From Selenomonadales bacterium (lineage in GTDB: Bacteria > Bacillota > Negativicutes > Sporomusales > UBA7701): DNA of 64,000 bases. Location: NCBI GenBank assembly GCA_018434945.1, contig JAHDOI010000089.1:1-64000 (forward strand). Direction: 5' to 3'. Below are positions 1 through 64,000 of this stretch, piece after piece. Each line of letters opens with the position of its first letter. Position 1 is the first letter of the stretch. The position numbers and the translations under genes were made by a program. The notes below the pieces were generated by a model that was given only the letters and a program-made list of their open reading frames with translations, did not search any database and had not been told where the DNA came from.

Positions 1-6
1 AAAGAT

Positions 7-55
7 AGCTACCATCCTGGCCAGGAGCGCTGGCTGACAGGAAGGTAGCTTTTTT
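7..55 (+). terminator. Probable intrinsic terminator
   Basis: AGCTACC at 7-13 pairs with GGTAGCT at 44-50, with a second helix GCCAG/CTGGC (20-34) nested inside, followed by a T run at 50-55. It would end a plus-strand transcript entering from outside the window. The gene it serves is not visible. Confidence 0.5.
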
Positions 56-141
56 GATGCCCCAAAATGCGGTTTCTTATGGTTAGGTGTTAGCCATGTA
101 TTATTGCTTCTTGAATTATGGGGGATTCTAAAACATCCTGA

Positions 142-166
142 GAGTGCCGCTTAGGCACTCTTTTTT
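142..166 (+). terminator. Intrinsic terminator
   Basis: A perfect 7-bp stem GAGTGCC/GGCACTC with a 5-base loop is followed by six T. It lies between the terminator-like hairpin at the window start and repeat copy 1. It is the stronger of the two plus-strand stop signals here. Confidence 0.65.
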
Positions 167-186
167 CGTTCTATGGATTGCGTTGC

Positions 187-304
187 GGACGTTCAGAAGC
201 GTCCAGATGCTAGGCACGCCGAGGCTTGCGCCGCGCCGCGTACTCGGCCGTACGCAAGCAAGCAAACGAGTCGTAACGACGCAGATGGATGCTTATCAAC
301 GTCC
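187..304 (+). repeat. Dispersed palindrome-ended repeat, copy 1
   Basis: About 118 bp. The left end GGACGTTCAGAAGCGTCC and the right end ATGGATGCTTATCAACGTCC form an imperfect terminal inverted repeat of about 24 bp ending in CAGATGC / GCAGATG. The centre holds GCGTACTCGGCCGTACGC, itself palindromic. The right end overlaps the last codons and the TGA stop of the glycosyltransferase gene on the minus strand. Related copies start at 4389, 10086, 11090, 20860 (truncated), 32848, 37325 and 39983 (inverted). Confidence 0.85.
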
Positions 305-1843
305 GCCCTCTTTTTTATACACAGTTATGCGGGGGAAGGAGGCGATTTGGGTATACCCCTCCAGCGGCGCCCCTCCCCTGCCGACAAGGAGATAAATCTC
401 CGGCCGGCCTGCGGTACGGGCGGCGAAGGCGGCTGTTGTTTCGGTGGGCATGGTGTGTTTTCCGGCCCAGACGTTCGTTGAGGGGGCGGCGTTTTCGACG
501 AGGCGGGGGATGGCGTAGCCGCTGTAGAAGACGGCCGATGTGTGGTAGTCGCCGACGGCGCCGACCGTGGCCCCCTGCACGGGCAGGGTCGTTGCGGCCT
601 CTTTGGCGGAGCGGGACGCGGCCATCGGCATGAGCACCTGATAGATGACCATCAGGCTGACGGCGACGACGGCGGTCCCCACTGCCAGCGATTGGAGGAA
701 GGCCTCGCCCCTGTAGCCCAGCCACAATACCGCGGCAACACCTGCCACGCAAACCACTTGGAGCGGCCACCAGGCGGCCTCCGGCAGCCAGGCCCCGCCC
801 ACGGCGAATACCGTCAGCAGCAGCGCCGCCGGCAGGGAGAGCCACAGCAGCGCCCGCGGCCGCTCGGACTCGATGCTCGCCAGTTCCCGCGCCACGAGGA
901 CGGCGGCGGGGAAAAGAGCGGGAAATACGTAAGTGAGGTATTTTGTGGCCATCAGGGTGTAGAAGACGATGAAAGCGCCTATCCAGACGGTCAGAAAGGC
1001 GAAATGGCGGCGCTTCCGCCCCGTCCAGAGGGCGCGGAGGAAAACCCCCGTCCAGGGGAGCAGACTTACGGGGAAAAGGACAAGGTAATAGTAAAAGACG
1101 TTGTCCTGGGGATGCTCGGAAACGGTGGCGCGGAGATAGTTGTGCAGCCCGAGGAATGTGTCGACGAAGTCGCGGCCGTGGGCGAAGTACATCGCAAGGT
1201 ACCAGGGGGCGGCCACGGCAAGGAATACGGCAGCGCCGGTGAATAACCGCAGCCGCGGGAAAAGCTCCCACCGGCGGGACAGAACCAGGTGCAGGAAAAC
1301 GACGAGCGCGGGCATGACGAGACCGACCGGCCCTTTGGTGAGGACGGACAGGCCGGCGGCGGCATAGGCGGGGATGAACCAGCCCCTCCCCTCCCCTTTC
1401 AGTCCCAGGTAGAATGAGGCCAGGCTGACGCTGCCGAAAAAGAACAGGACGGCATCGGTGATGACCATCCTGGCTATTACCCAGAATTCCAGCGAGGTGC
1501 CGAGAACGACGGCGGCGAGAAGACCGATCCGGCGGCTGCCGTAGAGGCGGGCGGCGAACCAGGAGACGAAACTGACGCTGGCGGCGCTGAAGAGGGCGGC
1601 CGGAAAACGGGCCGCGAATTCGCCCACGCCGAAGACGGCGTAACTGGCGGCGACGAGCCAGTAGATCATGGCCGGCTTGTCGAACCAGTACTGGCCGTAG
1701 ATTTGGGGTGAAACCCAGTCGCCGCTGAGAAGCATTTCTTTGGCGGTGAGGGCGTAGTTTGATTCCACGGGGTCGGTTATGGCTATGAAGCCGTTAAGTG
1801 GCAGGAAAACCGCCAGAGCGGCCAGGAAGACGATGAGGGGCAT
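296..1843 (-). CDS. GT39/ArnT-like membrane glycosyltransferase (first copy)
   Basis: A 515-residue polytopic protein of the ArnT/PMT family, which transfers sugars from polyprenyl-phosphate donors to lipids or proteins on the outer face of the inner membrane. Visible family marks are the acidic motif DPVESNY near residue 25 in the first periplasmic loop, the motif YWFDKPAMIYW near residue 53, and about a dozen hydrophobic segments. The start follows AAAGGA. It lies 16 bases after a second gene of the same family, so the two are probably co-transcribed. The C-terminal Gly-Gly-Arg and stop lie inside repeat copy 1. Sugar and acceptor are unknown; lipid A or another envelope glycolipid is an inference from the diderm context. 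Confidence 0.85.
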   Translation of the reverse strand: MPLIVFLAALAVFLPLNGFIAITDPVESNYALTAKEMLLSGDWVSPQIYGQYWFDKPAMIYWLVAASYAVFGVGEFAARFPAALFSAASVSFVSWFAARLYGSRRIGLLAAVVLGTSLEFWVIARMVITDAVLFFFGSVSLASFYLGLKGEGRGWFIPAYAAAGLSVLTKGPVGLVMPALVVFLHLVLSRRWELFPRLRLFTGAAVFLAVAAPWYLAMYFAHGRDFVDTFLGLHNYLRATVSEHPQDNVFYYYLVLFPVSLLPWTGVFLRALWTGRKRRHFAFLTVWIGAFIVFYTLMATKYLTYVFPALFPAAVLVARELASIESERPRALLWLSLPAALLLTVFAVGGAWLPEAAWWPLQVVCVAGVAAVLWLGYRGEAFLQSLAVGTAVVAVSLMVIYQVLMPMAASRSAKEAATTLPVQGATVGAVGDYHTSAVFYSGYAIPRLVENAAPSTNVWAGKHTMPTETTAAFAARTAGRPEIYLLVGRGGAPLEGYTQIASFPRITVYKKEGGR

Positions 1844-1859
1844 GGCCTGATCCTTTCTG

Positions 1860-3392
1860 TCACTGCTTGACGATCAGCTGCTTTTTATCAGCGGTGGCCA
1901 ATACTTTCAGATTCCGTTTATCCGAATCGCTCAGCCACTCCCAATCGGTGGAACGGACGATGAAGTAAGCCTTGCCGGGAGTTTGCCAGTGGTCGGGTTT
2001 GAGTTCCGTGCCGTAAACGCCGGCATAAAAGGAGAAACCGGGCCGGAGAAATTTGACGACATATACGGGCGATTTGCCGTCGTAATTGGCTGTGAAGGCC
2101 TGGGCGATGTCACGGGCGTGAAAGGCCGGAGCGGCCGGGGGCAGGAGAAACGACATGAGAACGACGACGAAGACGGCCATGCCGGCAATCTGCAGCCAGA
2201 AGGCGCGCTCGGTCTGCCGCCTGACGACTAAGTACCAGGTGCCGAGTATCATGACGGCGAAAAGGGCGGCGGTGAGGTAAGCGCCAAGCAGCAGCTCAGG
2301 CATTCCCTGATTGGCGCCGTACACAGCGCCGGCGGCAAACAATCCGCCGAACACGGTGAAGAGGATCGGCCAGGCGAAGGGGCGGGCGTTGCGCCGTCTG
2401 TCGATAAGCCTGTCGAGGTACCAGCCGACGATCATGGCGAGCGGCGGATACATGGGCAGGATGTAAGATACGAGCTTAGTGCGCGAGACTGTGAAGAACA
2501 GGAAGATGAAGGCCGCCCAGATTACCAGGAAGAGCAAGGGACGGCCGTGCTGCGGGCGGCTGTCGGTCAGGGCCGCCCATACGGCCTGAATCATGACCGC
2601 CGTCCAGGGCAGGAAACCGAGGATGAGGACGGGGATGAAGTAGTACCACAGCACCCCTTCGGGATGCTCGGGGCTGGTGAAGCGGACGAGGTTGTGGAAG
2701 CCCAGGAAGGTATCAACAAATGCGTTGCCGTGGATGACGTACATTGCTATGTACCAGGGCAGGCCGAACAGGGCGAAGAGGACGATTCCGGCCGGTATCT
2801 TCATCTCTCTGAGAAGGGAGAAACTGCGGGTCAGCAGCATGTAGATGAAGATTATCGCGCCTGGGAAGAGGAAGCCCACCGGCCCCTTGGTAACGGTGGC
2901 AAGCCCGACGCAGATGTAAAACAGGTAGTAGCGCTTTTCGAGGAAGGCGAGCAGCGCGACCGTCAGGAAGAAGTTAAGGGTGATGTCGGTGACGGCCGCT
3001 TTGCCGAGATAAAAGTATTCGATGCTGGTGACGAGGATGAGGGCGCTCGCCAGACCGGCGCGGGCGCCGAACAGCCGGGAAGACGAGGAGTAGACGTAGA
3101 GGGCGCCGAGGATGGCGAGCACGGCCGACGGGAAGCGGGAGGCAAATTCGTTTACGCCGAACAGCTTGAAGGAGGCTGCCACCAGCCAGTAGTACATCGG
3201 CGGCTTGTCGTACCAGTATTCGCCGTAGATGCGCGGCGATACGAAGTCGTTGTGCCTAAGCATCTCCTTGGCGGTCTCGGCATACACCGGTTCGTCCGGA
3301 TCGAGCAGCGGTATGCCGCCAAGATTGAAGAACATGACGAAGGCTGCGATAAGGATGAGGAGGATCGTGCCGAAATTGCTTCTATCCGTCAT
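1860..3392 (-). CDS. GT39/ArnT-like membrane glycosyltransferase (second copy)
   Basis: A 510-residue paralogue of the downstream gene. It has the same N-terminal plan: DPDEPVYAETAKEML near residue 30 and YWYDKPPMYYWLVA near residue 62, then repeated membrane spans and a soluble C-terminal tail. The start is well placed behind GGAGGTTACT. The acidic DxDE motif is the expected catalytic base of GT-C enzymes. It sits 15 bases after the epimerase gene and 16 before its paralogue, so an epimerase-transferase-transferase operon is likely. Two transferases may act in sequence on one acceptor or use two donor sugars. Confidence 0.85.
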   Translation of the reverse strand: MTDRSNFGTILLILIAAFVMFFNLGGIPLLDPDEPVYAETAKEMLRHNDFVSPRIYGEYWYDKPPMYYWLVAASFKLFGVNEFASRFPSAVLAILGALYVYSSSSRLFGARAGLASALILVTSIEYFYLGKAAVTDITLNFFLTVALLAFLEKRYYLFYICVGLATVTKGPVGFLFPGAIIFIYMLLTRSFSLLREMKIPAGIVLFALFGLPWYIAMYVIHGNAFVDTFLGFHNLVRFTSPEHPEGVLWYYFIPVLILGFLPWTAVMIQAVWAALTDSRPQHGRPLLFLVIWAAFIFLFFTVSRTKLVSYILPMYPPLAMIVGWYLDRLIDRRRNARPFAWPILFTVFGGLFAAGAVYGANQGMPELLLGAYLTAALFAVMILGTWYLVVRRQTERAFWLQIAGMAVFVVVLMSFLLPPAAPAFHARDIAQAFTANYDGKSPVYVVKFLRPGFSFYAGVYGTELKPDHWQTPGKAYFIVRSTDWEWLSDSDKRNLKVLATADKKQLIVKQ

Positions 3393-3407
3393 AGTAACCT
3401 CCGTGAT

Positions 3408-4334
3408 TTATGATGGCATTCCGCCCGCCAGAGCGTTATAGGTGGCGGCAAGCCCGTCCAGGAGCGTCGTCCGTGGCTGCCAGGCCAATGCCTTTACGGC
3501 GGCGCTGTTATCGAGGCAGGAGCGGTAGATGTCCCCTTCCCGTGGCGGATGGCGGCGGAGAGCGGCTTCCCGCCCGGATACTTTCGCCAACAGGGCGGCA
3601 AGCTCGCTGACGCTGGTTTCCGTCCCGGTGCTAATATTATACACAGCGTTGGCGGCCGGCGATACGAGGGCCCGCCAGTTCGCCTCAGCTACGTCACCGG
3701 CGTAGACGAAATCCCGCGTCTGGCCGCCGTCGCCGAAGATGTCAAGAGGCTGTCCGGCGGCAAGCCGCCTGGCAAAAATACTGACGACCCCGCCTTCGCC
3801 CGCGTCTCCCTGGCGTTCGCCGTAGACATTCGCATAGCGGAGGATGACGTAATCGAGGGCGAAGATATCGCGGTACAACCGGAGGTAGTTTTCCGCCGTG
3901 ACTTTGCTGAGACCGTAGAAAGAAGAAGGCGACAAGGCGGTGTTCTCGGGGATGGGGACTACGGCGGCCGCGCCGTAAGCGGCGGCGGTAGAGGCGAAGA
4001 CAACCCTTTTGACGCCGGTGGCTCGGGATGCCTCGAGAACGTTGACGGTGCCCTGGACGTTGACGGCGCAGTCGAACGCCGGGGCGGCCAGCGACTTGGG
4101 CACAGCCGTCTGGGCGGCAAGGTGGATGACGAAGTCGAAGCGCTCGGCGGCGAACAGCGGGCCGAGGTCGTCCTTGGCGATGTCCAGCCTGACGAGCCGC
4201 GCGGCGGGGTTTACGTTGGCCGCCAGCCCTGTGCTGAGGTCGTCGGCGACGACGACGGCGCAGTCTTTGGCCAACAGGTTTTCGACGACATGGGAGCCGA
4301 TGAAGCCGGCCCCGCCGGTAACAAGTACTTTCAC
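3408..4334 (-). CDS. NAD-dependent nucleotide-sugar epimerase/dehydratase (GalE-like)
   Basis: A 308-residue extended short-chain dehydrogenase. The Rossmann motif GGAGFIGSH is at residues 7-15, and the catalytic Tyr-x3-Lys appears as YGLSK near residue 142, with an upstream Ser/Thr-rich strand (FASTAAAYG). This matches UDP-glucose/GlcNAc 4-epimerase-type enzymes, which act in the cytosol on nucleotide sugars. The start sits behind GGAGGG. Its place at the head of the two transferase genes suggests it makes their sugar. Which sugar it acts on cannot be told from the sequence. Confidence 0.8.
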   Translation of the reverse strand: MKVLVTGGAGFIGSHVVENLLAKDCAVVVADDLSTGLAANVNPAARLVRLDIAKDDLGPLFAAERFDFVIHLAAQTAVPKSLAAPAFDCAVNVQGTVNVLEASRATGVKRVVFASTAAAYGAAAVVPIPENTALSPSSFYGLSKVTAENYLRLYRDIFALDYVILRYANVYGERQGDAGEGGVVSIFARRLAAGQPLDIFGDGGQTRDFVYAGDVAEANWRALVSPAANAVYNISTGTETSVSELAALLAKVSGREAALRRHPPREGDIYRSCLDNSAAVKALAWQPRTTLLDGLAATYNALAGGMPS

Positions 4335-4388
4335 GGGAGCCCTCCTATATGTACAAGTGATGCGTATTAGATTATGGGGTTATCCCAA

Positions 4389-4509
4389 GGCCGTTCAGAA
4401 GTGCCCAGATGCAAGGCGGCTACGCCAGGCGCGCTGCGACGCGTACTCGGAACGTACGCTAGCAAGCGCCTGGTGTAACAACGCAGCAGATGGAGCCTTA
4501 TGGGCGGCC
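4389..4509 (+). repeat. Dispersed palindrome-ended repeat, copy 2
   Basis: About 121 bp, from GGCCGTTCAGAAG to TTATGGGCGGCC, with an inner palindromic core CGTACTCGGAACGTACG. The right end overlaps the 3' end of the UPF0104 gene, which reads Gly-Arg-Pro-stop out of the repeat. It lies between that gene and the epimerase start. Confidence 0.9.
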
Positions 4510-5496
4510 GCCCTTTTTCGGCTGGTCGAACAGGAAGTCCTGGCCGAAAACCTTGACCGTATAATAAAAGCCGATAGAAAAGGGCAGATATTCGGCAGCG
4601 ATCCGCCAGGCTACGGCAAGGATGCCGACCGTGCCCGGCGGCAGAAGTTCGCCGAAGAGGATGACGAATCCGCCTTCGGCAATGCCGGAGCCTCCAGGCG
4701 TCGGCGCGAAGTAGAGCAGGATGTTGAGGAAAATCATGCGGCCCATGACGAGAGGCCAGTCTACCGTGGCCCCGAGGCCGAGGAAAAGGACGGGAACGAC
4801 GGCGTAAAGAGCGATGAGGCTGGCGGCCGATTCGGCGAATACCCTGAGCATGCTGAGGGGTGCGTTGAGCAGCAGGAATACGGCGCCGCGCGTGTCGCGG
4901 TACAGACCGAATATCTGGTGGCGGCGGCTCCGCCCGGTGCGGCGGGTAAGACGCTTCAGCACCCTGAGGGAGACAGGCGATCGCAGGAACCATACGCCGG
5001 CGACGCTGGCCAGCACCATGGAGCCGCTGACGGCGATGAGGACCTGCGGCGGTATCCAGGGCAGCAGGCCGGGGTCGTAGGCAAATACCAGCGGCAGACA
5101 GACGAACAGGAACATGATGGACATGATGGTGCGGATGAAGACGACGACGGTGGCGATGCCGGTGGGGACGCCGGCGCGCCGCAGGAACATGACCTGTGCC
5201 ACCGCCCCGCCTGTCGCCCCCGGGGTGAGGAGAGCGGCAAAATAGTTGCTGAATATAACCTGCACCGCCTGGGTGAGGGTTATCCGCTGGCCGGCTATGC
5301 GCACGAGGTGGAGCAGCCTTGTCCCATCGAAATACATGCCGATCACCATGAGTATGCCGACCGCCAGGAGCGACCACGGACGGAAGGCTCCCAGGTTGCT
5401 GAGGGTGTCGATATCGACGGTGAAGTAGATGACGGCCGCGGATATGCCGCCGACGAGCAAAATGAGCAGGGCAAGGCGGCGGTAAAATTTATTCAT
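4498..5496 (-). CDS. UPF0104 / LPG-synthase-type flippase domain membrane protein
   Basis: A 332-residue integral membrane protein with about eight hydrophobic spans. It resembles the lysylphosphatidylglycerol synthase transmembrane domain family (UPF0104) without any soluble aminoacyltransferase domain. Family members are associated with lipid flipping or glycolipid export. The segment LTPGATGGAVAQ near residue 90 is typical. The start overlaps the end of the YdjC-type deacetylase gene by 8 bases, indicating translational coupling. The last residues (GGRP) and the TAA stop lie in repeat copy 2. The substrate is unknown; a role in moving the glycolipid made by this cluster is inference. Confidence 0.75.
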   Translation of the reverse strand: MNKFYRRLALLILLVGGISAAVIYFTVDIDTLSNLGAFRPWSLLAVGILMVIGMYFDGTRLLHLVRIAGQRITLTQAVQVIFSNYFAALLTPGATGGAVAQVMFLRRAGVPTGIATVVVFIRTIMSIMFLFVCLPLVFAYDPGLLPWIPPQVLIAVSGSMVLASVAGVWFLRSPVSLRVLKRLTRRTGRSRRHQIFGLYRDTRGAVFLLLNAPLSMLRVFAESAASLIALYAVVPVLFLGLGATVDWPLVMGRMIFLNILLYFAPTPGGSGIAEGGFVILFGELLPPGTVGILAVAWRIAAEYLPFSIGFYYTVKVFGQDFLFDQPKKGGRP

Positions 5497-6343
5497 GGGC
5501 GATCTCGCGGAAGGAGATAAGCCGTATGCCTTTGGACTCGAGGCACCGCCTGGTTTCGGGGCTGGTCAGGGCGGCAAGTTCGTCTTCCCACCTGTAGCCC
5601 CATCCATACGACGCCCCCAGCGCGTCGGCGTCGTCGCCGGGATGGACCATTATCTCGCTTACGCCGTCCGGCAGACAGCCGAGGATATTTAGTAGGTATT
5701 CCTGGCGCATGTTGCCGCCGGCTAGCATGCCGAAGAAGTGATCGGGAGCGGCTACCCCGCGGCGCTTTGCTTTGCTGCGGGCCAGGGACGCCAGCGAGGA
5801 AAGACCGAAACGGCCGGCGAAACGGCCGACGGTGCACGGAAATCCGCCGGAAAAAAAGCGCGGCTCGGACGGGATGCGCATAGCTTTTATGCCGAACTGC
5901 TCCGCCAGGTCGAGGGCGATGTCGATAATGCCCGGCAGAACATGCAGGTGCTGATGGCTGTCGAGGTGGGTGATTTTTACGCCGGCGGCGGCAGTTTTGG
6001 CCAGCTGGGCGGCCAGCTCGACGCGTATTTCATCCTTGCTGATGCGGCCGCGCAGGTACCGGGCCAGGAAGGCCGGGTACTGGGCGGGAAAACGCCCGTC
6101 GCCGTCCACCAGCGTCGGGATGGCGGCGGGATTTGCCACCGGCCTCTCCCCCACCAGTGTGAGGTGGACGCCCGTGCCGAGAGACGGGTGGCGCTCGGCT
6201 AAAGCCGCGGCGTCACGGAAGGCGTCCGCGCCGGGCATTATGGAGGTGCTGGTTATGCAGCCCCCTGTGTGGCCGGCGATGATGGCCCTGTTTACCGCCG
6301 GGTGGAGACCGAAGTCGTCGGCGTTGACGATGAGCAGTTTCAT
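5489..6343 (-). CDS. ChbG/HpnK (YdjC) family carbohydrate deacetylase
   Basis: A 284-residue protein beginning MKLLIVNADDFGLHPAVN. The NADDFG motif is the YdjC-family metal-binding aspartate motif, and HLDSHQHLH near residue 125 supplies the metal-binding histidines. The family removes N-acetyl groups from amino sugars such as diacetylchitobiose or N-acetylglucosaminyl lipids (HpnK). The gene is coupled to the downstream UPF0104 gene by an 8-base overlap. In this cluster the likely target is an acetylated amino sugar on a polyprenyl or lipid carrier, which is inference. Confidence 0.85.
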   Translation of the reverse strand: MKLLIVNADDFGLHPAVNRAIIAGHTGGCITSTSIMPGADAFRDAAALAERHPSLGTGVHLTLVGERPVANPAAIPTLVDGDGRFPAQYPAFLARYLRGRISKDEIRVELAAQLAKTAAAGVKITHLDSHQHLHVLPGIIDIALDLAEQFGIKAMRIPSEPRFFSGGFPCTVGRFAGRFGLSSLASLARSKAKRRGVAAPDHFFGMLAGGNMRQEYLLNILGCLPDGVSEIMVHPGDDADALGASYGWGYRWEDELAALTSPETRRCLESKGIRLISFREIAHE

Positions 6344-6507
6344 TGGCGGACCCTTTCCTGTGCGGTTACGTTCCTATTGTTTACCGGCGAGGCGAAATTC
6401 TTCCCGGTCTGGCGGCGGGCTGCGCCTGCCCTAATTTTCCAGGTATCCCGGCTGTCGGTCAGTCAATAATAAATACGTACCCCAGTATATTACGAGGAGG
6501 TTTCTCT

Positions 6508-6792
6508 GTGGACAAAAAGAATCAACAGTCCAAGTCGCAATTCGGTACCCTGACCGCCAAACAGGACGCCAACCAGGATTATACGTCCTCGTCCAAGAGC
6601 GGGGCCTCCGGCGGCGCGATGAGTGGCGGCGCGATGAGTGGCGGCGCGATGAGTGGCGGCAGCGCCAGCGGAGCCGGCACGCTGACTGCCCAGTTCGACG
6701 CCAACAACGATTACGGCGGCGGCGGCAAGAGCGGCAGCCAAAGCCAGTCCGGGCAGCAGAAGGTGAAGACTTCGGATAAGAATATCAAGTGA
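6508..6792 (+). CDS. Small Gly/Ser-rich hydrophilic protein with internal repeats, possible gamma-SASP analogue
   Basis: A 94-residue protein starting at GTG 6508 behind GAGGAGG; a longer upstream reading frame has no ribosome site. It contains two copies of a motif, GTLTAKQDANQDY (residue 13) and GTLTAQFDANNDY (near 57), separated by three exact GGAMS units encoded by 15-bp tandem repeats. It has no signal peptide or membrane span, is rich in Gln, Asn, Ser, Gly and Lys, and lacks Cys. Gamma-type small acid-soluble spore proteins have a similar plan of duplicated FGTxxAxxxxAxQ blocks, and the sequence QFGTLTAKQDANQ is suggestive. No glutamate-containing GPR cleavage site is evident, so the assignment is tentative. 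A terminator follows directly. Confidence 0.6.
   Translation: MDKKNQQSKSQFGTLTAKQDANQDYTSSSKSGASGGAMSGGAMSGGAMSGGSASGAGTLTAQFDANNDYGGGGKSGSQSQSGQQKVKTSDKNIK
6616..6660 (+). repeat. 15-bp tandem repeat, three units
   Basis: Three adjacent copies of GGCGGCGCGATGAGT encode three Gly-Gly-Ala-Met-Ser units inside the small Gly/Ser-rich protein. Copy number could vary between strains. Confidence 0.8.
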
Positions 6793-6802
6793 TCATCGCG
6801 GT

Positions 6803-6829
6803 AAAGGGAGCCTGAGAAAGGCTCCCTTT
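6803..6829. terminator. Hairpin terminator between convergent genes
   Basis: AAAGGGAGCC and GGCTCCCTTT form a 10-bp stem with a 7-base loop between the plus-strand small gene and the minus-strand aminotransferase gene. The outer A/T pairs give a short T tract in both directions, so it can serve both transcripts. Confidence 0.65.
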
Positions 6830-6839
6830 CCTCACCTCA

Positions 6840-8021
6840 TCAAACGTTTCTCGCCAGCAGGGCACCTAGTCTGGCTATTCCGGAGGCGATCTCAGCTTCG
6901 CCGGTGTTTGCGAAACTGAGGCGGAAGGTGTTGTGACCGCCGCCGTCGGTATGGAAGGGCGTGCCGGGCACAAATGCGACCTTTTCCTCGTCGATGGCCT
7001 TGTTGAGCAGCTCGCGCGCGTCGAGGCCGGACGGCAGGGTAACCCAGATGAACATGCCGCCTTCAGGCTGCGTCCAGGAAACACATCCGGGGAAGTACGC
7101 GGCCAAGGCGGCCAGCATGGCGTCGCGCTGACGACGGTACTGACCGATGATGGTGGCGATGTGAGCGTCGAGGTCGTTGTCGGTGAGAAGCCGGTGGAGC
7201 GCCCGCTGGGTCAGGGAGTTGGTGAGGATGTCGTTAAGTTGTTTGGCGGCCGTTACCTTTGCTGCTATCTCGGGGTGGGCTACGAACCAGCCAACGCGCA
7301 ACCCGGGGGCGATCACTTTGGAGAATGTGCCTGTATACATGGCCCAGTCGCTGTCGGCAAGGCTTTTGATCGACGGGATGTCGGCACCGCCGAAGCGGAG
7401 TTCGCCGTAGGGGTTGTCTTCCAGGAGGAGGATTTCCTGGCTGGCGGCAAGCTCGCCGAGGCGGCGGCGCCTTTCCAGGCTGAGAGTTATGCCGGTAGGG
7501 TTCTGGAATGTCGGATTGACGTAGATGAATTTCGGCCGCACCTTTTTCACCTGGCGGGCCAGTGCGTCGACATCCATGCCTTCGTTGTCCATGGGTACGG
7601 GGAGAAAACTGGCCTGATAGCTGCGGAAGGGCTGCAGGGCGGCCAGGTAGGCGGGGTTCTCGACGGCGATGAGGTCGCCGGGGTTGAGCAGCAGGCGGCC
7701 GATGAAATCGATGGCCTGCTGAGAGCCGCTGGTGATGACGATGTTTTCAGGTTTGCAGGCGATGCCGGAGCGCCCGAGGCGCCGCGCCAGCAGCTCGCGC
7801 AGCGGCGGGTAGCCTTCGGCGAGGCTGTACTGCAGGGCTGCTCCGCCCTGTTCCTCAAGCACGGCGGTGTAGGCGGCCGCCAGGCGGTCTACGGGGAAGG
7901 TTTTGGCGGATGGCAGCCCGCCGGCAAAGGAGATTATGTCGGTTCGTTGGGTGATTTTGAGCATCATTTTCACGGCCGGGTCTTCCATCGTGGCGACACG
8001 GTCTGCCCAGTCAATTTTCAT
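6840..8021 (-). CDS. PLP-dependent class I/II aminotransferase (LysN/2-aminoadipate type)
   Basis: A 393-residue fold-type I aminotransferase. Visible motifs are the PLP phosphate segment SGSQQAID near residue 97, NPTFQNPTG near 171 with the PLP-contacting Asn, and the Schiff-base lysine in TGTFSKVIAPGLRVGW near 236. The N-terminal block ISFAGGLPSAKTFP is typical of the MocR-like/2-aminoadipate aminotransferase subgroup without a GntR domain. These enzymes act on branched, aromatic or aminoadipate substrates; the exact one cannot be read. It stands alone, 27 bases upstream of which the methyltransferase gene ends. Confidence 0.85.
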   Translation of the reverse strand: MKIDWADRVATMEDPAVKMMLKITQRTDIISFAGGLPSAKTFPVDRLAAAYTAVLEEQGGAALQYSLAEGYPPLRELLARRLGRSGIACKPENIVITSGSQQAIDFIGRLLLNPGDLIAVENPAYLAALQPFRSYQASFLPVPMDNEGMDVDALARQVKKVRPKFIYVNPTFQNPTGITLSLERRRRLGELAASQEILLLEDNPYGELRFGGADIPSIKSLADSDWAMYTGTFSKVIAPGLRVGWFVAHPEIAAKVTAAKQLNDILTNSLTQRALHRLLTDNDLDAHIATIIGQYRRQRDAMLAALAAYFPGCVSWTQPEGGMFIWVTLPSGLDARELLNKAIDEEKVAFVPGTPFHTDGGGHNTFRLSFANTGEAEIASGIARLGALLARNV

Positions 8022-8048
8022 GCGGATTCCTCCTCGGGACGTGTGGTG

Positions 8049-10013
8049 TTAAAGTTTCCCCAAGAGCGGGCGGCGGCGCGACCGTCGGGCCGTCAGCCTG
8101 GCCTCGTATTCTTCAACAAGGCCGATCTCGGCGGGAGATAATTCGTAGATTTTGTAGACCATCTGGTTGAAGAGGTCGTCCATGGCGCCGGCGCGGGTTC
8201 CGGCCCCGCTGTCGCCTTCACGGCGCCGCCGGATGAGGGCGGTCATTATCCTTACAAGTTCGGGGGCACGGGCGCTGGCTTCGGGATGGACCTTTATCGG
8301 CAGAAGTTCGAGGGTGTCGATGTCCGTCTGGGCCATCGACCGCCCGTATTCCATCGTAACAGCGTGATAGTAAAACGACATCAGGCGAGAGTTGAGCAGC
8401 AGGAGCAGGTATTCGAGGGTGACGGCGGCGCTGGTGGCGATGAAGCTGTGGAGGTTGTTGAGGTGATAGTACCCGTTGTCGTCGATGCAGGCGGTGATAG
8501 TGTACCCTGTCTGGCGGATAAGGATTTTGCGGCCGCCGACGATGGCGGGATCCCAGCCGCCTTTGTAGAGCCTCGCCGGGTCGATGTTGAGCCAGTGACC
8601 CTCGTAGCTAAGTCCGTAACGTTCGACCTGACTGCCGGATACCAGTCCGCGTTGCCAGGTTGGCCCGGCGCACTCCTGGCCGATGATGTCGCACTGCCTG
8701 GATACGGAGCGGACGCCGGTATGGCCTGATGAAAATTTTCCCAGTGGTTCATTGCTATTATCTATTTTATCAATCAGGTTTTTGACCGTCAAATCCGAAA
8801 ACAGTCGGAAACGCTGGTGGGGAAGCGCGGCAAAATAACTCTGGGGGTAAGAACATCCAGGCGCGTCGCCCCCGAGGTCGTCCTTGCTTTCGACGTGATG
8901 GACGGTAACCGTCTGCCGGCTGCGGCCGGCAGAGTCGCTTTCCCGTCTGAGAATACTGATCGCCGACATGCCGACGGCGGCGTTTTTGAACACCGGCAAA
9001 GCTATGTGGACCATAGTCTCAATGGCGGTGTTATCCATGATGTAACGGCGGATCTTCGAGTAGTAGCGGCCGAGAAGAAAACTGTCGGGGAGGATGAACC
9101 CGAGCCGCCCTCCTTCCACGAGCATTTCAATGCCCCGTTCGAGGAAGAGGACATAGTAGCTGAGTTTATATTCGGCCGAGGCGCTGAACGCACTGCGCAG
9201 GTAGGCTTCGTAATCGCGGTCGAGGCGGCGCGTGCCCCTTAGGCCGAAGGATAGATAGGGCGGATTGCCGACGACATAGTCGTAGCGGGACGACCAGAAG
9301 GCCCGGTCGCCGGCCGCTCCCTGCTCCGGGCGTCGGAGGCTGTCGCAGACCAGTATGTTGGGGCGCAGCCCGCCACTGGCGGCCGGCCTTTTCAGCAGCA
9401 GCCCGGCGGCCGCGGTTTCGGCCGCGAGGGCGTCGATGTCGGCGCCCCAGAGGTTGTGGGTGATAATGTGGCGGTGGATGCCGTCGTCCGACCAGTCCCT
9501 GTCGGGGAAGCGCTCCGTCAGGAGGTCGCGGGCGGCGGCATATTTACCCTGGAGGAGGTCATAGGAGCGAAGGAGGAAATTGCCGCAGCCGCAGGCGGGG
9601 TCGAGGATTTTGATGTGCGGGTGTGTGGCGACATCGGCCTTGGCCGCCGTGCCGGCAAGGATGAAGTCGACGATCTGCGGGGCTGTATAGAAAAGACCCT
9701 GGGCCCTGCGGCCGAGGGCAAGTTTTTCATAGAGTTCGCCGAGCAGCCAAGAATCACGGGGCAAAGTGCACAGCCAGCGGGAGATGATGGCGTGAAGGCG
9801 GTCGGGCAATTCGACTTCGCCGGGTAACTGGCCGCCGGCGGCGTCGGGCAGTGGGCGGCCTCCCGTCGCCAGGGCGGCGACAGCCTCGGGGGTGGGTGCG
9901 CCGCGCAGAACGCCGACGAGCATGGTTAAAAGGCCCCGTTCGGCCTCAAGACCCAGGGCAGTCAGCCAGCTTTTCAGTTCCTGACACTCCGCCAGAAAGT
10001 GCTTCCAGTTCAT
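8049..10013 (-). CDS. Orphan N6-adenine DNA methyltransferase (Eco57I/TaqI-like)
   Basis: A 654-residue enzyme that transfers methyl from SAM to adenine in DNA. Motif I is ILDPACGCGNFLLRSYD near residue 155; motif IV VGNPPYLSF near 249 marks an amino-methyltransferase of the gamma class. The C-terminal third resembles a target-recognition domain. The N-terminal 100 residues show no PD-ExK nuclease motif, and no restriction or specificity gene is nearby, so it is probably solitary rather than part of a restriction system. The start lies behind a GAGTGCGGC stretch, a weak ribosome site. Recognition sequence unknown. Confidence 0.8.
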   Translation of the reverse strand: MNWKHFLAECQELKSWLTALGLEAERGLLTMLVGVLRGAPTPEAVAALATGGRPLPDAAGGQLPGEVELPDRLHAIISRWLCTLPRDSWLLGELYEKLALGRRAQGLFYTAPQIVDFILAGTAAKADVATHPHIKILDPACGCGNFLLRSYDLLQGKYAAARDLLTERFPDRDWSDDGIHRHIITHNLWGADIDALAAETAAAGLLLKRPAASGGLRPNILVCDSLRRPEQGAAGDRAFWSSRYDYVVGNPPYLSFGLRGTRRLDRDYEAYLRSAFSASAEYKLSYYVLFLERGIEMLVEGGRLGFILPDSFLLGRYYSKIRRYIMDNTAIETMVHIALPVFKNAAVGMSAISILRRESDSAGRSRQTVTVHHVESKDDLGGDAPGCSYPQSYFAALPHQRFRLFSDLTVKNLIDKIDNSNEPLGKFSSGHTGVRSVSRQCDIIGQECAGPTWQRGLVSGSQVERYGLSYEGHWLNIDPARLYKGGWDPAIVGGRKILIRQTGYTITACIDDNGYYHLNNLHSFIATSAAVTLEYLLLLLNSRLMSFYYHAVTMEYGRSMAQTDIDTLELLPIKVHPEASARAPELVRIMTALIRRRREGDSGAGTRAGAMDDLFNQMVYKIYELSPAEIGLVEEYEARLTARRSRRRPLLGKL

Positions 10014-10085
10014 GCCGCACTCCCCGCACCGTTTTCCCGCTCCCGGTAATGTATATTCGCAAGCAATAATTCCCTGAACTGCCGG

Positions 10086-10258
10086 GACTGATTTAAAACG
10101 CTCCAGATGCTAGGCGCGGCGAGGACGTGCAGCGACGCGTACACGAACGTACGCTAGCAAACGCCCGGAGACGCAAGTGCGCAAGTTCTTGCGCTTTAGC
10201 GCTTAGAACAGCGGCCTGCCCCTTGCGGGTACAACGCAGATGGACGTTTTAAACAGTC
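10086..10258 (+). repeat. Dispersed palindrome-ended repeat, copy 3 (long form)
   Basis: About 173 bp. The ends GGACTGATTTAAAACGCTCC and ATGGACGTTTTAAACAGTCC are a diverged but still self-complementary terminal repeat, so both ends changed together. It carries an extra block of about 65 bp (10174-10240) that is also present in copy 7 and absent from the short copies. Its right end stops one base before the folE2 stop codon. Confidence 0.85.
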
Positions 10259-10259
10259 C

Positions 10260-11051
10260 TTAAGTTTTCGCCACAAACTCTACGTGGGAGGCGTAGGCGC
10301 TGTGGTTGTGTATCGACTCATAATTCTCGCACTCGACTTCGAACCACGCCACCCCGTCCAATTCCCTAAGTGCGAGGACGAGGTCGCGGAGAACATCTTC
10401 GACGAATTTGGGGTTTTCGTACGCCAGCTCGGTGAGGAACTTTTCGTCCTCGCGCTTGAGCAGCGAGAATACGGGGGCGCTGGCCTGTGCTTCCATGAGG
10501 GCTGCGAGGTCTTCGATCCAGACGAAGCGGCCGGGTTGGAATCTGACCTTGACCCGCATGAGGCCGCGCTGATTATGGGCCCCGTAGGATGATATCTCCT
10601 TACTGCAGGGACAAAGTGAGGTGAAGGGAACGGTAAGACCAAGGACAAAATCGAGGTGGTTGCCTTGTTCCAGGCTGCCCGCGAACAGGCAGTCGTAATC
10701 GAGCAGGCTCTTCATGCCGCTAACGGGCGCGGTTTTCTCGATAAAGTATTTGAAGGCGATGTCGATGCTGGCCCGCCTGGCTTCGAGCCGCCCGGCCAAG
10801 TCATTGAGGATGGCTTCCATCTCCCGGTAGGATACGGGCTTTTGGCTCCAGTCGCTGAGCACCTCGATGAACCGGCTCATGTGGGTGCCTTTGTATTCCT
10901 TGGGCAGGTCGACGGTCAATTTGATGTTGGCAAGCACCGACTGGAAGGAGCCGCTTTTGAGTTTGATGAGGAACGGCAGATGGACTTCGCTGACGCCGAC
11001 CTTCTGGATGGCGATGCCCCGCTCGTCGGTCAGGCTCTGTACGTCTTTCAT
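10260..11051 (-). CDS. folE2: GTP cyclohydrolase I type B (FolE2/MptA)
   Basis: A 263-residue enzyme that converts GTP to 7,8-dihydroneopterin triphosphate, first step of folate and of queuosine (preQ0) synthesis. The family signature CPCSKEISSYGAHNQRG is at residue 146, with the zinc-binding Cys and the following His/Gln. GVSEVHLPF near residue 20 is another conserved block. The start is behind GGAGGTACTACCAAC. It lies just downstream of queC on the same strand, separated by repeat copy 4, which fits a preQ0 role. FolE2 differs from zinc-only FolE and can work with other metals. Confidence 0.93.
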   Translation of the reverse strand: MKDVQSLTDERGIAIQKVGVSEVHLPFLIKLKSGSFQSVLANIKLTVDLPKEYKGTHMSRFIEVLSDWSQKPVSYREMEAILNDLAGRLEARRASIDIAFKYFIEKTAPVSGMKSLLDYDCLFAGSLEQGNHLDFVLGLTVPFTSLCPCSKEISSYGAHNQRGLMRVKVRFQPGRFVWIEDLAALMEAQASAPVFSLLKREDEKFLTELAYENPKFVEDVLRDLVLALRELDGVAWFEVECENYESIHNHSAYASHVEFVAKT

Positions 11052-11089
11052 GTTGGTAGTACCTCCGCTACAAGGAATTCCATTCTTAC

Positions 11090-11210
11090 GGCCGTTCAGA
11101 AAGTCCCAGATGCAAGACGCACCGGAAGAGCGCGCCGCGACGCGTACACAGGACGTACGCTAGCAAGCGCTCTGAGGAGCAACGCCGCAGATGGGGCTTT
11201 ATCAACGGCC
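11090..11210 (+). repeat. Dispersed palindrome-ended repeat, copy 4
   Basis: About 121 bp, from GGCCGTTCAGAAAGTCCC to GGGGCTTTATCAACGGCC, with core CGTACACAGGACGTACG. It lies between the folE2 start and the queC stop codon, its right end 3 bases from the stop. Confidence 0.9.
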
Positions 11211-11213
11211 CTG

Positions 11214-11882
11214 CTATAAATAAGCTATAGGATCTTGCACGCCGGCCTCGGCGAAGCCTTTCAGGCGCAGCATGCAGCTGTCGCATTTCCCGCAGGCCTT
11301 TTCTCCGCCTGCATAGCAGCTGGTGGTGAGGTGAAGGGGCGCGCCGAGCCTGGTGCCGAGGAGGACGATGTCCTTTTTGGCCAGGTCGATAAGCGGTGTT
11401 TCCACCTTGATGCGGCGTCCGTCCTGCACCGACGCTTTGGTGCTGTAGTCGGCCAGCTGCTGGAAGAGGCGCACAAATTCGGGCCGGCAGTCCGGATAGC
11501 CGGAGTAGTCGAGGGCGTTGACGCCGATGTAGATCCGGTCCGCGCCGCTTACTTCGGCATAGCCGAGGGCATAGCTGAGGAATATGAGGTTGCGGGCCGG
11601 CACATAGGTGGAGGGGATGTCCTGCCGGGCCGCGTCTCCGTCGGGAACGGCGATGGCCGCGTCGGTGAGGGCGCTGCCGCCGATGGCGGCCATGTTGGTC
11701 GATATAACCATGTGGCGCTTTACGCCATAGTGGTCCGCGACCTGGCGTGCGCAGGCCAGTTCGCGGCTGTGGCGCTGCTGGTAGTCGAAGCTGATGGGCA
11801 ACAATTCGCAGCCGGCGGCGAAGGCCACAGCCATGCAGACGGTGGAATCCAGCCCGCCGGAAAGTAGGACGACAGCTTTCAT
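11214..11882 (-). CDS. queC: 7-cyano-7-deazaguanine (preQ0) synthase QueC
   Basis: A 222-residue PP-loop ATPase that converts 7-carboxy-7-deazaguanine and ammonia to preQ0. The ATP pyrophosphatase motif LSGGLDSTVC is at residues 6-15. The zinc site is the four-Cys pattern CYAGGEKACGKCDSC near residue 190. The ATG at 11882 is preferred over a GTG 12 bases earlier because that GTG lies inside the GGAGTG ribosome site. QueD and QueE are not in the window. A queuosine riboswitch was looked for upstream and not seen. Confidence 0.93.
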   Translation of the reverse strand: MKAVVLLSGGLDSTVCMAVAFAAGCELLPISFDYQQRHSRELACARQVADHYGVKRHMVISTNMAAIGGSALTDAAIAVPDGDAARQDIPSTYVPARNLIFLSYALGYAEVSGADRIYIGVNALDYSGYPDCRPEFVRLFQQLADYSTKASVQDGRRIKVETPLIDLAKKDIVLLGTRLGAPLHLTTSCYAGGEKACGKCDSCMLRLKGFAEAGVQDPIAYL

Positions 11883-11968
11883 TTCGGGAAACACTCCTCT
11901 TGGCGACTGTAGGGTTATTATATGGCTGTCCCCGTGCAGGCTATGCGGACACGCGCCGGAGACGAAGG

Positions 11969-11991
11969 AAGGCTGTTATCTAAACAGCCTC
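11969..11991 (-). terminator. Intrinsic terminator of the HD-GYP gene
   Basis: On the minus strand AGGCTGTT and AACAGCCT form an 8-bp stem with a 5-base loop, followed by TCCTT. It lies 34 bases beyond the stop of the HD-GYP gene. The T tract is short, so it may be leaky. Confidence 0.55.
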
Positions 11992-12024
11992 CAATGCCGA
12001 GGGATAGTATTTTCCAGCGGGAAT

Positions 12025-13092
12025 TCAGGTCCGTATCACTTTGACGATACTCAGGTCCTTTTTGCTCTCAAGGTCGATGAATTCGCCGTTTTCGTCGCGT
12101 ACCACCGGCCGGGCGGAGATGAACTTGCCGAGGTAAACGACCTCCGCTTCCCGTCCGTCGCTAAGAAGAACGACATTGCCGATGAAGTAGTCACGGACGT
12201 TGTTGAGGAATACGGCGCAAATGTTGGGGTCGAGTTTGTCGTACATGTCGCGCATTAGGGCTTCGACCGCCGCGAACGGAGTCGCTTTTTTGCTGTAGAC
12301 CTTATCGGAGGTCATGGCGTCGTAGATGTCGACGACTGCCACCACCTTCGCGAAAGGGTGTATTTTGGCACCGGAAACCTGGATGGGGTAGCCGCTGCCG
12401 TCTTCACGCTCATGATGCTGGAGGATGGCGTACATTACTGAGGCCGGTAAGCCAAGTTCCTTGACCAGGTTGTACCCTCTGGTGGTATGGAGACGCATGA
12501 TCTCCATCTCGGCCGGGGTAAGTTTGCCGGGTTTGCGGAGTATCTCGAGCGGGATCTGCGTCTTGCCGATATCGTGCAGGAGGCCGGCCAGGACGAGATC
12601 CTTGAGCTCCTCGCCGCGGTATCCCAGCCAGCGGCCGACGACGCCGCAGAGTACGGCCACGTCGATGGAATGGTAGAAGGTATAATCGTCCTGGCGCTGG
12701 ACCGCCTGGAGATGGTTGAGAATGCCGGACGTATTGATAAAGGGTTCGAGGGCGCTGTCGGCCAGTTCCCGCATTTCTTTGAGAGGTACTTGTTTGAAAA
12801 AGCGGACGGTTTCGAAGGATCGTTTCAAGGTGCCGACGGTGTCGTTATATCCGCTGGAAAGTGCCACCTGTGTTTCGGAGAGGGGCGGTGGTTCTTTTTC
12901 CGCACTGTCGACCACATGGCGAATGTCGACGACCGACACGCCCCACCCTTTCAGCCGCTGAATAAGGTTAGGAGTAAGGACGGTACCCTCGCCGAGCGCG
13001 AATTTGTCGTTGTCGGTGATAAGACTTCCCGCCAGCTCCATGCCGGGCTTGACTTCGTCAATCCGGTACCGTTTGGTGATTACCCGGATCAT
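12025..13092 (-). CDS. HD-GYP domain protein, probable c-di-GMP phosphodiesterase
   Basis: A 355-residue soluble protein. Residues 1-100 hold a short N-terminal sensory-type region; the HD-GYP domain follows with LLHDIGK near residue 169 and HHEREDGSGYP near 225, which carry the metal ligands and the GYP motif. Family members hydrolyse c-di-GMP. No receiver or membrane domain is visible. ATG follows AAGGGGAG. A palindromic operator-like sequence lies 53-75 bases upstream. It shares its N-terminal layout with the HD-GYP protein at 17505. Confidence 0.88.
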   Translation of the reverse strand: MIRVITKRYRIDEVKPGMELAGSLITDNDKFALGEGTVLTPNLIQRLKGWGVSVVDIRHVVDSAEKEPPPLSETQVALSSGYNDTVGTLKRSFETVRFFKQVPLKEMRELADSALEPFINTSGILNHLQAVQRQDDYTFYHSIDVAVLCGVVGRWLGYRGEELKDLVLAGLLHDIGKTQIPLEILRKPGKLTPAEMEIMRLHTTRGYNLVKELGLPASVMYAILQHHEREDGSGYPIQVSGAKIHPFAKVVAVVDIYDAMTSDKVYSKKATPFAAVEALMRDMYDKLDPNICAVFLNNVRDYFIGNVVLLSDGREAEVVYLGKFISARPVVRDENGEFIDLESKKDLSIVKVIRT

Positions 13093-13144
13093 TCATACTC
13101 CCCTTTTCGCGGATATAGCGAAAAATACGGAATGACAGAAAATG

Positions 13145-13167
13145 ATTACATGTATTTGTCATGTAAT
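13145..13167. promoter_or_regulatory. Palindromic operator candidate upstream of the HD-GYP gene
   Basis: ATTACATG and CATGTAAT are separated by 7 bases, and an overlapping inverted pair TGTCA/TGACA (13157-13173) shares the right half. The region is AT-rich compared with the neighbouring genes. No regulator family can be assigned from the sequence. Confidence 0.4.
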
Positions 13168-13258
13168 TTGACATTTCCCGCGAATTTCCTGCATTGGGAG
13201 GCAAATACATGCGCTGTTTTGAATATTTTGCGCATTTTTCCGGGTTTTGCCGCGGCGA

Positions 13259-13882
13259 TTACTGCGGACCCTCTTTTCCGAGAGCCTCGCGGGCTAATTT
13301 ATCGGCCAGCTCGTTGCCCGCGACACCCGCGTGTCCCGGCACTTTGTTGAAAGTGACCCAAGGCAGGCACGGTCGCATGTAGCTGACGTAAGCCTGGGTG
13401 AATTTGTTGTTCGCTTTCCAGTCGCCGAGCGCCCAGGCGGCGATGCCGACATAGTCGTGATGGATGATCAGGGGTTTGGCGCCATTGTCGTGGGCCCATT
13501 TAACCGCCCGCATCGTGGCGGACAGTTCGCCGGCGACGTTATGGATGGCCGCCGCCGCGTCGTTTTCGCCGGCGCCTTTGTCGGCGAACACGACGTCCCC
13601 GTGGCGGTAGACGACGAAGGCCCAGCCGTAACGGTTGTCTTGTTTGCGGAACGTGCCGTCGACGTATATGTCGTAGCCGTCAACGGACTGAGCCGGCTCG
13701 GTTTCCGCCTGTTCGCCGGCGGGCTTGCCGGCGAGGTAGTCGCGGGCCGCCTGTTCGGTGGGAAAAGATTTATACTCAGCCCCCGGGAATCGTTCGACCT
13801 GCTGTTTGCATTTCTCCCAGGTCAAGTACACACCTGGCTGCCGGCCGGCCCTGACAGCATAGTATTTCACTTTCGATGCCAC
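13259..13882 (-). CDS. rnhA: Ribonuclease H with N-terminal viroplasmin-like domain
   Basis: A 207-residue protein: residues 4-50 form a caulimovirus viroplasmin/RNase H1 N-terminal RNA-DNA hybrid-binding domain (YYAVRAGRQPGVYLTW), and residues 70-205 an RNase HI domain starting DGYDIYVDGTF, with acidic catalytic residues and a C-terminal GHAGVAGNELAD motif. It removes RNA from RNA-DNA hybrids. The GTG at 13882 behind GGGGGGTGAG is chosen over an ATG 75 bases earlier that has no ribosome site. It follows larC by 34 bases. Confidence 0.88.
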   Translation of the reverse strand: MASKVKYYAVRAGRQPGVYLTWEKCKQQVERFPGAEYKSFPTEQAARDYLAGKPAGEQAETEPAQSVDGYDIYVDGTFRKQDNRYGWAFVVYRHGDVVFADKGAGENDAAAAIHNVAGELSATMRAVKWAHDNGAKPLIIHHDYVGIAAWALGDWKANNKFTQAYVSYMRPCLPWVTFNKVPGHAGVAGNELADKLAREALGKEGPQ

Positions 13883-13916
13883 TGGCTCACCCCCCGTATT
13901 TTCAGACCGCGCATGG

Positions 13917-15113
13917 TCACTCGCCGTCGTCCGTCCGGCCGTAAAGGGGCCAGGCAAGCGACAGGGCCTTATGCCAGACTATCTTGAGCGGCAGTCCTTG
14001 TTCCACGGCTATTTTGCGACAGTCTTCAAATTCGGGAGCGGCGTTGGCAATCTGGCCCTTCACCGCGCTTACCTTGACCTGCACCGGGCCCCAGGGTGTT
14101 TCTACGGCGACCATCTGCCGTTCGGCTTCCAGGCGACTGACCGGATAGTAGCGCATGCCGATGGTGGTGGTTTCGGCGAGGATGAGAGCGGCAACGGCCG
14201 GAAAGGAGGCGCCGTCGGTCAGGACGGAGAGCGTTGTCGCCGACCGGCCTTTTTTCATTATTATCGGCGTTAGCCAGACGTCGCGGGCTCCGGAAGCAAA
14301 CAGCCGGTCCATGACATGGGGATATATCTGGGGATTGAGGTCGTCGATGTTTGCCTCGATGACGAGGTATTCGGCCTGTTCCTGCGCGACAGCCAACTCG
14401 CCTAGCACGGCCCTGACGACATTGGGTACTTCAAGATCCCACGAACCGGCGCCGTAGCCTATTGAGCCGCTCACAAACCCGTCCGGCACACTGCCGCTGC
14501 CTGCCGAAAAGACGGCAACCAGCGCTGCGCCGGTTGGGGTGACGAGCTCTTTTGCGATGTCGCCGTGCTGCCACGCGATGCCGTGGAGCAGTTCGGCCGT
14601 TGCCGGAGCGGGGACGGGCATGCGGCCGTGGCTGCATTTTACGAAGCCGCTGCCGGTCGTGAGCTTTGAGGTGAAGACACGTTCGATACCCAGCCAGTGG
14701 AGGCCGAGGACGGTGCCGACGATGTCGATGATGGTGTCGACGGCGCCCACTTCGTGAAAGTGGACTTTGTCGACGGTGGTGCCGTGGACTTTGGCCTCCG
14801 CCTCGGCCAGACGGAGGAAGACTTTTTTCGCGTCTTCCTTGACGGCGGCGGGAAGATCGGAGCCGTCGATGATGGCGTTGATGTCAGGCAGGTGACGGTG
14901 GCGCCGCTGTTCGAAAAAGCCGGTCTTGACATCGAGGTACGTGGCGGCGATACCCTGTTTTTCAACCTTCTTTATAACGAGTTCATAACCTGATACCGGC
15001 AGTTTGGCCAGTTCCCGGCGCAGGTGGTCTTGCGGCAGGCCAAGATCGAGGAGAGCGCCGAGAAACATGTTGCCGCTTATGCCGCTGAAACAGTCAAGAT
15101 ATAGGGTACGCAC
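13917..15113 (-). CDS. larC: LarC, nickel-inserting pincer cofactor protein
   Basis: A 398-residue single reading frame covering both halves of LarC (LarC1 and LarC2), the CTP-dependent cyclometallase that inserts nickel into the pincer nucleotide used by lactate racemase-type enzymes. The start MRTLYLDCFSGISGNMFLGAL is the family hallmark, and HFHEVGAVDTIIDIVG near residue 118 is another. In Lactobacillus larC is split and joined by frameshift; here no frameshift is needed. It lies 4 bases after larB. No lactate racemase gene is in the window. Confidence 0.92.
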   Translation of the reverse strand: MRTLYLDCFSGISGNMFLGALLDLGLPQDHLRRELAKLPVSGYELVIKKVEKQGIAATYLDVKTGFFEQRRHRHLPDINAIIDGSDLPAAVKEDAKKVFLRLAEAEAKVHGTTVDKVHFHEVGAVDTIIDIVGTVLGLHWLGIERVFTSKLTTGSGFVKCSHGRMPVPAPATAELLHGIAWQHGDIAKELVTPTGAALVAVFSAGSGSVPDGFVSGSIGYGAGSWDLEVPNVVRAVLGELAVAQEQAEYLVIEANIDDLNPQIYPHVMDRLFASGARDVWLTPIIMKKGRSATTLSVLTDGASFPAVAALILAETTTIGMRYYPVSRLEAERQMVAVETPWGPVQVKVSAVKGQIANAAPEFEDCRKIAVEQGLPLKIVWHKALSLAWPLYGRTDDGE

Positions 15114-15117
15114 GGTG

Positions 15118-15870
<753 letters not shown>

Positions 15871-15871
15871 G

Positions 15872-16693
15872 TTACACCTCATCGAATTTTAGCGTTTCGT
15901 TCATGCTCCCGGTGCGGTAACCGGCAAGGTCGAGGGTTACGAAGGTAAACCCGAGGGCTCTGATGTCCGCGGTAACGGCCGCGGCATTGCCAGGGGCGGC
16001 AAGAACGGCGAAAGCCGCGGGGGCGACTTCGATGCGGGCCAGATCGCCATGGTGGCGAACCCGCACCTGGCCGGCGACCAGGCGGCGCACGGCAAGCTCG
16101 GCCGCTTCCACTTGCCGGAGCCGCTCCTCGGTGACCGGCAGCCCGTAGGCGAGGCGGGAGACGAGGCAGGCGGCGCTGGGCTTGTCCCAGGTCGGCAGCC
16201 CCCAGCGGCGGGATACGGCCCGTATTTCGTCTTTAGTGAGCCCGGCGTCGAGAAGCGGGCTTACTACCGTAGGCATTTCAGCTACGGCTTTCATCCCCGG
16301 GCGGTAGTCGCCGGTGTCGTCGGCGTTCGTGCCTTCGGCCACCCAGACGTAGCCGTTGTCCTTCGCCCACGCCGCCAGGGCGGCGAACCGGCCTTTCTTG
16401 CAATAATAACAACGCTCACGGTCGTTGGCGGTGAAGGCAGGGTCGGACAACTCGGCACTGTCCAGCCAGCTGTGCCTGATGCCGAGTTCATCGGCGACGG
16501 CGGAAGCATCATGTATTTCCTTGGCCGAAGAGGTGGCCGACCGGGCGGTTACGAGGATCACCCGCCCGCCCAGAGCCCTTTTCGCCGCCGCCGCCAGAAA
16601 TGTGCTGTCGACGCCGCCGGAAAATGCGACCGCCACGCTGCCGAGACGGCATAGCTTTTCTTCCAGCAAGCTTACTTTTTCCTCAATTGTCAC
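15872..16693 (-). CDS. larE: LarE, ATP-dependent sacrificial sulfur transferase
   Basis: A 273-residue PP-loop protein that turns both carboxylates of the pincer precursor into thiocarboxylates. The motif FSGGVDS is at residues 24-30. A cysteine in SAACLVSR near residue 170 is at the place of the sacrificial cysteine known in the Lactobacillus protein (assigned by motif position). An additional CYYC pair near residue 93 is also present. GTG 16693 follows a perfect AGGAGG, so a longer upstream start is rejected. First gene of larE-larB-larC. Confidence 0.9.
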   Translation of the reverse strand: MTIEEKVSLLEEKLCRLGSVAVAFSGGVDSTFLAAAAKRALGGRVILVTARSATSSAKEIHDASAVADELGIRHSWLDSAELSDPAFTANDRERCYYCKKGRFAALAAWAKDNGYVWVAEGTNADDTGDYRPGMKAVAEMPTVVSPLLDAGLTKDEIRAVSRRWGLPTWDKPSAACLVSRLAYGLPVTEERLRQVEAAELAVRRLVAGQVRVRHHGDLARIEVAPAAFAVLAAPGNAAAVTADIRALGFTFVTLDLAGYRTGSMNETLKFDEV

Positions 16694-16716
16694 GCAAATA
16701 CCTCCTGCCGACGTCA

Positions 16717-16757
16717 ATAAAAAAGACACAGCTATTCCTTGAGGAATTCTGTGTCTT
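16717..16757 (-). terminator. Intrinsic terminator upstream of larE
   Basis: On the minus strand AAGACACAG pairs with CTGTGTCTT around a loop that can itself pair (TTCCTCAAGGAA), followed by six T. It lies just after the 16825 gene and before larE, so it separates the two. Confidence 0.75.
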
Positions 16758-16824
16758 CATGACACGGTTTCGGGTAACATTTTACCATATCCCGGCATAT
16801 GTCTCAAGCCATTTGTGGCTGTCG

Positions 16825-17304
16825 TCAGTTTTGCAGGTGCTTCTGACGGGACCCGATCAAAAGTGCCTCGAGATTTTCCATTATCTTTAGCTGGTTTTCT
16901 TCCAGCAGGCTGATGCCCTGGTTGAGGAGCAGCAACTGCGGATTGATTCTTAGCTTAGGGTTGCGGGCAATCAAATCCAGGTGTCCGGCGGCCATCTCAA
17001 GTTGTTCGGCGGCGGCCAGAATCTGGCTGTCGAGGAGTTTTTCGAGCAGCACGTAATGATACACCTTTACGGCGTCTATGGCCTGGCCGAAGCCTTCGCT
17101 GCTTGCCTGGCGCTGGGCGAAAGTATTGAAGTGGACACTGAATTCCTGAAACTCGCTGCTGGTGGCCACTGCCAGGTCATGGTTCAGAAGATAGATCAGT
17201 TTATATATCTTGTCGATATAAGAGTTCTGCAGCTGTATCAGGGACAGCACATCGCTGAATTCGGTCCCCTGGCAGGGTGCGAGGTGGAAATCCTGCAATT
17301 CCAC
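16825..17304 (-). CDS. Hypothetical all-helical protein
   Basis: A 159-residue soluble protein that I do not recognise. The start is GTG behind GGAGG. It is predicted almost wholly helical with heptad-like Leu/Ile spacing, notably LLNQGISLLEENQLKIMENLEALL near residues 125-149 (coiled-coil-like). It has one cysteine, no signal peptide and no membrane segment. A strong terminator follows, so it is a single-gene unit. Similar length to chemotaxis or competence accessory proteins, but no motif supports that. Confidence 0.7.
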   Translation of the reverse strand: MELQDFHLAPCQGTEFSDVLSLIQLQNSYIDKIYKLIYLLNHDLAVATSSEFQEFSVHFNTFAQRQASSEGFGQAIDAVKVYHYVLLEKLLDSQILAAAEQLEMAAGHLDLIARNPKLRINPQLLLLNQGISLLEENQLKIMENLEALLIGSRQKHLQN

Positions 17305-17504
17305 TCTAGTACCACCTCCACTGAAGCGTAGTCGGTACTATATCCTATTCATTGTTACGTGTTATGTTTACGTTTTCGGACAGCTTGCCGGCGACAGTGA
17401 CGAAAAAATTGCCTGAACCGGGCAGGCCACTTGCCGGTACGGCGCAGTTGTCACAGCTGGCGGCTAAAATACAATGCCGCCGTAGTTCCGCCTTCCCTGC
17501 AGCC

Positions 17505-18539
17505 TTATACCACGGCCACGATCTGCAGAGTCCGTTCGTGCAGGAGATTGACGATGCCTTCACGCGTCCAGACGACCGGCCTGGCCGGCTCCTGGCTGTT
17601 TATCCTCAGCACCGCCCCGGCAGAGCCGTTGTCGAATCTCACCGCGCTGCCGATATAATAGGGAACAACGATTTTGTTTACGGCATCGACGACCCGGCTA
17701 TCGAACTGCGTGCCCGCGCCGGCGTTTATTATGCGGATGGCCTCGTGGGCAGGGATGCGCGGCCGGTAGACCCGGTCGGTTATGAGGGCGTCGTAGACAT
17801 CGGCGACGGCTACGATGCTGGCAAGGGGATGGATTTTGTCACCGCCGATACCCCAGGGATAACCTCGTCCGTCCGGGCGCTCGTGGTGCTGGAGGGCCAT
17901 CAGGGCTATGCGGCAGTCGACTTCGGTCTCCATCCGCAGGACGTTATAGCCGAACGCGGTGTGTTTTTTGACCTGTTCGAATTCGTCGGGGGTCAGGGGC
18001 CCGTTCTTTTCGAGGACCTCGTTGGGGATACAGTTTTTGCCGTAGTCGTGGAGCAAACCGCCGAGGCCGAGGATGTATATCTCGTCACGCGAAAGGCCCA
18101 TAGCCATGCCGAAAGCGACGGCGAAAACGCCGACATCGACGCAGTGGCCGTACAGGTAGTCGCTTTTCTGCCTGATATCCGAAAGATATATCAAGAGGTT
18201 GCCATGCCCGGACAGTTCCTCAATGACCTTATGGATGCACTCACGCAGGCCAGGAAGGTAAGCGGCGATGCCGCCCCGGTTGCGGAAGGCGTGCTGCATG
18301 GTCTGGATCATGCTTAGCCTGGTGGCGGCGCTGATGAGGTTCGGGACGGCGGAAAGCTCCTTGTTGGGCGATTCGGGCGCGGTGACGCGGACGGTGCTGA
18401 CACCGTGCTTGCCGAGCAGGGCGACGATTTCCTTGCGGAGAGGCGTGCCGGCTGTGACGAGAACCTGGTTATGGCCGTTTATGATGTCTGCGGCCAGAAT
18501 CATGCTGCTGGTGGCTTGGACGAGCGGTACCTGCTTAAT
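17505..18539 (-). CDS. HD-GYP domain protein under a candidate riboswitch leader
   Basis: About 344 residues. The HD-GYP domain has LLHDYGK near residue 160 and HHERPDGRGYP near 216, so c-di-GMP hydrolysis is likely. The N-terminal part (PLVQATSSMILAADII) matches the layout of the HD-GYP protein at 12025. The start is uncertain: GGAGGTGA at 18545-18552 is an excellent ribosome site, and 7 bases after it lies an ATT codon (18539). The GTG at 18548 is inside that site, and earlier starts (TTG 18581) lie in the leader terminator. ATT would be a rare start and would imply tight control. Confidence 0.82.
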   Translation of the reverse strand: MKQVPLVQATSSMILAADIINGHNQVLVTAGTPLRKEIVALLGKHGVSTVRVTAPESPNKELSAVPNLISAATRLSMIQTMQHAFRNRGGIAAYLPGLRECIHKVIEELSGHGNLLIYLSDIRQKSDYLYGHCVDVGVFAVAFGMAMGLSRDEIYILGLGGLLHDYGKNCIPNEVLEKNGPLTPDEFEQVKKHTAFGYNVLRMETEVDCRIALMALQHHERPDGRGYPWGIGGDKIHPLASIVAVADVYDALITDRVYRPRIPAHEAIRIINAGAGTQFDSRVVDAVNKIVVPYYIGSAVRFDNGSAGAVLRINSQEPARPVVWTREGIVNLLHERTLQIVAVV

Positions 18540-18558
18540 AGCCGTCACCTCCGTTCGC

Positions 18559-18657
18559 ACAAAATAATAGAACCCCGCCAAACCTTTACAGTCCGGAGGG
18601 GTTCACTACTAGCTCAGTGTAAAATAAGTGACCACATAGTTTTTTACACGTCATCGC
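18559..18657 (-). ncRNA. Candidate attenuator riboswitch, copy B (HD-GYP leader)
   Basis: On the minus strand: GCGATGAC (18657-18650), an 8-bp stem GTGTAAAA/TTTTACAC (18649-18642 with 18624-18617), loop block GTGGTCACTT (18635-18626), then GAGCTAGTAGTG (18615-18604). UCACU of the loop can pair with AGUGA of the tail. GAACCCC/GGGGTTC (18604-18598 with 18576-18570) then forms a terminator-like hairpin that begins inside the tail, followed by TATTATTTT. The same blocks at the same spacing precede pilB (copy A, 45568-45671). No known riboswitch class is recognised. Confidence 0.6.
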
Positions 18658-18671
18658 ATTCCACTGTCTGC

Positions 18672-18677
18672 ATAGTA
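18672..18677 (-). promoter_or_regulatory. Putative -10 box for leader B
   Basis: TACTAT on the minus strand lies 14 bases before the first conserved leader block. In copy A a TACTAT lies 15 bases before the same block. A good -35 is not seen here (CAATCA at 17-base spacing is poor). Confidence 0.4.
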
Positions 18678-19046
18678 TTTAATTGGCATTCCTTTGATTG
18701 CTGACTAAAATTCGACATGACATAAGTGATTCCTGCTTGATTATTGGAAAAAATGATAAAAATTTACCATAATTTTTTATGTTGAAAATAGCGGGCAAGT
18801 GATCGGAGCGGCTCCTTCCAAGATGTTGTATTTCCGTGTATCGCCCTCCCCTTCCGGCAACCAAACCAGGCGTTTCACAAAAAAGGGAGGCGAGTGATGC
18901 CGTTTCTTGTTATGTAGCCGGTTTCCGGCACAAGGCTCTCGCAATAGTGTACATAATATAAAGGGAAGGGAAACGGTGCGCCGGTCGCGAATAATCCACC
19001 TGTAATCGTTTCCACGCAAGGGTAATCAACTACTGGAGGAAGACAG
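18678..19046. other. Intergenic region between divergent genes
   Basis: AT-rich stretch between the HD-GYP leader promoter and the CC-motif gene. It must hold the plus-strand promoter of the latter, but none stands out. Short open frames here (for example 18777-19019 minus) lack ribosome sites and protein-like composition. Confidence 0.5.
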
Positions 19047-19331
19047 ATGCTGACTATCAACCCAGACGCCGCCGCTTATCTACGCGAGCAGAACAAGCCT
19101 ATCTATCTCGACATTCCGCCGGCCGTCGGGACCTGCTGCATCCATATGCGGGATTGCCCCGCCGTGCGTTTCGGCGAACCGCCTTATGACCGCGAGTACT
19201 ACGAGAAGCGCGATATCGACGGCGTAACCGTTTTCGTGCCTTACGAGCTTCCTGATCAGCCTTTGCGGATAGTGCTGCACAGCTACTTCGGGTTCAAGAA
19301 CCTGACTATATCGGGCTGGCACTTGGCCTGA
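19047..19331 (+). CDS. CC/Se-motif family small protein
   Basis: A 94-residue cytosolic protein starting at ATG behind GGAGGA. The core is VGTCCIHMRDCP near residues 27-38; a vicinal Cys pair plus a third Cys fits the HesB-related CC/Se (seleno)protein family, in which the first Cys is sometimes selenocysteine. Here both are TGC/TGT cysteine codons. A thiol-based metal or redox role is likely but unproven. It stands alone, convergent with the CbiA-like gene. Confidence 0.65.
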   Translation: MLTINPDAAAYLREQNKPIYLDIPPAVGTCCIHMRDCPAVRFGEPPYDREYYEKRDIDGVTVFVPYELPDQPLRIVLHSYFGFKNLTISGWHLA

Positions 19332-19355
19332 AGATGCTCCGGATTACCGGCTGAA

Positions 19356-19393
19356 CAAAAACGCCCCTCTATGCGAGCAACGCATGGAGGGGC
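19356..19393 (-). terminator. Intrinsic terminator of the CbiA/DsrN gene
   Basis: A 13-bp stem GCCCCTCCATGCG/CGCATAGAGGGGC with a 5-base loop is followed on the minus strand by GTTTTTG. It lies 37 bases beyond the gene's stop and could also serve the convergent plus-strand gene. Confidence 0.75.
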
Positions 19394-19429
19394 AGCCTTC
19401 ATTCAAGAGCTAAAAACAGCTGGGGACAA

Positions 19430-20827
19430 TCAGCCGCCGGCGGGATTATCCCGCCGCCAGGCAGCGGCCAAGGCCACGAATCTGGGTGCCCATTCCGGGT
19501 TGGCCACGGCGTGGATGTGGTTGTAGGTCGCAAAGGTGTTCTTGTATAGGATGCCGTCACGACAACCGTCGATGCCATGCCCGCGGACGACCTCGTATGT
19601 GAAGTTGAGGCCCGGATCGGCGGCGGTAATACGTGAGTGATGGAATTCGTGGCCTTTTACTTCGGCCCCGGGGGCGAAGAATGGGTTGCCTTCCAGGCTG
19701 CGCATCAGGGTGTAGCCGTGCCCCTGCGGCCCTTTCTCGACGACAACGGAGAACGGCAGCACGCCGCACATCGGGTAGGTGCGCCCATCCCAGATTATTT
19801 CGCGGCCAAGATACATGAGCCCGCCGCATTCGGCGTAGATGGGCAGCCCCGCCTCGGCCGCACGGGCAATGGCCTGGCGGAGACCGGTGTTGGCGGCGAT
19901 GGCTTCGCCGAAAACCTCGGGGAAGCCGCCGCCGATATAAAGGCCGTCGATCGCCGGCAGTTCGGTGTCGGCGATGCTGTTGATGTATACGAGCTCGGCC
20001 CCGGCGGCAGCCAGGGCTTCAATATTTTCCGGGTAGTAGAAGGTGAAGGACTGGTCGTGGATGACGCCGATCCTGGCAGAGACCCGTGTTCGCGCCTCCC
20101 CGCCGCCGGCGGCGAACGTCAGGGCCGGCGCCTTGGCGGCGACGGCGACGATGCCTGGGATGTCGAGGTGGCGGGAAGCGACGGCGACGTTGCCGGCGAC
20201 CGCTTCGCGCACTGTGCCGTGTTCGGCCGCGGGGACAAGGCCGAGGTGGCGTTCGGGGAAAACGCTGTAGGCGTTCTTGGGTACGGCTCCCAGCACGGGG
20301 ATGCCGCAGTATTCCTTGATCGCAGCCCTTAGCATGCTTTCGTGGCGCGGCCTGGCGACCTTGTTGAATATGACGCCGGCGATGGCTATGTCAGGCTCGA
20401 AATTCATGAAGCCGAGCACCAGGGGAGCAATGCTGCGGGTGGTGCGGGTGACGTCCACGACGAGGATGACGGGCGATTTAGTGATGCGGGCGATCTGGGC
20501 GGTGCTGCCTGTGCCCTTGAGGTCGACGCCGTCGAACAGGCCCATGGCGCCCTCGATCAGCGCGATATCCGCCCCTTCCGACCCACGCCGGAGGGTTTCC
20601 CTTATCTGGTCGTCGGCCATCCAGTAGCAGTCGAGGTTTCGGCAAGGGCGGCCGGCGGCGTAGCCGAGCCAGCTGGGGTCGATGTAGTCAGGACCTTTTT
20701 TGAACGGCTGGACGGCGTAGTCCTGGTCGCGGAGGGCTCCCACCAGGCCGATGCTTATGGTCGTCTTGCCGGAATGGCCGTGCGGGGCGCCGATGACCAC
20801 GCGGGGAACGTTCCAGGTTTGGGTCAT
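19430..20827 (-). CDS. cbiA: CbiA-family a,c-diamide synthase, probably DsrN-like siroheme amidase
   Basis: A 465-residue enzyme with an N-terminal dethiobiotin-synthetase-like ATPase (GHSGKTT at residues 16-22, FKKGPDYIDP near 43) and a C-terminal class I glutamine amidotransferase (CGGLMYLG near 330, conserved GHEFHHS near 385). It amidates carboxylates of corrinoid-type rings using Gln and ATP. The family includes CbiA (cobyrinate a,c-diamide, vitamin B12) and DsrN, which amidates the siroheme of sulfite reductase. No other B12 gene is nearby, while the dsr operon starts 3 genes away, so DsrN is the better guess. Confidence 0.88.
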   Translation of the reverse strand: MTQTWNVPRVVIGAPHGHSGKTTISIGLVGALRDQDYAVQPFKKGPDYIDPSWLGYAAGRPCRNLDCYWMADDQIRETLRRGSEGADIALIEGAMGLFDGVDLKGTGSTAQIARITKSPVILVVDVTRTTRSIAPLVLGFMNFEPDIAIAGVIFNKVARPRHESMLRAAIKEYCGIPVLGAVPKNAYSVFPERHLGLVPAAEHGTVREAVAGNVAVASRHLDIPGIVAVAAKAPALTFAAGGGEARTRVSARIGVIHDQSFTFYYPENIEALAAAGAELVYINSIADTELPAIDGLYIGGGFPEVFGEAIAANTGLRQAIARAAEAGLPIYAECGGLMYLGREIIWDGRTYPMCGVLPFSVVVEKGPQGHGYTLMRSLEGNPFFAPGAEVKGHEFHHSRITAADPGLNFTYEVVRGHGIDGCRDGILYKNTFATYNHIHAVANPEWAPRFVALAAAWRRDNPAGG

Positions 20828-20859
20828 GGAATAATATCCTCCCCTATAGTAGGGCTAAA

Positions 20860-20898
20860 GGCGGAATTAAAAGGCTCAGATGCAAGGCGCACCGGAGG
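20860..20898 (+). repeat. Dispersed repeat, copy 5 (truncated left end)
   Basis: Only the left end is present (GGCGGAATTAAAAGGCTCAGATGCAAGGCG plus CACCGGAGG; read in two parts). It breaks off 5 bases before the stop codon of the 20903 gene. The core and right end are missing, so this is a decayed or partial copy. Confidence 0.65.
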
Positions 20899-20902
20899 CT
20901 GA

Positions 20903-21253
20903 CTAGAGCGTGTCCCATTTGCGGGCATATTCCAGCAGCACCTGAAACTCGGTGTCTTCGAAGCCTTTGGTCAGCAAGTATCTCTTCGCGTCCTGGGCCT
21001 CCATCTCAATGGAGTCGGCGAAGACGCGATCTTTTTCGAATTTGAAGGTGAAGCCGCGGGCCGCCAGGACGTCCATCATCGCCGCCACTCTTTCGGCGCG
21101 GCGCGCAAGGCTTTCACCGAAACGGCGGACACCTGCCGCCGAGGGGGGCTGCAGTTCCGACGGTGCCACAAGCTCGTAAGGCACCGGTTCTTCGATGAGT
21201 TTGAGGATTATGCGGGTTAGGTGGTTTACCACCGGCCTGTAGTTTTCGCTCAT
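20903..21253 (-). CDS. Hypothetical protein in the dsr neighbourhood
   Basis: A 116-residue soluble protein that I do not recognise. It has an N-terminal helical part, a Pro-rich linker (ELQPPSAAGV) and a helix-rich C-terminus ending EYARKWDTL. There are no cysteines, so it is not an iron-sulfur or sulfur-relay protein. The start has GAGGCGATATC upstream. It sits between the CbiA/DsrN gene and the YeiH-type exporter gene on the same strand, which is the only clue to function. Confidence 0.65.
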   Translation of the reverse strand: MSENYRPVVNHLTRIILKLIEEPVPYELVAPSELQPPSAAGVRRFGESLARRAERVAAMMDVLAARGFTFKFEKDRVFADSIEMEAQDAKRYLLTKGFEDTEFQVLLEYARKWDTL

Positions 21254-21346
21254 GATATCGCCTCCGAATTAAAGTATACCATAAAGACGGTCCGGCTACT
21301 ACGGAAAAGGCCCGGCAGAATAACTGCCGGGCCTCTTGAGTTATTC

Positions 21347-22690
21347 TTACTTGACGCTCAGCCAGTAGTCGAGGAACACCACGTTCGACAGCCAGTAGCC
21401 CAGCGGCACGTTGATGAGCACGCCGATGGTGAAGGCTGCGAAGGGCTTCCAGCCGGTGGCGGTCAGCTCGCGGAAGCGAGTGGTGAAGCCGATCGACAGG
21501 AAGGTCCAGGTGAAGGTCCAGCCGCGGAGCGTCTTGATCGGGCCAAGAACGTCCTTGGAGTACGCGGAACCGACTTTGGGGGCGACGGAGGCGATGAGGA
21601 TGGTGGTGAAGATCGAGGCGACGAAGAAGCCGATGACGAATTTGGGGAAGCGGCGCCAGATTTCGCCGATGTCGACGCGCTCGGAGCCGTTGCCGTTGCC
21701 TTCTTTTTTCTCCCAGACGGTAACGGACAGCCAGGCGACCAGGAGGGCCCAGATACCGACGAACATGTCGCGGCCGACGACCTTCATGAGGGTGAAGGTC
21801 TTGATGGCGCGCTCGTCGCCGATGGCGGCGGCGGCGGCGAAGCCGGCGGCGTCAGCGAACTCGGAGGTGCCTATCCAGGCGCCGGCCGGTCCGGGTTCCA
21901 TGCCGAGGGCTTTACACCAGATGGGCAGCAGGATGACCATGACTACCGCCCAGACGATAACGAGGGAGATGGCGACAGAGACGTGCTCTTTCTCAGCGCG
22001 GCAGGCGCCGCCGATGGCTATCGAGCCGGACACGCCGCAGATGGAGCCGCCGGCGCCGAGACAGGCGCCGAAGCGCGGGTCGAGACCGAACAGCTTGGTG
22101 GCGGCGAAGAAGATCGAGAAGAAGGTGACGGCCGCCACGATGGTGGCCTGTGCCATAGCCATGGGGCCGGCCTGCATGATGATGGTGAACGGCAGGGTGG
22201 CGCCCATGAGGACGATACCGGTCTTGACGTAGAATTCCGTCTTGAGGGCCGACTGGAACCACTTGGGTAGCGTGACGGTGTTACTGACGATCATGCCGAA
22301 CAACAGAGCCAGCAACGGGGTCTCAAGCTGCCAGTATTTAAGGGTTTTGTTGGCGCCGAGAGCGGTGATGGCTACGGAGATAACGAACAGGACGGTGAAG
22401 CCGGCCGCGTAGTTGGCGACATTGATCTTCATCGTTTTGGCGGCGATACAGAACGCCGCTAGGAAGAAAACGAACAGATAGAGGAATCCGGGTACCTTCG
22501 CGGGCAGCGATGCGAACATCTTGCCTGCGTCCGTCCAGGTGGATACACCGACGGCCATTGTTTTGAACATGCCGGTGCCGCCCATAAAAAAGGCTGCCGA
22601 AATAACGAAGGTAAGGCCTAAACCGATGATGATTGCCCAGGTATCTTCGCGCTCGTACCAGGGGAGGGCTGATTGAGGAGCTCCTGCCAT
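21347..22690 (-). CDS. YeiH-family putative sulfate/sulfite exporter
   Basis: A 447-residue membrane protein with about eleven spans, of the UPF0324/YeiH family annotated as putative sulfate exporters and often found with sulfonate or sulfite metabolism. GACLGAGGSICGVSGSIAIGG near residue 205-225 is the conserved Gly-rich core. It is longer than YeiH (about 350). ATG follows AAAGGAGG. It has its own promoter (22804-22834), separated from dsrC by a terminator. Moving sulfite, sulfate or a sulfonate across the membrane for the Dsr system is inference. Confidence 0.8.
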   Translation of the reverse strand: MAGAPQSALPWYEREDTWAIIIGLGLTFVISAAFFMGGTGMFKTMAVGVSTWTDAGKMFASLPAKVPGFLYLFVFFLAAFCIAAKTMKINVANYAAGFTVLFVISVAITALGANKTLKYWQLETPLLALLFGMIVSNTVTLPKWFQSALKTEFYVKTGIVLMGATLPFTIIMQAGPMAMAQATIVAAVTFFSIFFAATKLFGLDPRFGACLGAGGSICGVSGSIAIGGACRAEKEHVSVAISLVIVWAVVMVILLPIWCKALGMEPGPAGAWIGTSEFADAAGFAAAAAIGDERAIKTFTLMKVVGRDMFVGIWALLVAWLSVTVWEKKEGNGNGSERVDIGEIWRRFPKFVIGFFVASIFTTILIASVAPKVGSAYSKDVLGPIKTLRGWTFTWTFLSIGFTTRFRELTATGWKPFAAFTIGVLINVPLGYWLSNVVFLDYWLSVK

Positions 22691-22730
22691 GAATTATTCC
22701 TCCTTTAGAATAAAACCTTACGTGGTTACT

Positions 22731-22771
22731 GGGTGATACTGAAAATTGCGTCTATTCCCGACCAATCACCC
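22731..22771 (-). promoter_or_regulatory. Inverted repeat in the exporter gene leader
   Basis: GGGTGAT and ATCACCC flank 27 bases in the 5' untranslated region of the YeiH-type gene. It could be an operator or an RNA hairpin. There is no T tract, so it is not a terminator. Confidence 0.35.
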
Positions 22772-22803
22772 CCATTTAACCGCTTATAGCCCAACAATCT
22801 TAC

Positions 22804-22834
22804 CTTATATCTTTTCGCCGGCAACCTTGTGAAT
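22804..22834 (-). promoter_or_regulatory. Sigma-A-type promoter for the YeiH-type gene
   Basis: On the minus strand, TTCACA (5 of 6 to consensus) and TATAAG (5 of 6) are spaced by 18 bases, about 115 bases before the start codon. Confidence 0.6.
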
Positions 22835-22896
22835 CCCCTAACGAGCGTGGATAAAAATTTTTGATGGTGGTATAAAGAAGTGTTATAAATTGCCGG

Positions 22897-22938
22897 GAAA
22901 AGACCACGCCACCTGTGCAGGAGCCACAGGCGGCGTGG
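22897..22938 (-). terminator. Intrinsic terminator of the dsr operon
   Basis: A 14-bp stem (CCACGCCGCCTGTG pairing with CACAGGTGGCGTGG) with a 7-base loop is followed by TCTTTT on the minus strand. It lies directly after dsrC, so the dsr operon ends there. Confidence 0.85.
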
Positions 22939-22950
22939 AAACTGTTTACT

Positions 22951-23268
22951 TTAGACGCAGCCGGTCGGCTTGGGCAGGCCGGCCAGTTTGCAGGCGCCCT
23001 TGGCCGGGCCGGACGGGAACATGTCATAAATCTGCTTGAGGCTGAAGCCGGTGTCCTTGCAGAGTTTGCGGATCATCGGCGCGATACCGAACTGCTTGTA
23101 GTAGTCGCGCAGGTAGTTGATGACCTTCCAATGGTCTTCGGTAAGCTCGGTTACGTCCTCAAGTTTGGCGAAAGCCTCGACGATGTCCTGATTCCAAACG
23201 TCGGGGTCTACCAGGAAACCGTCCTCATCAACTTCGATTTGTTGGCCTTTTACGTCAATGCTAGACAT
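22951..23268 (-). CDS. dsrC: DsrC, sulfur carrier for dissimilatory sulfite reductase
   Basis: A 105-residue protein that receives the sulfite-derived sulfur as a trisulfide between its two C-terminal cysteines and hands it to DsrMK. The C-terminal arm ACKLAGLPKPTGCV keeps both cysteines (93 and 104, 10 residues between), so this is true DsrC, not a one-cysteine TusE-like protein. WKVINYLRDYY near residue 47 is the family core. ATG follows GGAGGTAGAATC. Last gene of the dsr operon. Confidence 0.96.
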   Translation of the reverse strand: MSSIDVKGQQIEVDEDGFLVDPDVWNQDIVEAFAKLEDVTELTEDHWKVINYLRDYYKQFGIAPMIRKLCKDTGFSLKQIYDMFPSGPAKGACKLAGLPKPTGCV

Positions 23269-23309
23269 GATTCTACCTCCTTTGATTTATATGTGGCATG
23301 AGATTCAAT

Positions 23310-24644
23310 TTATGCCAGGACGATTGCCTTGCCGACAACGTCCATGACGCCGCCCATCTTGAGGTCTTCCATACCGTAGTGCTTCATCACATGGGGCATC
23401 TGAGCCTTGCAGATGGAGCACGGAGTGGCGAGGAAATCGAGTGGCAGGAGTTCCTTGACCTGCTCGGCCTTCTTCTTGCCGAGCTGCATGCGGATGTCCA
23501 TCATCTCGTCCATGAGGATGCCTGAGCCGCCGCCGCAGCAGAAGTTGCGCTCGCGGTTAGGGGTCATTTCGACGAACTCGGTCACGCAGGCTTTGAGGAT
23601 TTCCCGCGGCTGTTCGATGATGTCGCCGGCGCGGGCATAGTTACAGGGGTCGTGGAGGGATACACGCCAGGGCAGTTTCTCGAACTTGAGTTTACCCAAA
23701 TGCTGGTAAGCGTAGTCGAGGATATGGACGATGCCGAAGGGCGCGGGGCCGTTGGAACCTTCGGTGTACATCTTGGCGGCGCGCCAGCCGTGGCCGCATT
23801 CGCCCTGAACGACCAGCTTCGCTCCGACCATTTTGGCGGCGTCGCGCATCCGCTGATTCTGTTCCTTCATGGCGTCGTTGTTGAAGAGGAGGCCGAAGTT
23901 CGCCGCCTCGAGGACGGTGGACGGAATGGTCCAATTGGCGCCGATGGCGTGGAAGAACTTGGCCACGCCGATCATGGTGTCGACGTTGGAGAAGAAGTCC
24001 GCCGAGGAAGGGATGTAGAGGATATCGGAGTCGGGCTTGTCGACGGGTATCTTGATCTCGAGGCCCGTCTCTTCCCGCATCTCGTCTTCCATGAACTCGC
24101 AGCAGTCGATGGTGGCCGGCTTGGGGATGCCCATGTTGTTGCCGGTCTTGATCATGTTGGCAGCGACGCCGGTCATGAAGCGCGGCACGACGCCGATGGC
24201 GGACATTATGCTGCGGGCGGCGATGGTGATCTCGGCCGTATCGATGCCGAAGGGGCAGTAAACGGCGCAGCGCCGGCATTCATTGCATTGATAGAAGTAA
24301 GTGACCCATTTGGCGAGCGTCTCGGCGTCGTAATCTTCGGCGCCGATATAGCGGCCGATGGTCTTGCCTGTCCAGGTAAAATAACGTTTGTAGATCTTGC
24401 GGAAGAGGTCCGCCCGGGCGGCGGGGATATTGTTGAAATCGCCGGTGCCCAGGTAGCTGTGACAGGCATTGGCGCATGCGCCGCATTTGGTGCAGGTTTC
24501 GAGCATTACCATGATCGACCTGGCCCAATGGCGGTATTCGTCAATCCCTTTCAGCAGAGCCTGCTGCTGTTCCTTTTCGGGGACGGCGACCAGACCGGCA
24601 GACTGAAGGTCTTTTTCCTTGGCCATGTGCAGAGGAATTTTCAT
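23310..24644 (-). CDS. dsrK: DsrK, HdrD-like iron-sulfur subunit
   Basis: A 444-residue protein that reduces the DsrC trisulfide at the membrane. Two [4Fe-4S] ferredoxin motifs are visible (CTKCGACANACH near 45, CNECRRCAVYCP near 119), then two CCG-type domains (CCEFME near 181 and NFCCGGGSG near 364) that bind the special catalytic cluster. It shares an ATGA overlap with dsrM, so the two subunits are translationally coupled. No dsrJOP genes accompany it, as usual for Firmicute DsrMK complexes. Confidence 0.95.
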   Translation of the reverse strand: MKIPLHMAKEKDLQSAGLVAVPEKEQQQALLKGIDEYRHWARSIMVMLETCTKCGACANACHSYLGTGDFNNIPAARADLFRKIYKRYFTWTGKTIGRYIGAEDYDAETLAKWVTYFYQCNECRRCAVYCPFGIDTAEITIAARSIMSAIGVVPRFMTGVAANMIKTGNNMGIPKPATIDCCEFMEDEMREETGLEIKIPVDKPDSDILYIPSSADFFSNVDTMIGVAKFFHAIGANWTIPSTVLEAANFGLLFNNDAMKEQNQRMRDAAKMVGAKLVVQGECGHGWRAAKMYTEGSNGPAPFGIVHILDYAYQHLGKLKFEKLPWRVSLHDPCNYARAGDIIEQPREILKACVTEFVEMTPNRERNFCCGGGSGILMDEMMDIRMQLGKKKAEQVKELLPLDFLATPCSICKAQMPHVMKHYGMEDLKMGGVMDVVGKAIVLA

Positions 24645-25447
24645 GCCTGCACCCCCTTTGCTTGGCCGGAGTCGGCAACCGGGGCTTTCGCCCCCGCGAA
24701 CGGGGAGCGCAGCGGCGTGCCGGCCGGCGTAGGATAGACCGGCGCGGCTTCCACGAGCATGGCCCTGTTGACAAGGAAGCCGGCGAAGTGGAGCATCTTG
24801 GAGAAGGGGAAGTAGATCATGAAGAGCATTACGGTGGTGAAGTGGGCGATAAATATGGGGTCGTCGGGGATGGGCGTTGGGCTGAAGGTCAGCAGGTTGC
24901 CCATGAACGCCTTGACGGCCGGCAGGTCTACATGGACGCCCGGCAGGCGCATGTGGTTGCCGGTGAGAGCGATGACGAGAACGAACAAGAGGTCAATGTA
25001 GTCGGCCGGGTCGGAAAGCTTCTTGACCTCTGGATTGGCGAGACGACGATAAAAGAGAACGATGAGGGCCACCAGGAGGGCTATCCCGGAAACGGTGCCG
25101 AGGAAGGCGGACGTAGCCTGGCTGGCTGAGGACGACATACCGATCAGGGTGAACTGGTTCATGAGGAAGTAGATACCGACGATATGACCGCCAATGACCA
25201 TTGCCAGCGATACGTGAAGGACCCAGGCCCACAGCCAAAGGTTTTTGTCGTTTTTGTAGAGGCTCTTGAAGAGGATCAGTTCCGTTCCCACGGCCGCAAC
25301 GCGGCCCGCGCCGCCGGTGGGCGCCGGGAAAAGGGTGAGTTGGAAGGGAACGGGCGCTTTCAGCCAGCCCGCCACCCGGTAGATTACACCGATCAGGAAG
25401 ATAGCGCCCGCAATGTAGGGAAGCACCTGTCCGACGAAGTATAGCAT
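24641..25447 (-). CDS. dsrM: DsrM, NarI-like cytochrome b membrane subunit
   Basis: A 268-residue protein with five or six membrane spans and histidines in the membrane for two b hemes (for example VLHVSLAMVIGGHIVG near residue 80). It passes electrons from menaquinol to DsrK. ATG follows GGAGGTTATAGT. It is separated from dsrB by a 60-base spacer holding a perfect hairpin. Confidence 0.92.
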   Translation of the reverse strand: MLYFVGQVLPYIAGAIFLIGVIYRVAGWLKAPVPFQLTLFPAPTGGAGRVAAVGTELILFKSLYKNDKNLWLWAWVLHVSLAMVIGGHIVGIYFLMNQFTLIGMSSSASQATSAFLGTVSGIALLVALIVLFYRRLANPEVKKLSDPADYIDLLFVLVIALTGNHMRLPGVHVDLPAVKAFMGNLLTFSPTPIPDDPIFIAHFTTVMLFMIYFPFSKMLHFAGFLVNRAMLVEAAPVYPTPAGTPLRSPFAGAKAPVADSGQAKGVQA

Positions 25448-25469
25448 ACTATAACCTCCAGCGGGGCTT

Positions 25470-25496
25470 GGCCGGGAGGGACAGTCCCTCCCGGCC
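25470..25496. other. Perfect 13-bp intercistronic hairpin between dsrB and dsrM
   Basis: GGCCGGGAGGGAC and GTCCCTCCCGGCC are exact complements around one base. There is no T run in either direction, so it is not a normal terminator. It may protect the dsrAB part of the message or set different levels of DsrAB and DsrMK. Confidence 0.75.
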
Positions 25497-25507
25497 GCCG
25501 CGCGTTT

Positions 25508-26566
25508 TTAGAGTCTGAACTGACTGGTCGAACGGAAGGTGGTCGGAGCAAAGGTGAAGTCGTCGATGTGTTTCTCGGTGAAGGGGATATCGGTGAGTTT
25601 GAAGAAGCGCTCCCAGCCGATGCGGTCGATCCACTCGCCCATCCGTTCGCCGGCGCGGGCATTCTTGGCGTATACTTCCACCAGATGCTTGACGGCGTCG
25701 GTGACTTCCGGCCAGCGGGGCGGGTTGTTGGGCAGGAACGGGATGGCGAGGCGGGAGAATTTCGGAGCGGTGCGGGCGTTGGACACTTTGCCGCCAACCC
25801 AGATGGAGACGCCGTCATTGACAGGATCGGCGATTTCCATCGAGGGGCACATGGTGTAACAGTTGCCGCAGAACATGCATTTTTCTTTAATGACTTCGAC
25901 GCTCTTGAGTTTGGGGTTGGGACGGATGGCGCCGGTCGGGCAGGCGGCGATGACCGAGGGGATCTCGCAGGCCTTGGCGACGCCTTCGTGGTTGATGCGG
26001 GGAATGGTGCGGTGGATGCCGACGATGGCGATGTCCGAGCAGTGGCAGGCGCCGCACATGTTGACGCAGCAGGCTACCGCCAGGCGAACCCGGGCAGGAA
26101 GCTTCATGGTGGTGAAGTAGCCGTGGAGTTCGTCCATCATGGCCTTTACAAGGCCGGAGGCGTCGGTGGCCGGGGTGTGGCAGTGGATCCAGCCCTGGGT
26201 GTGAACGACGTTGGAGATGGCGTTGCCGGTGCCGCCTACGAGGTAGCCGCGGCCTTTAAGGTCGGCGAGCAGGGGCTGGAGCTGTTTCTCGTCGGAGACG
26301 AGGAATTCCACGTTGTGGCGGGTGGTGAAGCGGAGATAGCCGCCGCAGTACTTTTCGGCGATGTCGCAGATCTCTTTGATCCAGTCGGTGCTGATGAGGC
26401 GGGCCGACGCGATACGGACCGAGTAGAGGACGTCGCCGGTTTCGCTGACGTGCTTGAGAACGCCGGGCTGGGGAATTTCATGGTAAGACCATTTCCCGTA
26501 GTTGTTGGCGATGACCGGCGGGATCATCGTGCGATAATCGGGAGGGCCGAAATCAGTTTTAGCCAT
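25508..26566 (-). CDS. dsrB: DsrB, dissimilatory sulfite reductase beta subunit
   Basis: A 352-residue subunit of the A2B2 enzyme reducing sulfite with six electrons. The siroheme-[4Fe-4S] ligands are in [13 protein letters not shown] near residue 164, and a ferredoxin domain has [12 protein letters not shown] near 228. All ligand cysteines are present, so this should be the active subunit. The start overlaps the dsrA stop by 8 bases behind GAGG. Overall length fits bacterial DsrB. Confidence 0.97.
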
Positions 26567-27746
26567 GCTTCACTACCTCCTCATCCTGCCAGAAGATGTA
26601 TGGGTTGGCGCGCGGTGCGGAAACCATCTGCGGCTGGGGCGTCAGGCCGATGCCCTTGAGGAAGTTGCCCATGCCAACGCGGTAGATGAGTTCGCCGATA
26701 CGCTCGCGGGCCTTGGCGTGCTCGTCGAAGTATTCGGTGATCCTGCTGATGAGGTCGAAGATCTCAGTGTAGGGGGCGTCGACTTTCATGAACGGCACGA
26801 GTACCCAGCCGATGAAGGCGGACTTGACGACAGGGGCTTTGCCACCGATGAGGATGGCGGCGCCGCGGTCTTTGCCCGGCTTGATGGCCTTGGGCATCAT
26901 GTCGATACAGTTCATGCAGCGGACGCAGTTTTCGGCGTCGAATTTGAGCTCGGTGCCGGTGTATTCAAGAGCTTTGGTCGGGCATTTGCCTACGACGAGC
27001 TGCTGGATGTCGAAACCGCCTTTGACGTATTCGTTGACGGCCTTCTGGTCGATCTTGAGGGTGTCGCGCCAGGTGCCGATAACCGCGAAGTCCGAACGGG
27101 CGGTGGCGGCGGCGCAGTCGTTGGCGCAGGCCGAGCACTTGATCTTGAATTTATACGGCCAGGCGGGACGATGGATTTCGTTCTGGAAGTGACGGGTGAC
27201 TTCCTGGATGAAGTCCATGCTGTCCATGCAGGCGAATTCGCAGCGGGCCATGCCGACGCAGCCGCTCGGGGTGCGGAGACCGCCGCCGGAGCCGCCGAGG
27301 TCCCAGCCTTTTTCGCTCAGTTCGTCGAAGCAGGGCTGAAGGTTCTCGGTGGTGGTGCCGAGGAGGATGACGTCGCCGGTGGAGCCGTGCATATTGGTCA
27401 GGCCGCTGCCGAATTTGTCCCAGGTCTCGCACAGGCTGCGCAGGGCTTCGGTGGTGTAGAAGAAGCCGGGGACCATGTTGACGCGGACGGTGTGGAATTC
27501 CTTGACGTTGGGGAACTCTTCCGGCTTGGCGGAATAACGGCCGATGACGCCGCCGCCGTAACCTTTAACACCGACGATGCCGCCGTGTTTCCAGTAGCCG
27601 GTTTTGTCCTTGTAGGACAGTTCAAGCTGGTCAACCAGGTCCTGGGAATTGGCTTTCTTGGCGGCAGCTTTCTTCATTTCGGTTACGAAACTGGGCCACG
27701 CGCCTTTCTCGAGATCATCCAACAATGGGGTTTTGGATTGAGCCAT
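26559..27746 (-). CDS. dsrA: DsrA, dissimilatory sulfite reductase alpha subunit
   Basis: A 395-residue subunit. Cysteine clusters are [11 protein letters not shown] near 161 and CSACANDC near 203 (siroheme-cluster ligands), and a ferredoxin insert [15 protein letters not shown] near 270, as in other DsrA proteins. ATG 27746 follows GGAGGTGA; an in-frame GTG 9 bases earlier lies in the ribosome site. It is preceded by a ferredoxin gene and overlaps dsrB. No sat, apr or asr genes are in the window, so sulfite may come from elsewhere. Confidence 0.97.
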
Positions 27747-27774
27747 ACTCTTCACCTCCGCATTTTTAGGGCCT

Positions 27775-27957
27775 TTAGTACTCCTGTACGACGATAGCCT
27801 CGGTCGGGCACATCATCATGCAGCTTTGGCAACCCATGCATTCTTCGCCGGTCACTTCGGCTTTGCCGTCGACCAACGACAGGATCTTGGCCGGGCACGT
27901 GGCGACACATTCGCTACAGCCAACGCATTTGTCCTGATCGATCGTAACTACAAACAA
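27775..27957 (-). CDS. 2[4Fe-4S] ferredoxin, first gene of the dsr operon
   Basis: A 60-residue ferredoxin with two CxxCxxCxxxCP motifs: CVGCSECVATCP and CMGCQSCMMMCP. It probably delivers or takes electrons around the sulfite reductase. A TTG start at 27957 lies 6 bases after GGAGGTG; a longer frame to 28011 would run through the ribosome site. The gap to dsrA is 28 bases, so they are co-transcribed. Confidence 0.9.
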   Translation of the reverse strand: MFVVTIDQDKCVGCSECVATCPAKILSLVDGKAEVTGEECMGCQSCMMMCPTEAIVVQEY

Positions 27958-28334
27958 CAGTATCACCTCCCTCACAGAACATGTCCGCATCGAGGCTGCC
28001 GACCCACACAAAAAAATGAGGCATCAGGATCAACTAATGCTCACCTTGTGTTCCTGATACTACGGGAAAAAAAGTACGTGATGTTTTTTACATTTTAAGC
28101 GTAGCAGAATTTTGCGATAACGACAAGCCGCTAGGCACATCACTTTTGCTTTGCCGGGTATAATGAATTGTTTATGATCATTATCGCCTACTATTCTGGA
28201 ACCAGCCGACTTTCTCCTCCGGCGACGCCTCTCTCCTGTGCCGGTAATTACAGGCAGCAGCTACAATACACTATTATGTTGATATAACGGATTCAAGTAC
28301 CATTATGCGAACTTTTGGCGGCGCGCCGAAATGG
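27958..28334. other. Long dsr operon upstream region
   Basis: No gene is visible in about 375 bases. It holds an inverted repeat ATCAGGA/TCCTGAT (28023-28058) followed on the minus strand by a T7 tract six bases later, which looks like an attenuator-type hairpin, and an AT-rich part around 28075-28175. A clear promoter could not be fixed. Confidence 0.5.
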
Positions 28335-28367
28335 AAACGGCCCGAACAGTGCGTTCGGGCCGTTTTT
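28335..28367. terminator. Intrinsic terminator next to the RND gene
   Basis: AAACGGCCCGAAC and GTTCGGGCCGTTT form a 13-bp stem with a 5-base loop, T-run stronger on the plus strand. It lies immediately beyond the stop of the RND pump gene and can end that minus-strand transcript. Confidence 0.7.
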
Positions 28368-28370
28368 CAC

Positions 28371-31300
28371 TCATCGGGATCGGGTGCGAACTTTACCGAT
28401 CATCCATTTGAAGGGAAACTCGCATGCATCCATGAAAGCGGCGAGCTTTTGCTCGAAGGTGTTGTTACGCCACCAGCTCTGGAAGTTGTCGACGAGGAAA
28501 TAAACGAGCGGGACGATAATTAGGGTGAGGAATGTCGAGGTGATGAGGCCGCCGACAAGCACTACGCCCATCGAAGAGCGAAGCTCGGCCCCGGCGCCCC
28601 AGCCGAGGGCGACCGGCAGCATGCCCAGGATCATCGCGAATGTGGTCATGAGAATTGGGCGCAGCCTGACCGTGCCTGCTTCGATAAGCGCCTCCCTGAT
28701 GGTCATGTCTCTCCCCCTGAGCTGGTTGGTGTAGTCGACGAGGAGGATGGCGTTTTTTGTGACCAGGCCCATCAGCATTATGAGGCCGATCATCGACATG
28801 ATGTTGATGGTCTTCGCCCCCAGCAGAAGCCCCAGCACAGCCCCGACAAGCGAGAAGGGCAAGGACAGCATGATGGTCAGCGGGTGGACGAAGCTTTCGA
28901 ATTGGGCGGCGAGCACCATATAGATGAGCACGACGCCTAGAATAAGGGCTTTGCCTATTTCAGCGTAAGAGTCTTTCATCGTCTGCGCCTGGCCAACAAG
29001 GCGGTAAGTGTACCCGAAGGTCAGGTTCATGTTGGGGATGATGGTGTTCATGGCCTTGGCGATTACTTCGCCGGTGGATATGCCGACGGCGTTGCCGTAG
29101 ACGATAAGCTGCCGCTGCCTGCCTTCGCGGTCGATCTGGGTGGGACCGGCGCTGAACTTGACCTCGGCGATATCGCCGAGACGGACGAATGTGCCGTTTT
29201 TGCTGCTGACCCGCAGGTTGGCCACGTCGTCGATGCTCCGACGGTGCTGTTCCGGCATCTGGACCCTGATATTGTAAGCTTTGTCGGCAACACTGAACTG
29301 GTTTTTCTGCACGACTCCCTGGAAGGCGATCTGGATAACGTTGCCGATCGCGGTGGCATCTACGCCGAGCTGCCCCATGCGCGCCGGGTCCAGGCGAATC
29401 TGCACCTGGGGCTCGGACTGGGCGCTGGAGACGTCGACGTCAGTAGTGCCGGGGATTTTGCGTAGTTCGTCGGCCAGTTGGCCGCCAAGCGACCGCAGAA
29501 CTTCAAGGTCGGGACCGCGGAAGGCGATCTGGATGGGGCGCGGGTCGCCGCGGCCGACGCCGGATGCGTTGTTTACCGCCACCTTGAGCCCCTGCACCTT
29601 GCGGAACTTGACCCTCAGCTCGTCCATTATCTGCATCATCGACTTATCGCGCTGGCCGGAAGGCACGAGCCGCACGCCGATAAAGCCTTTGTACACCGGG
29701 TTTCGCGCTGAGCCGATGTTGATAAAGGCTGTTTCCAGGCCGCGAATGGCTAACACTTCTTTCTCGATAGGCGCGACAAGCTCTTTCATCTTTTCGATGG
29801 AGGTTCCCGCCGGCGCTTCCATGGCGATGTTGAATTCCCCCGAATCGTACGTCGGGGAAAACTCAAACCCCAGCAAGGGAATGAGCAAAACGTTGATGAA
29901 CAGCGAGAGGATAGCCACGGCGACCAACTTTTTCGGCCGTTGCAGAGCCCAGCGCAGTGTTTGCTTGTAAAGGTCCCGGAAGCGAAGGAACCAGTCCTCC
30001 CATACATCCAGCACCTTTTGCACCCATTTAACCGGCCCGCGCAGAGCCGCCCGGTCCATCGGCGTTATTTTCAGCCAATAGGCCGAAAGCATCGGGGTAA
30101 GGGTAAATGCCACGAACAGTGAGAAAGCGACGGCAAATGCGACCGTCAGGCCGAACTGTTTGAAGAACTGGCCGATGATCTCGCCCATATTGCCGACAGG
30201 CACGAATACCGCCAGGATGCATAATGTTGTGGCAAGCACGGCGAGGGATATCTCGACCGTTCCGTCGCGGGCCGCCTCGAGCGGCGACTGTCCGTGCTCG
30301 AGGTGCCGGTAGATATTTTCGATGACGACGATGGCGTCGTCGATGAGGATGCCGACAGCGAGGCTGAGCCCCATGAGGGACATGTTGTTGAGGGTGAAGC
30401 CCATGGATTTCATGAGGAAGAAGGTAGCGATGATCGAGGTGGGGATGGCGATGGCGCCAATTATGGTCGCCCTGGCGTTCTGCAGGAACAGGAATGTTAT
30501 CAGGACAGCCAGCAGGCCGCCGAACACCAGCGACATCGTTACGTCGTGGACATTTTCGCGGATATAGCGGGTACTGTCACGGGCGACGACGACCTTGATA
30601 TCGGACGGCAGAACGTTCTTCTGCAGGAAATCCATCCTGGCGCGAACGCGGTCGGCGACGGCGACGGTGTTTGTGCCCGACTGCTTCTGGACGGCGATCA
30701 TGACGCTGGGCGTGCCGCCCGTGCGGGCGTAGTTGCGCTCTTCCTCCCAGCCGTCCTCGACGGTGGCGATGTCGCCGATCCTGACTGTCTGCAGGCCCTG
30801 ATTGGCGACGACGATATTCTTGACGTCGTCGACCGACTTATACTGCCCAAGGGTACGGATGGTTATCTCCGTGCCCTTCTCACGCAGGCGGCCGCCGGGA
30901 GTATCCACGTTCTGGGCGTCGAGCACGTCGAAGATCTGTCGGAAGCCGATATTGTAGGCTTCCAGCTTGCGGGGGTCAACATATACGTGGATTTCCCGCG
31001 CCTGGGCCCCGAAGACGCTGACGTCGGCCACGTCGTCAAGACGCTGCAGCTCATCCTTGATTATATCCCAGGCGATTTTGCGGATCTCGCCGCGGGGGCG
31101 GGTGTCGGAGGCAAGCGCGTAATACATGATGGCCTGGGCGGTGATGTCGTAACGCTGTACCGCCGGCTCGTCGATCTGGTCCGGCAGCCGTCTTCTGATG
31201 CCAGCCACTTTTTCGCGCACGTCGTTGGCCATCATCTTGGCGTCGGTGCCGAAGTTGAATTCGAGCGTGGTCTGCGAGAAGCCTTCTAAGGTCACGGATG

Positions 31301-31538
31301 ACAAGGTCTTTATGTTTGACACCGAACTTACGGCATCTTCGATCGGTTTGGTTACGAGGGTCTCCATTTCCTCCGGCGATGTGCCGGCCCAGGTTACCGT
31401 TACGGTGACTATCGGGAAATCGACGTCGGGGTAGAGGTCGATGCCCAGTCTGGGATAGGCGTTTAGCCCGAAGACGACGAGCAGCATTACAATCATCGTC
31501 GTGAAAACGGGCCGCTTGATAAAGGTAAAAATACCCAT
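28371..31538 (-). CDS. RND efflux pump inner membrane subunit (HAE1/AcrB family)
   Basis: A 1055-residue proton-driven efflux transporter of full family length. It starts at a first membrane span (FTTMIVMLLVVFGLNAYPRLGIDLYPDVDFP), has two large periplasmic loops and two six-span blocks, with VGILIDDAIVVIENI near residue 400 carrying the paired Asp of the proton relay and GLVTKNAILLVDY near 960. It exports drugs or other hydrophobic compounds across both membranes with an adaptor and an outer-membrane channel. The adaptor gene is 6 bases upstream; no TolC-like gene is in the window. Substrate unknown. Confidence 0.93.
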   Translation of the reverse strand: MGIFTFIKRPVFTTMIVMLLVVFGLNAYPRLGIDLYPDVDFPIVTVTVTWAGTSPEEMETLVTKPIEDAVSSVSNIKTLSSVTLEGFSQTTLEFNFGTDAKMMANDVREKVAGIRRRLPDQIDEPAVQRYDITAQAIMYYALASDTRPRGEIRKIAWDIIKDELQRLDDVADVSVFGAQAREIHVYVDPRKLEAYNIGFRQIFDVLDAQNVDTPGGRLREKGTEITIRTLGQYKSVDDVKNIVVANQGLQTVRIGDIATVEDGWEEERNYARTGGTPSVMIAVQKQSGTNTVAVADRVRARMDFLQKNVLPSDIKVVVARDSTRYIRENVHDVTMSLVFGGLLAVLITFLFLQNARATIIGAIAIPTSIIATFFLMKSMGFTLNNMSLMGLSLAVGILIDDAIVVIENIYRHLEHGQSPLEAARDGTVEISLAVLATTLCILAVFVPVGNMGEIIGQFFKQFGLTVAFAVAFSLFVAFTLTPMLSAYWLKITPMDRAALRGPVKWVQKVLDVWEDWFLRFRDLYKQTLRWALQRPKKLVAVAILSLFINVLLIPLLGFEFSPTYDSGEFNIAMEAPAGTSIEKMKELVAPIEKEVLAIRGLETAFINIGSARNPVYKGFIGVRLVPSGQRDKSMMQIMDELRVKFRKVQGLKVAVNNASGVGRGDPRPIQIAFRGPDLEVLRSLGGQLADELRKIPGTTDVDVSSAQSEPQVQIRLDPARMGQLGVDATAIGNVIQIAFQGVVQKNQFSVADKAYNIRVQMPEQHRRSIDDVANLRVSSKNGTFVRLGDIAEVKFSAGPTQIDREGRQRQLIVYGNAVGISTGEVIAKAMNTIIPNMNLTFGYTYRLVGQAQTMKDSYAEIGKALILGVVLIYMVLAAQFESFVHPLTIMLSLPFSLVGAVLGLLLGAKTINIMSMIGLIMLMGLVTKNAILLVDYTNQLRGRDMTIREALIEAGTVRLRPILMTTFAMILGMLPVALGWGAGAELRSSMGVVLVGGLITSTFLTLIIVPLVYFLVDNFQSWWRNNTFEQKLAAFMDACEFPFKWMIGKVRTRSR

Positions 31539-31544
31539 CAGCGT

Positions 31545-32672
31545 TTATTCTCCTTTCCCACCGGCCCGATCGATTGTCGCCCCGTCCCTGAGTTTGTTCT
31601 GTCCTCCTGTTACGATCTGCTCACCTTCTTTGAGCCCGTCGAGCACCTCGGCCCAGCCGCCGCCGACATAGCCGAGCTTGAGGATTCTGAGCTGAACCTT
31701 GTTGTCGCCGGATACAACATAAACGGCTTTCTGGTCTTCCCTCAGCACCAACGCGCTCTCCGGCACGGCGACCACATTTTTGCGCATATCGCCGGCGACT
31801 TCGACCCTGGCGAACATCCCGGCAAAAAGATCCCCCTCGGTGTTGGGCACGGTAACCTCGGCGGTAAATGTGCGGATAGGAAGCGAAGCAGCCGGGGTCA
31901 GGCGGGTCACCTTGCCGCTGAGCTCACGGTTGCCGAGGGCCGTCACCCTGACGGTTGCGGGCGAGCCTATCTTTAGCTGGCTGATTTCCGCCTCGCCGAC
32001 GGAAGCCTTGACAAGCATCGAACTCGTGTCAGCGAGGCTGACGACCGGCGACCCCGTTTTGGCGTAATAGCCGGCCTGCAGATAGCGTTTCGTGATGACG
32101 CCGTCACGCGGGGCGACGATATTGGCGTTGCCGAGCCTGGCCCTCAGCTGAGCCAACGTGCCTTCGGCGGCCCTCAGCTGACCGATGGCCAGGTCGCGTT
32201 TGATCCGGGCCGTGTCCAGGGCCTGGGCGGAGATGGCTCCCTGCTTGGCCAGGGGTATAGCCCGCTTCAGATCGAGTTCGGCCTGTTCGAGGTTGGCCCG
32301 TTTTTCGTATACGCTGCCTTCGGCCGTGCTGGCCAGCGGCGCCAGTTCGTCGGTATCCAGCGTGGCCACCACCGTCCCCGCCTTGACCTTATCGCCTTCG
32401 TCGGCATAAAGAACGGCAAGCCGGCCATCGACCTTCGGCGAAAGGTCGGCTGTCCAGAACGGCTCCAGGTTGGCGGAAAAACTCAGCACCGGCTGGATGT
32501 CGTGCCTGGCAACCGCGCTTACCACCACAGCCACGGCGCGCCCCTGGGTCACGCGCCCTGCCCGCTCCTTGTTCGCCGCAAGGTTGGTATAAATGCGGAA
32601 AGCGATTATTGCCGTGAACACGATTGCGACAACCGCCACGATTCTAACGAGTCTCTTTTTGTCATTCGCCAC
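31545..32672 (-). CDS. RND periplasmic adaptor (membrane fusion protein)
   Basis: A 375-residue adaptor. Residues 10-28 form an N-terminal membrane anchor, followed by a lipoyl-like half (SPKVDGRLAVLYADEGDKVKAG near 78), an alpha-hairpin (residues 125-170), the second lipoyl half (ANIVAPRDGVITKRYLQAG near 195) and beta-barrel domains. It links the RND pump to an outer-membrane channel. There is no lipobox Cys. It precedes the pump gene by 6 bases, same operon. Confidence 0.9.
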   Translation of the reverse strand: MANDKKRLVRIVAVVAIVFTAIIAFRIYTNLAANKERAGRVTQGRAVAVVVSAVARHDIQPVLSFSANLEPFWTADLSPKVDGRLAVLYADEGDKVKAGTVVATLDTDELAPLASTAEGSVYEKRANLEQAELDLKRAIPLAKQGAISAQALDTARIKRDLAIGQLRAAEGTLAQLRARLGNANIVAPRDGVITKRYLQAGYYAKTGSPVVSLADTSSMLVKASVGEAEISQLKIGSPATVRVTALGNRELSGKVTRLTPAASLPIRTFTAEVTVPNTEGDLFAGMFARVEVAGDMRKNVVAVPESALVLREDQKAVYVVSGDNKVQLRILKLGYVGGGWAEVLDGLKEGEQIVTGGQNKLRDGATIDRAGGKGE

Positions 32673-32826
32673 GCTTTTCTTACCCCCAGCCGTGAAAATT
32701 CACTTGATAGTATTCGCCTCCGAGCGTTACTCTCCTGCCGACGGGTGACCGGCCAGTCCATAATATTTACAAAAACTAGAGCGACCCAGACAAAGGCCGC
32801 TCCAGGGGTAAAACGAAGCAGACGGG

Positions 32827-32842
32827 CGCTTATGGGCGGCCG
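32827..32842 (+). repeat. Remnant of a repeat right end
   Basis: GCGCTTATGGGCGGCC resembles the right terminus of the dispersed repeat (compare CTTATGGACGGCC). It lies 6 bases before the left end of copy 6, so an earlier copy may have been lost or replaced here. Confidence 0.4.
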
Positions 32843-32847
32843 GAAAA

Positions 32848-32962
32848 GGCCGTTCAGAAGCGTCCAGATGCAAGGCGGACCGGAAGATCGCGCCGCGTAC
32901 TCGGATGTACGCAAGCAAGCGCTCTGAGGACCAACGACGCAGATGGATGCTTATGGACGGCC
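32848..32962 (+). repeat. Dispersed palindrome-ended repeat, copy 6
   Basis: About 115 bp, with GGCCGTTCAGAAGCGTCC at the left, ATGGATGCTTATGGACGGCC at the right and the core CGTACTCGGATGTACG. The right end encodes Gly-Arg-Pro-TAA of the TldD gene, as copy 2 does for the UPF0104 gene. Confidence 0.9.
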
Positions 32963-34348
32963 GCTGTGGTCGGTGCCGCCGACGACGATCTCGGGTATCC
33001 GTATCGTCGGCTGCGCGTCAGACACCGGCGCCCCCTGGCCGTCTTTGCCGCACGTGCCGATGGAGAAACCGAGATCGCTGCCGACCATATCTATGCGGCG
33101 CAGCACTTCCGGGCCGTTGCCGGCCAGGGTCGCGCCCCGCACGGCGTGGGCTACCTTCCCGTCCCTTATCAGGTAGCCCTCGGCAACGTCGAAGACAAAG
33201 TCGCCGTTGACGGTGTTGACCTGTCCGCCGCCCATCTTTTTGACCAGCAGGCCGTTTTTGACCGAGCCGATGACGGCGGCCGGGTCTTCCTTGCCGGCGG
33301 CGATGTAAGTGTTGCGCATACGGGGGATAGGCTTGTGCTCAAAGGATTCCCGCCGCCCGTTGCCGGTGGTGTCGACCTTGTCCCGCCCGGCTGTCAGGTA
33401 GTCGTACATGAACCCTTTCAGCACGCCGTCGGCGATCAGGACCGTCCTCTGGGCGGGGAAGCCTTCGTCATCGAAGCGCAGCGTCCCGTAGCGGCGCGGC
33501 ATGGTGCCGTCGTCGATCACGGTTACGCCGCTGGCGGCCACCTGCTCTCCCTTACGGCCGGCGTAGACCGACAGGCCTTTCTGGACAAGGTCGGCTTCCA
33601 GGCCGTGTCCGCAGGCTTCATGGACCATGGTGCCTCCGGCGGCGCCGGCCATGACGACCGGCACCCTGCCGGCGGGGGCCGGTTTGGCCTCCAGCGCGGC
33701 GATCGCCCTGCGGGCAGCTTCGCGGGCCATGGCCTCGCAGGCGTCGCGCTTCGCCAGCTCGAAGCCCTGTGTGCCGCCGATAGCCTCGAACCCGGTCTGT
33801 ATCTGCCCGCCGTCGGCGGCGACGGCGTTAACCGACAGCCGGGTCCGCACCCTGCGGTCCTCGACCAGCCGGCCGAGCGAATTCGCGATGGTCACGTCCT
33901 GGATAACGTCCCCGTACACCACCATCACCTGCTTGATCCGCCCGTCGACCTCCCTGGCCGCCGCGTCGGCGGCCGATACCACTGCGACCTTATCGTCGAT
34001 GGGAACAGTATCGGGCATTACGGCGATGTCCAGGTCGACCGTCGGGCTGACCGACTTGAGGTCGATGCTGATGTCGCGCGCCGCCACCTCAGCCGCGCGG
34101 CTGGCCACGTCGGCCGCCTTGATGAGTTCGTCGGCGGTGATCTTGTTCGTATAGGCGTACGCCGTGGTGTCGCCCGAAATGACGCGCACGCCGGCGCCGC
34201 GGTCTGTACCTGTCTTGACGCGTTCGATCCTGTTATCCTCGCGGGACACCATGGTGGTTGCCCGGTTTTCCACGAATATGTCGGCGAAATCGCCGCCGCG
34301 GCGCAAGGCTGTGGCCAATACGTCGCTGAGCACCCTCCGGTCTAGCAT
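32951..34348 (-). CDS. tldD: TldD-family metalloprotease
   Basis: A 465-residue TldD-type protein. The zinc motif HEACGHGLE near residue 243 is intact, which marks the catalytic TldD partner rather than TldE/PmbA. TldD/E complexes degrade unfolded peptides and trim leader peptides of modified peptides. ATG 34348 follows GGGGGAG; an earlier start is rejected. No tldE gene is next to it. The last residues (SGRP) are read from repeat copy 6. Confidence 0.9.
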   Translation of the reverse strand: MLDRRVLSDVLATALRRGGDFADIFVENRATTMVSREDNRIERVKTGTDRGAGVRVISGDTTAYAYTNKITADELIKAADVASRAAEVAARDISIDLKSVSPTVDLDIAVMPDTVPIDDKVAVVSAADAAAREVDGRIKQVMVVYGDVIQDVTIANSLGRLVEDRRVRTRLSVNAVAADGGQIQTGFEAIGGTQGFELAKRDACEAMAREAARRAIAALEAKPAPAGRVPVVMAGAAGGTMVHEACGHGLEADLVQKGLSVYAGRKGEQVAASGVTVIDDGTMPRRYGTLRFDDEGFPAQRTVLIADGVLKGFMYDYLTAGRDKVDTTGNGRRESFEHKPIPRMRNTYIAAGKEDPAAVIGSVKNGLLVKKMGGGQVNTVNGDFVFDVAEGYLIRDGKVAHAVRGATLAGNGPEVLRRIDMVGSDLGFSIGTCGKDGQGAPVSDAQPTIRIPEIVVGGTDHSGRP

Positions 34349-34435
34349 CAAATCTCCCCCATGCTGCGCGCGGCCGAGCCGGCGCGATGTCATAGCGCTA
34401 GTATTCGTAATGGCGGACTTAGATAAACCCTAGGC

Positions 34436-35521
34436 CTACCCGGTTATTTCCGCCAGCACCCGGCGGACGGCCTCCTCCGGCACATCAACGCTGATGGCGA
34501 CGCGGCCGATCGCGTCGGGCAGCACCCAGTTGACGGCTCCGCCGACGCTTTTCTTGTCCCTGGCGAGGTAGGCCGTCAGGTCATCCACGCGGCAGCCGCG
34601 GGCCGAGGTCGGCAAGCCGAAGCGCCCGAGGAGAGCGGCGACGGTTTCGGCCGCCTCGGGGCCGCAGCGGCCGAGCAGGCAGCTCAGACGGGCGGCGCCG
34701 TACATGCCGATAGCCACGCCTTCGCCGTGGGTGTAGCGGACGAAGCCGGTAGCCGCCTCGACGGCGTGACCGATAGTGTGGCCGAAATTGAGGATCATCC
34801 TGAGGTGGCTTTCTTTTTCGTCCTGTTCGACAACCGCAGCCTTGATCTCGCAGGAGCGGCGGATTATCTCACCGATGGCCCCGGCCTCGCGCGCCAGGAT
34901 GGCTTCGCTGTTGGCGCCGAGCCATGCGAAGAAAGCGGCGTCGGCGATGACGCCGTACTTGACGACTTCCGCCAGGCCGGAGGCAAACTCGCGGGCCGGC
35001 AGGGTCGCCAGGAGGGTTGTATCGGCGACCACGAGGCGCGGCTGATAGAAAGCGCCGATGAGGTTTTTGCCTGCGGGATGGTTGACGGCCACCTTGCCGC
35101 CGACACTGGAGTCGACCTGTGCGAGGAGGGTGGTCGGCACCTGGATGAACGGCACGCCCCTGAGATAGGTGGCGGCCACGAAACCGGCCAGGTCACCCAC
35201 GACCCCACCGCCGACGGCGATGATCGGCGACCTGCGGTCCAGACCGCAGTCGATCGCCTTGGTGTATAGGGCTTCAGCAGTGGCCAGCGATTTCGACTCC
35301 TCGCCTGGAGCAATAACAGCCAGACCGGCGTGCACGCCGGCACCCCGAAGGGCGGCCAGGGCGCGGTCGCCGTAAAGACCGGCGACGTTGGCGTCAGTAA
35401 CCACCAGTGCCCGATCGCCCAGTCCGAGGCGACCGACGAGATCACCGAGCCGGTCGAGGCCTCCGGGCAGTATATGGATGGCGTATCCGCCGCCTGGCAG
35501 ACCGACGTTAACTTCGGCCAT
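34436..35521 (-). CDS. aroB: 3-dehydroquinate synthase AroB
   Basis: A 361-residue NAD-dependent enzyme converting DAHP to 3-dehydroquinate (shikimate pathway). The motifs GGGVVGDLAGFVAATYLRG near residue 104, VPTTLLAQVDSSVGGK near 128 and the metal-binding NFGHTIGHA near 248 are all present. Its start overlaps the aroK stop by 14 bases. Part of aroC-aroK-aroB. Confidence 0.96.
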   Translation of the reverse strand: MAEVNVGLPGGGYAIHILPGGLDRLGDLVGRLGLGDRALVVTDANVAGLYGDRALAALRGAGVHAGLAVIAPGEESKSLATAEALYTKAIDCGLDRRSPIIAVGGGVVGDLAGFVAATYLRGVPFIQVPTTLLAQVDSSVGGKVAVNHPAGKNLIGAFYQPRLVVADTTLLATLPAREFASGLAEVVKYGVIADAAFFAWLGANSEAILAREAGAIGEIIRRSCEIKAAVVEQDEKESHLRMILNFGHTIGHAVEAATGFVRYTHGEGVAIGMYGAARLSCLLGRCGPEAAETVAALLGRFGLPTSARGCRVDDLTAYLARDKKSVGGAVNWVLPDAIGRVAISVDVPEEAVRRVLAEITG

Positions 35522-36035
35522 GGATGTGCCCCCCCTGCCTGAGAAAGGCGATGATTTTCTCCGCCGCCACCCGGGGCGGGATATTGCTGGTGTCGAGGAC
35601 GAAGTCGGCCTGGGCGTACAGCGGGGCCCGCTCGGCCATCATCCGGGCGACGACTTCCTCGCGGTCGGGCCGGGCGAGGAGCGGCCGGGTGTTCCTCCGC
35701 CCTGTCCGTTCCAGGATTGTCTGCGTCGAAGCGGTCAGGCAGATTATCACGCCGCCTGCGCGCAGCCGCTCCATATTTTCCGGGTCGAGGACGGCACCGC
35801 CGCCGGTGGCGATCACGGTTTTCCTGCGCCGGGAAACGCGGGCGATCAGGTCTTTCTCCCTGGCCCTGAAGTATGCCTCGCCGTGCCGGGCAAACATTTC
35901 GCTGACCGCAAGGCCGCTTTCGTGTTCCATCATCCGGTCGGTATCGATGAAAGGTCGGCCGAGACGGCCTGCCAGCAGGCGGCCGGTGCTGGTCTTGCCC
36001 GTCCCCATGAACCCGATGAGCACGATGTTCTTCAT
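35508..36035 (-). CDS. aroK: Shikimate kinase AroK
   Basis: A 175-residue kinase phosphorylating shikimate. The P-loop GFMGTGKTS is at residues 8-16, DTDRM (31-35) and GGGAV (78-82) bind shikimate, and RPLL (117-120) lies in the lid. A longer frame upstream is discarded because ATG 36035 overlaps the aroC stop (ATGA) with GGAG before it. Confidence 0.94.
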
Positions 36036-37192
36036 CTCGCTCCGCCGCTCAGGCGATGACGGTAGTGCTCCACCGCCGCAAGCAGATCGCTGAGGTTGTC
36101 GCCGCCGAATTTCTCCACCACCGCCCCCGCGAGGACGATGGCCACAGCCGCTTCGCCCACCACCGCGGCGGCCGGCACGGCGCAGATGTCGCTGCGCTCG
36201 GTGTTGGCGCGGGTGGCCGCCTTGGTGGCGATATCCACCGACGCCAGCGGCGCCATAAGTGTCGGGATGGGTTTCATCACCGCCCGGGCCACAATGTCTT
36301 CGCCGGTCGAGATGCCGCCTTCCACGCCTCCGGCCCGGTTGGTTTCGCGGTAGTACCCGCGGCCGGGGTCGTAGAAAATTTCGTCGTGGGCCTGACTGCC
36401 GGACAGGGCGGCGTTGGCGAACCCCTCCCCTATCTCGACGCCCTTGATGGCCGGTATCGACATTAGGGCTGCGGCGAGCGCCGCGTCGAGGCGGCGGTCC
36501 CAATGGACGTGGCTGCCCAAACCGGGCGGGAGCCCGGACGCGACGACCTCGAAGACGCCGCCGAGGGTATCGCCGCGCGTCCTGGCCGCATCCACGGCCG
36601 CCCTCATCGCCGCTTCGGCCGTCCTGTCGGCGCAGAAAAGCGGCGAATCCGCCGTGAGCCGGCCGATTTCTCCGGCGGCGAGCGCGCGGTGCGCGGCGGT
36701 TATTCCGCCGACGGCGACGACATGGGCGGCCACGGTCACGCCCAAGGCCGCCAGAAGCTGGCGGGCGACGCCGCCCACGGCGACGCGGGCGGCCGTTTCC
36801 CGGGCGCTGGCCCGCTCAAGGATGTTGCGGATATCGTCATGGCCGTATTTCTGTATCCCCGCCAGGTCGGCGTGGCCGGGTCGCGGCGCCGTGACCGGCT
36901 CCCCCGCCGCCGGGCCGGACGGCGACATTTTTTCCTGCCAGTTGGCCCAATCGCGGTTCTTTATCGCCAGCGTCAGCGGACTGCCCAGGGTACGCCCGAA
37001 GCGCAGGCCGGACAGCACCTCGGCTTCGTCCTTCTCGATGCGCATGCGGCCGCCCCGGCCGTAGCCCTGCTGGCGGCGGGCGAGGTCGCCGTTCACCGCG
37101 GCGAGGTCCACGGGCAGGCCGGCGGGCAGGCCTTCGATGACGGCTGTCAGGCACGGCCCGTGAGATTCGCCGGCAGTCAGGAAACGGAACAT
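36032..37192 (-). CDS. aroC: Chorismate synthase AroC
   Basis: A 386-residue FMN-dependent enzyme forming chorismate from [24 protein letters not shown] at residues 8-27 and [23 protein letters not shown] (two signature blocks, near 40-60) are typical, with the C-terminal [15 protein letters not shown]-like block near 330. First gene of aroC-aroK-aroB; aroE lies at 45817 in another unit. Confidence 0.95.
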
Positions 37193-37281
37193 CGGTCAGT
37201 CCTCCCCAATCATGTGTATAAGAAAAAACTATAACTCTAGTATTTCGAAACAGGAATAGCCATATCCTGCCTGGAAGACAG

Positions 37282-37308
37282 CAAAAAACCAAGGCAACCG
37301 CCTTGGTA
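37282..37308 (-). terminator. Intrinsic terminator at the end of the pilus operon
   Basis: ACCAAGGC and GCCTTGGT form an 8-bp stem with a 4-base loop, followed by a T6 run on the minus strand. It lies beyond pilO and repeat copy 7 and before aroC. Confidence 0.8.
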
Positions 37309-37324
37309 ATGGTCATTTCTTGAA

Positions 37325-37520
37325 GGCCGTTCAGAAACCTTCAGATGCACGTCCTGATTACATCAGTCGTACGAACGCATGGCGCCACTCGCAGAAAGTC
37401 GTTACGAATGATGTGCGGGGCGCACCGGAGGAGCAAGTGCGCAAGTTCTTGGCGCTTCAGCGCCTAGAACTGCGGCCTGCCCCTTGCGGATACGCCGCAG
37501 ATGGGGGTTTATCAACGGCC
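37325..37520 (+). repeat. Dispersed palindrome-ended repeat, copy 7 (long form)
   Basis: About 196 bp. The ends are GGCCGTTCAGAAACCTTC and GGGGGTTTATCAACGGCC. Like copy 3 it contains the extra block (GCAAGTGCGCAAGTTCTTGG ... CCTGCCCCTTGCGGATAC, 37433-37493) with its own small hairpin. The right end is 7 bases from the pilO stop codon. Confidence 0.88.
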
Positions 37521-37527
37521 GCGGCCG

Positions 37528-38076
37528 TCACTTTTTGACGCTGTAAATTACCACCTGCAGCTTAGTCTCCAGCCCGCCCCCCAGCTTCATATTCATCGCC
37601 AGGGAGTTCACCGCGTTGAAGCGCGGCGCGTCCTCGAGCTGCTTGAGGAAGCCGGCCGTCTGGAAAAAGTCGCCTCTGACGAGGATATCGAGCGGCGTTT
37701 CCTGGTAATTGTTCCGGCTTACGGGCTGGGCAGGCTTGATATGGATGACCTGGACCCCGCTGGCGCGGGCCGCCTTCTCGACGACGACGAGGAAATCGCT
37801 GACCCCCGGAGTCTCGGGCAGCATCCGGTCGACGCTCCGCCGGCGGGTTTCGAGCTCGGCCATGTGTTTGGCGGGATCGGGATGGGCCAGCACATAGGCC
37901 TCGATCGTATCCACCTGCCGCTTCTCGTTCCGGTAGAGCCCGTCGAGTTCCGTGAGGCGGTGCCGCTGCGGCTGGAAAACGAAAGACCACGTCACTGCGG
38001 CGGCCAGCACGGCGACTACGGCGAACAGAATCAGCTTATGTTTTAGGGAAAGCTCTTTGGGCAGAGTAAGCGCCAC
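37528..38076 (-). CDS. pilO: Type IV pilus inner membrane protein PilO
   Basis: A 182-residue bitopic protein: short cytoplasmic N-terminus, one membrane span (residues 16-36), a coiled-coil stretch and a ferredoxin-like periplasmic domain. PilO forms the alignment complex with PilN and PilM. GTG 38076 behind GGGGAGGTAACC is chosen; the longer frame upstream is antisense-like shadow of pilN. Last gene of the operon, 2 bases after pilN. Confidence 0.85.
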   Translation of the reverse strand: MALTLPKELSLKHKLILFAVVAVLAAAVTWSFVFQPQRHRLTELDGLYRNEKRQVDTIEAYVLAHPDPAKHMAELETRRRSVDRMLPETPGVSDFLVVVEKAARASGVQVIHIKPAQPVSRNNYQETPLDILVRGDFFQTAGFLKQLEDAPRFNAVNSLAMNMKLGGGLETKLQVVIYSVKK

Positions 38077-38078
38077 GG

Positions 38079-38606
38079 TTACCTCCCCTTGATCTTGAGG
38101 GTGATATCGAACTTGGTCGCAAATGTTGCGATGTCCCGCTCGGCCTTGACAAGCGTCGGTTCGGCGAACAGGTCGTCCTGCTCGAGTTTGCGCATGTAGG
38201 TGGCAAGATCCGGGGTGCTCTTGGCCATCCCGGTAAGCTTCAGGACGTTCTTGTCGGTCGTCAGGTCGGTGAACCACAGCTCGGACGGCGTCTTGGCCCC
38301 CAGCTGGGTGAGGACGGCGTACCATGATGTGCGTTCGCGGGTGATGGCGATGAGCACGTTCTCCTTAGCGTCGATGCCCTGCTGTTTGGCGTTGGCCGCC
38401 AGCATGGCGTCGCGGGACGGGCGCAGGAGCTGGTGGCGGTTCTTAGCCTCCTCCAGGTTGCGCTCCGTGTGGACGAGCATGAACTGGAAATAACCCCATA
38501 CACTCAGGAAGGCGCCGAGAACGAGGAAAATAAGGGTGCAGAAAATCCGGGCTGTCCGCCATTTGGGCTGGCGTTCGGCCAGCGGCAGAAGGTTGATGCG
38601 GATCAT
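38079..38606 (-). CDS. pilN: Type IV pilus assembly protein PilN
   Basis: A 175-residue protein beginning MIRINLLPLAERQPKWR, the conserved PilN N-terminus that inserts into PilM, followed by one membrane span (residues 22-42), coiled coil and a small periplasmic domain. The start overlaps pilM by 4 bases. Confidence 0.88.
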   Translation of the reverse strand: MIRINLLPLAERQPKWRTARIFCTLIFLVLGAFLSVWGYFQFMLVHTERNLEEAKNRHQLLRPSRDAMLAANAKQQGIDAKENVLIAITRERTSWYAVLTQLGAKTPSELWFTDLTTDKNVLKLTGMAKSTPDLATYMRKLEQDDLFAEPTLVKAERDIATFATKFDITLKIKGR

Positions 38607-39682
38607 TCTTCCCCTCCCCTCAACGCGAGGCCCACGGCCACGCCGAGGCGGCCGCCGAGACTACGGATGTACTGGGGATCGAAGCTGCCGGCCACGTCGA
38701 ACGGCGCCAGGGGGTCGTGGATGACCACCGGGACATCGAGCTGGGCGGCGAAATAGTGGACGATGTTCTCCAGGGCGGCGCCGCCGCCGGTGAGGAAGGC
38801 CTTATCGATGATCGCTTCCTTATTCTGGATGCGGTAATACTCGATGGTGCGCTGCGCTTCGCGGGCCGCTTCGGTGACGAGCAGCTCAAAGCGGCGGTGG
38901 ACGCCGGACGTTTCCTCCTGGGTGCCGGGACGGAACAGCAGCCCCTTCTGGCGCTGCTTGAGGCGCTCGGCCTCCGCCTGGCCGAGTTCGAACGCTTCCA
39001 TGACGACCTCGGTGAACCGCTGGCCGCTGATGGGCACGGGACGGGCCACCACCGGGGCGCCGTCCTGGAAGATGGTGGCGTGGGAAAGCTCGGCGCCGAT
39101 ATCGACCACCAGCGCGTTGCCGGCGGCCGGCAGTGTGCGGTAGGTGGCGAGGGGCTCGGCGTCGATGGCGGCCGGGCGGAGGCCGGCGCCTTTGACCGCC
39201 GCCACAAGGTCGTCGACGGTTTCGCGGGACGCGGCGGCGAGCATGACCCTCAGCTCCAACTCGCTGGTGGCGCGGCCGGTGACGGCGTAATCGTAGTAAT
39301 ATGTGTCGGGGGCGAAGGGGACGTATTTTTCGCTGTCCCATTTCACAGCCTCCCGCAGCTCCTCGGGGCTGAGAGGCGGAAAGGAGATTTCGCGCACGAA
39401 CAGGGCGGGCACGCCGATGGCCAGCGCCGCGTCGCGGATGTTGGCCCCGCTGGTGCCCACGGCCTGACGCAAAATAGCCGCCAGGGCGTTGACGTCGCGA
39501 CACGCGCCGTTCTCCACGATGCCGGGCGGCAGGTCCACGACGCCGACGGCCTTCAGCAGGGGCCGTCCCTTGCGGCGGTCGAGCTGGACGACTTTAACGG
39601 CGCTTGTGCCGATGTCGACGCCGAGTAAGTTATCGGTCTGACGGGCGAACAGGGACCGCAGGATGTTCCGCATGGGTGTCAC
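38603..39682 (-). CDS. pilM: Actin-like pilus assembly ATPase PilM
   Basis: A 359-residue FtsA/actin-like protein that anchors PilN on the cytoplasmic side. LLGVDIGTSAVKVVQL near residue 18 is phosphate loop 1 and VVDIGAELSHATIFQDG near 192 is phosphate loop 2. The GTG at 39682 shares its G with the TAG stop of the comFB-like gene (TAGTG), suggesting coupling; an ATG at 39673 is the alternative. Confidence 0.9.
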   Translation of the reverse strand: MTPMRNILRSLFARQTDNLLGVDIGTSAVKVVQLDRRKGRPLLKAVGVVDLPPGIVENGACRDVNALAAILRQAVGTSGANIRDAALAIGVPALFVREISFPPLSPEELREAVKWDSEKYVPFAPDTYYYDYAVTGRATSELELRVMLAAASRETVDDLVAAVKGAGLRPAAIDAEPLATYRTLPAAGNALVVDIGAELSHATIFQDGAPVVARPVPISGQRFTEVVMEAFELGQAEAERLKQRQKGLLFRPGTQEETSGVHRRFELLVTEAAREAQRTIEYYRIQNKEAIIDKAFLTGGGAALENIVHYFAAQLDVPVVIHDPLAPFDVAGSFDPQYIRSLGGRLGVAVGLALRGGEE

Positions 39683-39960
39683 TACTCATCGGCCCGGTGG
39701 TGATGGGGCCGCGCCTTGACGAGGATGATGGCGTTGGTGAGCGCGGCGACGATGTCGACATAGAACTGCTGGTCGAGGGACTTGACCTTGGTCAGCGTCT
39801 GGCCCTTGTCGGTGACGACGTACCGGGGCGGCAGGAAGTTGAGCGCCAAAGCCGCGATGTCGTACTGGCAGTGCTTGCAGTTGCATGAGTCGGCGTGGTT
39901 GGCGAGCTGCTCGGGCAGGTGCTGCCAGACGAGGGTTTCCATGTAGTTGATCAGTTCCAC
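39682..39960 (-). CDS. ComFB-like late competence protein
   Basis: A 92-residue protein of the ComFB type: ELINYMETLVWQHLPEQ at the N-terminus and CNCKHCQYDIAALALNFLPPRYV near residues 26-48, whose Cys set fits the metal-binding core of the family. GTG 39960 behind AAGGAGTG is chosen; a frame extending to 40047 would be translated from repeat copy 8. ComFB domains bind c-di-nucleotides in cyanobacteria, which is of interest in this pilus operon. Function here not proven. Confidence 0.8.
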   Translation of the reverse strand: MELINYMETLVWQHLPEQLANHADSCNCKHCQYDIAALALNFLPPRYVVTDKGQTLTKVKSLDQQFYVDIVAALTNAIILVKARPHHHRADE

Positions 39961-39982
39961 AGTCCCACACTCCTTCGGTTTC

Positions 39983-40105
39983 GGCCGTTGATAAGCGCCC
40001 ATCTGCTTTGTTGCTCCTCGGATGGCCCACTTGACGTACGCAACCAAGTACGCCTTCGCGGGCCATCCTGCGGTGCGCCGCGCATCTGAGCACTTCTGAA
40101 CGGCC
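39983..40105 (-). repeat. Dispersed palindrome-ended repeat, copy 8 (inverted)
   Basis: About 123 bp in the opposite orientation: GGCCGTTGATAAGCGCCC at the low end and GAGCACTTCTGAACGGCC at the high end. The core GATGGCCC...GGGCCATC with GACGTACG/AAGTACG is palindromic. It lies in the comFB-like gene's upstream region rather than at a stop codon, unlike the other copies. Confidence 0.85.
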
Positions 40106-40194
40106 TTGAGATGCTATCCAGACTTTCTTATCATGTATTAATTAGACAAAAGCCGCCGGCTACCTGCCGGGCGGCAGCGGGAAACGGGAAAATA

Positions 40195-40980
40195 TCAGCG
40201 TCCGAGGAAGCGGCCCGCGTACCAGGCGACGATATCCGGGCCGTAGAGGAGGGCGACGAACGCGCCGGCGGCGATGAACGGCCCGAAGGGGATGAGGTCC
40301 TTGCGCTTCCTGATTCGCAAGAGAAGAAGCACCCCGCCGCCGAGACCGCCGGCGAGGAAGGACAGGAAAAGCGCCAGCAGGGTGTGCTGCCAGCCGAACC
40401 ACAGGCCGAGCGCGGCGGCGAACTTGACGTCGCCCCCGCCCATGCCGCCGCGGGTGGCGACGGCGATGGCCAGCAGCAGCCCGCCGCCCACGAAGGCGCC
40501 GAGGAGCATGTCGAGCAGGCCGACAGGCAGGGTTACCGCCGAGCCCCACAGAGGCGCGTACGCAAAGGAAAGGTTTATCGCGACACCGGCTCCGGCAAGC
40601 CATACGAGGACCTTGTCGTAGATGAGCTGGTGGTCGAAGTCGATGAGAGTGATGACGACGAGGAAGGAGGTCAGGACGAGGGCTTTAATGAGCGACGGCC
40701 CGAGGCCAAAAACAAAGAAACACCACGCGAACAGCGCGCCGGTCGCAAGCTCGACCACGGCGTAGCGGGCGGAGAAGGGGGCGCCGCACGACCGGCAGCG
40801 GCCGCGGCGCAGGATGTAGCTGAGGACGGGGATGAGGTCGGCGGGCCCGAGGCGGACGCCGCAGGCGCGGCAGTGGGACGGCGGGCTGACGACCGACTCC
40901 CCGGCCGGCAGGCGGTAGACGCAGACATTGAGAAAGCTGCCCACCGCCAGGCCGAGAAGAAAGATGATAAAGAATAGCAA
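40195..40980 (-). CDS. pilD: Prepilin peptidase/N-methyltransferase PilD
   Basis: A 261-residue polytopic aspartyl protease that cleaves and methylates prepilins. The two Cys pairs of the N-terminal zinc site (CRACG and CRSCG, near residues 38 and 61) and both catalytic Asp motifs (LIDFDHQLIYD near 127 and GGGDVKF near 188) are seen. TTG 40980 behind AGGAG is preferred to a start 30 bases upstream. It follows the pilin gene. Confidence 0.92.
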   Translation of the reverse strand: MLFFIIFLLGLAVGSFLNVCVYRLPAGESVVSPPSHCRACGVRLGPADLIPVLSYILRRGRCRSCGAPFSARYAVVELATGALFAWCFFVFGLGPSLIKALVLTSFLVVITLIDFDHQLIYDKVLVWLAGAGVAINLSFAYAPLWGSAVTLPVGLLDMLLGAFVGGGLLLAIAVATRGGMGGGDVKFAAALGLWFGWQHTLLALFLSFLAGGLGGGVLLLLRIRKRKDLIPFGPFIAAGAFVALLYGPDIVAWYAGRFLGR

Positions 40981-41020
40981 GGGCGTACTCCTAGAAGTTT
41001 CGATAGACAAAAGGCAGCAA

Positions 41021-41050
41021 GGTCAAGGCACTTCGGAAGCTGCCTTGACC
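41021..41050 (-). other. Hairpin between pilA and pilD
   Basis: GGTCAAGGCA and TGCCTTGACC form a 10-bp stem with a 10-base loop, followed on the minus strand by a weak T tract. It probably acts as a partial terminator or a 3' stabiliser that keeps pilin message above the rest. Confidence 0.55.
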
Positions 41051-41078
41051 CGGCAAATGCTTTTTGCTACAGCATGGT

Positions 41079-41468
41079 CTACGGCGCCGGCACAGTTTCG
41101 GCGGTAAAGGTACCTTCATGGTCACCACCAGTGATGACAACCTGTCCGCGGCCGGTAGCACTAATTCCATAGACAGCCGTCGTCGCCCCGCCGTAAAGCG
41201 GTGCAGTCGGAGCAGCGGCCAGGTATTCAGGCACCAAGTCAGCCACGGCAGTAGCATTGGCGCCAGTTCTGGCGAAAAAGATCGCGTTGGCACTGTCGAT
41301 GGTCCGCAAGTCGGCCTGGAGTTTAGCTCTCTGGGCGGCCGCAGTGGTCCCCGTAAACTGGGGAATGGCGATGGCAGCTAATATAGCAATAATTGCTACT
41401 ACGACCATTAGCTCGACCAGAGTAAACCCCTTCTGGTGCCTTATCATGTTACGAATCTTCATTAACAA
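41079..41468 (-). CDS. pilA: Type IV major pilin
   Basis: A 129-residue prepilin with a short basic leader and the processing site KG^FTLVELMVVVAIIAILAAIA, including Glu at +5. About 115 mature residues make it a small class IVa-like pilin; no Cys pair for a D-loop. TTG 41468 has the better distance to GGAGGTGA, ATG 41462 is the alternative. It sits among the assembly genes, the only complete major-pilin-like gene here. Confidence 0.9.
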   Translation of the reverse strand: MLMKIRNMIRHQKGFTLVELMVVVAIIAILAAIAIPQFTGTTAAAQRAKLQADLRTIDSANAIFFARTGANATAVADLVPEYLAAAPTAPLYGGATTAVYGISATGRGQVVITGGDHEGTFTAETVPAP

Positions 41469-41498
41469 TTAACTCACCTCCTTCCGAAAAAGTGTGTC

Positions 41499-42728
41499 TT
41501 AAATTTTTACATTGCCTATACCTGATATGACATCAAAGAGAGGCAGTAGGATAGCGATGATTATCGCACCTATGACCACTCCCAGCGTCCCGATGAGGAT
41601 GGGTCCCAACAGTGTGCTCAGCCGGCCGACAGTGTCATCGACATCGCTTTCGTAGAAGTCGGCGACTTTCTCGAGCATCTTGTCCACTTCGCCCGTCTCC
41701 TCGCCGACCGCCGCCATCTGCACGACCATCGGCGGGAAAACACCAGAGGTGCCGAGGGTGGCGGCCAGGCCGAGACCTTCGCTGACGCCTTCCTGGGCGG
41801 CGGTGAGGGCGCGGGCCATGCGGCGGTTGCCGATCGTCTTCTTGACGACCTCGAGGGCGGTGATGATGGGCACGCCGCCGCGCAGCAGCGTGCTGAGGGT
41901 GCGGCTGAAACGGGCGACGGCGATCTTACGCCATAAGCCTCCCATAATAGGTACTTGGAGCATAAAATGGTCAAACAACTGCTGCCCCTGGGGCTGACGA
42001 AAATACAGGCGCAAAGCGAAAGCGGCAACCGCTAACACGGCGGCCAAAACTATGCCGTACTCGCGCAGGAAGGCGCTAGCCGCCAGCAGTGCCCGGGTCG
42101 GCGCCGGCAGGGCCACTCTCAAACTTTCAAATAGACTTACGAACTTGGGCAAGACGTAGGTTAGGATGAAAGTTATCGCCGCAGCAGCGAAGGTAACAAC
42201 CACCGCCGGATAAGTTAGGGCCGATTTGACGTTGGCGGTCAGCTTGTTTTCTTTTTCAAAGTGGACGGCCAGGCGTTCCAGTACGACGTCGAGCACGCCG
42301 CCGACCTCGCCGGCTTCGACCATGCTGACCATGATGTCGGGGAAAACGCCGGGGTGGTTCTGCATTGCTCGCGAAAGGGTCTCGCCCTCCTGCACCTTGA
42401 CGAGCAGGTCCTTGACCGCCGCCTTCAGCCGCCTGTTGGCGGTCTGGTCGACCATGACGCCGAGGCTGACGGTTAGGGACAGGCCGGCGTCGATCATGGT
42501 GGCGAACTGGCGGCAGAAGATGGCCAGGTCCTTGGAACTGACGGGGTTGAAGATATCGGCAAGCCCCCGGAGGGCGGAGCCGTTTTCGGCGGCCGGCCTG
42601 ATCTGGGTGACGAAATAGCCCTGGTTTCTTATATAGGCCGCCACGGCCGCCTCGTTTTCCGCGATGAGCGAGCCGGTGAGCAACTGGCCGGTGCGGTCCT
42701 TGGCCCGATAAGCGAAAGTCTTTGACAC
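41499..42728 (-). CDS. pilC: Type IV pilus platform protein PilC
   Basis: A 409-residue inner-membrane protein with duplicated GspF domains (near residues 68-191 and 270-395), each ending in membrane spans. It begins KTFAYRAKDRTGQLLTGSL, typical of PilC. It couples the ATPases to pilin insertion and removal. Confidence 0.92.
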   Translation of the reverse strand: MSKTFAYRAKDRTGQLLTGSLIAENEAAVAAYIRNQGYFVTQIRPAAENGSALRGLADIFNPVSSKDLAIFCRQFATMIDAGLSLTVSLGVMVDQTANRRLKAAVKDLLVKVQEGETLSRAMQNHPGVFPDIMVSMVEAGEVGGVLDVVLERLAVHFEKENKLTANVKSALTYPAVVVTFAAAAITFILTYVLPKFVSLFESLRVALPAPTRALLAASAFLREYGIVLAAVLAVAAFALRLYFRQPQGQQLFDHFMLQVPIMGGLWRKIAVARFSRTLSTLLRGGVPIITALEVVKKTIGNRRMARALTAAQEGVSEGLGLAATLGTSGVFPPMVVQMAAVGEETGEVDKMLEKVADFYESDVDDTVGRLSTLLGPILIGTLGVVIGAIIIAILLPLFDVISGIGNVKI

Positions 42729-42778
42729 CGGTTTTTCTCCTCTTATCTATGCGGACTGGCAAAACGCCCGTGTGTTTT

Positions 42779-43828
42779 CTATCCGTTGATTAATTTCGCC
42801 AATGTCTCCGGGTCGGCGGCCCGCGCCAGCGCCTCGTCGGTGGTCACCAGGCCGCGGCGGCACAGGTCGCGGAGCGCGTTGTCCATCGTCTGCATACCGT
42901 TTTTCGCGCCTGTCTGGATGACGGAGGCCAGCTGGTGGGTCTTGCCTTCACGGATGATGTTGCGCACCGCCGGGGTGGCCAGGAGGATTTCGAGGGCCGC
43001 CACCCGACCGCTGCCGCCCTTGAGGGGCAGGAGCTGCTGGGCGATGATGCCCTGGAGGGTGAGCGACAGCTGGACGCGGATCTGCTGCTGCTGGTAGGGC
43101 GGGAAGCCGTCGATGATGCGGTCGATGGTCTGGGCGGCGTCGCCGGTATGCAGGGTGGCCAGCACGAGGTGGCCGGTCTCGGCGGCGGTGATTGCGGTGG
43201 CGATCGTCTCCGGGTCTCGCATTTCGCCGACGAGGATGACGTCTGGGTCCTCGCGCAGAGCCGACCGCAGGGCGGCGGCGAAAGACAGTGTGTCGGCGTG
43301 GATTTCGCGCTGGTTGATGATGCTGCGGTCGTGCCGGTGGAGGTATTCGATCGGATCCTCGAGGGTGACGACATGGCAGGCCCGCTCGCGGTTGACGAGG
43401 TCGATCATGGCCGCCAGGGTGGTGGACTTGCCGCTGCCGGTGGGCCCTGTGACGAGCACCAGGCCGCGCGGCCTGCGGGCCAGGGTTTTGACGGTGTCGG
43501 GGTGGCCGAGTTCGTCCAGCGTCGGCACCTGCTCGGCGACGACGCGGATGGCGATGGCGGTGGCGCCCCGCTGGCGGAAGGCGTTTACGCGGAAACGGCT
43601 GAAGCCGGGGACGGCGTAAGAGAAGTCGACTTCGCCCTTCTCGTCGAAGATGGCGCTGTGGTTCTCGGCGGCAATGGCCGCGAGAAGCGCGGCGGTGTCG
43701 GCGGGCCTGAGGGCCGGCCGGTCGGTGTGGACGAGGTCGCCGTTGATCCTGAGGACAGGTGGGATACCCACCGTTATATGCAGGTCGGAGGCTTTGCGGG
43801 CCACCGCTTCGCGCAGAAGGGATTCCAT
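42779..43828 (-). CDS. pilT: Type IV pilus retraction ATPase PilT
   Basis: A 349-residue hexameric ATPase. GPTGSGKST near residue 127 is Walker A, EDPIEYLH near 185 the Asp box and AETGHLVLATLHT near 220 the His box. It begins with the PilT-type N-terminal domain (ARKASDLHITVGIPPVLRINGD). It powers pilus retraction, so twitching or DNA uptake is likely. Confidence 0.93.
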   Translation of the reverse strand: MESLLREAVARKASDLHITVGIPPVLRINGDLVHTDRPALRPADTAALLAAIAAENHSAIFDEKGEVDFSYAVPGFSRFRVNAFRQRGATAIAIRVVAEQVPTLDELGHPDTVKTLARRPRGLVLVTGPTGSGKSTTLAAMIDLVNRERACHVVTLEDPIEYLHRHDRSIINQREIHADTLSFAAALRSALREDPDVILVGEMRDPETIATAITAAETGHLVLATLHTGDAAQTIDRIIDGFPPYQQQQIRVQLSLTLQGIIAQQLLPLKGGSGRVAALEILLATPAVRNIIREGKTHQLASVIQTGAKNGMQTMDNALRDLCRRGLVTTDEALARAADPETLAKLING

Positions 43829-43840
43829 GCTTTACCTCCG

Positions 43841-45520
43841 TTAACAGCTGCTGAAGGCCACGCGCATTACTTCCTCGACGGTGGTCAGCCCGCCGAGCGC
43901 TTTGGCGATGCCGTCTTCGCGCATGGTGGTCATGCCCTGGCTGCGGGCAAGGGCGGCCAGCTCGCCGGTGGATGCCCGGCGGATGATGAGCTCGTGCATC
44001 TCGGGCGTGACGGGCATGACTTCGTGTATGGCGACCCGCCCGCGGTAGCCGCTGTGGCCGCAGCGCATGCAGCCGATGCCGCGGTACAGTGTTACGTCGT
44101 CGTCGGGGCCGAGGCCGAGGAAATGACGCTCGGGCGAGTCGGCGGGGGGCGTGTATTTCTGTTTGCATTCCGGGCAGATGACCCGCACCAGGCGCTGGGC
44201 GACTACGCCGAGCACCGACGAGGCGGCCAGGAACGGCTCTATCTCCATATCGATGAGGCGGGTGATGGCGCCGGGGGCGTCGTTGGTGTGGGCGGTCGAG
44301 AGGACAAGATGGCCGGTAAGGGCGGCGCGGACGGCGATATCGGCCGTCTCGGTGTCGCGGATCTCGCCAACCATGATGATATTCGGGTCCTGGCGGAGGA
44401 TGGAGCGCAGGCCGTTGGCGAAGGACAGGCCGGCGCGGGGGTTGACCTGGACCTGGTTGACACCGTCGAGGCGGTACTCGACAGGGTCCTCGACGGTGAT
44501 GATGTTCTTGCCCGCCACGTTCACGACGGCGAGGGTCGAGTAGAGGGTGGTCGTCTTGCCAGAGCCGGTCGGGCCGGAGACGAGGATCATGCCGTGGGAC
44601 TGGCGGTATAGGTTGCGGTATTTACTGAGATTATCGGCGGAAAAGCCCAAACTGCTAATATCGAGAATCACCGTCTGCTTGTCCAGTATCCTGAGGACGG
44701 CCTTCTCGCCGAGGATGGTGGGCAGGGTGGACACGCGGATGTCGATGTCGCGGCCGGCCTCGTTTACCTTGATGCGGCCGTCCTGGGGCAGGCGCTTTTC
44801 GGCGATGTCCATCTCGCTCATTATCTTGACGCGCGAGATCAGCGACGCGTGGGTGTGGCGCGGGAAGGTGACCACCTCGCGCAGCACGCCGTCGATGCGG
44901 AAGCGGACGCGGAGGTTCTTGTCCTGGGGTTCGATGTGGATATCGCTGGCCCGGTCCTTGACCGCCTGGCTGATGAGCGAGTTGACGATGCTCACCGCCG
45001 GGGCGTCGTCGGCCGTCTGGATATCGGCGGCGAGCGGGTCGTCGAAGCGGATCCTGCTGGCCGCCTTTTCGACAAGCTCGCGCACGCCGTAGGTCTCGTT
45101 GATGGCCTGGACGATCTCACGCTCGGCGGCGATTACCGGATATATTTCGCAGCCGGTCACCATGCGCACGTCGTCGATGGCGTAGAAGTTTGTGGGGTCG
45201 ACCATCGCCAGGGTGAGCTTCTTGCCCTCTTTTTTGATGGGGAGCACCTGGTAGCGCTCCGCCAGGGCGGCGGGGATGACGGCGGCGACGTCGCTGCTGA
45301 CGGACATGGCCTTCAGTTCGACATGGGGGACGCCGAGCTGGAATTCGAGCACTTCGATAATGCCGTGCTCGGTTATGTAACCGAGGTTCACCAGGGTCTT
45401 GCCCAGGCGTTCGCCGGTTTTTTTCTGGACGGTGAGGGCTTTGTCGAGCTGGGCCTGCGTTATCATCCCCGCTTCGACAAGCAGGTCGCCGAGTTTTTTG
45501 CGGCTTTTCACCTTTGGCAC
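43841..45520 (-). CDS. pilB: Type IV pilus extension ATPase PilB with MshEN-type N-terminus
   Basis: A 559-residue ATPase that drives pilus assembly. Walker A SGPTGSGKTT is near 316, with a zinc pair site CPEC near 446 and CMRC near 482. Residues 8-65 contain two consecutive 24-residue-type repeats (KLGDLLVEAGMI and RLGKTLVNLGYI, each followed by a Leu/Gln segment), the pattern of MshEN c-di-GMP-binding domains; the first begins with Lys rather than Arg. First gene of the operon, below leader A. Confidence 0.93.
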   Translation of the reverse strand: MPKVKSRKKLGDLLVEAGMITQAQLDKALTVQKKTGERLGKTLVNLGYITEHGIIEVLEFQLGVPHVELKAMSVSSDVAAVIPAALAERYQVLPIKKEGKKLTLAMVDPTNFYAIDDVRMVTGCEIYPVIAAEREIVQAINETYGVRELVEKAASRIRFDDPLAADIQTADDAPAVSIVNSLISQAVKDRASDIHIEPQDKNLRVRFRIDGVLREVVTFPRHTHASLISRVKIMSEMDIAEKRLPQDGRIKVNEAGRDIDIRVSTLPTILGEKAVLRILDKQTVILDISSLGFSADNLSKYRNLYRQSHGMILVSGPTGSGKTTTLYSTLAVVNVAGKNIITVEDPVEYRLDGVNQVQVNPRAGLSFANGLRSILRQDPNIIMVGEIRDTETADIAVRAALTGHLVLSTAHTNDAPGAITRLIDMEIEPFLAASSVLGVVAQRLVRVICPECKQKYTPPADSPERHFLGLGPDDDVTLYRGIGCMRCGHSGYRGRVAIHEVMPVTPEMHELIIRRASTGELAALARSQGMTTMREDGIAKALGGLTTVEEVMRVAFSSC

Positions 45521-45567
45521 TCCTTCAGGGACGAATAGACGGCGAATTCATAAAAAGAAAAAAGGGG

Positions 45568-45671
45568 AAAAAAAGGGCAACCGTCAACAGCAAAAAAATT
45601 GCAAATGGTCGGTTGCACTACTAGCTCGGGTTCAGGCAAGTGCCCACTTTACGCCAAGAACTGTCATTGCT
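45568..45671 (-). ncRNA. Candidate attenuator riboswitch, copy A (pilB operon leader)
   Basis: On the minus strand: GCAATGAC (45670-45663), stem GTTC..GGC/GCC.GAAC (45661-45653 with 45637-45630), loop block GTGGGCACTT (45647-45638), then GAGCTAGTAGTG (45627-45616). GCACU of the loop can pair with AGUGC of the tail. The terminator GCAACCG/CGGTTGC (45616-45610 with 45583-45577) with a T7 run starts in the same tail, so tail-loop pairing and termination exclude each other. Blocks and the 10-base spacing between CACTT and GAGC are identical in copy B at 18559-18657. Confidence 0.65.
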
Positions 45672-45685
45672 CCCATATGTACTTG

Positions 45686-45714
45686 ATAGTAAAATGGTAC
45701 ATTCGACATAATAA
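45686..45714 (-). promoter_or_regulatory. Putative promoter of the pilus operon
   Basis: TTATTA and TACTAT spaced by 17 bases on the minus strand. Transcription would start about 8-10 bases before the first conserved block of leader A. The -35 box is weak. Confidence 0.45.
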
Positions 45715-45816
45715 GGAGCACTTCCTGCAAATTTATGTATTTTTTCGGGAATTTAACGAATTTTTCTTTATTATTTATTATCCAAGAACAACTATCTCCA
45801 TATTTCGACAAAAATC

Positions 45817-46686
45817 TCAATTTTTATTGCGTGTTTCGTGTCGGCAAAGCGCCTCGTTGAAAGCGGCGCACATCGCCTCGCGGGGGGCGTCCCTGCCTGT
45901 CCAGAGGGTGAAGGCCGCCGCCCCCTGCCCGATAAGCATGCCCTCGCCGCCGACGGTCAGGTGGCCGCGCTCGCGGGCGTGGGCCAGGAACCTTGTCGCG
46001 GTCGGCGTGTAGATAAGGTCACAGACCGCAGCCCCGGAGCATAAGGCCGCCCAGTCGAGCGGCACCTCTTCGTCGGTATGGGGCGACATGCCTAGCGGCG
46101 TGCAGTTGACGAGGATGTCACAGCAGCCAAGAGCGGCGGCAAAGGCTTCGCCCCGCCAGCCGCAGCCGGCAACCCGGCCCGGCGGGAAGGAAGCCGCGAA
46201 GGCGGCCGCCTTGGCGGCGTCGCGGGCGACGACGATGACGCCCGCCGCTCCTTGCTCGATAAAGCCCCAGGCTACGGCGCGGGCGGCGCCGCCCGCGCCG
46301 AGGAGTACGGCACGGCGGCCGGCGATGGTTACCCCGGCAGCGGCGAGCGAGCTGACGAACCCTTCCTGATCGGTGTTGTGGCCGATCGCCCGGCCGGCGG
46401 CGAAGACGACGGTGTTGACCGCGCCGACAATCTCGGCGCTGCGGTCGAGCCCGTCAAGGAAGGGGATGATGTTCACCTTGTGGGGCACGGTGACGTTTAT
46501 GCCGGCCAGGCCGGCGGCCCGCAAACCGGCCACGGCTGCGCCGAGGGCGTCGGGTGGCACTGCCAGGGGAATATACACATAGTCGAGTCCGGCGGCGGCG
46601 AAAGCGGCGTTGTGGATGGGGGGCGACAGTGAATGCTCCACCGGCCAGCCGATAAGGGCGCACACCTTTGTCGTGCCTGTGATCAC
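45817..46686 (-). CDS. aroE: Shikimate dehydrogenase AroE
   Basis: A 289-residue NADPH enzyme reducing 3-dehydroshikimate. The substrate block HSLSPPIHNAAF near residue 18 and NVTVPHK near 64 (catalytic Lys), and the dinucleotide motif GAGGAARAV near 130, are intact. GTG start overlaps the nitrilase stop (GTGA). Grouping with yqeG recalls the yqeG-aroE neighbourhood of Bacillus. Confidence 0.94.
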   Translation of the reverse strand: MITGTTKVCALIGWPVEHSLSPPIHNAAFAAAGLDYVYIPLAVPPDALGAAVAGLRAAGLAGINVTVPHKVNIIPFLDGLDRSAEIVGAVNTVVFAAGRAIGHNTDQEGFVSSLAAAGVTIAGRRAVLLGAGGAARAVAWGFIEQGAAGVIVVARDAAKAAAFAASFPPGRVAGCGWRGEAFAAALGCCDILVNCTPLGMSPHTDEEVPLDWAALCSGAAVCDLIYTPTATRFLAHARERGHLTVGGEGMLIGQGAAAFTLWTGRDAPREAMCAAFNEALCRHETRNKN

Positions 46687-47459
46687 AGGTACACCTCCGG
46701 CCGTCGGTCCTGCCAGACTTTCATCCCTTCACGCACAACCGCGACGGCGGCGGGGTCGGCTTCGCCATAGATGATCGCCTCTTCCGCCCCGCCGGCGGCG
46801 ACGATTTCGCCGTCAGGCGCGATGAGGAGGGACTGGCCGGCGAAGGGGCTGCCGCGGTGTTCGCCGACGCAGTTGACGGCGCATATGTAGGTCTGATTCT
46901 CGATCGCCCGCGCGCGGCTGAGTATCTGCCAGGGAATGGCCCGGACAAGCGGCCACTCGGACGGCATGAAGATTATCTGGGCACCCTCGTGGGTCAGCGA
47001 ACGGAAAAGCTCGGGAAACCTGAGGTCGTAACAGATTGCCAGGCCGGCCCTGACGCCGCCGATATCGAACAGGCAGCGGCGGTCGCCGGCTGCGAAGAAA
47101 CGTTCCTCGCCCGTCATGCTGAACAGGTGTACTTTGGCGTAGTTCGCGACCGTCCCCCCGTCGGGGCCGACCACCACCGCCTCGTTGTAAATTCGCCCGT
47201 GGCGGCGCAGGCATAGCGACCCGGCCACGACCGTAACTTTCTCCCTGGCGGCGATTTCCCGTATCCCGTTCAGCGTCGGGCCGGTCTCGTCCTCGGCCAT
47301 CTCCGCCACCTGGCGCAGCGCATAGCCGGTTGTCCATATCTCGGGCAACACAACGACGTCGGCGTTTAATGCCGCCTCGGCGATAAGGGCCAGACCGCGG
47401 GCGCGGTTGGCCGCGACGTCGCCGGCGGCGATGCGCATCTGGACCATGGCGATTTTCAC
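46683..47459 (-). CDS. Nitrilase-superfamily amidohydrolase
   Basis: A 258-residue carbon-nitrogen hydrolase with the catalytic triad Glu40 (VVLPEIW), Lys109 (NYAKVHLF) and Cys143 (AICYDLRFPE). The closest functional group by pattern is omega-amidase/YafV-like, which hydrolyses alpha-ketoglutaramate or related small amides. The GTG start follows GGGGGGCTGTAC. It overlaps aroE by 4 bases. Confidence 0.87.
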   Translation of the reverse strand: MKIAMVQMRIAAGDVAANRARGLALIAEAALNADVVVLPEIWTTGYALRQVAEMAEDETGPTLNGIREIAAREKVTVVAGSLCLRRHGRIYNEAVVVGPDGGTVANYAKVHLFSMTGEERFFAAGDRRCLFDIGGVRAGLAICYDLRFPELFRSLTHEGAQIIFMPSEWPLVRAIPWQILSRARAIENQTYICAVNCVGEHRGSPFAGQSLLIAPDGEIVAAGGAEEAIIYGEADPAAVAVVREGMKVWQDRRPEVYL

Positions 47460-47485
47460 GTACAGCCCCCCACAAAAAATAATAC

Positions 47486-47992
47486 CTATTTCATCAAGCC
47501 TCTGGCCCGCAGCATTCTCACGGCGAGCCTTTCAAAACGGCGGTGGATGCGTGTGCCGATAAATTCATGTGCGGTCAGCGGCTTGACCCAGATGGTCATC
47601 AAGCCCATGCGGTTGCCGCCGAGGACGTCGGTGAACAGCTGGTCGCCCACGACCGCCGCCTCGTGGGGTTCGAGCCCCAGCTCGGCCAACGCCCGCCGAA
47701 AACCCGTCTTGGCCGGCTTATATGCCCGCGAGACGAACGGCAGGCCGAAACGGACAGCGATTTCCCGCACCCGCCCGCGCCAGTTGTTGGAAACGATCGC
47801 CACCTTGAAGCCCCGGGCCAGAACATCCTCCAGCCAGGTTACGATGGCGGCGTCCATCTCGCGGCTGTCCCAGGGAATGATGGTGTTGTCGAGATCGAAG
47901 ATGACCCCGCGGACGCCCTGATCCGCCAGAGCGTCCAGGTCGATCTCGAACAGGGAGTCGACTACGAGATTAGGACAAAGCAGGCGATACAA
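47486..47992 (-). CDS. yqeG: YqeG-family HAD phosphatase
   Basis: A 168-residue HAD IIIA phosphatase. FDLDNTIIPW near residue 32 has the nucleophile Asp, VSNNWRGR near 71 motif II and the VGDQLFTDV segment near 117 the Mg-binding Asp. TTG start at 47992 behind GGAGGTGCCCCG. In Bacillus yqeG lies near aroE; substrate unknown (phosphatidylglycerophosphate-type activity is known for relatives). Confidence 0.87.
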   Translation of the reverse strand: MYRLLCPNLVVDSLFEIDLDALADQGVRGVIFDLDNTIIPWDSREMDAAIVTWLEDVLARGFKVAIVSNNWRGRVREIAVRFGLPFVSRAYKPAKTGFRRALAELGLEPHEAAVVGDQLFTDVLGGNRMGLMTIWVKPLTAHEFIGTRIHRRFERLAVRMLRARGLMK

Positions 47993-48068
47993 CGGGGCAC
48001 CTCCCAGGATTTATTACCAAAAATTATATCACGGCCGCCTTCAAAAGACAAAAAATGCGGCAACAGGA

Positions 48069-48094
48069 AAAGCCTTACCGCGCGGTAAGGCTTT
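48069..48094 (-). terminator. Hairpin after sigK
   Basis: AAAGCCTTACCG and CGGTAAGGCTTT form a near-perfect palindrome just beyond the sigK stop. The T tract on the minus strand is short (TTTT), so strength is uncertain. Confidence 0.5.
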
Positions 48095-48120
48095 GGCGTG
48101 TTTTCGGGGCGTATCGCCGG

Positions 48121-48828
48121 CTAAAACTGACCGTCTTCAGCGGACAGATTCTTGCTGAGCTTGCCGATAGCCCGCTTTTCGATCCGTGAGACATAAGACC
48201 GGGAGATGCCGAGCATCTTGGCGATGTCGCGCTGTGTCTTCTTGCCGCCGTCCGGCATGCCGAACCGCATCTCCAGCACCCATTTCTCCCTGCTGCTTAG
48301 GCGGTTTATCTGCTTGTTGAGCCGCTCCTGCTCGCATTGGATCTCGACCGCCTCGGCCACCACATCGGGGGCGGTGCCGAGCACATCGATCAACGTGATT
48401 TCGTTGCCCTCCTTATCCACGCCGATGGGGTCGTAAAGGCTGACCTCTGTGCGGGTGCGGCGGGTACTGCGGAAATGCATGAGGATCTCGTTCTCGATGC
48501 AGCGGGCGGCATAGGTGGCCAGACGGGTCTTTTTCCCCTGGTCGAAGGTGTTGATGGCCTTTATCAGGCCGATGGTGCCGATGGAGATGAGGTCGTCGAT
48601 CTCCTCGCCGGTATTGTCGAACTTCTTGACGATATGGGCTACCAGGCGCAGGTTCCTTTCGATGAGCACGTTGCGGGCTTTTTCGTCGCCGCTCTTGAGC
48701 CGCTCCAGATAGTGCTGCTCCTCCTTTTCCGACAGCGGCAGCGGGAAGGTGTTGTTGGTCAGGTAGGCGACCAGGAAGTACAGTCCCTTGGCAACGGCGG
48801 CCGCTAGGACCGCAAAAAAAGAAACCAA
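48121..48828 (-). CDS. sigK: Sporulation sigma factor SigK
   Basis: A 235-residue late mother-cell sigma factor. The hydrophobic N-terminus (FFAVLAAAVAKGLYFLVAYL) is the pro-sequence normally removed by SpoIVFB. Region 2 (DEKARNVLIERNLRLVAHIVKKF) and region 4 with the HTH (TQRDIAKMLGISRSYVSRIEKR) follow. The gene is not split by a skin-like element. The start is TTG behind GGGGGTG. A sigma-E-like -10 lies about 32 bases upstream. It shows the organism makes endospores. Confidence 0.94.
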   Translation of the reverse strand: MVSFFAVLAAAVAKGLYFLVAYLTNNTFPLPLSEKEEQHYLERLKSGDEKARNVLIERNLRLVAHIVKKFDNTGEEIDDLISIGTIGLIKAINTFDQGKKTRLATYAARCIENEILMHFRSTRRTRTEVSLYDPIGVDKEGNEITLIDVLGTAPDVVAEAVEIQCEQERLNKQINRLSSREKWVLEMRFGMPDGGKKTQRDIAKMLGISRSYVSRIEKRAIGKLSKNLSAEDGQF

Positions 48829-48859
48829 TCCCCTTCACCCCCGCAAAGACTTGTGCTTC

Positions 48860-48867
48860 ATTGTATG
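48860..48867 (-). promoter_or_regulatory. Sigma-E/sigma-K-like -10 box of sigK
   Basis: CATACAAT on the minus strand matches the sigma-E -10 consensus (CATAca-t), about 32 bases before the SigK start codon. A -35 half site (ATCTT) lies upstream but is weak. Confidence 0.5.
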
Positions 48868-48969
48868 GGAGCGGCGGAGAAGATGTGCCTGTTAAGTAAT
48901 GGAAAGCGGCGGCGGCCTTGTAATAACGAAAAAAAATAGTGTATACTTGCACCAGGAGCGTGATTCGTA

Positions 48970-49059
48970 ATGGAGCAGTATATCGGCGATCTCGGCGTCC
49001 TGTTCGCCGCCGCCCTCGTCATTCTCTATCTGATGTGGGGCCGCCTGTTCCCCCATTGA
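48970..49059 (+). CDS. 29-residue single-span membrane peptide
   Basis: A short frame MEQYIGDLGVLFAAALVILYLMWGRLFPH, given here in two parts: MEQYIGDLGVLFAAALV then ILYLMWGRLFPH. It is a single hydrophobic span with polar ends. AGGAG lies 10 bases before ATG and a promoter-like TTGTAA-18-TATACT is directly upstream. Its 3' 41 bases overlap yyaC antisense. It neighbours sporulation genes sigK and yyaC. I do not recognise it; it could be a small sporulation membrane peptide. Confidence 0.5.
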   Translation: MEQYIGDLGVLFAAALVILYLMWGRLFPH

Positions 49060-49639
49060 GCCGGCACAGGGCGGCAGCCGCATCCCTGGCCGCCATCCGT
49101 CCCAGGACGTCGGCGAGCGCCTCGCCGATAACCCGGCTGAGCTTCACCACGACAGCGAGCGGGGTATTCTGGAGGTCGAGGTAGCCAAGATGGCCGCCGG
49201 CGTTTACGACGCCCACGATGGAAACCTCGCCGACGCAGGGCAGTCGGTTTCCCACGGCGATACCCGCTTCGATGCCGCCGTTCCATGCTTCGATGTTGCC
49301 GATCTCGCCCGGCCGGCCGAGGCAGGCGTCGACAGCGACGATGACCGGGTGGGGATGGCGGGCGGCGATCATGCCCACGGTCTCCACAAGGTTGCCGGCG
49401 TGGACCGGGTGGTCGAGGCTGCCGTATACGGTGCAGACGCCGCGTTCTTCGAGATAGCTGCCCACCAGCGGCCCCAGCGCGTCGCCGGTGTAGCGGTCCG
49501 ACCCGATGCAGAGGGCCACCAGCGGCCTGATGGCGATGCCCTCCTGCCTGTTCAAAAGGCGCCAGCAATGCTCGGCCAGTCTGGCAACGATGCCTGATTC
49601 CCTAAGATTGACAACCAGCTTGTCGTCCGCTTTGCCCAT
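49019..49639 (-). CDS. yyaC: Spore protease YyaC (GPR-like)
   Basis: A 206-residue protein of the YyaC family (DUF1256), related to the germination protease GPR and found in spore formers. ALCIGSDRYTGDALGPLVG near residue 44, GSLDHPVHAGNLV near 74 and AVDACLGRPGEIGNI near 102 carry conserved Asp and Cys residues. It sits next to sigK. ATG follows GGGGAGGGGGATA. Confidence 0.9.
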   Translation of the reverse strand: MGKADDKLVVNLRESGIVARLAEHCWRLLNRQEGIAIRPLVALCIGSDRYTGDALGPLVGSYLEERGVCTVYGSLDHPVHAGNLVETVGMIAARHPHPVIVAVDACLGRPGEIGNIEAWNGGIEAGIAVGNRLPCVGEVSIVGVVNAGGHLGYLDLQNTPLAVVVKLSRVIGEALADVLGRMAARDAAAALCRLNGGTGGPTSDRE

Positions 49640-49897
49640 TATCCCCCTCCCCCTGCGTAACTCATTTAATCATTATGCGGCGGGAGGGGAATTGTTGCCA
49701 CAAATAGCTGGCGCGGCAAGGCATGGACACTGCTGCCATCCGGGTTGCGCCCTGCCGGGTATCGCGAATGCTGATACAACTCGGCAGGGTATAACTTTTT
49801 GGTTATATCTTGAACAAGATGATGAATATGACGCGGACGGTCACACAGCAATTATCTATGTTATAATTTACACATATCAGTGGGGAGGTCGGTGCTT

Positions 49898-50803
49898 ATG
49901 CAATTAGGGCAATTTGACCTGTTTTGCCAAGTAGCGCGTGTCAAAAGCTTTTCTAAGGCAGCCAAGCTGCTTCATATTTCCCAGCCGGCGATCAGCGCCC
50001 AGATCCATTCCATGGAGGAGTTCTACGGCATAAAGCTGTTCGAGCGGACACCCCACGGCGTTACACTCACGCCGGCGGGCACGGTGCTGTTCGACTACGC
50101 CAAACAGATCCTCGAACTGCACGAGGACCTGGAGCGCAAGCTAACCAGCATGGCCGACGAAAAAAATCAGAAGCTCATCGTCGGCGCCACGCCCACCGTC
50201 GGCGGCCACGCCCTCGCCTGCGGCATCTGGACCTTCAAGGACAAGTACCCCGACCTGCAGATCAACCTGGAGATCGACAATCCCCAGGAGATCGTCACCA
50301 AGATTTACGACAAAGACGTCGACGTGGCCATCGTCGAGTGCCCCGTCCGCAGCTACAAAGGGCTTACCATCAAGACGGTGTTCACCGACGAACTCGTGGC
50401 CATCGTGCCCAACAACGCCCACTGGGCGGGCCGGACTTCCGTCACGCTCGAAGAGCTGCTGAAGAACCGCCTCATCCTCCGCGAGGAGGGCTCGGAGCTG
50501 CACCTGCTTCTCGACGAGGCGCTCAAGCCGCTTAATATGCGCTTCGCCGACCTCAAGCCGAGCACATCCATCTCGAGCGCCAGCGCCATCAAGACGGCGG
50601 TCGAGAACGGCCACGGCGTCTCCATCGGCCTCAGGCTCACCGTGCAGAAGGAGCTGCGTCACGGCAACATCCTCGCCTTGGCGATCGAAAACGTCGACCC
50701 GCGGGTGGAATACAACCTCGTCTACCGCGACGACGACCTGACCGGCGTCGCCAAGCGTTTCATCCGCTTCATCACCTCCCCCGGCGAGCTTGAAGTCTGC
50801 TAA
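49898..50803 (+). CDS. LysR-family transcriptional regulator
   Basis: A 301-residue regulator: N-terminal winged HTH (residues 1-60, FSKAAKLLHISQPAISAQIHSMEE) and a periplasmic-binding-like effector domain (from about 90). ATG 49898 lies 8 bases after GGAGGT; 18 upstream bases in frame are excluded. It resembles CysL/CbbR-type LysR proteins that sense sulfur or carbon metabolites. It is alone and ended by a strong terminator. No divergent target gene touches it. Confidence 0.9.
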   Translation: MQLGQFDLFCQVARVKSFSKAAKLLHISQPAISAQIHSMEEFYGIKLFERTPHGVTLTPAGTVLFDYAKQILELHEDLERKLTSMADEKNQKLIVGATPTVGGHALACGIWTFKDKYPDLQINLEIDNPQEIVTKIYDKDVDVAIVECPVRSYKGLTIKTVFTDELVAIVPNNAHWAGRTSVTLEELLKNRLILREEGSELHLLLDEALKPLNMRFADLKPSTSISSASAIKTAVENGHGVSIGLRLTVQKELRHGNILALAIENVDPRVEYNLVYRDDDLTGVAKRFIRFITSPGELEVC

Positions 50804-50812
50804 CGAACGATC

Positions 50813-50846
50813 AAAGCCCCGGTTGCTCTCGCAACCGGGGCTTTTA
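50813..50846. terminator. Intrinsic terminator between LysR and pilin cassette
   Basis: AAAGCCCCGGTTGC and GCAACCGGGGCTTTT form a 14-bp stem with a short loop (TCTC). T or A tracts on both sides make it bidirectional; it serves the LysR gene and the convergent PilX-like gene. Confidence 0.85.
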
Positions 50847-50854
50847 CATTTTCC

Positions 50855-52150
50855 CTACGGAATGACCGACTGATCGAATGTATAATCCATGGCCGAGTTT
50901 ATTGTGATGGCTCCCAGGCTGTAGATGGCGCCGTACATCGTGCCGCCGCCGTCGTGCGTCACCCCAGCCCGCCCGAACATGAAGGCTTTGTTGTAGAAAT
51001 TCCCGTGGACGGTCAGTTTGCCGCGGGTCATGAACACCCCGAAGGAAGTAGCGGGTCTCGCGGTCGTACCGATCTTGCTGTTGACAACCATATCGCCCTG
51101 CGAATAGAGTTCGATTTGACCTGTGTCGGTCTGACCGGAGTTAAGGGTTATCTTGCCGTCGGCGATGAGCACGAAGTTGCCCTGCATCCGGCAGTTGACG
51201 GTTATGTCGCCGTGGGAGTAGATGACTATCTGGGTGGGGAAATCGGCGGTCGTCAGCGTGCCGCAGTTGAATTTCACGTCGCCGGTGACCTCGTACATGT
51301 GCTTGCCGGTCGGGAAGGCCGGGATCGCCCAGACGTTGTTCCAGGAAAATCCTTGGCCCTGATTAATGGTTTCGTTCAGCCCGTGTTTGGCGTACGAAGC
51401 CAGGCGGGAACTGCTGGTGGAAAAGAAGCTGGCGTCGAACATGTCGAGCAGCACTTGGGTGACCGAGGTCGTAACGTTAGGCCCCCATTGGAACCCCGGC
51501 GCGCTGGCGGTGGTGGCGAGCGCGTACTCGTCGCCGTAGACGGGGTTCCGGTAGGTTCCCCCGTAGACGGTCACCTGGCTGCCCAGTATTCCGTACATGG
51601 TGGCGTGGACGTAGGCGGGGTCGTCGACCGGTCCGGGGAATACCGGTTCGTCCTTCCCGGGTTCGGTCGGCTTGCCGTAAACCCCGTCATCGGGAGGTAT
51701 ACTGTAGGGGAATTTGACGCTGCCATTGTCCTGTACCTGTATCTTGCCGGTCACAGCCTGAGCGAACCGGCCGTTGACCATCCCGGTGGATTTAAACGTA
51801 TAAGTATCGGCCTCGGGCGTGAAGCCTTGGTTGAGGGTCTTGCCGCCGGCGCTGCTGACACTGACGTTGTAGGTCGTATTACTGCCATCCCACAGGGGGA
51901 TATTCTGCACGAGCGTTGAATTAGACAGCCAGTTCCACTCTGTGCTTCTGGCTGTTATGGCGGCGTAGGCCCGTTTCAGGCCCGCCTCGGCCGCGTAACG
52001 GGCCGCCAGCAAATCGCGGTCGGCGCTGCCGGCACTGTGTTTGAGGGCCGTCATCGACAACAGGCTGACGATAACTGTGCCCAGCACCATCATGGCGAAA
52101 ATCGCCATAACGGCCGCCGAGCCCCGCTGTATACCCCTCCGGTCTTCCAT
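50855..52150 (-). CDS. PilX-like pilus assembly protein, minus-strand cassette
   Basis: A 431-residue protein with an N-terminal hydrophobic segment (GSAAVMAIFAMMVLGTVIVSLL, residues 12-33) followed by DRDLLAARYAAEAGLKRAYAAI, the PilX N-terminal domain. The rest is beta-rich, with Asn/Gly/Thr-rich stretches. ATG 52150 follows GAGGAGAGCGCC. Last of PilV-, PilW- and PilX-like genes. Paralogue on the plus strand at 54700. Confidence 0.75.
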   Translation of the reverse strand: MEDRRGIQRGSAAVMAIFAMMVLGTVIVSLLSMTALKHSAGSADRDLLAARYAAEAGLKRAYAAITARSTEWNWLSNSTLVQNIPLWDGSNTTYNVSVSSAGGKTLNQGFTPEADTYTFKSTGMVNGRFAQAVTGKIQVQDNGSVKFPYSIPPDDGVYGKPTEPGKDEPVFPGPVDDPAYVHATMYGILGSQVTVYGGTYRNPVYGDEYALATTASAPGFQWGPNVTTSVTQVLLDMFDASFFSTSSSRLASYAKHGLNETINQGQGFSWNNVWAIPAFPTGKHMYEVTGDVKFNCGTLTTADFPTQIVIYSHGDITVNCRMQGNFVLIADGKITLNSGQTDTGQIELYSQGDMVVNSKIGTTARPATSFGVFMTRGKLTVHGNFYNKAFMFGRAGVTHDGGGTMYGAIYSLGAITINSAMDYTFDQSVIP

Positions 52151-52176
52151 GGCGCTCTCCTCGCTGTCGGCTGGCT

Positions 52177-52671
52177 TCAGATCGTCCCGAACCACACGAC
52201 CATATCCAGGGTTATGGCGGCAGATGCAGCGACGGCGGGATTCTGCCCGGCAGTAACCCTTACCGTTATTCTCTGGGGATGGGTGCCGTCACGGCTGAAG
52301 GTCGCCGCCCGGATGAGGCCGCCGCCGACGAGCTGCCTGCCGCCGGGGGTGACTATTACGAGGTTGCCGGCTTCCGCACCGGCGCCGAGGATGATGCTGT
52401 GGGCTTCGCCGTCCCGGATGTAGCTGATTTGCGCCGCGTCGGCGGTACCGGCCGCGGGCCCAGTGACGTCAGCCTGGTAGCGAAGTTCCTCGGCGATAGC
52501 GGACAGCGCCGCACGCGCCTCGCCAAAGGCGCGCTCGTCATTGGAACCGAACTGATAGGCTCGCAGCGAGGACGACAGTACGCCGAAAATCGCCGCGCCT
52601 ATAAGGGCCATCACTGCTACGCCGACGGTCAGTTCCACCAGGGTGAACCCACGTTCTCGCTTACTTTTCAT
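52177..52671 (-). CDS. Minor pilin, PilW/GspJ-like, minus-strand cassette
   Basis: A 164-residue prepilin with processing site RG^FTLVELTVGVAVMALIGAAIFGVL (Glu at +5). The remaining part has a short beta domain. It lies 2 bases after the PilV-like gene and 26 before the PilX-like gene. Paralogue at 54174. Confidence 0.82.
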   Translation of the reverse strand: MKSKRERGFTLVELTVGVAVMALIGAAIFGVLSSSLRAYQFGSNDERAFGEARAALSAIAEELRYQADVTGPAAGTADAAQISYIRDGEAHSIILGAGAEAGNLVIVTPGGRQLVGGGLIRAATFSRDGTHPQRITVRVTAGQNPAVAASAAITLDMVVWFGTI

Positions 52672-52673
52672 AA

Positions 52674-53102
52674 TTACGGTCGCTCCAGTTGGTAATAATA
52701 CCCTGTCAACTGCACCTGCCCCGCGCCGCCCCGCGGCTCCTGCCAGGTAACCGTAACCCGCACGGGGACAAGCCTCTCACCCAGCCCGCCGAGCGCGGCT
52801 ACGTTGATCTGCTGGACTTGAACCGTGAACTGCTGCGGATACCCACCCATCGTCATCTGCTGAGGGGCCGGGAGGACGATCGAATTTGGGAGCTGGCGGT
52901 CGAACCTTTTCAGACTTTCGAGCTGCGCCTGGGCGATATATACAGCCCGCAAATAATTGTTTGACGACGCGGACGAGGCGGTTGACTGGCTGTAGGCCAC
53001 CGCCAGGGCGGTGAGGGCGATGGCGACGATGACCATGCCGATAAGGGCATCGATGAATATCCATCCCCGCTGACAGCGCGGGCATCGCAGATATCGCAGC
53101 AT
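52674..53102 (-). CDS. Minor pilin, PilV-like with unusual cleavage site, minus-strand cassette
   Basis: A 142-residue prepilin. The leader carries CPRC and ends QRG^WIFIDALIGMVIVAIALTALAVAY: Trp at +1 and Asp instead of Glu at +5. ATG 53102 behind GAGGTGT is chosen over a start 30 bases upstream. First gene of the cassette. The same site type is found in the plus-strand paralogue. Confidence 0.78.
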   Translation of the reverse strand: MLRYLRCPRCQRGWIFIDALIGMVIVAIALTALAVAYSQSTASSASSNNYLRAVYIAQAQLESLKRFDRQLPNSIVLPAPQQMTMGGYPQQFTVQVQQINVAALGGLGERLVPVRVTVTWQEPRGGAGQVQLTGYYYQLERP

Positions 53103-53271
53103 ACACCTCGCCTCCCCGAATTCTTTCTGCACATTTCGACACGTTTTGTTGAAAGTCCTGTTAATAAATTACAAAAAAGTTAATACGGCCCGTTTAAGGC
53201 TTATTTTAACATTATATCGCTGTCCCGGGGCGCGGCCGTTTTCCATGCCTGAAGGAAGTCGCGGCGCCATC

Positions 53272-53307
53272 AAAAAATTGAAACCCCGGCTGCTTTCGCA
53301 ACCAGGG
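53272..53307 (-). terminator. Intrinsic terminator of the TusA-like gene
   Basis: CCCTGGTTGC/GCAGCCGGGG (10 bp, two G-U pairs) with loop GAAA on the minus strand, then TTTCAATTTTTTG. Its stem resembles that of the terminator at 50813-50846. Confidence 0.7.
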
Positions 53308-53322
53308 CTTTTTGCGTTGCCG

Positions 53323-53547
53323 TCATTTAATTATCTTGACCTGCCAGACACCCTTCTCGACCTCTTCGACGTCGAATCGGTGGCCGTTCTTGTCGGCCCA
53401 GGCCAGAATATTGCGGACCGAGCGGCTGAAGTCGGATTCGATAACAAGGCAGTCGCCGCTGACCATCGTTTCCAGCTTGGCCTGCGCCATGAGCAGGGGA
53501 TGCGGACAGGTTTCCCCCAGCATATCGAGATAGTGCATCGCCATCAT
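53323..53547 (-). CDS. TusA/YedF-like sulfur carrier protein
   Basis: A 74-residue protein with the CPxP motif as ETCPHPLL (Cys14), where the Cys carries persulfide sulfur. LVIESDFSRSVRNILAWA follows the family fold. TusA proteins pass sulfur to DsrEFH/DsrC or to thiouridine and Moco synthesis. It lies between the two pilin cassettes, so not in the dsr operon; a link to the Dsr system is possible but not shown. Confidence 0.87.
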   Translation of the reverse strand: MMAMHYLDMLGETCPHPLLMAQAKLETMVSGDCLVIESDFSRSVRNILAWADKNGHRFDVEEVEKGVWQVKIIK

Positions 53548-53766
53548 ATCCCCTCCCTGAACAGGTTATATTCGCCGTCCGCGCCAAAATCCCTGTCGAC
53601 GGTACGAATACTTTGCCCAGGAGAACTTTTCCGCCCCCCAACCCGCATTTTTCACGACAAAAAGCGCCGTAATTCGCGAGCGTCACAAGGAATCGCCCCC
53701 CGTGGCAACGAAATTGACCAATTGAACTTACGATTATATCATTATCAGGCAAGGGGGAGAGCCGGG

Positions 53767-54177
53767 ATGAGCAAAAACGAACGGGGCTGGGTACTCATCG
53801 ACGCTCTCATCGGTGTGGTCATTGTCGCCATCGCCCTCACCGCCCTGGCCATGGCTTACCGCCAGGCCACCGTCGTGACCGTGTCGGCCAACAACCAGGC
53901 GACGGCGGTCTTGGTGGCCCAGCAAATTGCGGAAACGATCAAGCAGAAGGATGCCGCCACCTATTCCGGCTTCCTTGCCGGCCTGCCGGCCACGGTAACC
54001 GTCCCCCCCAACCCGACCGTCTTCAGCATAGCGGCCGTGGAACAACCGCCAGACGCGGATATTCACGCAAGCATGCGGGATTACTTGCGCCCTGTCAAGG
54101 TGACGGTCACTTGGACCGAAGCAGGGGGCACCTATTCGGTCGGTGTTATCAGTTACTATTACTTTAAGGAACTGTGA
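53767..54177 (+). CDS. Minor pilin, PilV-like with unusual cleavage site, plus-strand cassette
   Basis: A 136-residue prepilin with ERG^WVLIDALIGVVIVAIALTALAMAY. Trp at +1 and Asp at +5 match the paralogue at 52674. ATG 53767 follows AAGGGGGAGAGC; an open frame extending to 53146 is not coding. Head of the plus-strand cassette. Confidence 0.82.
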   Translation: MSKNERGWVLIDALIGVVIVAIALTALAMAYRQATVVTVSANNQATAVLVAQQIAETIKQKDAATYSGFLAGLPATVTVPPNPTVFSIAAVEQPPDADIHASMRDYLRPVKVTVTWTEAGGTYSVGVISYYYFKEL

Positions 54178-54677
54178 AGCTCATGGCTGTGAAGAACGAA
54201 CAGGGCTTTACCATCGTTGAACTCGTTATCGGCATCGCGATCATGGGCCTGATTATGGCTGCGGTATTCGGCGTGCTGTCGTCCTCGGTCACCACCAGGA
54301 ATTACGGCATGAACCAAGAGGCAAGCTTCACCCAGGCGCGTACCGTGATGAGCGCGGTCGCCGACGAGCTGCGCCACGCCACGATATCGTCGCCAGCGGT
54401 CGGCGCCTCGGCGAACGCTATACAGTACACCTACCACAACATCGCCGCCAATACCGACGAAAACCGCTCCATCAGCCTCAGCGGCGGCTACGTCACTATC
54501 GTCAGAGCCTCCGGCAGCCAGCAGCTCGGCGGCGGCCTCATCCAGACCATCACCTTCAACCGCGAATCGGCGTCGCTGGTCACGCTGACGGTAACGGCCG
54601 CCTCCCAGGCGGGCAACGCGGGCGCGTCGCTCAATCTCGAATCGAAGATACGCTACGGGCCGATCAATAGGTACTAG
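54174..54677 (+). CDS. Minor pilin, PilW/GspJ-like, plus-strand cassette
   Basis: A 167-residue prepilin: NEQG^FTIVELVIGIAIMGLIMAAVFGVL, with Glu at +5. The start is GTG 54174 overlapping the previous stop or ATG 54183. Paralogue of the gene at 52177, sharing VFGVLSSS and the DELRH-type block. Confidence 0.82.
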   Translation: MKLMAVKNEQGFTIVELVIGIAIMGLIMAAVFGVLSSSVTTRNYGMNQEASFTQARTVMSAVADELRHATISSPAVGASANAIQYTYHNIAANTDENRSISLSGGYVTIVRASGSQQLGGGLIQTITFNRESASLVTLTVTAASQAGNAGASLNLESKIRYGPINRY

Positions 54678-54699
54678 GCCCGGCGAAAGGAGAACCGCC

Positions 54700-55914
54700 A
54701 TGACGAACCGCGGAACCGACAGGCAGCAAGGCTCGGCCACCCTTCTGGCCGTTATGGCGATGATTTTCCTCACCATCGTCATCGCCGGTCTCTTGCCGAT
54801 GGTCACCCAGGAGCTACGCGCCGCATCCACCGACCGCGACGTCCTCGAAACCCGCTACGTGGCCGAGGCGGGGGTGAAGCGCGCGCTGGTACACCTGCAG
54901 CGGGACGCCGACCAGTGGGGCTGGATAGAACAGACCGGCGCCGCCAACTGGCGGCCGTTCGCCAGCGACGGCACCGGCGCCAAAGCCTACACGGTGCGGC
55001 TCGTTCCTAACATCGAACCCACAAAAAAACCAAAAAAGAAAACAACCTATCAGATATATTCCACCGGCAAGGTTGATACGATCACCTACACGGCATATGA
55101 CACCTTCACCACGCCGCAGGGCAGCAACGACTGGGGCGGAGGGGACGACAACCCCAACCCGCCCAATCCGCCGCCGCCGCTCGCCAACGACATCCTCGAC
55201 ACGATGCAGACCTCGGGCTATGTATCCTACAACATCGGCAGCAACCTCACCATCAACAGCAACGTTACAATCACCGGCGGTACCCTCGGCACCAGCGCGT
55301 CCAATATCACCAATCAAAGCGGCGCCCCCATTCAGACGGGCATCAACCTCACCGTCCCCCCCATCCCGATATCGCTTGCGCCGGCGACCTATTCTGGCGC
55401 CACGCCGCTGAGCGGCGCGCCGCCGTCCGGCACCAACGCCCTGTCCGGCACCTACTATGTCAGCGGCGGCTTCAACACCAACTCCCACACCATCTTGTCG
55501 GCCACCGGCGGCACGAGCGGCGACGTCACCATCTTCGCCAACGGTCAAATCAACATCAACGACGACGTCGTCACCAACGCCAGCACAAACCTCACTCTCG
55601 CCAGCAGCAGCAGCATCAACATCAACTCCAACGTCGACCTTGTCGGCAACATCCAGCTCTACGCCAAGGAAGACCTGATCATAAACTCCAATTCCGATCT
55701 GTCCGGCGCCGACCTGCATCTGACCGGCTACGGGCTGTTCATGGCCGGCCGCGACATATATATAAACTCGAACGTCAACCTGAACAAGGCGGTGCTGATC
55801 GCCGGCCGCGACCTGTACATCAACGCCAACTCGACGGTCGTCGGCCAAATCATCGCCGGCCGCAATATCACCCTCAACAGCAACTGTACGATCATCATGG
55901 CCGACGTGCTGTAA
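54700..55914 (+). CDS. PilX-like protein with Asn-rich repeat region, plus-strand cassette
   Basis: A 404-residue protein. Residues 11-34 are a hydrophobic N-terminal segment (GSATLLAVMAMIFLTIVIAG), then DRDVLETRYVAEAGVKRALV as in PilX. A Pro-rich hinge (NPNPPNPPPP, near 150) leads to a region with repeated hydrophobic-Asn-Ser-Asn strands (ININSNV, LIINSNS, IYINSNV, YINANS, ITLNSN), which looks like a beta-solenoid. It may be a surface-displayed pilus tip or filament-associated protein. Confidence 0.75.
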   Translation: MTNRGTDRQQGSATLLAVMAMIFLTIVIAGLLPMVTQELRAASTDRDVLETRYVAEAGVKRALVHLQRDADQWGWIEQTGAANWRPFASDGTGAKAYTVRLVPNIEPTKKPKKKTTYQIYSTGKVDTITYTAYDTFTTPQGSNDWGGGDDNPNPPNPPPPLANDILDTMQTSGYVSYNIGSNLTINSNVTITGGTLGTSASNITNQSGAPIQTGINLTVPPIPISLAPATYSGATPLSGAPPSGTNALSGTYYVSGGFNTNSHTILSATGGTSGDVTIFANGQININDDVVTNASTNLTLASSSSININSNVDLVGNIQLYAKEDLIINSNSDLSGADLHLTGYGLFMAGRDIYINSNVNLNKAVLIAGRDLYINANSTVVGQIIAGRNITLNSNCTIIMADVL

Positions 55915-55927
55915 CCACAAACCCAGA

Positions 55928-55963
55928 TAAAAACAGCCTGTATCCAAATACAGGCTGTTTTTC
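55928..55963. terminator. Bidirectional intrinsic terminator
   Basis: AAAAACAGCCTGTAT and ATACAGGCTGTTTTT form a 15-bp stem around 5 bases (CCAAA), with T runs on both strands. It ends the plus-strand pilin cassette and the minus-strand HD hydrolase gene. Confidence 0.9.
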
Positions 55964-55979
55964 ATTTACAGCTTATTAT

Positions 55980-56540
55980 CTACCCCACCAGCGGCAGATC
56001 GCTCTTGCCGTTGGCGGCGGCGAGGGCCTTGGTGACGAAGGCGACGTGCTCGGCGAAGTCGACGCCCATGGCGGCCGCCCCGTCGGTGATCGTCTCGCGG
56101 TTGACGGCGCGGGCGAAAGCTTTGTCCTTCATCTTTTTGAGGACCGACTTGACCTCGACGTTGTCGAGGCTCTTGTCGGGCCTGACGAGAGCGCAGGCGA
56201 TGATGAAACCAGTCAGCTCGTCGAGGGCCAGCAGCGTCTTCTGCAGCAGCGTCCTCTCCCCCGCCCACTCACGGCCGTGGGACTCGACGTCGGTGATGAA
56301 CGCATCGTCGAAACCGTGGGCGGACAGGAGCTCGCGGGCGTGGTGGGGGTGCTCGTCGGGGAACTTGTCGAAGTCGATATCGTGGAGCAGGCCGACCGCG
56401 CCCCAGTAGTCGGCGTCCTGGCCGAATTTGTCGGCGTACGCCCGCATGGCGATCTCGGTCGCCAGGCAGTGCTTGAGGAGTACCTCGCTCTTGACGTGCT
56501 GGCGGAGGATCTGCATTAGTTCGCTGTGGTTGGTTGTCAT
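55980..56540 (-). CDS. HD-superfamily hydrolase (HDIG-type)
   Basis: A 186-residue HD-domain protein. LLHDIDFDKFPDEHPHHARELL near residue 50-72 has the metal-binding HD pair and the following His residues. There is no GYP motif, so it is a separate HDIG phosphohydrolase. ATG 56540 follows GGAGGCTTTCCG, with a longer start rejected. Substrate unknown (nucleotides are typical). Confidence 0.85.
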   Translation of the reverse strand: MTTNHSELMQILRQHVKSEVLLKHCLATEIAMRAYADKFGQDADYWGAVGLLHDIDFDKFPDEHPHHARELLSAHGFDDAFITDVESHGREWAGERTLLQKTLLALDELTGFIIACALVRPDKSLDNVEVKSVLKKMKDKAFARAVNRETITDGAAAMGVDFAEHVAFVTKALAAANGKSDLPLVG

Positions 56541-56674
56541 CGGAAAGCCTCCTTGTTTACAGATGAACATCTTTTATCCATTATAGCAAAAAACGGGCCG
56601 CCTCTGAAGGGCGGGAGTTTTAGAGGCGTCCCGTCGCTCATAAACTTGTAGGGATGGATTTTGTGGAGGTATTT

Positions 56675-57610
56675 ATGTTCTTTTTCATTACCCTCGCAGG
56701 CGGCCTGGGCTTGCTGGTCGGCGGCCTGCTGGTGATGAGGTCCGGTCTGCGGCGCGCCTTCTCCCCCGCCCTCACCGGCCTGCTAAGCCGGCTGACGGTG
56801 ACGCCGTGGCGCGGCCTGCTGGCGGGGGCCGCCGGCGCGGCCCTGATGCAGAGCAGCACCGCCCTCACCCTCGCGACCGTGGGGCTGGTGAGCGCCGAAT
56901 GTCTTACATTCCGCCAGGGGCTCGGCCTGGTGCTGGGGGCCAATATCGGCACCTGCTCGACCGTCGGCCTGCTGGCGCTGGAACCGCCCCGCGAGGCGCT
57001 GTTGCCGCTGCTGGCCGTGTCGCTGCTGGCGGCCGCCCTGTCCCGGAGGCTGCGTCCTGCGGCAATGGCCGTCGGCGGCCTTGCGGCGATGCTTACCGGC
57101 GTTCAGCTGCTGTCGGGAGCTCTCGCCGGCCTGGGGGAGGCGGCTACCGTCGCCCGTTGGCTGGCGGCCGCCGGGCAGAACCCGCTCGCCGGCATCGCCG
57201 GCGGCATCCTGCTGACTTTCCTGTTCCAGTCGAGCAGCGCCGCCACTGCCCTGCTGATGGCGCTGGCCGACGAGGGGACGATCGGCCTGACGGCCGCCGC
57301 TTACGGCGTATACGGCAACAACATCGGCTCGTGCCTGTCGGCGCTGGTCGTGGGTGCGGCCGCGCCGCTGGCGGCCAAACGGGTGGCCATGGCCCATATC
57401 GTGCTCAACCTGTTGGGGGTGATGGTGTTCCTGCCGTTCACCGCGCTGCTCGTGCAGGCCGCCGCCATGCTGGCGGACGACTTCGCCGCCCGCGTGGCGG
57501 TAATGCATACCCTGTTCAATATTGTTTCCTCGCTGGTCGTCCTCCCCTTTGCGGGTGCTTTCGCGTCACTGGTCGCCCTGCTTGTCCCCGGCCGGGACGG
57601 CGGCGCCTGA
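56675..57610 (+). CDS. Na+/Pi cotransporter-family (NptA-like) membrane protein
   Basis: A 311-residue polytopic protein with two inverted QSS repeats: MQSSTALTLATVGL and FQSSSAATALLMAL, the NPT/SLC34 sodium-phosphate core. ATG 56675 lies after GGAGGTATTT; an earlier ATG has no ribosome site. No PhoU domain at the C-terminus. Its last 45 bases overlap the convergent znuB-like gene. Phosphate import or export is likely. Confidence 0.8.
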   Translation: MFFFITLAGGLGLLVGGLLVMRSGLRRAFSPALTGLLSRLTVTPWRGLLAGAAGAALMQSSTALTLATVGLVSAECLTFRQGLGLVLGANIGTCSTVGLLALEPPREALLPLLAVSLLAAALSRRLRPAAMAVGGLAAMLTGVQLLSGALAGLGEAATVARWLAAAGQNPLAGIAGGILLTFLFQSSSAATALLMALADEGTIGLTAAAYGVYGNNIGSCLSALVVGAAAPLAAKRVAMAHIVLNLLGVMVFLPFTALLVQAAAMLADDFAARVAVMHTLFNIVSSLVVLPFAGAFASLVALLVPGRDGGA

Positions 57611-58432
57611 GCAGCTCCGGGCCGCACCGGTCATGCGCCCGCGGCCAGCGGCCAGCAATACGGCTAGGTAAACGGCGACCGCTGTCATGACGATGGTGCC
57701 GCCGGGGGCGATGTCGAGGTAAAAAGATAAGGTAAGACCGCCGGCCACGGCAAGGACGGAAAAAGCCACCGCCAGGGCCATGGTCGCCAGGAACCCGCGT
57801 CGCAGGAGATGGGCGGCCGCCACCGGCACGACCATGAGGGCGCTGACGAGCAGGATGCCAACTACCCGCATGCCGACGACGACGACGAGCGCGGTGAGGA
57901 CGCTGATGAGAATGCTGACAAACGCGGTGTTGATGCCAGCGACATGGGCGATCTCTTCGTCGAAGGACACGAGGACAAGCCGTTTGAAAAGCGCCACGAC
58001 AGTTGCGGCCACCACCAGGCCGCAGACAGCGATGAGGCCGAGGTCCTGGACGGTGACGGTAAGGATGCTGCCGAACAGCACGCCGAGAAGGTTGGTTCCG
58101 GGGGTGCGGGCCATGCTGCTGAAAATGACCGCCAGTGCGATGCCGGTATAGAACATGATGGCGAGAGCGGTGTCGGCGTGGTGGGCGTGGCGGCGGCGGA
58201 TGAATTCGATGGCGCCGGCGCCAAGCATGGTAACGACCGCCGCGGCGGCGGTGGGATAGACACCGAGAAGGTAGCCGCCCATCACGCCGGCGAAGGCGAT
58301 GTGGCCGAGGCCGTCGCCGATGAGCGCCTGACGGCGGACGACCACGAACATGCCGATGAGCGGGCAGACGACCGCTGTCACCAGACCGGCGGCCATGGCC
58401 CGCTGCATGAAATCGTAGCTTAAAAAGTCCAT
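57566..58432 (-). CDS. znuB: ABC-3 type metal permease (ZnuB-like)
   Basis: A 288-residue membrane permease with 8 or 9 spans, typical of zinc/manganese importers (family ABC-3). GDGLGHIAFAGVMGGYLLGVYP near residue 37-58 is characteristic. It lies 16 bases after the ATPase gene. No solute-binding lipoprotein gene is adjacent, so ZnuA must be elsewhere. The 3' end overlaps the Na/Pi gene. Confidence 0.87.
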   Translation of the reverse strand: MDFLSYDFMQRAMAAGLVTAVVCPLIGMFVVVRRQALIGDGLGHIAFAGVMGGYLLGVYPTAAAAVVTMLGAGAIEFIRRRHAHHADTALAIMFYTGIALAVIFSSMARTPGTNLLGVLFGSILTVTVQDLGLIAVCGLVVAATVVALFKRLVLVSFDEEIAHVAGINTAFVSILISVLTALVVVVGMRVVGILLVSALMVVPVAAAHLLRRGFLATMALAVAFSVLAVAGGLTLSFYLDIAPGGTIVMTAVAVYLAVLLAAGRGRMTGAARSCSGAAVPAGDKQGDQ

Positions 58433-58448
58433 GAGGTTCCCTGTCCTC

Positions 58449-59171
58449 TCAACCCGAATAATACAGCAGGTGCGGTTCGCGGGCGTGGACGCGGCGGAAT
58501 TCGGCGCAGTCGCCCAGGAAGCAAAGTCCTTTGTTTATGCACGCCACCCTGCTGGCCCAGCGCGTTACCTTGTCGATATCGTGGGAAACGGTTACGACGG
58601 TGATGCCGAGGCTCTTGTTGAGATCGCCGAGAAGGCCGTATATCTTTGTGCTTGTGTCGAAATCGACGCCGCTGGTCGGCTCGTCCAGCAGCAGCAGCCG
58701 GGGGTTGCCGGCCAGCGCCCTTGCCACCATGACGCGCTGCTGCTGGCCGCCGGAAAGTTCGTCCACGCGCCGGTCCCGATACTCTTCCAGGTCCACCATC
58801 GCCAGCATATGGGCGACGATATGGCGGGCCGCGTCGCGGGAAATGTTCTTTTTGCGGCCTGATACCAGGCCGAGGGCGACGATCTCGGCGACTGTAGCCG
58901 GGAAATCGGCGATATTGCGGGCGAAGTTCTGGGGTATGTAGCCGATGTCGCCGGCGGCCCGGGCCTCGTCGGCCGTCCGGCCGGCGACCGTCACCTGCCC
59001 GCAGTCGGGCCTGAGCAGTCCGGCCACCAACTTGAGCATCGTGCTTTTGCCCGCGCCGTTCGGCCCGACGACGGCGATGAACTCGCCGGAGTCGACCGCC
59101 ATGGAAAGGCCACGGAGCACGGTGTTGTCCCCGTATGAATATGTCACATCCGTGAGCTTGATATCGTACAT
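58449..59171 (-). CDS. znuC: ABC metal transporter ATPase (ZnuC-like)
   Basis: A 240-residue ABC ATPase: Walker A GPNGAGKST near 37, signature LSGGQQQR near 135, Walker B LLLLDEPTSGVD near 155, and a switch His. It drives the ZnuB-like permease. ATG follows GAGGGGATACCGTA. Confidence 0.88.
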   Translation of the reverse strand: MYDIKLTDVTYSYGDNTVLRGLSMAVDSGEFIAVVGPNGAGKSTMLKLVAGLLRPDCGQVTVAGRTADEARAAGDIGYIPQNFARNIADFPATVAEIVALGLVSGRKKNISRDAARHIVAHMLAMVDLEEYRDRRVDELSGGQQQRVMVARALAGNPRLLLLDEPTSGVDFDTSTKIYGLLGDLNKSLGITVVTVSHDIDKVTRWASRVACINKGLCFLGDCAEFRRVHAREPHLLYYSG

Positions 59172-59219
59172 TACGGTATCCCCTCGAAGCCTATGGCCGC
59201 GTAAACATTATGCCCAAAT

Positions 59220-60941
59220 TCAACCTCTGATTCCCAGTTCGCCCCTGTCGACCGCACGGGCGTAAACGCCGCCCCTGGTCAAAAGCTCGGCATGGGTGCC
59301 GCTCTCGACGATCTGGCCGCCTGACAGGTAGATGACCTTGTCTGATGCCAGCAAGGTGGAAAGATGGTGGGTGATGATGAAGGTGGTGCGCCCCCGGCTG
59401 ACGTTGCGGATGGCTGCCATCACCTGTTGCTCGGCGTGGCTGTCGAGGGCGGCGGTCGGTTCGTCGAGCAGCAGGATCGCCGGTTCGAGGATGATGGCCC
59501 GCGCCAGGGCGATTCGCTGACGCTGCCCGCCGGACAGGTTGGCTCCCAACTCCCCCACCGGTGTATCGTAGCCGCGGGGCAGCTCCATGATGAAATCGTG
59601 GGCGTTGGCGAGCCGGGCGGCGTGCTCCACCTGGCTGTAAGTCGCCATCGGCCGGCCGTAGCGGATATTCTCGAGGATGCTGGCGTTGAACAGGACGGGA
59701 TCCTGCTGGATGAAGCCGATCTGGTGGCGCAGAGCGCCTATTTTCAGGCTCCGTATATCAAGGCCGTCAAGATAGATGGCGCCGGCGGCGGGGTCGTAAA
59801 AGCGCAGCAACAGATTGGCGAACGAAGATTTTCCCGCCCCGCTGGGGCCGACGACGGCGATTACGTCGCCGGGCTCGGCGGTGAGGCTGATGCTTTTGAG
59901 CACGTCGCCGCCGGCAGGGTAACGGAAGGATACGTCCCGGAACTCCACCCGGCCGGTGGCCTTTTCCAGGTCGAGGTGGCCGTCGACGACGGTGTGGGGC
60001 TGGCGGTCGAGGTCGCGGATGCGCTCCCAGGCCACCATCCCCATCTTCATGCTGGAGAAAGCTTGGGTTATCTTCCGCACGGGAGCCGGAACGTTGATGA
60101 TGTAGACAAGAAAAGCGAACATGCCGCCGATGGTCAGGTCGCCGTTGATGACCTCCCGGCCTCCGAACCAGATGATCACCGTGAGGCCGATGGCGGCGAG
60201 GAACTCGACCAGGGGGATGAGCAGCGCGTTGAGGCGCTGAACGTGGAAGTATTCCTCCGCTGCTTCGTGGATCTGGTGACGGAACTTCCCGTACTCGTAA
60301 TCCTCGCGCACATAGCTCTGCACCATCATCACCGACAGGATCGCCTGGTGCAGCAGGCTGGTCATCCTCGCCATCGTGTGCTCCAGCAGGCCCCCGAGAT
60401 CGGCGAGCTTGCGGTTGAAGTGACTTATCGCCACAACGATGAACGGCAGGGTGACAAAGGTCACGATAGCCAGCTGCCAGTCGAAATAAACCATGATAAC
60501 CAGGATGGCCAGCAGGTTGAGCGATTCCACGACCAGATCGGGGACGCCCACGGTGACGGCCTGCTGGATGAGCAGCAGATCGTTGGTGAAATATGAGACG
60601 ATGTTGCCTGTGGAGGTGTTGACAAAGTAGCTGTAGTCGAGAGAGTGCAGGCGTGAAAACATGGCCGCGCGCATGCGGGCGATCATAGTGCTGCCCGCTT
60701 TGGCCATGTTATAGCCGTAGAAAAAGTAAAATACCGCCCTGAGCAAATAGAGGACGACGATGCTGCCGACGATGATGTCGAGATATTTGAAATCGCCGCT
60801 TTCTAGAGCGACGTCGATGAGGTATTTAATAATTAAAGGGGCCGCGAGCCCGGCCGCAGAAGCGACGACGAAGCAAGCCACGGCAACGGTTGTCAGCAGC
60901 CAAAACGGCACAACGAATTTTTCCCAGTAAAAGCGGAACAT
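59220..60941 (-). CDS. ABC exporter, permease-ATPase fusion (MsbA/MdlB type)
   Basis: A 573-residue half transporter: six spans in residues 1-300, then an ATPase with Walker A GPSGAGKSS near 360, signature LSGGQRQR near 464, and Walker B LLLDEPTAALDSH near 485. It forms a homodimer or heterodimer; no partner gene adjoins. Lipid (MsbA) or drug export is possible. Confidence 0.88.
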   Translation of the reverse strand: MFRFYWEKFVVPFWLLTTVAVACFVVASAAGLAAPLIIKYLIDVALESGDFKYLDIIVGSIVVLYLLRAVFYFFYGYNMAKAGSTMIARMRAAMFSRLHSLDYSYFVNTSTGNIVSYFTNDLLLIQQAVTVGVPDLVVESLNLLAILVIMVYFDWQLAIVTFVTLPFIVVAISHFNRKLADLGGLLEHTMARMTSLLHQAILSVMMVQSYVREDYEYGKFRHQIHEAAEEYFHVQRLNALLIPLVEFLAAIGLTVIIWFGGREVINGDLTIGGMFAFLVYIINVPAPVRKITQAFSSMKMGMVAWERIRDLDRQPHTVVDGHLDLEKATGRVEFRDVSFRYPAGGDVLKSISLTAEPGDVIAVVGPSGAGKSSFANLLLRFYDPAAGAIYLDGLDIRSLKIGALRHQIGFIQQDPVLFNASILENIRYGRPMATYSQVEHAARLANAHDFIMELPRGYDTPVGELGANLSGGQRQRIALARAIILEPAILLLDEPTAALDSHAEQQVMAAIRNVSRGRTTFIITHHLSTLLASDKVIYLSGGQIVESGTHAELLTRGGVYARAVDRGELGIRG

Positions 60942-61082
60942 AACTCCTCCGACTCAGCCGGCGTCCGGTCCGCGGAGACACTCTCCCGAAGCCCGCCGCC
61001 GGCACCATGCCCACTATTATTCCACAAGCAGGGCAGGCCCACAATTCATTAATACCATCCATACAGGCAAAATCCCTGCGCG

Positions 61083-61115
61083 AAAACTAAAATTGGGAGG
61101 CGGATGCCTCCCAAC
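61083..61115 (-). terminator. Intrinsic terminator of the NlpC/P60 gene
   Basis: TTGGGAGGC and GCCTCCCAA form a 9-bp stem with a 4-base loop, followed on the minus strand by TTTTAGTTTT. It is 6 bases past the gene's stop. Confidence 0.85.
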
Positions 61116-61120
61116 AACGA

Positions 61121-61786
61121 CTATACCCTGCGTGCGCCGATGTAGCGGGGCCCCCAGTAGCCGTCCGCTATCCGGTCGATAGCTACCCCGCGGCTGGAAG
61201 TGGCGCTGATGAATCTGCCCTCACCGAGATAGATACCAACATGTGAGGCGCCGTCAGCGTAGGTGGTGAAGAAAACGAGGTCGCCGGGCCTGAGCTGGGC
61301 CTTGGAAACCGGGTGACCTAGGCCGTATTGTTCGTCGGCCATGCGGGGGAGACCTACGCCGCCCCGGGCGAATACGTAACGGGTAAAGCCGGAGCAGTCG
61401 AATCCGTCGGGGGTATTGCCGCCGAATACGTACGGCACGCCGACGAACCTCATCGCGGTCTGGATTACCTTCCTCACCGCCGTCGCGCCATCGCGGCTTA
61501 CCGGCGGGATATCGCGTCCCAGGAGTGCCCGGTAGGTAGCGGGACCGACGACGCCGTCAGCCTCAAGACCACGGTCTTTCTGGAAAGCCTTCACGGCCGC
61601 CGTGGTCATCGAGCCGAACTCGCCGTCCGCGGAACCGGCGGCATAACCGAGGGCGGCCAGCTTGGCCTGGACCTGGGTCACTTCCTCGCCCCAGTCGCCT
61701 TCTTCATAGACACTTGCGGCAAAAGCCGCGGTGGATATGGAAACAAGCAAACAACACAATACAAGGCAACGCCAGAAAATCCGCAT
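61121..61786 (-). CDS. Secreted NlpC/P60 peptidoglycan endopeptidase with PG-binding domain
   Basis: A 221-residue cell-wall hydrolase. Residues 1-24 form a signal peptide (ending AAFAA). Residues 29-85 are a peptidoglycan-binding-1 domain (QVQAKLAALGYAAGSADGEFG). The NlpC/P60 domain has catalytic Cys in GFDCSGFT near 125 and His in SHVGIYLG near 179. ATG 61786 follows GAGAGGAGAACGA. It lies below a c-di-AMP riboswitch, as many such hydrolases do. Confidence 0.92.
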   Translation of the reverse strand: MRIFWRCLVLCCLLVSISTAAFAASVYEEGDWGEEVTQVQAKLAALGYAAGSADGEFGSMTTAAVKAFQKDRGLEADGVVGPATYRALLGRDIPPVSRDGATAVRKVIQTAMRFVGVPYVFGGNTPDGFDCSGFTRYVFARGGVGLPRMADEQYGLGHPVSKAQLRPGDLVFFTTYADGASHVGIYLGEGRFISATSSRGVAIDRIADGYWGPRYIGARRV

Positions 61787-61805
61787 TCGTTCTCCTCTCG
61801 CCAAG

Positions 61806-61955
61806 CCCCCGGATCGCTGACGGCCACACCGTCTTCCATCGGGGGTTTACTTCGCCTCGGGGATTAGCTGCCGGGTTAGGGCCAGAGGAAAAGACGCCCT
61901 TCCGCGCATCTGCGCGGATTCACCCCTCTATATGTAGTGGTTCTCCCCTACCTGA
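61806..61955 (-). promoter_or_regulatory. c-di-AMP (ydaO/yuaA) riboswitch and expression platform
   Basis: On the minus strand the aptamer (61955-61850) has the conserved parts GTAGGGGAGAACC, GGGGTGAATCC, a GCGC-rich hairpin, GGAAGGGCG, CCCTAACCCGG and CAGCTAATCCCCGAGGCG, matching the ydaO motif. A CCCCCGAT...ATCCGGGGG hairpin (61845-61806) lies between it and the ribosome site, so control may be on translation. ydaO RNAs bind c-di-AMP and turn down cell-wall hydrolases. Confidence 0.85.
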
Positions 61956-62116
61956 TATGGATTCGGCGTACTATATCGTGAATTGTATTCTACAGGAATA
62001 GGAAAAATCCTTTTTCTGTTGCAAAATTATGGCGATTAAAGCAAATCAGGAAAAATCTACCAGGAACCCTGTCTTCTAAAGGCCGGTGTCCCTGGCGCGT
62101 CCAAAACACGATCTTT
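61956..62116. other. Gap between the c-di-AMP riboswitch and the porin gene
   Basis: About 160 bases holding the promoter of the riboswitch transcript (a TATAGT box is near 61975-61980 on the minus strand) and the 3' end of the porin transcript. No strong terminator for the porin was seen. Confidence 0.4.
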
Positions 62117-63073
62117 TTAGAACGAATAACTGACCGTAGCCTCAAATGAGGTGTTTTTCTGCCCGCCGCTGATTGTCTTCTGATCCTTGAAAACCAGCTC
62201 AAGGGCGGCATTTTCGCTCAGTTTGCGGTTTATCGCGTAATGGATGCCGCGGTTGTTGGCGTCGTATTCGCTCTGACCGCCCATCGAGCCGAATTCCTCG
62301 ACCCGGAAGCCGGTGACAGACGCGGAGGTTTTATCATCGAAATCGTGGCTTAACACAATGGCGTACGCTTTATTGGCCGTGCTGCTGTTCGCCTTGGTGT
62401 ATTCAGCCGTCAGGCTGCTCTTGCCGAACTTGTACGTGCCGTCCACCGCCCAGTGATTGGTGCTCTCCGTCTCGCCTTTGAAACGTCCGAGCGTAACGCC
62501 CCAATTGAAACTCTCCGTCGGGTTAAACCCGGTCCTAAGGGCATAAATTTTGTTCTTATACGTCCCGGCGGGATTATCCTCCCGCGCAACTAGCGCCGTC
62601 AAATCCACAACACCGACGGTGCCGGCGACGGTAAGGCCGTCCACGAAGGCTTTCTTGCCGATGTTTGAATCGGGGCGGTGGTAAAGAAGGGTGGTCGTGC
62701 CTACGCCGACATCCTGACGGCCCAGTTTATAAGTCAGTTTATCTGTCTTATAATTCAGCCCGAACTGATCGAGCGCTACCACCGACTTCTTGTTCTCGCC
62801 GTAAACCTCGGGAGCGACATTGAAGTCGGCGAGCAGGGGGTTGGTCACGCTCTGGGCGCCGAGACGGGCGTACAGCGACCAGCCGCCCCCCAGCTCAGCC
62901 TCGCCGAGCAGTTTAAAGGTATAGATCGAGCCTGACGCGGTCGGATCGCCATCAGCGGTATCCCGCTGATACTTGACGGCGACGTCGCCGCTGAGCTTGA
63001 CCGGCTCGGCCAACGCCGCCGGCGCTGTCGCCATAATCATTCCGGCCACCATAACTGCAACTGTTTTTTTCAT
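62117..63073 (-). CDS. Outer-membrane beta-barrel porin
   Basis: A 318-residue protein with a signal peptide (residues 1-22, cut after ALA), an amphipathic beta-strand pattern throughout (VKLSGDVAVKYQRD, SSLTAEYTKANSS, ALELVFKDQKT), and a C-terminal strand ending in Phe (SFEATVSYSF), the BAM recognition signal. No SLH domain is present, unlike some Negativicute porins. It proves an outer membrane in this organism. ATG follows GAGGTGTTGAA. Confidence 0.9.
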   Translation of the reverse strand: MKKTVAVMVAGMIMATAPAALAEPVKLSGDVAVKYQRDTADGDPTASGSIYTFKLLGEAELGGGWSLYARLGAQSVTNPLLADFNVAPEVYGENKKSVVALDQFGLNYKTDKLTYKLGRQDVGVGTTTLLYHRPDSNIGKKAFVDGLTVAGTVGVVDLTALVAREDNPAGTYKNKIYALRTGFNPTESFNWGVTLGRFKGETESTNHWAVDGTYKFGKSSLTAEYTKANSSTANKAYAIVLSHDFDDKTSASVTGFRVEEFGSMGGQSEYDANNRGIHYAINRKLSENAALELVFKDQKTISGGQKNTSFEATVSYSF

Positions 63074-63126
63074 TTCAACACCTCTTCATAAAATATAATA
63101 TTTCGTTCTGCAACAATAGGCTCTAC

Positions 63127-63282
63127 TTAAGCCGGTCCTTCGCGCCGCTGGCAGCTCCCGCCTGCCTCACGGCAAGCGCTGCCGCAGGCGCAGGCAGCCT
63201 TGCCGGCGATGCCGCGCCAGACGACGTAGGCCACATAACCTAAGGCCGCCGCGCCGACGCCGGTCAAAATTACCACATCCAT
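63127..63282 (-). CDS. FeoB-associated Cys-rich membrane protein
   Basis: A 51-residue peptide: one membrane span (residues 3-22) followed by a cysteine-rich tail with CACGSACREAGGSC. This matches small FeoB-associated proteins involved in ferrous iron uptake. No feoA/feoB gene is in the window. ATG 63282 lies after GGGGGTG. A frame 36 bases longer has no ribosome site. Confidence 0.75.
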   Translation of the reverse strand: MDVVILTGVGAAALGYVAYVVWRGIAGKAACACGSACREAGGSCQRREGPA

Positions 63283-63302
63283 TTCCGCACCCCCTATACA
63301 CT

Positions 63303-63596
63303 TCAGTTGGCAAGGCACCTGCTTGCCTTCAACTTTTCCTCGACAGCCCGCCAGGAACGTTTGGCGAACACTACCGGTATCGACCGCGACTTTGCCATCG
63401 TCTTCACATTCTGGGCTGTGCCGTGATTGACATAGTCGGTCAGCACCAGGACAAAAGCGGTAGCCTTGGGAATACTGATTTTGTTCCTATCGAGCGCTTT
63501 CCGGCCGGAAATATGTACCAGTTCCGTCACTCCCAAGGAATAAAGGTTCTTTTCGATGCCGCCCAGGTAGTCTCCGCCGACGATCACAACAGCCAT
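63303..63596 (-). CDS. DUF2325 domain protein
   Basis: A 97-residue protein: MAVVIVGGDYLGGIEKNLYSLG begins the DUF2325 fold (given in family style), followed by VLVLTDYVNHGTAQNVKTMAKSRSIPVVF near residues 47-75. Members are small cytosolic proteins of unknown role. ATG 63596 follows GGAGGGTCAT. It may be co-transcribed with the next small gene. Confidence 0.75.
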   Translation of the reverse strand: MAVVIVGGDYLGGIEKNLYSLGVTELVHISGRKALDRNKISIPKATAFVLVLTDYVNHGTAQNVKTMAKSRSIPVVFAKRSWRAVEEKLKASRCLAN

Positions 63597-63629
63597 ATGA
63601 CCCTCCTGTTTCAAGAAAATAGGCACTTT

Positions 63630-64000
63630 TTATTGATAGCAACCGATAAGGTCGACCGTCCGGCAGGCCGAATCGCGCTCGCCGGGGCTCTGGATCAAGT
63701 TCTTAAGGTGGAGGGTGGTCAGAGCGTCTACGACCGCCGGATCGAACTGACTGCCCCGGCAGCGCCGCATTTCCAGCAGAGCCGCGCTTAAGGAGAGCGC
63801 CGGGCGATACGGCCGAACACTGATCATCGCGTCGAACGCGTCAGCTACGGCCACTATTCTGGCCTCCAGCGAAAAATCGCCGCCGCTCAGCCCGTCGGGG
63901 TAACCCTTTCCGTCGCAGCGCTCGTGATGATGGCGCACAATGTCGATAACCGGTTGCAGAATCTTGATCTTGCTCAGGATATTGCCGCCGATCGCCGGGT
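63630..64000 (-). CDS. HD-GYP domain protein, 5' part beyond the window
   Basis: The C-terminal about 122 residues of an HD-GYP protein: IGGNILSKIKILQPVIDIVRHHHE then CDGKGYPDGLSGGDFSLEARIVAVADAFDAMIS, the typical second half of the domain (cited in pieces). The metal-binding HD part lies beyond 64000. It is the third HD-GYP gene in this window. The start cannot be seen. Confidence 0.88.
   Translation of the reverse strand, partial: PAIGGNILSKIKILQPVIDIVRHHHERCDGKGYPDGLSGGDFSLEARIVAVADAFDAMISVRPYRPALSLSAALLEMRRCRGSQFDPAVVDALTTLHLKNLIQSPGERDSACRTVDLIGCYQ

Follow-up and report, generated by a model that had tools for sequence, protein, structure and literature searches.

A c-di-GMP-II riboswitch before pilB and a close relative before an HD-GYP gene in one Selenomonadales genome

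The window, by which we mean the whole 64,000-nucleotide stretch of DNA analysed, carries a type IV pilus operon on the minus strand in the order pilB-pilT-pilC ... comFB-pilM-pilN-pilO. The open reading frame of pilB, the first gene, reaches 45520, and a GTG at 45511 is better placed behind AAGGAG as its start (43841–45511, –). PilB consists of an N-terminal MshEN (c-di-GMP-binding) domain and a T2SSE domain, and its two MshEN motifs are largely retained, as KLGDLLVEAGMITQAQLDKALTVQ-KKTGE-RLGKTLVNLGYITEHGIIEVLEFQ, with the first R replaced by K (motif reference, PMC5013675). Near the pilus operon, a gene for a sigma-70-family sigma factor was found at 48262–48723 (–), matching the sigH model weakly (51 bits). 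Elsewhere in the window lies a gene of the HD-GYP-type c-di-GMP phosphodiesterases (17505–18539, –; HD_5, PF13487, 1.2e-25), whose coding end is at 17505 and whose likely start is an AUU near 18537. Its product has the HDYGK, HHE and GYP motifs and probably breaks down c-di-GMP. The start region (18530–18545, –) apparently uses AUU, ~8 nt past GGAGG; this position is AUU or AUC in five genomes of the genus (AUC in G002), and G001 lacks the GUG located within the ribosome-binding site.

An earlier sequence-only reading had proposed a new-looking attenuator motif in the pilB leader at 45568–45671 and had judged it not to match c-di-GMP-II. In the Rfam scan of the window, however, this leader matched the c-di-GMP-II family RF01786 over its full length (45683–45598, –; model 1–84) with 54.8 bits, 1.3 bits above the curated gathering cut-off of 53.5 bits. 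The reported range thus marked a real element, but the aptamer starts at 45683, and the first 12 nt of the P1 5' strand had been omitted. The same copy scored 42.2 bits with RF03169 in clan competition, and the covariance-model comparison gave no match to RF03170. A covariance-model scan for c-di-GMP-I (RF01051) found no match at this switch or at the one before the HD-GYP gene (below); four RF01051 copies are present elsewhere in the genome. When the entire 3.8-Mb genome was searched with RF01786, the pilB copy (E = 3.3e-11) and the HD-GYP copy (E = 6.9e-9) were the only two found, and because of these values chance can be excluded. Positions are numbered along what we take to be the reference sequence of structure 3Q3Z. 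Its letters agree with the 13 ligand contacts tabulated for that structure (PMC7288161), 12 of which are kept in the pilB copy; the remaining one, A13, is G, as seen in 11 of 48 homologs. By its sequence, the pilB-leader element is a member of the already known c-di-GMP-II class and not a new one.

All five ordered parts described earlier were located in the minus-strand sequence of the pilB leader, namely GCAATGAC, a hairpin, GTGGGCACTT, GAGCTAGTAGTG and a terminator reusing GCAACCG, except that the loop block, said to follow the hairpin, lies inside the hairpin loop. The loop strand GCACU (45639–45643, –), within the P2 loop, pairs with AGUGC (45615–45619, –) as a pseudoknot, which is a feature of the c-di-GMP-II class itself. 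The second copy was noted at 18559–18657 as having equal spacing, and GTGG(G/T)CACTT and GAGCTAGTAGTG are indeed exactly 10 bases apart in both. The difference between GCACU/AGUGC in the pilB copy and UCACU/AGUGA in the HD-GYP copy is a genuine compensatory change. Relatives were drawn from 150 genomes, from the same genus up to the class, with an RF01786 match in 31. The pseudoknot was paired in 42 of 42 aligned aptamers (100% of cells), and its variable first pair takes three forms, GC (20), AU (14) and UA (8), the last being the change spotted in the sequence-only reading. Over 26 pairs in the 42 aligned aptamers the covariation score was 0.513; shuffles gave 0.198, and sliding the partners by 1–3 columns gave no more than 0.132. 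Energy folding of the aptamer alone missed the native fold (z = +1.17); such programs omit pseudoknots.

The pilB-leader terminator, correctly said to reuse the tail block, was redrawn as a hairpin GCAACCG...CGGUUGC at 45577–45616 (–) followed by a T-run at 45568–45574 (–), and its 5' arm is the aptamer junction strand 45616–45610. The corresponding hairpin of the HD-GYP copy, GAACCCC...GGGGUUC (18570–18604, –), likewise reuses the junction strand and is followed by a T-rich tail (18569–18561, –). Both hairpins are strong for their composition (–16.0 kcal/mol, z = –4.45 for the 58-nt pilB stretch; –23.1 kcal/mol, z = –4.63 for the 46-nt HD-GYP stretch). The strand used as their 5' arm (GCAACCG and GAACCCC, respectively) is the one with which the aptamer closes its pseudoknot and connects to P1, and because of this overlap aptamer and terminator are mutually exclusive. 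The riboswitch architecture proposed earlier, with pseudoknot and terminator in competition, is therefore supported by both sequence and covariation. Among relatives' leaders having a hairpin with a T-run, the best one begins within the aptamer in 44 of 46, in a loose search run without a shuffle control in which a few picks were larger spurious folds. A simple terminator scan of the minus strand returned no supported terminator, because the loops of both terminators exceed the length that it allows.

The aptamer before the HD-GYP gene (18586–18669, –) falls below the RF01786 cut-off. RF01786 is its best family, at 46.6 bits (E = 2e-9 locally), 6.9 bits under 53.5, so that by this score test it is not filed as a member but is a close relative. 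It keeps the contact letters U37, G39, A61, A69, C71 and C72 of 3Q3Z and carries A70C and G73C at ligand-contact positions, while a further change, C68A, is compensated within the pseudoknot. Both C70 and C73 occur in all five genomes of the genus, in which the copy is near letter-identical, including P2, the pseudoknot and the terminator. We consider that it very probably works like an RF01786 member.

How the two copies should be read was weighed against three other explanations. The idea first proposed, a riboswitch class with no kinship to any known family, drew on the failure to recognize the motif and on the HD-GYP copy lying under the curated cut-off. The full-length match above the cut-off refutes this for the pilB copy, and the pseudoknot, the P2 loop and the CAACCG junction are the same as in the solved class; we regard a new class as almost certainly wrong. 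A different proposal is that A70C and G73C have turned the HD-GYP copy into a c-di-GMP-II variant for a changed ligand, either another cyclic dinucleotide or a derivative. In its favor, all five genus genomes share these two letters and also retain U37, G39, A69, C71 and C72, and Rfam does include variant families with other contact letters (RF03169, GAG; RF03170, GCG). Yet those two models score the copy at only 32.1 and 35.3 bits against 46.6 for RF01786, 12 of 48 relatives, counting the five genus copies, have a letter other than G at position 73, and the product of the downstream gene itself probably degrades c-di-GMP. Moreover, when 85,000 genomes were searched for C70 combined with a non-G letter at position 73, genuine aptamers turned up in Clostridium, Frackibacter, Pelosinus, Psychrobacillus and Peribacillus, and the Peribacillus C70/C73 aptamer precedes a gene whose protein has a type IV pilin N-terminus. 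Because such aptamers occur in several genera, one of them before a pilin gene, C70 and C73 alone are no argument for another ligand. A coherent C70/non-G73 variant class was rejected on the same search, the true matches being scattered over several genera with mixed genes, which leaves a ligand change unsupported. We therefore consider an altered ligand quite improbable, and the fuller form of the idea, in which one genus would combine a canonical switch with a c-di-GMP-II-fold variant (A69, C70, C73) of changed ligand preference, both behind promoters of one type, has an equally slim prospect.

In the third explanation, the HD-GYP copy has decayed and no longer responds to a ligand, so that its terminator alone is active. 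Its low RF01786 score and two altered contact letters would fit, and decay does appear in the clade: pilB is preceded by weak 27–28-bit remnants in two genomes, and in G002 by a leader with no aptamer match. Near letter-for-letter conservation of P2, pseudoknot and terminator across the five genus genomes argues against it, and we find it unlikely. For the pilB leader, a c-di-GMP-II switch that controls termination in the ON sense is the explanation that we hold with high confidence.

Both switches are preceded by the pattern GCAGGAA...GTCGAAT, in the form GCAGGAAGT-N12-GTCGAAT for pilB (45701–45728, –) and GCAGGAATC-N11-GTCGAAT for the HD-GYP gene (18710–18736, –). The sigma-H consensus is RNAGGAWWW-N11/12-RNNGAAT, which we take the pattern upstream of both switches to fit. 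AGGA-N17/18-GAAT was found upstream of 18 of 20 pilB switches (mean of 0.16 in shuffles) and of three of the five HD-GYP switches in the genus (0.05), compared with 2 of 22 other switches (0.29). The strict form GCAGGA-N16/17-CGAAT had 38 matches in the genome versus six for the reversed control, and a sigH gene scoring over the NCBIfam cut-off is present as well. We infer that the sigma-H-like promoters are in use; their common type points to a joint requirement for a transition-phase sigma factor and c-di-GMP. The strict pattern also occurs at 32712–32738 (–), upstream of an HlyD/AcrB-type efflux operon (32672–28371). AGGA-N17/18-GAAT begins at 62011 as well, near a ydaO (c-di-AMP) riboswitch (61838–61978, –; 76.2 bits) that precedes an NlpC/P60 peptidoglycan hydrolase gene. 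A sigma-70 promoter scan of the minus strand gave no supported promoter, the switch promoters not being sigma-70-like. A Spo0A-box reading of TGTCGAA, which stands upstream of both switches, was rejected because this sequence belongs to the sigma-H-like promoter as its –10 part and other genomes do not retain it.

The expectation that further homologous copies would stand upstream of regulated genes was borne out. PilB orthologs were counted as full-length when they aligned from the N-terminus. Of the 45 such orthologs in the related genomes, the switch lies 51–137 nt upstream of pilB for 20, the window's own genome included, and ~3.5 kb upstream for another two. Other genes behind c-di-GMP-II switches in the relatives encode ShlB-type transporters, RTX-repeat proteins, polysaccharide export, Flp pilus RcpC and GGDEF proteins; these are typical c-di-GMP targets or of undefined role. 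The two switches that precede GGDEF genes (L039, L046) may mean that genes of c-di-GMP turnover are more frequent targets of the class in this clade. In G002, of the same genus, a terminator-like hairpin GCAACC...GGTTG with a T-run stands before pilB (leader L143), apparently a switch whose aptamer was lost. The remnants in G027 and G022 (leaders L126 and L127) look as if they were decaying switches.

Family membership of the pilB copy, the covarying structure, the overlap of aptamer and terminator, the gene context and the conservation are directly supported, and the following mechanism of ligand binding, regulatory sense and feedback is predicted from them. Because the genome encodes 32 GGDEF domains, c-di-GMP is likely made. 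At low c-di-GMP, the AGUGCAACCG strand would form the terminator (GCAACCG/CGGUUGC plus U7) and transcription would end before pilB. With c-di-GMP bound, the pseudoknot and P1 would retain this strand, the terminator would be blocked and the pilus operon would be transcribed. Since the terminator reuses the pseudoknot-junction strand in both copies, the predicted action is ON, so that the pilus genes are probably turned on at high c-di-GMP. The identical geometry before the phosphodiesterase gene suggests negative feedback on c-di-GMP. If so, c-di-GMP turnover would here be governed by a c-di-GMP switch, an uncommon arrangement that is described as rare (PMC6366702). The pilB leader adds a clear case to the class, and control of pilB by such a switch is common in this bacterial class, judging from the orthologs sampled. 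One signal may then hit PilB twice, through pilB transcription and through an ATPase with a c-di-GMP-binding domain.

Compared with known systems, both copies resemble RF01786 in full secondary structure, pseudoknot and leader position, and have in common with it the conserved UGG and CAACCG letters and a size of 84–86 nt, the pilB copy differing at position 13. The c-di-GMP-II-GAG (RF03169) and -GCG (RF03170) families belong to the same clan and fold, and the GAG family likewise departs from the class at ligand-contact letters; however, RF01786 scores higher for both copies, and A69 and U37, changed in the GAG consensus, are kept in both. The four class II switches of C. difficile are all ON switches, and before pilA1 the ligand-bound aptamer prevents termination (PMC6366702, PMC6200980); the sense predicted here is the same. 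Like the pilB switch, C. difficile Cdi-2-4 is a class II switch ahead of type IV pilus genes that is reported to turn them on by terminator read-through. Cdi-2-4, however, precedes the major pilin gene pilA1, whereas the switch described here precedes the assembly ATPase gene pilB, in a different bacterial class (relatives labelled Selenomonadales).
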